A stretch of 28,268 nucleotides of DNA from a virus: the IMG/VR virus record IMGVR_UViG_3300035187_001657, positions 1 through 28,268 of that record. One strand, written 5' to 3'. The notes under the pieces are model-generated. The model searched no databases. It was not told the DNA's origin and worked only from the letters and a program-made list of their open reading frames with translations. The translations under genes were made by a program, and so were the position numbers. Below are positions 1 to 28,268 of this stretch, piece after piece; within the stretch, counting starts at the first letter, position 1, and each line of letters opens with the position of its first letter.

Positions 1-1354
1 CAGAAATATTGACCGAGAAGGTGCGAGCGTTACCGACTCCGGTAACGCGAATGTGGTTGGTGAAGGTATCTTCAGCGGTCAGCGTCGAAGATACTGTCTG
101 CCCGGTCGAGACCAGACGGAACAGTGCGCCGACCTGTGATGCAGAAAACAAGCCCTTGCTCGCCGTCAGTGTGACATCGCCGGAAACGGCCGATGCCGTG
201 ATGCGGATTGGCCCGGTATTGGTTACTCTAAATGGCCCGTCAGTCGGAGCGTATTCGACCACCGACCATGACCTGGTTGCTTGGCGCTCAATACGCATCG
301 GCGCGTAGTCTTTGCACGCAACAAATATCACATCGCCAGACTGCGAGCCGTCACCGCCGCGAATTCCGGGCAACGCGGCCACAGGCCACGGCGTAGCGAC
401 GACCATATCGCCCGCCGCCTCAACAGTCACGCTATCGACCAGTGAGGCCGCGTCACCAGTACTAGACAGTCGGATATGGAAGTCCCCGGTCGGGGTGAAG
501 GCCAGCGAATGATAGCCGGTGCGCAGTACGGTCGCATCGCGATACTGCTCTCCGCCCGAGCTTGAACCGATGCGGATAGTCACCTCGCCGCGCTGGATGT
601 GGATAGCGAGGGCATGCTCCTTGTTCAGGTCCCCACCGGCCACCGTGACCTGTTGATCGCGCATCGCCGCGTTGGTGCCAGTGCCGAGCAGCGACAGATA
701 ACCGCCGCTCGCCCAAGACGAGACTGCTCCGGGTTCGTCGGCATCGGTCCATCCGCTGATCGCATAAAACGCTTGCAGGGTATGCACGCCTGACTGCGTG
801 CCAGAGGTATTGATTGCCGCACCACCAACCGAGGCCGACAGGGTAATAGCGTTGGTTCCAGTGTTCAGCGTCTTGACGTAGTAGGTCGTCCCGGCGACAA
901 GGCCGGTCGGTAAAGCGCCTGTGGTGGCTAGCGTTACCGGAGCATTGAGGGCGAACGAATCGGCTCCGGCGTAAGTAATCACGCCAGGCGAGGCGATGGT
1001 TATGGTAGCAGTGTCGGTGTATTGCGCGAAGCCACCATTGCTCACGGCAGAGGCGACCGACGTGCGCGTGAGCACCTCGTCGTCAATCACGACGCGCATG
1101 GCGCTGTCGGTCAGTTCAATCAGTGCGGTGGCATCCGCCGCGAAGACGAACTCCAGATGCGCGGCTGCGGCGTCGTCCTTCGTGCTGTGTAGAAAGCGGG
1201 TGCCAGGGCGGAGGGACATCGCCCCGAGTACGCGGGGCATCCAGTTCGTCTGTTCTTCCGCGGACATCGCCATGCGCTTCATGTCGGCGCGTGCCACTGC
1301 GAGCGGGGAGACGATCCCGCGGTTGAAGGCGAGGAGTACGGGGCGGGCTTCCAT
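1..1354 (-). CDS. Large tail protein, C-terminus beyond the left edge (partial)
   Basis: An open frame of about 451 codons runs leftward from the ATG at 1354-1352 and has no stop before the window edge, so the C-terminus is missing. The N-terminus contains the pattern FNRGIVSPLAVARADMKR, then NWMPRVLGAMSLRPGTRFL. This 'N-G-x-x-S-P ... R-x-D ... RPGTRF' layout is what I know from podovirus tail tube or stabilisation proteins (the T7 gp12 position). The rest is beta-rich with many Gly, Thr and Ser. It starts 3 bases after the tail tubular gene ends, so the two are probably cotranscribed; no clear Shine-Dalgarno is visible, which suggests translational coupling. Tail role is well supported by neighbour and motif; the exact homologue is not. 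Confidence 0.78.
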   Translation of the reverse strand, partial: MEARPVLLAFNRGIVSPLAVARADMKRMAMSAEEQTNWMPRVLGAMSLRPGTRFLHSTKDDAAAAHLEFVFAADATALIELTDSAMRVVIDDEVLTRTSVASAVSNGGFAQYTDTATITIASPGVITYAGADSFALNAPVTLATTGALPTGLVAGTTYYVKTLNTGTNAITLSASVGGAAINTSGTQSGVHTLQAFYAISGWTDADEPGAVSSWASGGYLSLLGTGTNAAMRDQQVTVAGGDLNKEHALAIHIQRGEVTIRIGSSSGGEQYRDATVLRTGYHSLAFTPTGDFHIRLSSTGDAASLVDSVTVEAAGDMVVATPWPVAALPGIRGGDGSQSGDVIFVACKDYAPMRIERQATRSWSVVEYAPTDGPFRVTNTGPIRITASAVSGDVTLTASKGLFSASQVGALFRLVSTGQTVSSTLTAEDTFTNHIRVTGVGNARTFSVNIS

Positions 1355-1357
1355 GGG

Positions 1358-1996
1358 TCAGCCGAGCAGGGAGCCGCGACTGCCGCGGTCGCTGCGGCCA
1401 CGGCCACGACGTGCGGACACGAAGCTGCCGGTCGGGGGGAAAGTCGTCGGACCTTCCATCGCGCTGCTGGAGCGCGCGTCGCGCAGCCGTTTGTCGGCTA
1501 CCTTGAGCAGCGTCCCAAAATCGGTGGCGCTCTGGTTCAGGCCCTTGATGATTTTGCTGGCCAAGTAGGCATGCACGTACTCGACGAAGTCTTCCGGCCA
1601 GAGGCTGTAGTCCCCGCCGTAGGCTGCGTCGTTGCTGACGTACCCCAAGAAGATCGGCTCGACGTCGGTGAAGAAGTACCGCTGCTCAGTCGTGTAGCTC
1701 AAGAGCGGGCTGTGCATGTACTCGTCGGAGCACAGGGCCGTGGTGCGGATGTGGTCGTCCGGGATCGGGTAAGCCTTGCGGTAGCCGAACGTCGGTTCGA
1801 TGGTCGTGCTGGCGGCCAGCTGCACGGTGCGGGTGGCGAAGCGCCACTGCCCCTGTCCAAGGCAGAAATTCACCGCGCCCGCGTCCCAGACACTGTCAAG
1901 GTCGCGCCGGGGCTTCCGGTCCTCTGACAACGAGGCGATCGCCCGCTCCCCGCATTCGCGGAGCGCTCCGTTAAATAGCGATAGCTTCGTTGTCAT
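1358..1996 (-). CDS. Tail tubular protein (gp11-like adaptor)
   Basis: A 212-residue protein beginning MTTKLSLFNGALRECGER. The opening 'LFNGALR.CGER' followed by a DAGAVNFCLGQGQWRFATR segment is typical of the podovirus tail tubular A / gp11 head-completion family, which forms the ring between portal and tail nozzle. In those proteins a helical bundle follows the 'W..A.R' motif; here the middle (FGYRKAYPIPDDHIR) keeps the common aromatic-proline pattern seen where the chain crosses the ring. Length fits the family (about 190-230). The C-terminal 25 residues are Arg/Gly/Ser-rich and probably disordered. It lies between a probable capsid-associated gene (4-base gap) and the large tail protein gene. 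Confidence 0.8.
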   Translation of the reverse strand: MTTKLSLFNGALRECGERAIASLSEDRKPRRDLDSVWDAGAVNFCLGQGQWRFATRTVQLAASTTIEPTFGYRKAYPIPDDHIRTTALCSDEYMHSPLLSYTTEQRYFFTDVEPIFLGYVSNDAAYGGDYSLWPEDFVEYVHAYLASKIIKGLNQSATDFGTLLKVADKRLRDARSSSAMEGPTTFPPTGSFVSARRGRGRSDRGSRGSLLG

Positions 1997-2000
1997 GGGC

Positions 2001-2429
2001 TCAGCTCAGGCTTTGTTCAGCGATCCACTTCTCTGCTTGGTCGCGGGTTTCGCCCTTCTCGAACATGATGGCTTTGTCCGAGTTGCGCACCACGCTCCAG
2101 CCGGCGCCGCCGCGGTGCTTCACGGTGAAGTCGGCATGCTCGACTGCAGGGTCCGTAGCTACGACCTTGCCGACGAAGTCATGGTGGCGGAGCACGGCGA
2201 CGAGCGCGGCGTTGGCCGACGAACGACGAACATACAGCTCGGCGAACCACGAGCCATCTTCAGCGGTGACTTCGATGCGCGAGCCAGGCTTCAGGTTCTT
2301 GGCGACGTGGGACCAGTATTCGGGGGCCAGCATGTCGTCGAGCGTGGTGCCGATCTCGGGGACCGTCGCGAAGATCGTGCGGTCATACTCGGCGGGGCGA
2401 ATTCGGTTTTGCAGGATTTTGACGGACAC
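2001..2429 (-). CDS. Probable virion (capsid-associated) protein, 142 aa
   Basis: A 142-residue protein starting with GTG at 2429-2427. The start is chosen because AAGGAG lies 7 bases upstream. Its N-terminus, LQNRIRPAEYDRTIFATVPE, followed by EYWSHVAKNLKPGSRIEV and DGSWFAELYVR, is a pattern I have seen in small conserved proteins encoded between capsid and tail genes in BPP-1-like phages; I do not know a proven function. The C-terminal part (GGAGWSVVRNSDKAIMF...DQAEKWIAEQ) looks like a separate small beta-alpha module, as in proteins with a 'W.V.R' strand. A capsid cement role is possible from position and size but is inference. A strong hairpin (2446-2478) lies just upstream. Confidence 0.65.
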   Translation of the reverse strand: MSVKILQNRIRPAEYDRTIFATVPEIGTTLDDMLAPEYWSHVAKNLKPGSRIEVTAEDGSWFAELYVRRSSANAALVAVLRHHDFVGKVVATDPAVEHADFTVKHRGGAGWSVVRNSDKAIMFEKGETRDQAEKWIAEQSLS

Positions 2430-2445
2430 AAAAATCTCCTTGAGG

Positions 2446-2478
2446 GGCCCGCCCCAGTATTGGCGCTCGGGGCGGGCC
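2446..2478. other. Perfect 10-bp inverted repeat between two virion genes
   Basis: GGCCCGCCCC at 2446-2455 is matched by GGGGCGGGCC at 2469-2478, with a 13-base loop. It sits between the stop of the 95-aa gene (2488) and the ribosome binding site of the 142-aa gene. On the transcribed minus strand no T-tract follows at once, so it is not a classical intrinsic terminator. A partial transcription block, an RNA-processing site or an mRNA-stabilising hairpin would all fit. Confidence 0.6.
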
Positions 2479-2487
2479 TACCGACTA

Positions 2488-2775
2488 TCAGTCGGAGTTG
2501 GTTGCGGAACCGATGACCGTGCCGTCGGACAGATCGACCGAGCGATTGACAGCGCTCAGTGCGATGACCTTGTGCGAAGTCAGGGCCGTTGCGTCGGTGG
2601 TCGAGTCCTTGTGATACACGATGTCGCCCACCTTCATGCCAAGATCCTGGCCGTTGGTGATGAAGCCTGCAGCGTCAGCCGCGGCGGTGGCGTCAGCCGA
2701 GGTGTGATACCAAATGCGCAGGCCAGCGATAGCTTGGGTGAGCAGCTGCGGAGGTGCGGAGGTCGAGTAAGCCAT
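2488..2775 (-). CDS. Small virion protein, possible capsid decoration, 95 aa
   Basis: The start at 2775 (MAYSTSAPPQLLTQAIAG) is preceded by AAAGGAAG at good spacing, and a longer upstream frame would run into the HNH gene. The protein reads as a short virion protein: an N-terminal 'YSTS.PP.LL.Q', then 'WYHTSAD', then 'GMKVGDIVYHKD' and 'HKVIALSAVNRSVDLSDG'. I recognise this as a family found next to the major capsid gene in podo- and siphoviruses. Function is not proven there; a head decoration or cement role is likely from size, beta-rich sequence and position. It was probably adjacent to the capsid gene before the HNH gene entered. Confidence 0.68.
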   Translation of the reverse strand: MAYSTSAPPQLLTQAIAGLRIWYHTSADATAAADAAGFITNGQDLGMKVGDIVYHKDSTTDATALTSHKVIALSAVNRSVDLSDGTVIGSATNSD

Positions 2776-2786
2776 GGTGCTTCCTT

Positions 2787-3440
2787 TCAGGAAATATGGA
2801 ACGTGTTGGATTTTGAACGATTTACGGACGACAGGCAAATGCGAAGGTTCAGCGGAACGTGCAGACCGGACACGTTATCCCCTTGCAGCGGGATAACGTG
2901 ATCCACATCAACTTCTAAGCCAGCCTCTCGGAATTCGCGCGCCTCTTGGTAGATTTGCTCGATTGCTTTGAGGTCGGACCACAGCGGCGTGCGATGTAGC
3001 AGGGCAGCGCGGCGGGTGTTCCGGTAGAACAGCCCCTTCGCCCGTACATGCTCAGGGTTGGCGGCACGCCACGCCTTCAGATCGGCTTTCACCTTTCCAA
3101 GGTTGGCGAGACGCCACGCCGCGAAGATTTCACGCCTGCGTTCCGGGTTGCGGGCGGCCCAGTCTTTTGCCCATTCACGGCATTTTTCAGGATGCGCTTG
3201 TTGCCATGCAAGGTTTTTAGCCTTACGCTTCCCTAGGTGCTTTGCGTATCTGCGCGCCTCCGTCGCGGCCACCGCTTCAGGCTTCTCTTTGCGGTATTTT
3301 GCTTGAGTAGCCTTGTGGCACTCGACGCACGCTCGCGTGCTTACCAGCCTCTCTGCAACATGCCCGCGCTTGCAGGGCCTCCCCGTAAAATACCGGAGAA
3401 GTCCTGCTTGCCGTGCTGTTTTTAGCGAGACCGTAAGCAT
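2787..3440 (-). CDS. HNH endonuclease, probable homing nuclease
   Basis: A 217-residue protein. The N-terminus has a C-x-R-G-H ... C-x-x-C pattern (PCKRGHVAERL, then ACVECH), often a structural zinc site in phage HNH proteins. The centre is a long basic, Arg/Lys/Ala-rich helical stretch with repeated 'W....NPE' units (AWQQAHPEK, DWAARNPER, AWRAANPEH), likely DNA-contacting. The C-terminus carries the catalytic fold: VDVDHVIPL with His181, then NVSGLHVPLNLR and NRSKSN. Such genes cut DNA and often spread as free-standing mobile genes. It lies 14 bases after the capsid gene stop and 11 before the next start, with only a weak ribosome binding site. Packaging-linked HNH genes usually sit by the terminase, so homing is the more likely role. 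Confidence 0.85.
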   Translation of the reverse strand: MLTVSLKTARQAGLLRYFTGRPCKRGHVAERLVSTRACVECHKATQAKYRKEKPEAVAATEARRYAKHLGKRKAKNLAWQQAHPEKCREWAKDWAARNPERRREIFAAWRLANLGKVKADLKAWRAANPEHVRAKGLFYRNTRRAALLHRTPLWSDLKAIEQIYQEAREFREAGLEVDVDHVIPLQGDNVSGLHVPLNLRICLSSVNRSKSNTFHIS

Positions 3441-3454
3441 GTCGTCAATCGTCT

Positions 3455-4285
3455 TTACTGCGCGGCATACGCCGAGCCGTCGTGGTTCAGAATCACGATG
3501 CCCGAATTTTGAAGGACTTTGCTCCCCATGTACGCGGTGGCGCGAGCGTAGGAGTAGTCCTGCTCTTCGTCGTACCCGACTGCGGACGCGATGTTCGCTA
3601 CGTCACAACCGTGGCCGATGGCCGACTTGTGGTACATGATGCACTTTTCTGCAGCAGTACCCTTGCCGGTCAAGTTCGGATGCACGATCCAATTGACGTT
3701 GGCCCAGCGGAACATCGTCATCCCACCTTCAAACGGCTTGTTATTCACGTAATCGACGCTCGCGAATTCCTTCGTCTGCATCAGGTACGCGTAGAAAGCC
3801 GGGGTGATAAGGGCGGAGATGTTGCCGTCCATTGGGACCGAGTTGTTGCCGAGGATGGTCAGACCGTACATGGCCAAGGCCAGCGAGGCGGTGGCCGCGG
3901 TGCCGGTGTCTTGCGTACCGGTTTCGAGTGCGGTGATGATGTCCGAATCGACCTTGCGGTTCAGGACGCCCATCGTGGTTTCTTGCATGATGCGGCGGCC
4001 GTCGCCTTGCGAGGCGTACAGGTTGAAGCGGGTGCGGCGAACCAGGTCATGCCACTCGACCAGCGTCGCGGTGTTCTGGTTCAGGTTGTCAGCACGTGCC
4101 GGGATCAGACCATTGACACCGCGGGTGACAGCGGTGGCGCTGCCGGAGTCGGCGACCAGGAAGACGATTTGGTTGCCCTTCACTTCACCTTCGGTCGTGA
4201 CCGTCTGGCGAACAAGGGATTGGCGCTGCTCGAAGCCCGCGATGAACTCGTCGCGGTACTGTGTTTGGAAGGCGGTATCAGCCAT
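3455..4285 (-). CDS. Major capsid protein
   Basis: A 276-residue protein, MADTAFQTQYRDEFIAGFEQRQS. The opening 'A.T.FQ.QYRDEFI..FEQR.S.LR..V', the middle VEWHDLVRRTRFNLYASQGD, and the block SALITPAFYAYLMQTKEFASVDYV are what I know from podovirus major capsid proteins with the HK97 fold. 'P.FYAYL' and 'FRWANVNWIVHPNL' correspond to the A-domain region. The context is strong: its own promoter and leader upstream, a scaffold gene earlier in the block, portal and terminase farther back. The start has AGGAG 6-7 bases upstream. This is probably the most highly expressed late gene, consistent with a dedicated promoter. Alternative functions seem unlikely. Confidence 0.85.
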   Translation of the reverse strand: MADTAFQTQYRDEFIAGFEQRQSLVRQTVTTEGEVKGNQIVFLVADSGSATAVTRGVNGLIPARADNLNQNTATLVEWHDLVRRTRFNLYASQGDGRRIMQETTMGVLNRKVDSDIITALETGTQDTGTAATASLALAMYGLTILGNNSVPMDGNISALITPAFYAYLMQTKEFASVDYVNNKPFEGGMTMFRWANVNWIVHPNLTGKGTAAEKCIMYHKSAIGHGCDVANIASAVGYDEEQDYSYARATAYMGSKVLQNSGIVILNHDGSAYAAQ

Positions 4286-4473
4286 TTGAGGCTCCTAAAA
4301 GATTATGGTGGTGTTCAACTTCTACCCATTGCTTTCGGGGTGGCCAACTTTATCAGCGCCTTCGGGGTGCCCTTTCGGGGCCGTGTCGCTTTATGTCGGG
4401 GCCTTGGCTTAGGCTTGCAATTCGGGTTATACCTGCTGCAACGAAACTATGCAACTGTACTATCTGCTACACA
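4286..4473 (-). promoter_or_regulatory. Capsid gene leader with repeated CCCCGAA units
   Basis: This 188-base gap has no gene. In the direction of transcription it carries a promoter (4426-4454) and then a leader with four spaced copies of a CCCCGA core: near 4396 (followed by C), 4373, 4362 and 4350 (each followed by A). Three of these can pair with nearby GGGGC or GGCC stretches to form small hairpins. The gene ends in a standard AGGAGC ribosome binding site. A structured leader that stabilises capsid mRNA is plausible but is inference. Confidence 0.5.
4426..4454 (-). promoter_or_regulatory. Sigma70-like promoter for the capsid gene
   Basis: Read on the minus strand, a -35 TTGCAT (4454-4449) and a -10 TATAAC (4431-4426) are separated by exactly 17 bases. 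It points at the major capsid gene, whose ATG is about 140 bases downstream. The next gene upstream ends at 4474, so the promoter lies wholly in the gap. Confidence 0.55.
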
Positions 4474-5757
4474 TCAAATCGACTGCTCGTGCCAGTTCAA
4501 TTCTGCTGCGATGTTCGAGGTGCCGGAGAAGGACGTGCAGACGACAGACACGACGGTCTGGGTTGCTGTGAGCGCGTCGATCTGGGACAACGTGATCGGG
4601 TGGCGGGTGTCCAGCTCGCCCTGCGTTAGCACGGCATTGGCCCCGGACCCCGACACCGCGGTGCCTGCCGAGATGGTCACGCCCCCGGTGATGGCGGTGG
4701 CTGCGACATCGACCTCCGTAATGCTGTCCGCATCGACGCTCGCGAAGCTGGCGCCGGTGAGGGTGCCGCCTACGACGATCTCGAAATACGAGTCGTTCGT
4801 CGTCGCGCGGAGGAGGGACCCCATCAGCTCGATGTGCGCGCGGTTCGTGCGGCTGTTGAACGTCGCCTTCGGACGGATAGACAGCACCGGCCGGCGGGTG
4901 GTGACAGCCACTGTCGTGATGCCGTTCCCGGCGCCTCGGGGGAAGCCTCGGGCCTCCTTGCCGCCTTCGGACTGTACCGAGCAGCAGATGAAGCTGATCG
5001 TCCCGCCTTTGGTGGTTCGGGTGGTCTCCAAGAACACGCCGTTGGCCAGATCGAAGTAGCCTGCCCTGAAGGTGGTCGAGGCGGCACCGGTACGCCCCTC
5101 CAGACGGACAGGCAAGTTGAACGTCTGCAGCGTCTGCACGGCTTGGCTGTTGGCGATGTTGAACTCGTGCGCGTACCTGAGCACGCCGTCGATGTCGAAG
5201 CCGACACGCACGCGCCCTGCGTAGAGCATCTGCGCGTCGATGACCAGCACCTGGACCTTAGTGAAGTCGAGGGTAATGCCGCTCGGGCCTGTGCCGTCGA
5301 AGGCGTCCTCGGACCAGCTCGCCTGCTGGATCGTGGTATCCACCGCGGCTCCGGACGTGGAGCTGCGCAGCGTGATGGCGGCAGTAGCCCCAGCACCTGC
5401 AGCGAACACGCCAGTGACGTAGATCAAGTGCCCCTTGCCGGGGATGTATCGGACGTACTGTTTCGACTGCAGGATCGCGTAGTGCGTGTCTGTCGCCGTC
5501 ACTGTGATGGGCGTCATGCGGGTGCTGGCATCGGTCGGGCCGACAGCGTTGCCGCCACTCGACGCGCTGCCGTTCGAGGCCGCTGCTGCGAGGGTGACGT
5601 TTGCCGCTGCGTCCCAAGCAGTGCGGGTGTTTAGCCCGTATTCTTGCTGCGCGTCGAAGAGGGTGTTCGCCTCCGCCACGCGCATCCGCCCGAAGGCGCT
5701 GAGTTGCGCACCATCCCCAAGAGCTACACTGCCGTCGAAACCACGAGAGACGCCCAT
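4474..5757 (-). CDS. Virion structural protein with FGRMR...TLFD motif
   Basis: The start at 5757 (MGVSRGFDGSVALGDG) is preferred: a longer frame to 6042 would overlap the 103-aa gene out of phase. Residues 18-40 carry SAFGRMRVAEANTLFDAQQ. The 'FGR.R.....T.FD..Q' signature is widespread at the N-terminus of phage structural proteins (fibre, baseplate or head-associated). The remaining 380 residues are beta-rich, Ala/Thr/Gly-rich and contain 'YIPGKGHLIYVTGVF' and 'AHEFNIANSQAVQTLQTFNLPVRLEGR', as in jelly-roll or binding-sandwich folds. The 427-aa protein sits upstream of the capsid promoter. A head fibre or decoration role fits the position; a receptor-binding role cannot be excluded. Confidence 0.7.
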   Translation of the reverse strand: MGVSRGFDGSVALGDGAQLSAFGRMRVAEANTLFDAQQEYGLNTRTAWDAAANVTLAAAASNGSASSGGNAVGPTDASTRMTPITVTATDTHYAILQSKQYVRYIPGKGHLIYVTGVFAAGAGATAAITLRSSTSGAAVDTTIQQASWSEDAFDGTGPSGITLDFTKVQVLVIDAQMLYAGRVRVGFDIDGVLRYAHEFNIANSQAVQTLQTFNLPVRLEGRTGAASTTFRAGYFDLANGVFLETTRTTKGGTISFICCSVQSEGGKEARGFPRGAGNGITTVAVTTRRPVLSIRPKATFNSRTNRAHIELMGSLLRATTNDSYFEIVVGGTLTGASFASVDADSITEVDVAATAITGGVTISAGTAVSGSGANAVLTQGELDTRHPITLSQIDALTATQTVVSVVCTSFSGTSNIAAELNWHEQSI

Positions 5758-5792
5758 TTTTATCAGTCCAGAAAAAATGCCGCCGTAAGGGG

Positions 5793-6104
5793 CTACAGCC
5801 CCACTTCCGCGATGCGGACGGTGCCGGCCGCGCCTTCGGTGATGAACGCGAGCTTGTTGCCGCGCGTCACTGCGAAGGACTGCGTGGCATTGGCGACGAG
5901 GAAATGATCCACGCCAGTGGCCGAGGCCGTTGGGTTCGCGGCCTCCCGGACGTAGCAATCCACGGTAGGCGTCACATGCACGAGGTGCCCAGCGATCGCT
6001 GCTGATTGGGCCGACGTACCGCTGATCGCGATCTTCTGGCAAACACCACCGACGGCGACACGGCTGGCTGATTGGGTGGCAGGGAGTGCGGATATTCCGG
6101 GCAT
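5793..6104 (-). CDS. Small virion protein, 103 aa
   Basis: The start at 6104 (MPGISALPATQSASRVAVGG) has AAAGAGG about 8 bases upstream. The protein is short and Ala/Val/Thr/Gly-rich with alternating hydrophobic residues, ending SFAVTRGNKLAFITEGAAGTVRIAEVGL, which reads as a small beta barrel. It follows the SGNH hydrolase gene by 49 bases and precedes the 427-aa structural gene by 35. I do not recognise a named family. The composition and position suggest a head decoration or assembly accessory protein. Confidence 0.6.
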   Translation of the reverse strand: MPGISALPATQSASRVAVGGVCQKIAISGTSAQSAAIAGHLVHVTPTVDCYVREAANPTASATGVDHFLVANATQSFAVTRGNKLAFITEGAAGTVRIAEVGL

Positions 6105-6153
6105 GTGTTACCTCTTTAGGTGGTTTGTTGTTTCAATCATTGTGCAGAGGGGA

Positions 6154-7695
6154 TTAGAATTTCTCGATTGACTGAAGGCCCAGTTTTGCCGTCAGAGCAG
6201 TACCAGCAGCCCCTGCCTTGATAACCACGTTCCAGCCAACACCTGTATGCCCCGTGCAGATAACCGAATCGACCAGCGATGCGAAGGCGATAGTCATGTC
6301 ACTGCTCGGGTATCCAGCAGCATTCGCGGCCTGAGCTTTCGCAAGGTAGTGGTATGAATTGACCCCGGCATAACTGAGGTAGATTTCAACGGACTTGATA
6401 TTTGCCCCGCTCATGCCGGACAGAGTCAATTCGCCTATGTAATTCACGGACTGACCATCGGCTGTACGGCCAGTGATGTTCCCGGCCCCGCTAATCGTCA
6501 CGCTGTCATTGTTCGCGGATGGCGTGAATACGACTTGCTGATCGTAGCCAATACCATCGGCCCGAGCGACTACCGACGCAACAACTGTTCCGCCGCCCGT
6601 ATTGGTCACAGCGATACCTGCTGCTGCTGTGCCCGTAGCGCCGCCTGCCAACGCCCCTCCCGAAGTTGTCCAAGGTGCCGCATCCAAGATGTTCGGGTTT
6701 GCAGAGTCAGCGCCGTAGTTATCGCCCGAACAGGACACCATCCTAGATACCCGTGGATATTCGTACTGAATCGCGTCGTAAATAGCCTGTGCGATGCGCT
6801 CCGCGCCCTTCGGCGACGGGTGGATACCGTCCGATTGCAGCATGTTTGCTAGTGGCGAAAACTTCGTGGCATTTGTTGCATCAATCAGGTATTTCGCAGC
6901 ATCAGCAAAACGCACATTTCGCATCGTGCTGCAGAAAGCGCGAATCTTGCGGTTGTACCGGATGGCGCTCAGTCGATTCGCCGCTGTTCCGCCAGTCGTC
7001 CATGGCAGCGAACTAACGACGACCACCAGTTTCCCGACAGACTGTTGCACCATCTCGACCACGTTGGCATAGACCTGATCCGTCGTATAGCCCGCATTAA
7101 CCCAATCGTTGTAACCAGTCAGAATGATTACGGCATCGTGATAGGGCGCACCGACGACATCAGCAGCGTAGTTGGTGAGCAGGTCCGCTGAATCCTGACC
7201 GTTACAGCCTGCGTTTCGCACCAGTCGTAGTGCGCCGCCAGTTTTTGACTGTAGCCAGAACAGATAGCCGCTGTCGTTCATCCACGCTGGAGCCTGCAAC
7301 TGTAGGGTTTTCGTAGCGGCCAGATTGGTCGTTGTGCCATCCGCGCCGACCGATGGATAAGTGAATGTGTTCGCATCCACTCGCGTCACCGCAACATCAC
7401 GCGCATTGAACGAGGTGTCCAGACAATTGTAGATATTGCAGATTTCGCCAGTGCCGCGACCGTGCCCTGCCAATACCCCTGTCACGATATTACTGGCGCG
7501 CGTCAGCGAGGTAATGCTCGCATTTGAGGAGTTTACGGCAGTCATCGAGTCACCAACGACGACCAAGCGCATCAAGCCAGAATTGGCGATTGACGGGGAG
7601 ATAGTTTCTGCACCCACCCCTGTTGAATATTCAATCCCCCCGGTGACAGGATCGACTTCATACCCCACCCCGCCCCGGGTCGCGATGATCCCCAT
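6154..7695 (-). CDS. SGNH-type hydrolase/esterase virion protein
   Basis: A 513-residue protein with all four SGNH blocks. Block I is VVVGDSMT with nucleophile Ser50. Block II is the Gly at NAGCNGQD (161-168). Block III is LTGYNDW with Asn196. Block V is SDGIHPS with Asp289 and His292. After about residue 310 a second, beta-rich Gly/Ala/Thr domain follows (to 513), like carbohydrate-binding sandwiches on phage enzymes. SGNH enzymes remove acetyl or acyl groups from polysaccharides or lipids, so deacetylation of a surface glycan at infection is the likely role. AAAGGA precedes the ATG. The unusual point is its place inside the head module, between scaffold and capsid. No signal peptide is seen, consistent with a virion-borne enzyme. 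Confidence 0.85.
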   Translation of the reverse strand: MGIIATRGGVGYEVDPVTGGIEYSTGVGAETISPSIANSGLMRLVVVGDSMTAVNSSNASITSLTRASNIVTGVLAGHGRGTGEICNIYNCLDTSFNARDVAVTRVDANTFTYPSVGADGTTTNLAATKTLQLQAPAWMNDSGYLFWLQSKTGGALRLVRNAGCNGQDSADLLTNYAADVVGAPYHDAVIILTGYNDWVNAGYTTDQVYANVVEMVQQSVGKLVVVVSSLPWTTGGTAANRLSAIRYNRKIRAFCSTMRNVRFADAAKYLIDATNATKFSPLANMLQSDGIHPSPKGAERIAQAIYDAIQYEYPRVSRMVSCSGDNYGADSANPNILDAAPWTTSGGALAGGATGTAAAGIAVTNTGGGTVVASVVARADGIGYDQQVVFTPSANNDSVTISGAGNITGRTADGQSVNYIGELTLSGMSGANIKSVEIYLSYAGVNSYHYLAKAQAANAAGYPSSDMTIAFASLVDSVICTGHTGVGWNVVIKAGAAGTALTAKLGLQSIEKF

Positions 7696-7696
7696 G

Positions 7697-7774
7697 TCAG
7701 TATCCTTTTCCAGGCTTCATCGGTTGCACCGGACGTTTTGCCGGTGTCTTCGGTGCGGGTTTCTTGGGTTGCAT
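7697..7774 (-). CDS. Proline/lysine-rich 25-residue peptide
   Basis: A 26-codon frame starting MQPKKPAPKTPAKRPVQPMK and ending GKGY. The ATG is preceded by AGAAAGGA at proper spacing, which lies in the last codons of the scaffold gene; the stop is 1 base before the hydrolase ATG. The peptide is nearly half Pro and Lys, so it must be basic and extended. Tiny basic peptides of this kind recur between phage head genes, but I know no function. It could also be only a translational link between scaffold and hydrolase. Confidence 0.5.
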   Translation of the reverse strand: MQPKKPAPKTPAKRPVQPMKPGKGY

Positions 7775-7775
7775 G

Positions 7776-8708
7776 TCAGCGTCCTTTCTGGAGTGCGGTG
7801 GTGAGGTCACGGTAGCGAGCCTGCAGTTTGGCTGCTGTCGGGCCCTTCCAGTAGTCGCTCTTGTGATCGCCCATTTTCGCCCGGAGGGCGGCGACCTCGG
7901 CTTCGACCGCTTGCACCGCATTCGTGCCGCTGCCGGGTACGACAGTGCCGATTGGGTTGAGTTCGCGGCTCATACGGTTGAGCCAGCTCAAGATCGCCGG
8001 GTTGTCGCCGAGCAGCGTGCCGTCAGCGAGGCGCCCGCCCAGAACCAGATCCTTCACGCCGTCGGGGGCGTTGTCGAACGCGGCGAGGGCGATCTTCACC
8101 TCTTGCTTGTATCCCGGGCCGTACTCTTCCCGCAGGGTCTCGTTCGCTTGCGCGCGGAACTCTACATCAGCGTCGGCCTGGGCCTCGACCATCGCCTGCT
8201 GCTTCGCGAAGTACCAGCCGAGCACCTTCTGCACCTCGGCGGGCTTCATGTCGCCTTCATGGGCGGCAGTCAAGAAGTCATCGACCAGCGGGCGGTCAGT
8301 CTCGCCGACGATCAGGCCGTCGGGGAGCGTCAGGTCGTAGTCCTTGGGGCTGGCTGGCAGGCCCTGCTCTGCACGCCACGCGGCCTTCTCTTCCGGTGTG
8401 GCGTCTGCTTTGAGCGGGGTCTTCAGCTCGCCGCTGGCGATCTTCGCCTGCGCGTTAAAGAGCGCGTCCAGAGCTGCTTGGGGCGAGCCATAGCGTTCGA
8501 GCTTCTTGAGCTTCTTCTCGTCGGTGCCTGCGTACTTGGCGCGCCAGTCTTCAGGCCAGTCGTTCGTGCTCGCAGTGGTCTGCTGTGTGGTCTCGGCAGT
8601 TTGCTGAGACGTGTCCGTCGTCTGCTGCTGTGAAGTCTCGGCAGTTTGAGTGGTATCCGTCGCCGAGGTGGCCGCCGTGGTGGCGGAGTCGGTTGCGATT
8701 TCAGGCAT
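7776..8708 (-). CDS. Head scaffolding protein
   Basis: A 310-residue, acidic, helix-rich protein. Residues 1-50 are low-complexity Thr/Gln/Ser (for example TDTTQTAETSQQQTTDTSQQ), then DWPEDWRAKYAGTDEKKLKK, a 'YGSPQAALDALFNAQAKI' segment, and a long helical remainder with many Glu and Ala. The 'P.DWR...AG.D...L..L.RY.S...' block is typical of podovirus scaffolding proteins, which fill the procapsid and leave or are cleaved before DNA entry. It lies between portal-side genes and the capsid region, as expected. It overlaps the 92-aa gene by 8 bases. The charged C-terminus (LQARYRDLTTALQKGR) would fit the capsid-binding helix, but that is inference. Confidence 0.78.
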   Translation of the reverse strand: MPEIATDSATTAATSATDTTQTAETSQQQTTDTSQQTAETTQQTTASTNDWPEDWRAKYAGTDEKKLKKLERYGSPQAALDALFNAQAKIASGELKTPLKADATPEEKAAWRAEQGLPASPKDYDLTLPDGLIVGETDRPLVDDFLTAAHEGDMKPAEVQKVLGWYFAKQQAMVEAQADADVEFRAQANETLREEYGPGYKQEVKIALAAFDNAPDGVKDLVLGGRLADGTLLGDNPAILSWLNRMSRELNPIGTVVPGSGTNAVQAVEAEVAALRAKMGDHKSDYWKGPTAAKLQARYRDLTTALQKGR

Positions 8709-8979
8709 GGTCTGTGGTCTTTCTAAGGACTGCTGTGTTGAGGGAGAGGAGCTTCACGCACTGCAAGCCGACGAACCGCCGGCCTTCGGCGAAGGCTGTT
8801 TGCCTGTCGCCAGATTCTTGGAACGACACCCCGTAGGTGGCCGCGGCTTGATTAATCAGCCACGCGAGGAACCATTTCTGCTGCTCGGGCGTCGCCTCTC
8901 CCCGCTGCACTGCCTGGATGGCAGATGCAACAGGGATGTCGTAGTCGCAGCGGAAGTGTGGGGGGGTGACCTTCGACAT
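8701..8979 (-). CDS. Bbp19-like small phage protein
   Basis: The ATG at 8979 overlaps the portal stop as TGATG, so translation is probably coupled. The 92-residue protein ends with FAEGRRFVGLQCVKLLSLNT; the 'F.EGRR.VGL....LL' motif is what I recall from the Bbp19-like domain of Bordetella BPP-1 and relatives, encoded next to the portal. The first half, PEQQKWFLAWLINQAAATYG, is an amphipathic helical region. No function is established for that family that I know of. The position between portal and scaffold supports a head-assembly accessory. Confidence 0.62.
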   Translation of the reverse strand: MSKVTPPHFRCDYDIPVASAIQAVQRGEATPEQQKWFLAWLINQAAATYGVSFQESGDRQTAFAEGRRFVGLQCVKLLSLNTAVLRKTTDHA

Positions 8980-10625
8980 CACATCACCCCGCCAGAGCCG
9001 CCTTGGCCAACAGTCGGCGAGGCTTCACTGACCGTCTTGGCCACGTCCGCGCCCTTCTGCATCATCTCCAGAAGCTGCGCACTCTGCTGCTGTGCGGCCT
9101 GCTCGGCGGTCATCTGATCGACCTCGGCTTCTGTCCGCATCCATGCTGCCGGGATGACAGCGGTTAGTACGTCACGAGTCGCCTTCTTGTTGTCGATGAT
9201 GTTCGCGATGCTGGGATCGAGCTGGATGGCCTGGGCGAGCACTTGGCCTGCCTCCATGAACTGTCCCACCTTGATCTTCTCCACTGCTTCACGCAGCGGG
9301 CTCTCGAACGTGAAGCCGAGTTCCATGCCTGCGAGTTCCTTGGGGATCGACTGGCGAACCTCTGGTGTGTTGTGCAGCACCAGCTCGAACGTCATCTCAC
9401 AGAGTTGGCCGTTATAGTCGGACTCCATCGGCTCGAACAGCGGCAGTGCGTTGCGGATGAATTCCTGCACGCGCTGGCCTACCTCGTAGGCTGTCATGTC
9501 CGGGCCGCCCTGTGGCGGCAGGTTGAGCTTGCTCAGGAAGAAGGCGTCGGCCAGTTGGTGCCGCAGATCTTGGACCATCTCCAGCCCGAAGTTCAGACCG
9601 GACTTGTCCTGGCTGATCGGCCGCAGCACTTCGCCGAGCCGCTCGTCATACTCTGCATCGACCCACGTTATGCCGCCTGCGTAGATCGACACGTCGCCCC
9701 GGATCGCTTCCTGCACTGCGACCATCGGGGGTGTGACCGCCTTCTCGCCGGCTTCGAGCAGCACGCACGAAACCTGCTGAATCAAGCGGGCGTCTGGCAG
9801 GCCAGCAACCACAGCAGGGCTGTGTGCGTACTGCGAGCCGCTGACCGTGCTCCAGCGGGGGATGCAATAGACCGCGGTCCAGGAGCCAACACACTCCAGG
9901 ATGTGGTCGTTGTCGATGTCCAGGAAGCATGAGGTGAAGGGCTGGTTGAACGGCTTCTCGCCGGTCATCGCCGCGTAGTCCTTCGACAGCATCACGCAGT
10001 GGCGAACATTCACCTCGTCGTACGGCTTCTTCTCCAGCTTCTCCTTGACCTTCTGATGCACGGTCTTCGGGAAGAGGCTGCACAGGTCGGCGACAGTCGG
10101 CTTCCACTTGCGATGCACGGTCGAGACCTTGCCGGTGACGCCCTCGGTCCATGCCACGTCACGCAGATGCCAGCAGCGATACAGCACGCCACTGCGGTCT
10201 GGGTTCATCTCGACACTGATGACTGCCTGGCCGAAGGCTGCGAAGTCGTGGTCGCCTTCCTTGGTGGCGCGTTGGAAGCCCGCCCGGCGGTCGTACATCA
10301 CGTTCTTGGTGAGCTTCGATGCCCACTCCAGCCACTGCTTCGCGAGGGTGGTCTCTTTGTCCGGGCGGGAGGTGCGGAGGTGGAACCACTCCTTGGCCGT
10401 CGGTCGGAGCATGGCCCCGAAGGAGTTGCCGAGGTCGCGACGCGCGATGATCGGGTAGGAGGTGGTCAGGTTCGCTGCCATCTCCGCACCGAGGTTGCGA
10501 CACGTCGTGAAGTCAGCACGCTCCGGGTAGAAGTTGTCGGCGATTTCTTGCCAGAGCGACAGCAGCGACCCGCGCTTCTCGAAGAGCTGGTCGCCGTGCT
10601 TCTTGATCGCGTCGCTGTTCGCCAC
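8979..10625 (-). CDS. Portal protein (head-to-tail connector)
   Basis: A 548-residue protein with a GTG start at 10625; GGAG lies 8 bases upstream. The N-terminus (LFEKRGSLLSLWQEIADNFYPERADF) and the next block (SYPIIARRDLGNSFGAMLRPTAKEWFHLR) are the standard opening of the podovirus head-to-tail connecting family. Later come FGQAVISVEMN, WKPTVADLCSLF and the central SKLNLPPQGGPDMTAYEVGQR, in which 'MTAYEV..R' marks the crown-stem helix region. The C-terminus is Gln/Ala-rich and flexible. It forms the dodecameric ring through which TerL threads DNA. Length agrees with the family (500-600). TerL and the small proline-rich gene lie directly upstream in the operon. Confidence 0.92.
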   Translation of the reverse strand: MANSDAIKKHGDQLFEKRGSLLSLWQEIADNFYPERADFTTCRNLGAEMAANLTTSYPIIARRDLGNSFGAMLRPTAKEWFHLRTSRPDKETTLAKQWLEWASKLTKNVMYDRRAGFQRATKEGDHDFAAFGQAVISVEMNPDRSGVLYRCWHLRDVAWTEGVTGKVSTVHRKWKPTVADLCSLFPKTVHQKVKEKLEKKPYDEVNVRHCVMLSKDYAAMTGEKPFNQPFTSCFLDIDNDHILECVGSWTAVYCIPRWSTVSGSQYAHSPAVVAGLPDARLIQQVSCVLLEAGEKAVTPPMVAVQEAIRGDVSIYAGGITWVDAEYDERLGEVLRPISQDKSGLNFGLEMVQDLRHQLADAFFLSKLNLPPQGGPDMTAYEVGQRVQEFIRNALPLFEPMESDYNGQLCEMTFELVLHNTPEVRQSIPKELAGMELGFTFESPLREAVEKIKVGQFMEAGQVLAQAIQLDPSIANIIDNKKATRDVLTAVIPAAWMRTEAEVDQMTAEQAAQQQSAQLLEMMQKGADVAKTVSEASPTVGQGGSGGVM

Positions 10626-10628
10626 CGG

Positions 10629-10811
10629 TTAAGCTCCGAGCGTGTCGGACTCCGACAGAATCGTCGATTGCCGGCCGCTACGTTGCTGCGAGGTTGCGAT
10701 AGCCAGCTTCTTGGCCCGCTTGATCGCCTCTTCATCGACCATCGGCGTCGGGGGTGGAGGTGGCGGGAGGGGTTGGGGCTTGGGAGCGCCGCCGCCGAAT
10801 AGTTTGCCCAT
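10629..10811 (-). CDS. Small proline-rich protein between TerL and portal
   Basis: I start this at the ATG at 10811 (MGKLFGGGAPKPQPLPPPPP), because AAGGA lies about 7 bases upstream; the ATG at 10817 is too close to that site. The 60-residue product has a GKLFGGG opening, a run of prolines, then 'EEAIKRAKKLAIATSQQRSGRQSTILS'. The C-terminal 'R.GR.STIL(S/T)' motif is a hallmark of a small family found just before the portal in many podoviruses. I know no proven role; a portal or connector accessory is likely. The gene starts inside the TerL stop region and ends 3 bases before the portal start. Confidence 0.68.
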   Translation of the reverse strand: MGKLFGGGAPKPQPLPPPPPPTPMVDEEAIKRAKKLAIATSQQRSGRQSTILSESDTLGA

Positions 10812-10813
10812 GG

Positions 10814-12409
10814 TCATTTCCTTCGCTGTGATGCGCTCTGGCCGCTGCGGCCGAGAACGACGGTTGGGATTTTCCGGGCATTATACGCTTTGAAGCCCCC
10901 GGAGATACTTTCTTGTTTCAAGCCCTTAGTCCAGGCCATGATGACCGCGTCCCCCTCGTCGGTTGAGCGGCCAAGGCGCTCGCAAACTTTCTTCTTGCTC
11001 TCGACCACGATCTGCTTGCCGTCAGGCTCGTAGGTCGGGGCCGTGAGGTCAGCCAGCAGTGTCGCGCTGGGTGGCAGGCTTATCAGCGAGCCGCCCGGCT
11101 GGTCTGGGTCCAGCGCCTCGCGGAACCGCCAGATTGCAGCAGAGCGCACGTTGTTGAACGCGAACTTCCCGCACTTGGTTCGCCCGTAGGCCGACTCTGC
11201 GCCCTTGTAGCCGATAGCCTTGACGTTGTTGCCGTGCAGCTGCTCATACATCGCACTGCCGTAGCCGCCGCCCATGTCGATGATGACCTCGGAGTGGTCC
11301 CTCCGGTGTGAGATGACGACGCCTGCGCAGTGCGAGCCGGCGCGCTCCATAGGGATGTCCTTGGCGAGAACCTTGACGATCTTGTCGTACCAGCCCCCGT
11401 GCCGCTTGGCGATAATCATCGGGTCAGTGCCGCCCCCTGAAGCATCGACACCCATAGCGCACTGCGGGATGCCTTCCGGTGGGCGCTCGTGCCAGCGCTC
11501 TTGAGCCGCACGCACCCAAGCTGTCGGTATGCACTGGTAGGAAGTGTCCTGCAGCCCGAGGTCGAAGCGTCCGTCCCGGTAGGCGCCGCGGATCTCGATC
11601 GGCAGGGCGTCGAGTGACGCCTCGTAGCCTGTGCCCGCGAGGTCTGGGTTGTCGGCCAACTCTGCAGGGATGAAGGTGCGGCTTCGTGCAAGGATTGGGT
11701 GGCTCTCGCCGGGCATGACGTGAGGGCCCGGGCCATCAACCTCGATCTCCATGCCCTCTGCGCTGCGCGCGTACCAGCGCAGCTCGCCCGGTTTTGCTGG
11801 GTTGTGGTGGTTGGGGTCGAGCCACGCAGCCCAGCGCTTGAGAACCCAAAGCCCCTCAGGGCGTGTCGGTGGGTTGCCTGCTGCCAGCACGCGGCATCGC
11901 TGCCCGGGGGTGGTCGAGCGATTCCAAGCGATAATAAAGGTGTATTGAGATTCGGTGAAGTCGCTCACCTCGTCGAAGACGTAGAGGTCGTTCGGCTTGC
12001 CCTTGAAGCGCTGCTTCTCGTCTTCGCTGCTGCAGCCTGCGAACCGGGTGATGCGGTCCGCTTCACGGAATATCAGGTCTTGCCCGTTCCAGCCATCACG
12101 GGTGCCGGCGATCTCCAGCAGCCGGTCGGACAGCTCCTTGGCGTCGTCACGGTACTTGCGCAGGATCAGGGAGCGGGAATGCACGGTGAGCGCGAGGCCG
12201 ACAGCGAGGTCAGTCTTGCCACCGCCAGCCTGGCCACCGTAGAACACCTCGTCAGCGTCGCTGAAGTAGGCCTCTGTCTGGGGTCCAGGGTTGGGAATCC
12301 ACCGCATCCCCCTCGTGGCGAGCGCTGCTTGTGACAACGTCGCTGCTCGGGTTTTGGCATCCAGACCGCCAAGGGCAGTCAGGATGTCGTCGAATGCGGT
12401 GGTCCCCAT
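10814..12409 (-). CDS. terL: Terminase large subunit
   Basis: A 531-residue packaging motor. The ATPase half shows Walker A GGQAGGGKTD (Lys65), an adenine/arginine region around LILRKYRDD, Walker B LYVFDEVSDF (Asp146, Glu147) and a coupling motif VLAAGNPP. The nuclease half has the RNase H-like acidic residues Asp322 (MGVDASGGGTDP), Asp378 (VIIDMGGGYGS) and Asp487 (DEGDAVIMAW). It pumps DNA into the procapsid through the portal and cuts concatemers. TerS, with one gene between, lies upstream and the portal downstream, the usual order. Start: ATG at 12409, weak ribosome binding site, 6 bases after the preceding stop, so coupling is likely. Confidence 0.95.
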   Translation of the reverse strand: MGTTAFDDILTALGGLDAKTRAATLSQAALATRGMRWIPNPGPQTEAYFSDADEVFYGGQAGGGKTDLAVGLALTVHSRSLILRKYRDDAKELSDRLLEIAGTRDGWNGQDLIFREADRITRFAGCSSEDEKQRFKGKPNDLYVFDEVSDFTESQYTFIIAWNRSTTPGQRCRVLAAGNPPTRPEGLWVLKRWAAWLDPNHHNPAKPGELRWYARSAEGMEIEVDGPGPHVMPGESHPILARSRTFIPAELADNPDLAGTGYEASLDALPIEIRGAYRDGRFDLGLQDTSYQCIPTAWVRAAQERWHERPPEGIPQCAMGVDASGGGTDPMIIAKRHGGWYDKIVKVLAKDIPMERAGSHCAGVVISHRRDHSEVIIDMGGGYGSAMYEQLHGNNVKAIGYKGAESAYGRTKCGKFAFNNVRSAAIWRFREALDPDQPGGSLISLPPSATLLADLTAPTYEPDGKQIVVESKKKVCERLGRSTDEGDAVIMAWTKGLKQESISGGFKAYNARKIPTVVLGRSGQSASQRRK

Positions 12410-12415
12410 TGCTAC

Positions 12416-13228
12416 TTAGACAGCGTCGCCATCAGCTGCGCGGTTCATGGCCACATGGACGTAGTCGATATCCATGGTCATGGAGGCTGCAACCGAGGTC
12501 TTGCTGACTGCGATCGTCGAGGTCAGATCGGTTGCAGCCGTGACGGCGCCGGTCATTGTGGTGCCGACTTGCACGCCGTTGTAGAAGAACGTCGCCACGC
12601 CCGTTGCGCTGATTTCGATGCGGAAGGTTGCATAGTCGTCAGCCACCGGTGCGAAGGTGGTGTTCTGGTGTGTTGCATCCACGTTCGTGGCCACACCAAC
12701 GAGCCACCACTTGTCGTCAGTCATGCGCGTATCGAACATGAAGCCGACAGCATCGGTCGCGTTGCTGGTCAGGGTGTTGGCCGAGGCTGCAGACTCGATC
12801 GGGGCTTCCAACGTCACGACATCGGTGAAGCCGATGAACGCGTAGCAGGTAGTGATGGCTGACAACTTCAGGCGGGTCTGCATGACCAGATCGCCGTTGC
12901 TGGCTTGCCACTGCAAGGCTCGATTGATCTGTACCATATCGGCAGCGAGTCCCGTGCCAGCGTCGCCGGTCGTGAGGCGTAGCACACCACCAATGCCGCC
13001 AGCCAAGATGGCCGCGTCGCTGGTTGCGGAGTCCGTACCTTCGACAGTGTTCCACTGGTCGGCGATAACGTCGCCCAGGAAGTCGTCGAAGAACGCGACA
13101 CGATCGACCGATGGGAGGTCGATCTGCTTGCCGTGGTTGCCAGAGCGGAAGCCCTTGGGGGCTACCAGCTTGCGGTTGCTGTCAAGGCCTACTTCGCGGC
13201 CATGCAAACTCGTTAATATACGTGACAT
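12416..13228 (-). CDS. Beta-sandwich (LamG-like) virion protein between TerS and TerL
   Basis: A 270-residue protein with a strong AAAGGAG site before the ATG at 13228. The N-terminus (MSRILTSLHGREVGLD) reads like a virion-anchoring tail. From about residue 47, FFDDFLGDVIADQWNTVEG starts a 'DDF.G..L...W' pattern and then 'GGVLRLTTGD', 'LVMQTRLKLSA', 'YAFIGFTD', 'DKWWLVGV', 'ATFRIEISATGVATFFYNGV'. This succession is typical of concanavalin/LamG jelly-roll domains in phage proteins, which bind glycans or decorate capsids. I expect a structural protein. Its place in the middle of the terminase genes is unusual and suggests insertion. Confidence 0.7.
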   Translation of the reverse strand: MSRILTSLHGREVGLDSNRKLVAPKGFRSGNHGKQIDLPSVDRVAFFDDFLGDVIADQWNTVEGTDSATSDAAILAGGIGGVLRLTTGDAGTGLAADMVQINRALQWQASNGDLVMQTRLKLSAITTCYAFIGFTDVVTLEAPIESAASANTLTSNATDAVGFMFDTRMTDDKWWLVGVATNVDATHQNTTFAPVADDYATFRIEISATGVATFFYNGVQVGTTMTGAVTAATDLTSTIAVSKTSVAASMTMDIDYVHVAMNRAADGDAV

Positions 13229-13311
13229 AGTGATTCTCCTTTATGCGCTGGTCATGCCAGCATTGCTTGATGCTACGGAGGCAGTGGCCGACTGCTGGCG
13301 GTGTTGCTCTT

Positions 13312-13803
13312 TCACGCTAGATCGCTGCCATCGTCTGGCGCGTCGGCTGCTTGTTGGGCGGCACGCATGCCGAGGGCCAGGGTGAAGGCGATACGGCGTG
13401 CGATCTGGGTGGGCGTCTCTTCGATCTGCAGCGGCCCGCCCTCGGCGCCGGTGAGTTCGATCTTCGAGTTGTCTCGGTATTCCTTGCGTTTGGCCTTGAG
13501 CATCTGGGACAGCAGGGAGTCGCTGTACTGCTGTTCTTCACCGCAGCGCGTACCCTGGTGCCAGACGCCCTTCGTTACGCCATCTACGGCCCGGCGTTTG
13601 GCCTCTGCTTCGAGGGTATCGACGTACTCTTCGATGGCGTCCTGCCATTGCTGCAGGAACTCCGGGTCGGTCTGCCGTCGGGCATAGACAGTGGGGCGGT
13701 TTGTTCCGGCCGCGAGGCAAGCGCGGGAGACATTGCCGTCAATGGCAAGTTCTCGCAGGAAGCGTGCGTGTTTCATCTCGGCGGCGTTGGGTGGAAGGCT
13801 CAT
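13312..13803 (-). CDS. terS: Terminase small subunit
   Basis: A protein of about 163 residues if it starts at the ATG at 13803 (MSLPPNAAEMKHARFLRELA). A TTG at 13839 would add 12 residues and has AGGA 10 bases upstream, inside a palindrome; I cannot decide between them. Residues 10-50, HARFLRELAIDGNVSRACLAAG followed by NRPTVYARRQTDPEFLQQW, are the helix-turn-helix that small terminase subunits use to recognise packaging sites ('...GNV..AC..AG..R...Y..R..DPEF...W'). Next comes a helical oligomerisation region (AIEEYVDTLEAEAKRRAVDG) and a DNSKIELTGAEGG segment common in this family. It is the first gene of the late leftward block. Confidence 0.82.
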   Translation of the reverse strand: MSLPPNAAEMKHARFLRELAIDGNVSRACLAAGTNRPTVYARRQTDPEFLQQWQDAIEEYVDTLEAEAKRRAVDGVTKGVWHQGTRCGEEQQYSDSLLSQMLKAKRKEYRDNSKIELTGAEGGPLQIEETPTQIARRIAFTLALGMRAAQQAADAPDDGSDLA

Positions 13804-13840
13804 GCCCGTGGTTATACCAGCCGCTTCGGTCAGTATCAAC

Positions 13841-13856
13841 TGTAGATCGTCCTACA
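13841..13856. promoter_or_regulatory. Palindromic operator, TGTAG-N6-CTACA
   Basis: TGTAGATCGTCCTACA is a 5+5 inverted repeat with a 6-base centre, immediately upstream of the possible TTG start of TerS. It has the same arms and spacing as sites at 19054, 23645 and 27899, so it is read as an operator of one regulator rather than as a chance palindrome. Confidence 0.55.
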
Positions 13857-13999
13857 CCAAAGGCCAGAAACCAGCGCTTTTTTGTCTGCACTTGGAAGGT
13901 GTATGCACAATACCGCTTCAACTATCCAGCGCGTAAAAGTCTGCATTCTCCGGTGGTTGTAGAAAATTGCATTTAGGGTTTTAGCCTGGGTCTCTGGGA

Positions 14000-14051
14000 T
14001 GTGACACCTGGCGGGGAGTACAAAAGTACTCTCCCCAGCCAGAATGTCACA
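14000..14051. repeat. Imperfect long inverted repeat
   Basis: TGTGACA (14000-14006), CTGGC (14008-14012) and GGGGAGTAC (14013-14021) are matched in reverse by GTACTCTCCCC (14026-14036, with a 2-base bulge), GCCAG (14038-14042) and TGTCACA (14045-14051), around an AAAA loop. The outer arms are also GTCAC half-sites of the adjoining cluster. No T-tract follows on either strand, so it is not an evident terminator. Confidence 0.6.
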
Positions 14052-14193
14052 CACCATCGAGAAGACCGTTTAGCACATAAAAGTCACTAACAAGTCACTT
14101 GTTTCTCACACATATATCACTATAATGTCACTTGTCACGTGACATTCCTGTGCCGTTGGGGGGGCCAAGAATGTCACAAAAAAGTACCGTGAC
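14001..14193. promoter_or_regulatory. Cluster of GTCAC/GTGAC half-sites, probable operator array
   Basis: Nine GTCAC or GTGAC words occur in 193 bases, at about 14001, 14046, 14083, 14094, 14127, 14134, 14139, 14173 and 14189. Three lie in the longer word AATGTCAC (14043, 14124, 14170) and one in its complement GTGACATT (14139). AATGTCAC at 14124-14131 and GTGACATT at 14139-14146 form a perfect 8-bp inverted repeat that overlaps the -10 box of the rightward promoter. Binding and autoregulation by the XRE regulator encoded next to it is the natural inference. Confidence 0.6.
14099..14126 (+). promoter_or_regulatory. Rightward promoter for the XRE regulator
   Basis: A perfect -10 TATAAT at 14121-14126 lies 16 bases after TTGTTT (14099-14104). 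Its last bases overlap an AATGTCAC operator word, as expected for a repressed promoter. The regulator's ATG is about 117 bases downstream. Confidence 0.55.
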
Positions 14194-14242
14194 TGTGATA
14201 TTTTAAGTCCTTGATTCTAAACACTTTGTGAAAGGCTACAAA

Positions 14243-14854
14243 ATGAAAAACTACGACCTGATCTGGGCCCGTGAGTTCGCAGGTATAAACCAGCAGCAGC
14301 TGGCGGACTTACTTGGGACCACCAGATTCACCGTAAGCCGTTGGGAGACAGGGGCCCGCCCTCTCCCAAAACATAAATGGGCGAAGGTGCTGGAAGCATT
14401 GAAGCTCACAAGGGAGCAGATACCCCAGCACGTCGAACAGGCCAGCAGCCCCCCAGCTCCGCAGCCTGTGACACCGGCCCCGATCGTCGAACAGAAAGAC
14501 CCGCAAAAGCTGAAGGAGGAGTGGCGAAAAATAGCCGAGAAGCACAAAGCCCGGAAGGCGTGTTTGGCCCCCGCAACTTGGGAGAAAGACCCCACACTGT
14601 GCGCACTGGAAGACGCCTACACCCAAACGGAGTTCGAGTTTTACACTGCACGTGACGGGGACATGTGTGCTGTCGAGGCTTACAAACGAACCCGGACCCC
14701 TCACGGCGGCGCACCGGATTTCACGATATTCTACGAGGTGCCGAGGCTAATGCCCCCGGAAGAGTACTTGGACTTGATCGGCAGTTCGGAGCTAGAGTGG
14801 CCAGAAGCGGCGGTTGAGGTGTTCCGAGAGTACTACGGCCTAGACTTGGGGTAG
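14243..14854 (+). CDS. XRE/Cro-type transcriptional regulator with a novel C-terminal domain
   Basis: I start at the ATG at 14243 (MKNYDLIWAREFAGINQQQLA) because AAAGG lies 8 bases upstream; an in-frame GTG at 14228 is less likely. Residues 5-50 are a helix-turn-helix: INQQQLADLLGTTRFTVSRW then ETGARPLPKHKW, the classic XRE pattern with 'TVSRWE.G.R.LP'. A Pro/Ala-rich linker follows (about 70-90), then a basic helix (LKEEWRKIAEKHKARK), then an acidic C-terminal domain with many aromatic residues that I do not recognise. A dense operator array precedes it, which suggests autoregulation and control of the divergent late genes. It is 203 residues, longer than a plain Cro. Confidence 0.78.
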   Translation: MKNYDLIWAREFAGINQQQLADLLGTTRFTVSRWETGARPLPKHKWAKVLEALKLTREQIPQHVEQASSPPAPQPVTPAPIVEQKDPQKLKEEWRKIAEKHKARKACLAPATWEKDPTLCALEDAYTQTEFEFYTARDGDMCAVEAYKRTRTPHGGAPDFTIFYEVPRLMPPEEYLDLIGSSELEWPEAAVEVFREYYGLDLG

Positions 14855-14868
14855 TACCCTCGGAAGGG

Positions 14869-16950
14869 TCAGAACAGGGGCGCGGGGATAGATACCGCGC
14901 CTTTTTCTCGTGTGATTCGGCCGTGGGAGGCCAGCCGCTTGAATGCCGTGGCGACAGCACTGGGCGCTGCTTCCAGTCCGTTGCCCACGGCCAAGGCGAT
15001 CACCTCCGCCTCCGAGACAAGAGTGCCAGGCACCGCTCTGCCGCTCAGGGCGTTGTACAGAGCCACCTCTACCGGCTTCATGGTCGGGAGTTTTTTCCGC
15101 AAGCTGAGACTTGACGCTCCCTCACAGTGTTCGACGACGCACGAGGTGATGCGGTCCCCGAGATCTCCTTCAAGATCCTGGCCAAGATCGATGATGTCGA
15201 GACGGAACGGGTACTCGGCCCGATCGTCGCCGTCTTTCATCTTGGTGACTGTCATGACGTGGTCGCCGTCACAGGACAGCACCTCCAGCTCCGCATCGGC
15301 AGCTGCCTTGAGGCCAGACCAACCCCGCGCCCCGCGGCTCTCGTCCTTGCCACTGTGGTGGAGGAGCATAACAGGGCAGCCAATCACACGGTTGAGGATC
15401 TTGCAGTTCCCGAGGGCTTTGCCGACATCCTCGCCGCTGTTCTCGTTGCCGCCAGCCATGACTTGGGCGAACGTGTCGAGGATGATAAGGCACACGTCGG
15501 GGTGCCAGTCCGCGATCGCCTTGGCCAGCAGCAGGGCGTTGCCTTTCTCCATCAAGTTCGGGGCAACATCCACGATGCCGACGTCGAGACTGTCAGGGTC
15601 CAGGTCGTTGGCTTGGCAGTACGCATGGAACCGCTTGCGCGCGCCGCCAGCGCCTTCGGCCGCCACATAGATGACACGGCCCTTGCGCACCTTGTGGCCA
15701 CACCATGGAACCCCGCGGGCGATGGCGCCAGCCAGATCCAGAGCCATGAAGGTCTTGCCAGAGCCGGAGGCCCCGTACATAACGATCAAGGCCGCGCTGG
15801 GCAGCACACCACGAATGAGCCAGTGCATCGGGGCAGCGGTCATGAACTCGGTCACAGACTTGACCCGGAACCTGTTCTCTACCGGTTCCACTTCTTCGGT
15901 CTCTTCGATGACGTCGAAGTCGTCGATCACGGAGATACCGATCGCTTCGAGGAAGTCGGAGTCGTGGGCCTGGCTGCAGCCTTCGTGCAGACACTTGAAG
16001 TGTCCGGTCGCGTAGCCGCCGGTATTGGGCAGGTAGTAGATCGTCGATGACTCAGCACCGGCGCCCGTGCTGTGGAAGGACTCACGGGGGCAGACGATGT
16101 TCAGGCCGCCGTCGCTGCGCAGGGAGCGAACAAGGTTGAGCTCGTTGAGTGCTTGCACGACAGGGTCGTCGCTGCGCACGTCCTGAAGCCGGGACAGCTT
16201 GTGTTGCTTCGCAGCGGGTAGAGGGAGGTCGTCAGGGATCTCAAGCAGGACACTGCCGCGGTCCTTGGCCACAAGTCCGCAGCGCTGGGCGATCGGGTCT
16301 TGCACACCATCGGCGAATGTCGGCGAAGCGGTGTAATGGACTTGGACGGGGTTGAACACTGAGGTGTCGGTGTCGATGTCGAAGGCTTGAGCCCAGGCCT
16401 TCAGCTGCGCGCTGGTGTAGGCAGTCTCGGACCAGAACCACAAGTGCGCTTTGAGCACGTCGCGATTCTTGGCAGAGCCGGCACTGTTGGACATCTGCCA
16501 ATGGTAACCGGATGAATGGAACGCAGCAGGCAGGGTGGTGATGTACTCCTCGATCGCGGCGAGCGGGTCAAGCACCGGGTCCGCGCCGAGCGGGTTGAAG
16601 TTATCGACCTCGATCAGCATCCAGTGGTGGGGGGTATCCTCGAACACGGACAGGCGCCGCATCGCGGTGCCGGGCTTGTGCTCCGGTTCATTGGCCGCGG
16701 CATACTCTTCACCGCGGTAGCGGCCACGCACCACGCACGAGCGGGGGGAGTCCTGCAGCTTGGTGAGCGCGGCCGACAGTGAGGCCAGGTCCGTGACACG
16801 AAGGCGCCCGGGCTTGAAGTGTTTGCCTTCGCTGTACGGAGTGATGGTGCCGTCTGGCAGCCACTCCTTCGACATCCGTGCTTGCGGGTGGGTGAGGACT
16901 GTCAGGAAGTCGTCGGTGGAGGTGTGGAGGGGGATGACGTCGGCCATCAT
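14869..16950 (-). CDS. Primase-helicase, RepA-like (AAA_25) ATPase
   Basis: The start at 16950 is chosen for GGAG 6 bases upstream; longer frames lack a site. The 693-residue protein has an N-terminal region (about 80-260) with 'HHWMLIEVDNFNP', 'SSGYHWQMSNSAGSA' and 'LKAHLWFW', which resembles archaeo-eukaryotic primases but lacks a clear two-Asp motif. Then comes a zinc-binding-like pattern Cys287 ... Cys320-L-His-x-x-Cys325 (FKCLHEGC). The helicase has Walker A GASGSGKT (Lys399), Walker B LIILDTF (Asp492) and the RepA-type VMLLHHSGKDESRGARGWSG. It would prime and unwind DNA at the phage fork beside the polymerase. A hairpin lies in its leader, and the last codons contain the opposing gene's terminator. 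Confidence 0.85.
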   Translation of the reverse strand: MMADVIPLHTSTDDFLTVLTHPQARMSKEWLPDGTITPYSEGKHFKPGRLRVTDLASLSAALTKLQDSPRSCVVRGRYRGEEYAAANEPEHKPGTAMRRLSVFEDTPHHWMLIEVDNFNPLGADPVLDPLAAIEEYITTLPAAFHSSGYHWQMSNSAGSAKNRDVLKAHLWFWSETAYTSAQLKAWAQAFDIDTDTSVFNPVQVHYTASPTFADGVQDPIAQRCGLVAKDRGSVLLEIPDDLPLPAAKQHKLSRLQDVRSDDPVVQALNELNLVRSLRSDGGLNIVCPRESFHSTGAGAESSTIYYLPNTGGYATGHFKCLHEGCSQAHDSDFLEAIGISVIDDFDVIEETEEVEPVENRFRVKSVTEFMTAAPMHWLIRGVLPSAALIVMYGASGSGKTFMALDLAGAIARGVPWCGHKVRKGRVIYVAAEGAGGARKRFHAYCQANDLDPDSLDVGIVDVAPNLMEKGNALLLAKAIADWHPDVCLIILDTFAQVMAGGNENSGEDVGKALGNCKILNRVIGCPVMLLHHSGKDESRGARGWSGLKAAADAELEVLSCDGDHVMTVTKMKDGDDRAEYPFRLDIIDLGQDLEGDLGDRITSCVVEHCEGASSLSLRKKLPTMKPVEVALYNALSGRAVPGTLVSEAEVIALAVGNGLEAAPSAVATAFKRLASHGRITREKGAVSIPAPLF
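14879..14906 (+). terminator. Intrinsic terminator of the XRE regulator gene
   Basis: GGCGCGG (14879-14885), a 9-base loop, CCGCGCC (14895-14901) and then TTTTT form a textbook rightward terminator 25 bases after the regulator stop. It lies inside the last codons of the opposing primase-helicase gene, so one sequence serves both purposes. Confidence 0.85.
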
Positions 16951-17009
16951 GCCGCACTCCGGGTCTTCATGTGCATTTTTCGCTCCCAATAGCGTAAGAA
17001 AGGTGGGGC

Positions 17010-17031
17010 TCAGGGGGATTGGGCCCCCTGA
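17010..17031. other. Perfect 8-bp hairpin upstream of the primase-helicase
   Basis: TCAGGGGG (17010-17017), ATTGGG, CCCCCTGA (17024-17031). It sits in the 115-base gap between the YdaS-like regulator and the primase-helicase, within the leader of the latter. No T-tract follows on the minus strand. It could attenuate, protect or process the operon mRNA. Confidence 0.5.
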
Positions 17032-17065
17032 ATTGCTCGTCGCCACGACCCCGTTGAAAGTGGTG

Positions 17066-17311
17066 TTACTTACACTTCGGCACGTAGGCGCAGTGTGCGC
17101 AGGTATCGGACAGCTGCTCGCGACGCAGGGCCCCGCCGCTTGCTGACGCAAGACGACCAGCGAACTCCGGGGTCAAGTCCAGCTTACCGCCGGTCTTGTA
17201 GCCATGGGCTGCCAGACGCAAGGATCCAGGTGACGACTTCGCAGCCTCGGCGAACGTCGCGCGTTGTTCGACGGTCAGGCTGTTGAGGAATTTCAGGAGG
17301 GGGTTGGGCAT
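17066..17311 (-). CDS. YdaS/Cro-like transcriptional regulator with C-terminal cysteines
   Basis: The start at 17311 (MPNPLLKFLNSLTVEQRATF) has AAGGAA 6 bases upstream. The 81-residue protein follows the plan of small Cro/YdaS-type regulators of betaproteobacterial phages: 'LT.EQRA.FAEAA..S.GSLR..A.GY..GGK..L.PE.A.RL..A.GG.L.RE.L'. The helix-turn-helix is about residues 18-58. The end carries CAHCAYVPKC (Cys71, Cys74, Cys80), the usual 'C..C.Y...C' tail of the group. It is encoded in the leftward early operon, after overlapping unknown genes. It is a candidate for the regulator that reads the yGTAG-N6-CWAC sites, but nothing in the sequence proves this. Confidence 0.72.
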   Translation of the reverse strand: MPNPLLKFLNSLTVEQRATFAEAAKSSPGSLRLAAHGYKTGGKLDLTPEFAGRLASASGGALRREQLSDTCAHCAYVPKCK

Positions 17312-17550
17312 GGCGGTTCCTTGGTAAGAGTTGCCGAGGATACACCCTCGGGCGTAGTGTCCGCAACTTTGTGTTTGCAGCCCTCGCACCGCGGGTCCGT
17401 CGGCCGGTGGTCGTACCGGCAGTCCTTGGACATCGTGTGAGGGATGAAGATGCTCGTCACCCAGAAGCGGCCCTCTGGCGTGAAGACACGCTGCGGGGCC
17501 CAGTAGCCTGGATGGATCTCGCGGTTGTGGCAGCCGTAGGGCTTAGACAT
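17293..17550 (-). CDS. Unknown protein with Cys/His cluster, 85 aa
   Basis: The ATG at 17550 overlaps the end of the upstream gene by 8 bases, which suggests translational coupling. The product starts MSKPYGCHNREIHPGYWAPQ and contains 'RFWVTSIFIPHTMSKDCRYD' and 'TDPRCEGCKH'. Cys7/His8, Cys and the C-x-x-C-x-H group could form a zinc site. I recognise no family. The last 19 bases overlap the YdaS-like gene. Confidence 0.6.
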   Translation of the reverse strand: MSKPYGCHNREIHPGYWAPQRVFTPEGRFWVTSIFIPHTMSKDCRYDHRPTDPRCEGCKHKVADTTPEGVSSATLTKEPPCPTPS

Positions 17551-17830
17551 AGCCGCTACACCGGTGTGGCAGGAACGCCATCTCAATGAACCGCGCCGTC
17601 GTTGGCGGGGCCTCGAAGCCGCGGCCAAGCCGCTCCACAACAGCCTGGTGCTGGTTGCATTGTGGGGAGCCATAGGTGTCAAAGAACAGCACCTCCTCGT
17701 TCTCCGTCACACACCACCACCGCGGGCCGTAGCAAATGCGTCCAGGCTTCGGGGTAGTTATGTCCGCCACTGGCGCGAGTATCCACCGGCCTACCCGCGT
17801 GTGCCCGTCTTGTAGTTTCTCTTTTTTCAT
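17543..17830 (-). CDS. Unknown small protein, 95 aa
   Basis: The ATG at 17830 forms an ATGA overlap with the preceding stop. The product (MKKEKLQDGHTRVGRWILAP) contains RICYGPRWWCVTENEEVLFF and ends PPTTARFIEMAFLPHRCSGYV. The tryptophan-rich beta-like centre suggests a compact single domain. I recognise no family. As part of a tight chain of overlapping small genes it is likely to be expressed early. Confidence 0.58.
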   Translation of the reverse strand: MKKEKLQDGHTRVGRWILAPVADITTPKPGRICYGPRWWCVTENEEVLFFDTYGSPQCNQHQAVVERLGRGFEAPPTTARFIEMAFLPHRCSGYV

Positions 17831-18102
17831 TTGCCGTCTCCCAGCGCATACCAAATCGTCACCAACTTCGACTGCGGATGTATGGTCTTGACGGACCACA
17901 CTTTGTCGGTGTTGATAAGCGGCAGGATCACCTCGCGCAGCGCCTTCTGCGTGCAGCCGAGCTTGAGGGCGAGCTGGTTGAGGGAATACTTGCGCGTCCT
18001 GGACAGCGCCTTGAGGACGCGCTCCGGGGTTAGATCCCGCTCTGCCTTCTTGAACGGCACGTCCTTCGGGGGAACTACGAACAGCTGGTCTAGTAGGCTC
18101 AT
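17827..18102 (-). CDS. Putative winged-helix protein, 91 aa
   Basis: The ATG at 18102 is in an ATGA overlap with the preceding stop. The product has LTPERVLKALSRTRKYSLNQ then LALKLGCTQKALREVILPLI, followed by 'VWSVKTIHPQSKLVTIWYALG'. Helix-helix-recognition helix followed by two strands is the layout of a winged helix, so DNA binding is likely; this is from pattern, not homology. It ends with a 4-base overlap to the 95-aa gene. A third regulator would make the leftward operon regulator-rich. Confidence 0.58.
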   Translation of the reverse strand: MSLLDQLFVVPPKDVPFKKAERDLTPERVLKALSRTRKYSLNQLALKLGCTQKALREVILPLINTDKVWSVKTIHPQSKLVTIWYALGDGK

Positions 18103-18386
18103 GATTTCAGTTCCTCCAGTGCGTCAGAGATGGCGCCGAGTAATTCAGTCGGCGTCATGGTGTCGATGCTGTAATTGTGCTTTGTCATCACCATGTCGAA
18201 CAGGGGGAGAGCAGGTTCCGGCTCTGGCAGCCGGTTCAGTTCGTGCCGAGCGGCGCACTGCTGCGACAACTGGTTGAGGGCCCGCCGCCACTTCTTTGCT
18301 TCTAGCGGATTGACGGCGTTTTGTTTTCCTTCATTGAGAGCGGGCCACTCCTGCTCGTAGCGGGCCTTGGCTTCTTCGGGGGTCAT
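18099..18386 (-). CDS. Unknown helical protein, 95 aa
   Basis: The start at 18386 (MTPEEAKARYEQEWPALNEG) has AGGAA about 9 bases upstream; longer frames lack a site. The product is helix-rich and charged (EAKKWRRALNQLSQQCAARHELN, shown here without implying a motif) and ends 'MTPTELLGAISDALEELKS'. I recognise no family. A 17-base stretch that includes its ribosome binding site and start is repeated exactly at its own stop and the next start, so the end of this gene is also the next gene's initiation site. Confidence 0.55.
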   Translation of the reverse strand: MTPEEAKARYEQEWPALNEGKQNAVNPLEAKKWRRALNQLSQQCAARHELNRLPEPEPALPLFDMVMTKHNYSIDTMTPTELLGAISDALEELKS

Positions 18387-18420
18387 GATTTCAGTTCCTG
18401 TGAGATGTTCGGGAGGGGGG

Positions 18421-18740
18421 CTACGCATCGACATACATGACATTGTTTTCAACGAGGACCGCGTAGCAGCGGAGGTCTCGATTCCAGCCAACAGCCGCAT
18501 CCGGTTTTGCTCCGACGAGCCCGCGCACGTGGGCCGCAGTCGCTTCATCACTCACAAAATGCAACTCGTACTTCGAGTTGAGGCGGAGGAGGGCAAAGGC
18601 GGCGTCTTTTTGTGCAGCAACCTCGATTTCAAGCTCTGCAATCCGGCAATCTCGTTGGCCCGTCTGTCGAGTATTTCAGCAATCTGCTTGCGCTCGCTCT
18701 TTGTCAATTCTTCTGCCATGTCTTTCTCCGTGTTTTCCAT
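18421..18740 (-). pseudogene. Frameshifted coiled-coil protein gene
   Basis: A good start at 18740 (MENTEKDMAEELTKSERKQI; AGGAG 7 bases upstream) opens a frame that ends at 18552 after an implausible tail of Pro, Ser and Thr. From about 18650 the -1 frame instead reads IAELEIEVAAQKDAAFALLR and goes on as a good protein to a TAG at 18423-18421. Deleting 8 bases between two copies of GCAAT (18638-18642 and 18646-18650, plus strand) joins the frames as a continuous helix (LDRRANEIAELEIEVAAQKD), about 103 residues. So this looks like one gene broken by an 8-bp duplication. A slip at the AAAAA run (18607-18611) could also change frame. A sequencing error is possible. Confidence 0.62.
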
Positions 18741-18779
18741 CTTCAATCTCCTTTGTGGGGGTGGGCCTCTCAAACTGTG

Positions 18780-18953
18780 TTAAGGCCAATAGGCCCAGAG
18801 GATGTTCGTGAGCACCGAGCCACTGACCAGGATGCCCCCGATCCAGAAGGCGGGAATCCACACATAGCTGTCGAGCCAGGTGGTCTGGTTTGGGTGGAGC
18901 GACACCCCGAGGAAGCTCACAAGCAGCAGGGCCAGTCCGATGTAGATGAACAT
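18780..18953 (-). CDS. Small two-helix membrane protein, 57 aa
   Basis: A 57-residue frame with AGGAG before the ATG at 18953. It starts MFIYIGLALLLVSFLGVSLH, clearly a membrane helix, and has a second hydrophobic segment, WIPAFWIGGILVSGSVLTNI, ending LWAYWP. A short polar turn (PNQTTWLDSY) lies between. It is the first gene of the leftward operon, about 36 bases from the promoter's -10. It could be an inner-membrane protein with two helices, for example a superinfection-exclusion or holin-like protein; there is no lysis gene beside it, so I do not name it. Confidence 0.7.
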   Translation of the reverse strand: MFIYIGLALLLVSFLGVSLHPNQTTWLDSYVWIPAFWIGGILVSGSVLTNILWAYWP

Positions 18954-18988
18954 TTCTTTCTCCTAGTAGTTGAAGTTGAGGAGTTACA

Positions 18989-19017
18989 AATATAGCCCCA
19001 AGCTGTAGCCAGCGCAA
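18989..19017 (-). promoter_or_regulatory. Leftward promoter of the 18.95-14.87 kb operon
   Basis: On the minus strand, TTGCGC (19017-19012) and TATATT (18994-18989) are separated by 17 bases. The first gene of the operon starts about 36 bases beyond. An operator-type palindrome (19005-19018, GTAG-N6-CAAC) covers the -35 box and part of the spacer. Confidence 0.6.
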
Positions 19018-19018
19018 C
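19005..19018. promoter_or_regulatory. Operator-like site GTAG-N6-CAAC
   Basis: GTAGCCAGCGCAAC has the arm spacing of the perfect sites with one arm changed (CAAC for CTAC), and lies over the -35 region of the leftward promoter. The site at 19638 has the same CAAC arm. Confidence 0.45.
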
Positions 19019-19042
19019 AACTAAATTATTTTCGATAGGGAC

Positions 19043-19071
19043 TTGACATGGGGTGTAGTAGTCGCTACTAT
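19043..19071 (+). promoter_or_regulatory. Strong rightward early promoter
   Basis: TTGACA (19043-19048), exactly 17 bases, then TACTAT (19066-19071): five of six bases match at the -10 and all six at the -35. The perfect palindrome GTAG-N6-CTAC (19054-19067) fills most of the spacer and reaches into the -10, so bound protein would block RNA polymerase. It drives the small-gene cluster from 19105. Confidence 0.8.
19054..19067. promoter_or_regulatory. Operator, GTAG-N6-CTAC, inside the rightward promoter
   Basis: GTAGTAGTCGCTAC. Besides the 4+4 arms it contains the stronger nested repeat TAGTAG-TCG-CTACTA (19056-19070). It lies 49 bases from the operator of the leftward promoter, so the two divergent promoters have one site each. 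Confidence 0.65.
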
Positions 19072-19104
19072 GCAGACATCAACAACGAACCAGGAGTAGC
19101 GAAA

Positions 19105-19290
19105 ATGTCGAACAAGAACCTCACCGCCGCGAACGAAGCCGCTGTTTTGGCGCTCGTTCAGGACTGCAAGCTGAAGGCTGTTTGGCAGAACGCCAGGATT
19201 ACGAAAGGACATGTTCTTGCGGACGCCCTTGTCGCCAGCCGTTGCGCGCTGCCGCTGCAAACGGTGCGCGCTGCTCGTTACTACTGGTAA
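19105..19290 (+). CDS. Unknown early-type protein, 61 aa
   Basis: The ATG at 19105 has CAGGAG upstream; an earlier in-frame ATG at 19048 lies within the promoter and is rejected. The product starts MSNKNLTAANEAAVLALVQD and ends RAARYYW. It is helix-rich, neutral to basic, with two cysteines. No family recognised. It is the first gene behind a strong early promoter, as for many small host-takeover genes, but the function is unknown. Confidence 0.6.
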   Translation: MSNKNLTAANEAAVLALVQDCKLKAVWQNARITKGHVLADALVASRCALPLQTVRAARYYW

Positions 19291-19301
19291 AAGGATCTGA
19301 G

Positions 19302-19427
19302 ATGAACGCCTTCAAGAAAGCAGTCAAGCAGTACGGCCTCTGGGCCGCCGCCCGTCAAGCCCGCAACCTGGGCATCGCGTTCGAGGACGCGCACGTCGGC
19401 TTCTTCGGCTCGTTGCCGCGCAAGTAA
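19302..19427 (+). CDS. Unknown small basic protein, 41 aa
   Basis: A 42-codon frame, MNAFKKAVKQYGLWAAARQA, ending VGFFGSLPRK. AAAGGA precedes the ATG. It reads as one amphipathic basic helix and a short tail. It lies 11 bases after the previous gene and 11 before the next. No family recognised. Confidence 0.55.
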   Translation: MNAFKKAVKQYGLWAAARQARNLGIAFEDAHVGFFGSLPRK

Positions 19428-19438
19428 GGAGACAGAAA

Positions 19439-19609
19439 ATGGCAACACTCACCGATACCCGCCCAGCTACCGAAGGCTGGTACTGGCGGCAGTCGCACTG
19501 GGATAATTTTGTTCTGATCGGCCCCGACGGATTTGTCGCCAATTTCCGTGACTACCCCCGCCTTTGTATCTTCTGCGGCTCCAAGGGCATCAACGCGGCG
19601 CAGTCCTGA
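19439..19609 (+). CDS. Unknown small protein, 56 aa
   Basis: AAGGAG precedes the ATG at 19439. The product, starting MATLTDTRPATEGWYWRQSH, contains DNFVLIGPDGFVANFRDYPR and ends 'LCIFCGSKGINAAQS'. The 'EGWYWRQSH.D...LIGP.G' pattern looks like two beta strands, and C-x-x-C might bind metal. No family recognised. It is the third gene of the promoter-proximal cluster. Confidence 0.58.
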   Translation: MATLTDTRPATEGWYWRQSHWDNFVLIGPDGFVANFRDYPRLCIFCGSKGINAAQS

Positions 19610-19630
19610 AAAATAAATATTCAAAACCCC

Positions 19631-19660
19631 TTGACACGTAGCACCGGCAACAACTAAGAT
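19631..19660 (+). promoter_or_regulatory. Second rightward promoter with operator
   Basis: TTGACA (19631-19636), 18 bases, then TAAGAT (19655-19660). GTAG-N6-CAAC (19638-19651) lies in the spacer. It drives the 109-aa gene at 19701, whose ribosome binding site GGAG lies upstream of the ATG. Confidence 0.62.
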
Positions 19661-19700
19661 TCAGTCATACCAACCGCAACACACTACCTGGAGTTTTAAA

Positions 19701-20030
19701 ATGGATTTCGACCGCAACGTTACCTTCACCATCGGCCTGACCTCTGCTTGTGGCGCCGTTCTTTCTCGCGATGTCGTGCTGCAGGACGTGGTTCAAGTCC
19801 TCGAAGCGCACGGCATCAATGGATTCACCGTCACTGACCACACCGGCTACTGGAAGGGCGAGCAGGAAGCCTCGATCTCGGTGTCCATCCTGGCGCGTTA
19901 CGGGGATGTGATCGTCGTCACGGCGCCAGCGGTAGCCAAGGAATTGGCGACCGAGTGCCTCCAGGACTGCGTCCTCTGGTCCATCGCCCCGGCGATCGCC
20001 GGCCTCGCGTACAGCAACACGGAGGTGTGA
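19701..20030 (+). CDS. Unknown protein, 109 aa
   Basis: A 109-residue protein (MDFDRNVTFTIGLTSACGAV) with alternating strands and helices: a first strand, a helix DVVLQDVVQVLEAHGINGF, strands 'FTVTDHTGYWKGEQEASISVSIL' (quoted only as a guide), a helix, and a last strand. The strand-helix-strand order resembles a ferredoxin-like fold, but I cannot tie it to a family. It has its own promoter and a good ribosome binding site. Confidence 0.6.
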   Translation: MDFDRNVTFTIGLTSACGAVLSRDVVLQDVVQVLEAHGINGFTVTDHTGYWKGEQEASISVSILARYGDVIVVTAPAVAKELATECLQDCVLWSIAPAIAGLAYSNTEV

Positions 20031-20031
20031 C

Positions 20032-20250
20032 ATGACAACCGCATCCGAAACCCGTGGCCACAGCGCCGCGAACCCTGGGCTCCGCGGGCATAGCTGCGGC
20101 GACAACTACCCGCTGCTGGTCATGCGGGTCGGAAATACGTTCAGGGTTATGAACTGCAGGACCGGGGCGGAGTCTAATTCTTTCCGCACCTACAACGAGG
20201 CGGCGAGCTGCCTCACCGGCATCCGTATCCGCAATATGCTTCACTCATAA
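20032..20250 (+). CDS. Unknown protein, 72 aa
   Basis: The ATG at 20032 lies 1 base after the previous stop, with GGAGGTG upstream. The product (MTTASETRGHSAANPGLRGH) has a polar N-terminus and then 'NYPLLVMRVGNTFRVMNC' and 'SFRTYNEAASCLTGIRIRN', which suggests a short beta hairpin and a helix. No family recognised. Confidence 0.55.
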   Translation: MTTASETRGHSAANPGLRGHSCGDNYPLLVMRVGNTFRVMNCRTGAESNSFRTYNEAASCLTGIRIRNMLHS

Positions 20251-20265
20251 ACGAAAGGAAACACC

Positions 20266-20433
20266 ATGTACGGACTGACCACGATCCACAAGATCAACCG
20301 CGAAGCGGACGAAGCGCACCGGCTCATTGCGTCCCACAACCTGCAGGCGAAGGCCCCAGCAGCTGCAACACCGGCTCCGCGTGCCAACCCGCAGGAAACC
20401 ATCAATCGCATCCTGGAGGGCTCCAAGGGCTAG
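20266..20433 (+). CDS. Unknown protein, 55 aa
   Basis: AAAGGAA precedes the ATG at 20266. The product starts MYGLTTIHKINREADEAHRL and ends 'ETINRILEGSKG', with an Ala/Pro-rich link in the middle (KAPAAATPAPRANP). It is the last gene of its cluster and is followed by an intrinsic terminator 22 bases later. No family recognised. Confidence 0.55.
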   Translation: MYGLTTIHKINREADEAHRLIASHNLQAKAPAAATPAPRANPQETINRILEGSKG

Positions 20434-20455
20434 TACCCGAACAACTCCCTTTTGT

Positions 20456-20479
20456 CCCGACTTCGGTCGGGGCTTTTTT
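20456..20479 (+). terminator. Intrinsic terminator
   Basis: CCCGAC (20456-20461), TTCG tetraloop, GTCGGG (20466-20471), then GC and TTTTTT (20474-20479). The UUCG tetraloop with a C-G closing pair is unusually stable. Its T-tract is also the left end of a larger inverted repeat (20474-20548). Confidence 0.9.
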
Positions 20480-20548
20480 CAGAGGCCTGTGTAAGGCGAT
20501 GCAGCACCGGGGCTTGCGCCGAGCCCGTAGCGCAGGTCTCTGAAAAAA
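20474..20548 (+). ncRNA. Candidate structured RNA element with T/A-tract stem
   Basis: TTTTTTCAGAGGCCTG (20474-20489) pairs with CAGGTCTCTGAAAAAA (20533-20548): 16 bases that all pair if one G-U is allowed. The 43-base loop holds a second stem in which GGGCT faces AGCCC around TGCGCCG. There is no gene within it; it lies between a terminator and the next gene's start at 20587. A cis-acting leader or stable small RNA would fit; the sequence alone cannot say which. Confidence 0.5.
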
Positions 20549-20586
20549 GTTTCCCAGTAGTCCAACCGCACCTGAAAGGAAGAAGC

Positions 20587-21051
20587 ATGCACATCGAAAC
20601 CACCATCGCCGAATTGACCGACGCAATCAAGTCGCTTACAAAAGCGGTCACGGCCATCCTCGCAAACAGCGGCGCAGCCGGCACGAAACCCTCCGTCACG
20701 GCCGCAGAAGTTGCGGCTGAACGCGCGCAGAACGGCGGCAACATTGCGGACGCGAAGGCGAACGCCCAAACAAAAAAGGACCAAGCTGCAGCCGAGAAGA
20801 AGGCTGTGGATACCCCCGCTACTGCAACGGTGCAGGCCGATGCGCAAACCAAGAAGGTCGAGACCTCCGAAGAGCAGCCGGGCTCGATTGACTTCGCCAC
20901 CCAGATCCAGGCGAAGATCGTCCATATGGCCGCCAGCGGCAAGCGCGCTGAAGCCCTGGAGATCCTGAGCGCGTTCGGTGCCAAGCGCGCCTCGGACATC
21001 AAGCCGGAAGACTACGCTCGCGCAGTCGAGCTGATCGGCAAGGTGGCCTAA
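20587..21051 (+). CDS. Unknown Ala/Lys-rich protein upstream of DUF2800 nuclease, 154 aa
   Basis: The ATG at 20587 is supported by AAAGGAAG; longer frames run through the structured element and are rejected. The product starts MHIETTIAELTDAIKSLTKA with a short helical region (heptad-like, probably oligomerising), continues through a charged Ala/Gln/Lys/Glu-rich linker (about 35-105), and ends in a compact helical domain, 'IDFATQIQAKIVHMAASGKRAEALEIL' and 'RASDIKPEDYARAVELIG'. I think it belongs to the DUF2800/DUF2815 replication modules; a role in ssDNA handling is possible but unproven. Confidence 0.6.
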   Translation: MHIETTIAELTDAIKSLTKAVTAILANSGAAGTKPSVTAAEVAAERAQNGGNIADAKANAQTKKDQAAAEKKAVDTPATATVQADAQTKKVETSEEQPGSIDFATQIQAKIVHMAASGKRAEALEILSAFGAKRASDIKPEDYARAVELIGKVA

Positions 21052-21052
21052 C

Positions 21053-21238
21053 ATGCGTTCGCAACCCTTCGCACGGGCCCGCGCACTGATGTCTGTGATT
21101 ATGTCGGCGATGGCCGCCGGCCAGTTCATCGCGACGAGCCCGGCGTACCACTACCAGAGCCGCGGCAAGGGGGAAGGATGTATTGGCAACAAGCACGCCA
21201 AGTCGTCCTTCAAACAAAACAAGCGCAGGGGGCTCTGA
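21053..21238 (+). CDS. Small phage protein with basic tail, 61 aa
   Basis: The ATG at 21053 lies 1 base after the previous stop. The product (MRSQPFARARALMSVIMSAM) ends with the basic stretch SRGKGEGCIGNKHAKSSFKQ and NKRRGL. The pattern '...Y.SRGKG.G' reminds me of a small family that precedes nuclease genes in phages. The last base of its stop is the first base of the nuclease ATG (TGATG), so the two are coupled. Confidence 0.58.
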   Translation: MRSQPFARARALMSVIMSAMAAGQFIATSPAYHYQSRGKGEGCIGNKHAKSSFKQNKRRGL

Positions 21239-22587
21239 TGGCACAGCACGCAAGACTTTCGCCCTCCAGCGCGGATCGCTGGATGACCTGCACCGGGTCG
21301 ATGGCAATGGAAGATGGCCTGAAGGACAGCTCCTCACCCTACGCCGACGAAGGGACGGCCGCGCACTTCTTGGGCTCGGAGTCGCTGGCCAACAACGTGC
21401 ATCCGGCGACGTACATCGGCCGCAATATCCGGGTAGGGTATCGGGTGGAGGACGATTTCGACGGCGCGCTGTGGTCAGACTTCTCCCCGATGGCGGACTT
21501 GATGGCCGTCCGCCAAGTCTATACCGTCGATACCGAGATGGTCTCGCACGTCAATGCCTACGTGCAAGCAGTCCTGCACCACGCTGAAGGCGGCGAGCTG
21601 CTGGTCGAGCAGCGCTTGGCAATCGGCCATCTCACCGGTGAGGAAGACGCGGCCGGCACAGGTGACGCCGTGATCCTCCAGATGGCGGCCAAGGAGCTGC
21701 AGGTTCATGACCTGAAGTACGGCATGGGCATCGCGGTGGAAGTCGAGAACAATCGCCAGCTGATGATCTACGGGCTGGCAGCGCTCGATGCCTACGAGAT
21801 GTTCGGGGACTTCGACACCGTGCGGCTCTTCATCCACCAGCCTCGCCTCGGCCACGAAGCCAAGGAGTGGGTCATCTCAGTCTCGGACCTCCGTGTGTTC
21901 GAGGCTGAAGTGCGGCAAGCAGCCAAAGATGCCGCCATCGCCTACGAGTTCCGCGGCAACTGGATGCCCGGCGGTATCAGTCCGGACACGTCCTACCTGG
22001 TGCCGTCCGAGAAGGCCTGCAAGTATTGCAAGGCCAAGGCGATCTCGGGGGCCCTCTGCCCGGCGCTGACGCAACACGTGATGGCCGTCGTGACTGACGA
22101 CTTCGTGGATCTCGACGCGGACATCGCGCCGCAGATCGCACACGCTGCCGAGCGTACGAGCGACGACGTGACCCTCGGCCGGCTGTTGGCCGCGGTGCCT
22201 ATCGTCGAGATCTGGTGCAAAGCAGTGCGGGCACAGGTCGAAGCCCAGCTGTTCGCCGGCGCCACGGTGCCGGGCTGGAAGCTGGTGCAAGGCAAGCGGG
22301 GCAACCGCCAGTGGAAGGACGAAGCTGAAGCCGAGACGACGCTCAAGACGATGCGCCTGAAGGTCGAAGAGATGTACGACATGAAGGTCATCAGCCCGAC
22401 GACAGTCGAGAAGATCTTCGGGGCCAAGGGCAGCGCGCCGAGTGTCAAGCGGTGGAACAAGCTGCAGGACTTGATCGTGCAGAAGGACGGGTCGCCGAGT
22501 GTGGCGCCTGAGTCGGACAAACGCCCCGCGCTGGTCATCAACCCGGTGTCGGATTTTGAAGACGAGTCAGGAGATGACCTGTCATGA
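21238..22587 (+). CDS. DUF2800 Cas4/RecB-like nuclease
   Basis: The start at 21238 (MAQHARLSPSSADRWMTCTG) is chosen by the TGATG junction. The 449-residue protein follows the Cas4/RecB (PD-(D/E)xK) plan: Cys18 in 'W..C.GS', 'DEGTAAH' with His43, Asp143 in 'GTGDAVI', Asp158-Leu-Lys160 in 'VHDLKYG', a QxxxY-like helix (RQLMIYGLAAL), and C-terminal Cys261, Cys264 and Cys274. The four cysteines are the usual Fe-S cluster positions of Cas4-type exonucleases. It is DUF2800 in my recall, commonly found with DUF2815 and a family A polymerase. It likely processes DNA ends in phage recombination or replication. It is encoded directly before the small DUF2815 partner. Confidence 0.85.
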   Translation: MAQHARLSPSSADRWMTCTGSMAMEDGLKDSSSPYADEGTAAHFLGSESLANNVHPATYIGRNIRVGYRVEDDFDGALWSDFSPMADLMAVRQVYTVDTEMVSHVNAYVQAVLHHAEGGELLVEQRLAIGHLTGEEDAAGTGDAVILQMAAKELQVHDLKYGMGIAVEVENNRQLMIYGLAALDAYEMFGDFDTVRLFIHQPRLGHEAKEWVISVSDLRVFEAEVRQAAKDAAIAYEFRGNWMPGGISPDTSYLVPSEKACKYCKAKAISGALCPALTQHVMAVVTDDFVDLDADIAPQIAHAAERTSDDVTLGRLLAAVPIVEIWCKAVRAQVEAQLFAGATVPGWKLVQGKRGNRQWKDEAEAETTLKTMRLKVEEMYDMKVISPTTVEKIFGAKGSAPSVKRWNKLQDLIVQKDGSPSVAPESDKRPALVINPVSDFEDESGDDLS

Positions 22588-22727
22588 ACCGAGTATCCAC
22601 CACCCTCCCGCAGCCAGCGCGGGACTTGCTAATCAAGGCGGCAAAGACTCACAGCCCTGAAGAAATCGACGCGGCGATCCTCGCCGTGAAGAAGATGTAC
22701 CCCCAACTTTTTGTGAAGGAACTATGA
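22584..22727 (+). CDS. Unknown small protein, 47 aa
   Basis: ATGA overlaps at both ends (22584-22587 and 22724-22727) tie it to the nuclease and the DUF2815 gene. The product starts MNRVSTTLPQPARDLLIKAA and ends 'VKKMYPQLFVKEL', with a helical middle. No family recognised; the overlaps make it very likely translated. Confidence 0.62.
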   Translation: MNRVSTTLPQPARDLLIKAAKTHSPEEIDAAILAVKKMYPQLFVKEL

Positions 22728-23308
22728 TGGCTGACTTTATTATCAAAGATGTGCGCCTGTCTTTCCCGGACCTTTTCCACGCTGTCGAGTTCAAGCCCGG
22801 CGACGGCAAGCCGCGCTGGAGTGCCTCCTTCCTGGTTGAGCCGGGCAGCACCACCGCCAAGCAGATCGAGACCGAGATCAAGGCAGCAGCGCTCGAACAC
22901 CTCGGCACCGAAGCCAAGGCGGCCAAGTTCCTGGCTTCCGTCGCTGGGCAGAGCAACAAATACTGCTACACCGACGGCAACACCAAGGACTACGACGGTT
23001 ACGAAGACATGATGGTTCTGGCCACGCACCGTTCAGTCACCCTGAAAAACGGCGGAGCGAACGCGCCGCCGGCGATCATCGACAAGAACAAGGCCCCGCT
23101 CACCGCGGCAGACGGTCGTCCCTACGCCGGCTGCTACGTCAATGCGAAGGTCTCGATCTACTGCCAGACCGGCGAGAACCCTGGTGTTCGCGCCAGCTTC
23201 TCCGCCGTGCAGTTCGCCCGTGATGGTGAGGAGTTCGGCAGCGGCACCCCGTCGGCTGACGGCTTCGACGACCTCGGCGGCGGCACTGACGCCGACGACT
23301 TCAGCTAA
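22724..23308 (+). CDS. DUF2815 ssDNA-binding-type protein
   Basis: A 194-residue protein; the ATG pair at 22724/22727 has AAGGAAC upstream. Residues 1-40 (ADFIIKDVRLSFPDLF..., then KPRWSASFLVEP) and the later 'GRPYAGCYVNAKVSIYCQ' and 'PGVRASFSAVQFARDGEEFG' form the OB-fold-like pattern of DUF2815, described in phage modules as an SSB-like protein. The C-terminal tail is acidic and ends DDF-S, as in SSB proteins that recruit partners. It probably protects single strands during replication or recombination. It follows the DUF2800 nuclease. Confidence 0.85.
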   Translation: MMADFIIKDVRLSFPDLFHAVEFKPGDGKPRWSASFLVEPGSTTAKQIETEIKAAALEHLGTEAKAAKFLASVAGQSNKYCYTDGNTKDYDGYEDMMVLATHRSVTLKNGGANAPPAIIDKNKAPLTAADGRPYAGCYVNAKVSIYCQTGENPGVRASFSAVQFARDGEEFGSGTPSADGFDDLGGGTDADDFS

Positions 23309-23309
23309 C

Positions 23310-23456
23310 ATGCGCGCCTTGCTGATAGCGCTGGCACTGGCACTGTCGGGGGGTGTTACGGCGCCCCACTACTTCCGCGACGACCGCGGGCAGTGCCACG
23401 CTATCAGTGAAGGCCGTGTATATTTCAACGTTCCGTGCTGGCACGGGGGCCTCTGA
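23310..23456 (+). CDS. Small exported peptide with signal sequence, 48 aa
   Basis: ATG at 23310, one base after the previous stop. It begins MRALLIALALALSGGVTAPH: a short basic start, a hydrophobic core and 'GGVTA' as a probable cleavage point, i.e. a Sec signal. The mature part of about 30 residues is 'PHYFRDDRGQCHAISEGRVY...CWHGGL' with two cysteines. Such a product would reach the periplasm, so an envelope or anti-superinfection role is possible. The stop is inside the terminator stem. No upstream site is obvious beyond coupling. Confidence 0.58.
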   Translation: MRALLIALALALSGGVTAPHYFRDDRGQCHAISEGRVYFNVPCWHGGL

Positions 23457-23473
23457 CCTAGTCAGAGGTTTTT
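23450..23473 (+). terminator. Intrinsic terminator at the end of the DUF2800 operon
   Basis: CCTCTGAC (23450-23457), CTA loop, GTCAGAGG (23461-23468), then TTTTT (23469-23473). The stop codon of the 48-aa gene is within its left arm. The T-tract is also the left end of a 149-base inverted-repeat element. Confidence 0.88.
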
Positions 23474-23617
23474 GGAGGAAGTTGTCAGGGCCACTAGCCC
23501 AGCAGCGTGAAGCCGCTGCCACCGTTTTAATCCGACAATGGCGGATAGGTGTATGACAGCAACAGCAGAGGTGTCCAGGTTCGATCCCGAGCGCGCCCTG
23601 ACAACTTCCCCCAAAAA
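23469..23617 (+). ncRNA. Candidate structured RNA with a 23-base closing stem
   Basis: Bases 23469-23491 and 23595-23617 are inverted copies with a single mismatch in 23 positions; the core is GAAGTTGTCAGGGC/GCCCTGACAACTTC, with T5 and A5 at the ends. The 103 bases between can form GCAGCG/CGCTGC (23502-23519) and ATCCG-ACAATGG-CGGAT (about 23529-23545). No credible coding frame crosses it. The design suggests a stable RNA or a cis-acting transcript structure. Confidence 0.6.
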
Positions 23618-23849
23618 TAAACGCCACAACCGAGAACTTCTAGTGTAGTATCTACTACTTACATCTGTGGGGGCTGGGACTCCTCCAAAGCAGACTTCGA
23701 TTGGCCCCGCAGTTATGGGCCTGGATGGTTAGATCGCCGTGCCCACTTGGATTCACATCACGGCCTTCAGTACGCAACGCGGCCCCAGCCTGTAAATAAT
23801 ACAGCCGCGGAATCCAGGCAATCGGCCCACTTTTTCAGGAGGAATTGTT
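23618..23849 (+). promoter_or_regulatory. Operator plus structured leader of the polymerase operon
   Basis: There is no gene in these 232 bases. A perfect GTAG-N6-CTAC site (23645-23658) comes first. Then several stems are possible: GGCTGGG/CCCAGCC (23672-23678 and 23784-23790), GGCCC/GGGCC (23703-23707, 23717-23721), GCCGTG/CACGGC (23736-23741, 23759-23764), CTGTA/TACAG (23790-23804) and the longer-range GCCTGGAT/ATCCAGGC (23719-23726, 23812-23819). The last cannot form with the second, so two conformers may exist. A strong ribosome binding site follows (AGGAGGA, from 23837). Confidence 0.5.
23645..23658. promoter_or_regulatory. Operator, GTAG-N6-CTAC
   Basis: GTAGTATCTACTAC is a fourth perfect copy of the palindrome. 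A possible -10 TACTTA (23656-23661) follows, but no good -35 precedes it, so this promoter would need help or be weak. Confidence 0.55.
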
Positions 23850-24083
23850 ATGTCGTGGTACGAGTATTGCCCCGATCCGTTTGACGACATGGACGGATAC
23901 GGCAACGAACGAGACAGCGATGGCGGCGGATACCCGCCCAGCAAACCGACGTGCAAGTTTTGCGGCAAGGCGAACCTCACGTGGGGCCACACCGGCAAGG
24001 GCTGGAAGCTGTACGAGGGCTACGAACGGCCGCATGTCTGCAACAGAACTTCAACCAACGACTTCGAGGATTTGACGAAATGA
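23850..24083 (+). CDS. Zinc-ribbon-like small protein, 77 aa
   Basis: A 77-residue protein with an excellent AGGAGGA site. The first 30 residues are acidic and Asp/Gly/Tyr-rich (MSWYEYCPDPFDDMDGYGNE). Then Cys35-x-x-Cys38, His47 and His62-x-Cys64 form a likely zinc site: 'CKFCGKANLTWGHTGKGWKLY...PHVC'. It begins the operon that holds the Mom-like protein and polymerase. No family is assigned; a DNA- or protein-binding adaptor is plausible. Confidence 0.6.
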   Translation: MSWYEYCPDPFDDMDGYGNERDSDGGGYPPSKPTCKFCGKANLTWGHTGKGWKLYEGYERPHVCNRTSTNDFEDLTK

Positions 24084-24337
24084 ACACCCAACTTTTCCAC
24101 TGCGTGGATGGCGCGCAAGTTATCACCCGGACCAAAGGCATATTCCACCAGCGGCCTGTCTATCGCCGCGGCGCGCGGCTCTACGCTGGCACCGGTGGGG
24201 GCTTCATCCGTCTTGGCCAAGGCGACGCCACCAGCAACCCGAACACCGCGTGGGAGGGGTTGGACATTCCGGACTACCTGCTCCCGAACATCGTCTTCGA
24301 CAAGCTGCTCGGCCCTGTCTGGCAGAACAACAAGTGA
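24080..24337 (+). CDS. Unknown protein, 85 aa
   Basis: An ATGA overlap joins it to the zinc-ribbon gene. The product (MNTQLFHCVDGAQVITRTKG) contains RRGARLYAGTGGGFIRLGQG and ends 'YLLPNIVFDKLLGPVWQNNK'. It reads as a small beta-barrel with a helical end. No family recognised. Confidence 0.58.
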   Translation: MNTQLFHCVDGAQVITRTKGIFHQRPVYRRGARLYAGTGGGFIRLGQGDATSNPNTAWEGLDIPDYLLPNIVFDKLLGPVWQNNK

Positions 24338-24564
24338 CCCCCACCGAGATCCGCCGCGCCAAGCGGCGCTGCGCCCTCCTGAACGCGATCAACGGCGACC
24401 ACGTCACGGTGCTCGAATACGTGAGCTACCGGGCGCAGGCCCGCCCCCTGCGGCACTTGGTGCTGTTCGGCGTCGCGATCTACGACGAGGCCCGTCTCGC
24501 ACGCCTGGCCGCGCACTGGTTCGCGCGGTTGTTGAAGCTGCAAAAGAAGGCGAGGATGGGGTGA
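24334..24564 (+). CDS. Unknown basic protein, 76 aa, GTG start
   Basis: GTG at 24334 overlaps the previous stop (GTGA). The product (MTPTEIRRAKRRCALLNAIN) is basic, with 'RPLRHLVLFGVAIYDEARLA' and a long C-terminal helix. No strong ribosome binding site is seen, so translation depends on coupling. The 5' end is basic enough to bind nucleic acid. Function unknown. Confidence 0.55.
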   Translation: MTPTEIRRAKRRCALLNAINGDHVTVLEYVSYRAQARPLRHLVLFGVAIYDEARLARLAAHWFARLLKLQKKARMG

Positions 24565-25223
24565 TTGTCCAGCGCATAGACAAAGCTCTTGCGGATAAAG
24601 TTATCCGGGAGAAGCACTACTCTCGAAGGCTCGGTGTTTTCTGGGAGGGTTACGGCCTGTTCGATGGCAGCGACCTCCTCGGGGTGTGCTGCTTCGGGCA
24701 ACCCTCTGCGCCGATACAGAAGCATGCCTTCAAAGACCGTGACTTCCGGCTGTACGAACTGACCCGCCTAGTCGTCGAGCAGGGGGTCAAGAACGGGGCG
24801 AGCGCACTGATAGGTGGAGCGCTGGCCCTGCTTTCGGAGCGCCCGGCGGCGGTCATCTCCTACGCGGACTCCGCCCACGGACACTGCGGGATCGTGTATC
24901 AGGCGACGAACTGGCTATACACCGGCGCGGTGAAGGCCCACGACTCGCTCTATCTGGTGGATGGCGTGCCGACACACCCCATGACCCTGCGCGACAAGCT
25001 CGGGATTCTGGACCCCGCCCGCTGGGCAAAAGAGCACGGCATCGCGCGCATCCCGGCGCAGCCCAAGCACCGGTACTTTCAGTTCGTAGGAAACAGAAAA
25101 GAGAAACACACAATGCGGAACAAGCTGGCATACCCTGTCCTCCAAGCGTACCCGAAGGCCGACAAAACCATGTACGACGCGGGCCCTACAATCTCACATA
25201 TTTTCGGAACGGACCTGGCGTGA
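24561..25223 (+). CDS. Mom-like DNA modification protein
   Basis: GTG at 24561 overlaps the previous stop (GTGA); AGGA precedes it. An in-frame extension to 24108 overlaps two other genes and reads as Arg/Ser/Pro noise, so it is rejected. The 220-residue protein has HYSRRLGVFWEGYGLFDGSD, then LLGVCCFGQPSAP, 'YELTRLVVEQGVKNGASAL', and 'SYADSAHGHCGIVYQATNW' followed by LYTG. The 'SYAD...GH.G.VYQA.NW.Y.G' block is the mark of the Mom family of GNAT-like proteins, which in phage Mu add a carbamoylmethyl group to adenine and protect DNA from restriction. It overlaps the polymerase gene start, so replication and modification are linked. Mu needs host dam and Com for expression; a zinc-ribbon gene at 23850 would be a loose parallel. 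Confidence 0.75.
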   Translation: MIVQRIDKALADKVIREKHYSRRLGVFWEGYGLFDGSDLLGVCCFGQPSAPIQKHAFKDRDFRLYELTRLVVEQGVKNGASALIGGALALLSERPAAVISYADSAHGHCGIVYQATNWLYTGAVKAHDSLYLVDGVPTHPMTLRDKLGILDPARWAKEHGIARIPAQPKHRYFQFVGNRKEKHTMRNKLAYPVLQAYPKADKTMYDAGPTISHIFGTDLA

Positions 25224-27406
25224 TGGAACTCTTCTTGGACACGGAAACGCATTCCGCGACACCCATAAAACACGGGACATATAAATACGCAGAGAACGCC
25301 GAGGTGATGATCGTCACCTACGCGATCAACGACGGCCCTGTCTATGATATGGACATGACCCTCGGCGATCCGGCCGACGTTTTTCGGCTGAAGAATCTGC
25401 TCACGTCGGCGAACACGATCGTCTGCCACAACTCGATGTTTGATCGGAATGTCCTGCGGCTGGGCAACCTCGGCATCGAGGTCCCGATCGAGAAGTTCCG
25501 CTGCTCGATGGTGAAGGCCCTGCTGCACGGGCTGCCCGGCGGGCTGGACAAGCTGTGCGGCATCCTCGGGGTGCCCACCGATTTGGCCAAGCACAAGACC
25601 GGCCGCGCGCTGATCCACCTTTTCTGCAAGCCGATACCCTTCGCGCGCTCGCAAGTGCGCGAGGACTACCCGACAGCCAAAGCACACAAGGAAGCGATCG
25701 AAGAAGCCAGGAAGAACTGGAAAGGCCGCGCCACCCGGGAGACGCACCCGGTGCAGTGGGCACAGTTCATCGAGTACGCCCGTGCCGACATCCCGGCAAT
25801 GCGTGAGGTGTGGCGCCGGCTGCCGTCGTGGAACTACGGCGAGACAGGCACCGGAGCTATCGAGCGCGACCTCTGGCATCTTGACCAGACGATCAACGAC
25901 CGTGGCGTGCGCATTGATGTCCCCTTGGTGCAGGCCGCGATCCGCGCGACGAACGACGAGCAGCTCCGACTGAAGGCGCAAGTCGTCACCCACACCGACG
26001 GGTACGTCGAAGCCGCCACCCAGCGCGACCGCATGCTGGAGTTCATCTTCGCGGAGTACGGCGTAGGGCTGGCGGACCTGACCAAGAGCACGGTGGCCAA
26101 GCTGCTGGAGAAGGAAGGCACCCCGCCGGAGCTGGTCGAGCTGCTGCAGTTGCGGGCACAAGCCAACCAGACGAGCACGGCCAAATACAACGCATTCGCC
26201 CGCGGCACGAGTGCCGACGGGTTCTTGAGGGGGATGCTCCAGTTCAGTGGCGCGGCACGCACCCGGCGCGACGCAGGCCGCACGGTGCAGCTGCAGAACC
26301 TCCCGTCGCGCGGCTTGCTGCCACAGAGTCAGATCGAGATCGGCATCCAAGCATTGTTCGCCGGCTGCGAGGACATCGCCTTCGACAACATCATGCTGTT
26401 GGTGTCGAGCGTCATCCGCTCAGTCATCGTCGCGCCGCCCGGCATGAAGCTGGTCGTCTCCGACTTGGCCAACATCGAAGGCCGCGGTCTCGCGTGGCTC
26501 GCTGGCGAGGAGTGGAAGCTGCAAGCATTCCGCGACTTCGATACGATCCTTGGCTACGACGACCTCACCGGCGAGGCGCTGCGCGCAGGCCCCGACCTCT
26601 ACAAACTGGCCTACGCCAAGGCCTTCCACATCGCAGTGGAAGAGGTGACGAAGTTCGGCCGGTCGATTGGTAAAGTAATGGAACTCGGACTAGGTTTTGG
26701 GGGAGGAATCAGTGCCTTCGTGACGTTCGCGCGCGTCTATGGCATCGACCTCGAAGAGATGGCCGACACCGCATGGGCTACCCTCCCGCCGGAGCTTGTC
26801 GCCGAGGCCGAAGGCTTCATCGACTGGCTGGAGGAAAAGGGCCACCGCTGGCCGATGTCGCGTCGCGCGGTGATCGTCTGTGAAGTGTTCAAGCGGCTAT
26901 GGCGTGCAGCCCACCCCGCAACCGTGCAGCTCTGGGGCGAGATGGAGCTGGGCTTCAAGCGTGCGACGAACAACCCGGGCCAGACGTTCCGCTACCGCGG
27001 CCTCGCCTTCCGGCGTGACGGCATGTGGCTGCGCATCCGGCTGCCAAGCGGGCGGTATCTCTGCTACCCGAGTCCGCAGGTAGATGGTGACGGGCAGTGC
27101 TCCTTCATGGGCATCAACCAATTCACGCGCAAGTGGGAACGGGTCAAGACATATTCTGGAAAATTGGCTGAAAATGCAACCCAGTCCGTGTCCCGTGACT
27201 TCATGTTCGACGCAATGCCCGGCATCGAGGCCGCGGGCTACAGCATCGTGCTGCGCGTCCATGACGAGGTGCCCTGCTACGCCCCTGATCGGCCCGAGTT
27301 CAACGCCGAGCACCTGAGCGGCCTGCTGGCCACGAACCCGCCTTGGGCCCCGGACATGCCGCTTGCGGCTGCCGGGTTCGAGGGTGCAAGGTATAAAAAG
27401 GAATGA
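25223..27406 (+). CDS. Family A DNA polymerase with 3'-5' exonuclease
   Basis: The ATG at 25223 (a TGATG overlap) is preferred to a GTG 3 bases upstream. In 727 residues, the exonuclease comes first: FLDTET with Asp6 and Glu8, 'CHNSMFDRNVL' as motif II and 'YARADIPAM' as motif III. The polymerase domain has motif A at Asp414 (VSDLANIEGRGLAWLAG), motif B (KFGRSIGKVMELGLGFGGG) and motif C VHDEV (His680, Asp681, Glu682). It is a replicative enzyme of the T7/phage PolA type, without a 5'-nuclease domain. In motif A the usual 'DYSQIE' is DLANIE. Its neighbours include an HNH-AP2 nuclease that starts within its stop. Confidence 0.93.
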   Translation: MELFLDTETHSATPIKHGTYKYAENAEVMIVTYAINDGPVYDMDMTLGDPADVFRLKNLLTSANTIVCHNSMFDRNVLRLGNLGIEVPIEKFRCSMVKALLHGLPGGLDKLCGILGVPTDLAKHKTGRALIHLFCKPIPFARSQVREDYPTAKAHKEAIEEARKNWKGRATRETHPVQWAQFIEYARADIPAMREVWRRLPSWNYGETGTGAIERDLWHLDQTINDRGVRIDVPLVQAAIRATNDEQLRLKAQVVTHTDGYVEAATQRDRMLEFIFAEYGVGLADLTKSTVAKLLEKEGTPPELVELLQLRAQANQTSTAKYNAFARGTSADGFLRGMLQFSGAARTRRDAGRTVQLQNLPSRGLLPQSQIEIGIQALFAGCEDIAFDNIMLLVSSVIRSVIVAPPGMKLVVSDLANIEGRGLAWLAGEEWKLQAFRDFDTILGYDDLTGEALRAGPDLYKLAYAKAFHIAVEEVTKFGRSIGKVMELGLGFGGGISAFVTFARVYGIDLEEMADTAWATLPPELVAEAEGFIDWLEEKGHRWPMSRRAVIVCEVFKRLWRAAHPATVQLWGEMELGFKRATNNPGQTFRYRGLAFRRDGMWLRIRLPSGRYLCYPSPQVDGDGQCSFMGINQFTRKWERVKTYSGKLAENATQSVSRDFMFDAMPGIEAAGYSIVLRVHDEVPCYAPDRPEFNAEHLSGLLATNPPWAPDMPLAAAGFEGARYKKE

Positions 27407-27408
27407 CC

Positions 27409-27891
27409 ATGCACACACGAGATGAAATTCGCGCGGTGTTTAAGTACGAACCAGACACCGGAAGCCTCCGACGGGTGGTTGGTGGTAGAAAGCCGTATCC
27501 TTGGCGGGCTATAGGGTCTAGGGGATACCGTGGATTCACCCTCAAAAACGGGAAAACGATATACCTTCACCGTGCGGTGTGGCTCTACTTTCATGACGAA
27601 CTCCCAAGGATGCTGGACCACAGAGATGGTGACACGACGAATAATCGAATTGAGAATCTTCGACGCTGCACACCGGAGCAAAACCAGCACAACTCTAAGC
27701 GCAAGAGCAACAACAAGTCGGGGGTCAAGGGCGTATGCTTTTGCGATATGTACCGAAAACCGTGGCGCGCCCGCATTACCGTCCAAAAACAGGTAGTCCT
27801 TCTGGGCTACTACGCTACCTTAGCCGAGGCCGCAGAAGCCTACCGTGAAGGGGCTTTGCGCCTCGCAAAAGAATTTGCTCGAACTGCTTGA
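27409..27891 (+). CDS. HNH endonuclease with AP2 domain
   Basis: I start at the ATG at 27409 ([20 protein letters not shown]): AAGGA is 6 bases upstream, whereas the ATG at 27403 touches it. Residues 60-100 are the HNH_3 type: [12 protein letters not shown] then [18 protein letters not shown] with His71, and '[18 protein letters not shown]'. The C-terminal half is an AP2-like DNA-binding domain ([20 protein letters not shown], then [17 protein letters not shown]). This is the standard plan of phage mobile HNH-AP2 nucleases. It follows the polymerase gene closely, a common site of homing genes. The promoter of the next gene overlaps its stop codon. Confidence 0.88.
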
Positions 27892-27915
27892 CAACCACGT
27901 AGCAAGGACTACAAT
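27888..27915 (+). promoter_or_regulatory. Promoter with operator for the pentapeptide gene
   Basis: TTGACA (27888-27893), 16 bases, then TACAAT (27910-27915). The operator palindrome GTAG-N6-CTAC (27899-27912) fills the spacer and enters the -10. TTGACA starts 11 bases before GTAG, exactly as at 19043/19054. It overlaps the HNH stop, and the next ATG is at 27966. Confidence 0.72.
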
Positions 27916-27965
27916 AGGATTTCTGGGGCCAGTCGGGGCCTCGGTTTTCGCGAGGAGTTTTCAAC

Positions 27966-28268
27966 ATGATTGCAATCAAACATAGATTTAGCGGCACAAC
28001 GCTCTGCGAATTCGACGTGGAGACGGTGAAAGCGGCGGCAGAGCAAGGGAAGGCCAATCTGCGCGGTGCCAATCTGTACGGTGCCGATCTGCGCGGTGCC
28101 GATCTGTACGGTGCCGATCTGTACGGTGCCAATCTGCGCGGTGCCAATCTGCGCGGTGCCAATCTGTACGGTGCCGATCTGCGCGGTGCCGATCTGTACG
28201 GTGCCAATCTGTACGGTGCCGATCTGCGCGGTGCCAATCTGCGCGGTGCCAATCTGTACGGTGCCGAT
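27966..28268 (+). CDS. Pentapeptide-repeat protein (partial, runs off right edge)
   Basis: The ATG at 27966 is preceded by GAGGAG. After a 29-residue N-terminus ([20 protein letters not shown]) come 14 full A(N/D)L(R/Y)G repeats and part of a fifteenth before the window ends. Such repeats form a right-handed quadrilateral beta helix; in Qnr and MfpA this shape mimics DNA and protects or inhibits gyrase. No such function can be read here, and many family members have none known. Its own operator-controlled promoter sets it apart from the operon before it. The units are nearly identical at DNA level. Confidence 0.82.
28053..28268 (+). repeat. Tandem 15-bp repeat within the pentapeptide gene
   Basis: Fourteen units of GCC-RAT-CTG-(CGC or TAC)-GGT plus a partial one. 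Every base outside codons 2 and 4 is invariant, including third positions. The order NR-NY-DR-DY occurs twice (units 1-4 and 7-10), so blocks were duplicated. The near-identity indicates recent expansion. Confidence 0.95.

Follow-up and report, generated by a model that had tools for sequence, protein, structure and literature searches.

A covarying, doubly pseudoknotted element in a viral record represents a previously unnamed family of phage RNAs

The 28,268-base viral record IMGVR_UViG_3300035187_001657, referred to as the window (the whole stretch of DNA analysed), carries a 149-base element that, judged by comparative sequence analysis, belongs to a phage RNA family not named before, new against Rfam 15 and the literature searched. 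The family comprises at least 27 copies in phages and viral contigs, and the substitutions among them indicate that natural selection maintains the shape of the RNA and lets its sequence drift. The − strand of the window encodes structural genes; the + strand carries the replication module, which holds the element, with genes for DUF2800 and Enc34-type ssDNA-binding proteins on its 5' side and a DNA polymerase A gene on its 3' side. The interval from the ssDNA-binding gene to the element contains a short open frame with a lipoprotein- or signal-like product (MRALLIALALALSGG..., 23310-23456), and a gene for a Mom-like DNA modification protein (24108-25223; PF25680, E 5e-31) adjoins the replication module.

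The initial annotation drew attention to this stretch as a pair of 23-base inverted arms enclosing 103 bases without a gene. The coordinates and match count were reproduced: the arms (TTTTTGGAGGAAGTTGTCAGGGC and GCCCTGACAACTTCCCCCAAAAA) match at 22 of 23 positions. Their chance origin, already regarded as very unlikely, is indeed so, with about 1.5e-5 such pairs expected for the composition of the window and loops of up to 200 nt; a scan of the full window for 23-nt arms with at least 20 matches returned this single location. The + strand RNA folds at −66.5 kcal/mol where shuffled sequences average −45.2 (z −5.1), and the two internal hairpins proposed from the sequence, GCAGCG/CGCTGC and ATCCG/CGGAT, are real helices conserved among the copies (P2 and P3b, respectively). 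The view that no gene lies inside is upheld: the open reading frames that overlap the element do so mechanically only, and core lengths in the family range over 90-109 nt without triplet periodicity, so the element is non-coding. An annotated hypothetical protein (UOF79481.1 in MW202621; L136, 2453-2698) overlies another copy and is probably not a real gene. A candidate for a second structured RNA in the window, at 23618-23860, was rejected on its folding (z +0.45).

The element matches none of 4227 Rfam families, as had been suspected. Around it, Rfam 15 gave no convincing match, with three chance matches outside the element (E 6-9), and over the whole window no family reached its gathering score. 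Titles and abstracts, with bioRxiv and subscription papers outside the scope of the search, held no publication describing the family. A computational survey cataloguing putative structured RNAs of viruses and phages was reportedly published by Fremin and colleagues in 2023.

In two phages, Xanthomonas phage DoCa5 and Sulfitobacter phage SupP_AX, BLASTN recovered the interior of the element but not its arms; it is unannotated in either, and both copies have the same layout, with closing stems unrelated in sequence. Pattern scans built on the conserved interior yielded further copies in IMG/VR contigs and in one 55-kb siphovirus genome, whereas a scan with the arm sequence gave 119 matches, all due to chance, because the arms are not conserved. 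A seed alignment of 17 copies underlies the covariance model (R1) that made the 27-copy alignment; the copies scored from outside the seed are L123, L125, L126, L127, L208, L211, L212, L221, L223, and L224. The window copy scores 126.9 bits against R1, though it belongs to the seed itself, and it has the P1 clamp, the CACUAG-type junction and PK1, the pairing of the P3b loop with the triplet before GG-T-loop-CC. More divergent candidates (L207, L209, L213, L215, and L219) have the T-arm sequence in common with the family, but score 18-27 bits and are not counted as members. They were left out of the alignment, as was a twenty-eighth copy, L133 (640-775), which lacks the 5' half of the element and has the 3' half fused to the beginning of a gene resembling GIY-YIG endonucleases.

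Covariation carries the structural model (Table 1). Over the 27 copies, standard pairs fill 94.2% of base-pair cells, whereas shuffles reach 66.7% and slid controls no more than 44.5%, and 28 of the 34 pairs show changes on both sides; the covariation score is 0.61, compared with 0.15 for shuffles and about 0.10 or less for slid partners. The seed alignment behaves similarly (91.6% paired cells; shuffles, 69.5%). An alignment made by a model is biased towards that model's own nested pairs; the two pseudoknots, PK1 and PK2, were not supplied to it and are still 97% and 85% paired. The search of relatives for compensatory changes in the 23-base stem, proposed as a check, found a stem sequence that differs in every relative and is always complementary: among the cells of P1, Watson-Crick pairs account for 369, G·U for 29, A·C for 6 and other combinations for 15, and its distal nine bases are 28% identical between copies, that is, random. 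Among nested pairs G·U outnumbers A·C by 45 to 6; this excess, with that in P1, identifies the molecule as an RNA of the + strand. Together with the Rfam negatives, the covariation supports the initial reading, namely a discrete RNA, structured and roughly 150 nt long, that belongs to no known family. The arms are paired as that reading held, but the conserved part is the interior rather than the arms, and both pseudoknots and the T-loop had been missed.

Table 1. Features of the element and its 5' flank in the window
Feature	Position	Strand	Sequence or content	Basis
Terminator-like hairpin, directly 5' of the element	23450-23473	+	CCTCTGAC-CTA-GTCAGAGG, then TTTTT; overlaps P1	Read in sequence
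P1, 5' strand (closing stem)	23469-23491	+		Inverted repeat; covariation in 27 copies
J1/2 junction	23492-23501	+	CACTAGCCCA	Begins with CACTAG in 18/27 copies
PK2, 5' strand	23497-23499	+	GCC; partner 23558-23560	Covariation, 27 copies
P2 hairpin	23502-23519	+	GCAGCG-TGAAGC-CGCTGC	96% paired, double changes in 5/6 pairs
P3a and P3b	23520-23551	+	CACC/GGTG and ATCCG/CGGAT; loop ACAATGG	Covariation helices, 27 copies
PK1, 5' strand	23539-23541	+	TGG, 3'-terminal triplet of the P3b loop	97% paired
J3/4 junction	23552-23564	+	TATGACAGCAACA; contains PK2 3' strand (23558-23560)	Alignment, covariation
P4	23565-23592	+		Covariation helices, 27 copies
P4 outer pairs	23565-23566/23591-23592	+	GC/GC	
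P4 bulge	within 23565-23592	+	AGAGGTGT	
PK1, 3' strand	23575-23577	+	CCA, in P4	
P4 inner pairs and T-loop	T-loop 23580-23586	+	GG/CC, enclosing tRNA-type T-loop TTCGATC	T-loop in 23/27 copies
P1, 3' strand	23595-23617	+		Inverted repeat; covariation

Across the family, P1 spans 7-25 bp of free sequence and terminates in GGC/GCC or a variant of it. P2 usually has 6 bp and is missing in a few relatives (e.g., L208, L211, and L224). The P3b loop follows the pattern xCAA-NNN, and its NNN pairs with the NNN that precedes GG in the T-loop arm to form PK1; the six triplet pairs seen are GGG/CCC, UGG/CCA, UGA/UCA, GGC/GCC, GAC/GUC, and UGC/GCA. PK2 joins J1/2 to J3/4, with double changes in all three of its pairs; two of these form in the window copy, and the third fails to form in 12 of the 27 copies. 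J3/4 usually ends in AACAG or GATAG, and P4 follows the pattern GGTGT-NNN-GG-TTCGATC-CC. In 18 copies the seven-base T-loop has the canonical tRNA sequence, and 5 more have a close variant of it; the 4 copies that lack it (L123, L125, L126, and L127, the clade of DoCa5) carry GGTTGAGTGG on an extended P4 in its place and retain PK1. A kissing contact between the P2 loop and the T-loop was considered and rejected, as the T-loop persists in copies that lack P2, and the P2 loop in those that lack the T-loop.

Each matching record holds one copy. Carriers include members of the Schitoviridae (SupP_AX) and Mesyanzhinovviridae (DoCa5), the 55-kb siphovirus, many IMG/VR contigs and many unclassified phages, with sizes of up to 156 kb; where hosts are known they are Pseudomonadota. 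A covariance-model search of 385 and 369 genomes (754, from two proteobacterial classes) found no copy, under strict filters that may miss weak ones. An exact-motif scan of 84,980 species gave no true copy among 50 matches, which, judged from their reading frames, are chance occurrences inside coding genes (FKBP-type isomerases, ribosomal protein S6, and others). Within the limits of these collections, the family appears confined to phages. Its neighbours differ between lineages: an ssDNA-binding gene lies upstream in the window, L131, L205, and L216; N4 gp43-like and AAA genes adjoin the element in L124 and L220 (AAA in L220); a terminase gene is near it in L123, L125, L126, and L212; a GcrA-like gene is its neighbour in L206 and a Ro60 gene in L211. 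The element is thus not tied to one downstream gene, and the conserved link to a single class of downstream gene that marks a riboswitch or gene-specific leader is not seen.

On present evidence, with moderate confidence, the element is best regarded as a gene for a stand-alone, structured small non-coding RNA some 120-150 nt long, present once per phage in unrelated tailed phages, clamped by P1 and acting in trans. The RNA would be transcribed within a replication or terminase operon, and the P1 duplex would let host RNases such as RNase III release and protect it; once released, it may bind a host or phage protein in trans through its conserved core, for which the CACUAG junction, the CAA-NNN loop and GGUGU-NNN-GG-UUCGAUC-CC are candidates. 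A first guess at the partner is a host tRNA-handling protein that reads the T-loop; that T-arm mimicry is essential is made less plausible by the four copies that lack the T-loop and keep PK1. A trans-acting, P1-clamped RNA with a host factor as partner fits best. More tentatively, the family may form a new class of phage RNA machine that binds and reprograms or blocks a host RNA-handling protein during infection, whether in tRNA processing, modification, translation or RNA-targeting defence.

Several observations count against reading the element as an RNA gene. A scan found no promoter near it, a terminator-like hairpin stands directly upstream, protein clustering of 18 carriers gave no family common to all (PolA in 10, helicase in 9, DUF2800 in 8), and PK2 loses its third pair in many copies. 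The initial annotation had the element begin in the T-tract of a terminator; this is right for the sequence, a hairpin at 23450-23468 followed by TTTTT, but that hairpin is not among the calls of a terminator scan of the window. The TTTTT can also pair with GGGGG 5' of the same hairpin.

Cis action, ribozyme activity and a Y RNA role, in that order, remain as rivals. An unlikely alternative is that the element acts in cis on its transcript, as a leader, an antiterminator, a processing or stability element, or a structured UTR regulating the adjacent gene. It occupies short intergenic gaps on the strand of its neighbours, with a start codon often 30-70 nt further on, and closely follows a gene in the window, L131, and L134; but the downstream gene changes from lineage to lineage, the next clear gene in the window starts 230 nt 3' of the element, and P1, at up to 25 bp, is too long for easy switching, overlaps no ribosome-binding site and is followed by no terminal U-tract. 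In many copies the next same-strand gene has its own ribosome-binding site 3' of the element.

That the RNA is self-cleaving or otherwise catalytic, with a new fold (for instance, a tRNA-trimming ribozyme), is improbable on the sequences compared. The compact double pseudoknot, the many invariant unpaired bases and the free-sequence closing stem would suit a ribozyme, and the DoCa5 element lies 3' of a tRNA-like sequence, phage theta ribozymes being known to trim tRNAs (PMC10879173). Against this, DoCa5 is the only one of the copies read in which a tRNA is directly adjacent, the element matches no Rfam ribozyme, and, as its closing stem ties the two ends together, there is no evident cleavage product.

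The T-loop and long stem were the grounds for examining a link to Ro60, in which the element would be a phage Y RNA, the tRNA-like partner of a Ro60 (TROVE) protein; this is very improbable. Two of 20 carriers encode TROVE, compared with 72 of 50,697 phage records, counts that come from different search methods and non-independent records, and in one carrier, a 156-kb phage, the element has a YrlA-like RNA on one side and the Ro60 gene on the other, all within 3 kb. However, that phage already has, in the YrlA-like RNA, a separate RNA adjoining Ro60; 18 of the 20 carriers lack TROVE, three complete genomes among them; all eight other TROVE phages lack the element; and the Rfam YrlA model (RF02553) has no match in the window, its weak matches in other phages lying at other positions. 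The element is therefore not a general partner of Ro60. In L234 (1130-1480), a stable RNA of considerable length (z −4.5), which matches YrlA below threshold and contains what looks like a circularly permuted tRNA-Thr, lies between an HNH-like gene and the element, with a phage Ro60 gene further downstream; a 35-kb contig has a second phage Ro60 (TROVE) gene (L235, 5654-7033), some 4.5 kb downstream of its copy of the element. A palindrome acting at the level of DNA (the end of a mobile element, a replication hairpin or a recombination site), which the long, closely spaced inverted arms and the joining of a 3' half to a GIY-YIG gene fragment in L133 might suggest, is strongly disfavoured by arms unrelated between copies, tolerance of G·U and not A·C, and covarying internal helices and pseudoknots.

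Structured RNAs that were widespread but had no known function have repeatedly been recognised as novel riboswitches, ribozymes or RNA complexes. The spread of the element over unrelated phages, its lack of a conserved position and the failure to find a copy in bacteria suggest that it serves the virus, either within its host or in opposing it. The RNA has a covariation-supported structure model and is small enough for structure determination, and it could be deleted in isolated phages that carry it (DoCa5 and SupP_AX), so that phage-encoded RNA counter-measures or RNA cofactors become directly testable.

Among known systems, tRNA resembles the element in the canonical UUCGAUC T-loop of its inner P4, the 5-bp stem and 7-nt loop of P3b, and a total of four helices; the element differs in having no CCA end, a T-stem completed by a pseudoknot, a closing stem of up to 25 bp and copies without a T-loop. 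ARAGORN and RF00005 find no tRNA cloverleaf in it, and with no Rfam match and a varying class of downstream gene, the early judgement that it is neither a tRNA nor a riboswitch is sustained. Bacterial Y RNAs (YrlA) and Ro60 offer a second likeness, a small RNA with a long closing stem and a tRNA-like T-loop, encoded beside Ro60 in some phages; in contrast, the element has two pseudoknots and no tRNA-like domain in the YrlA order, and its carriers mostly have no Ro60 gene. GOLLD, ROOL and phi29 pRNA are likewise phage-borne structured non-coding RNAs of partly obscure function; GOLLD and ROOL are several times longer than the element, which has a core of its own and matches none of the three in Rfam. 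The HDV-like theta ribozymes of phages are pseudoknotted, phage-encoded and sometimes placed beside tRNAs (PMC10879173), but their topology differs, the Rfam HDV-like models do not match the element, and the element is not tied to tRNAs. A parallel in setting is a small RNA-like element of Bordetella phage BPP-1 (L285, 3135-3206), with perfect 16-bp arms and a folding z of −4.2; although its 40-nt interior is unrelated to this family and the family model does not match it, it occupies the same slot and local gene order as in the window, between an ssDNA-binding gene and polA, with arms that begin directly 3' of a terminator-like hairpin.
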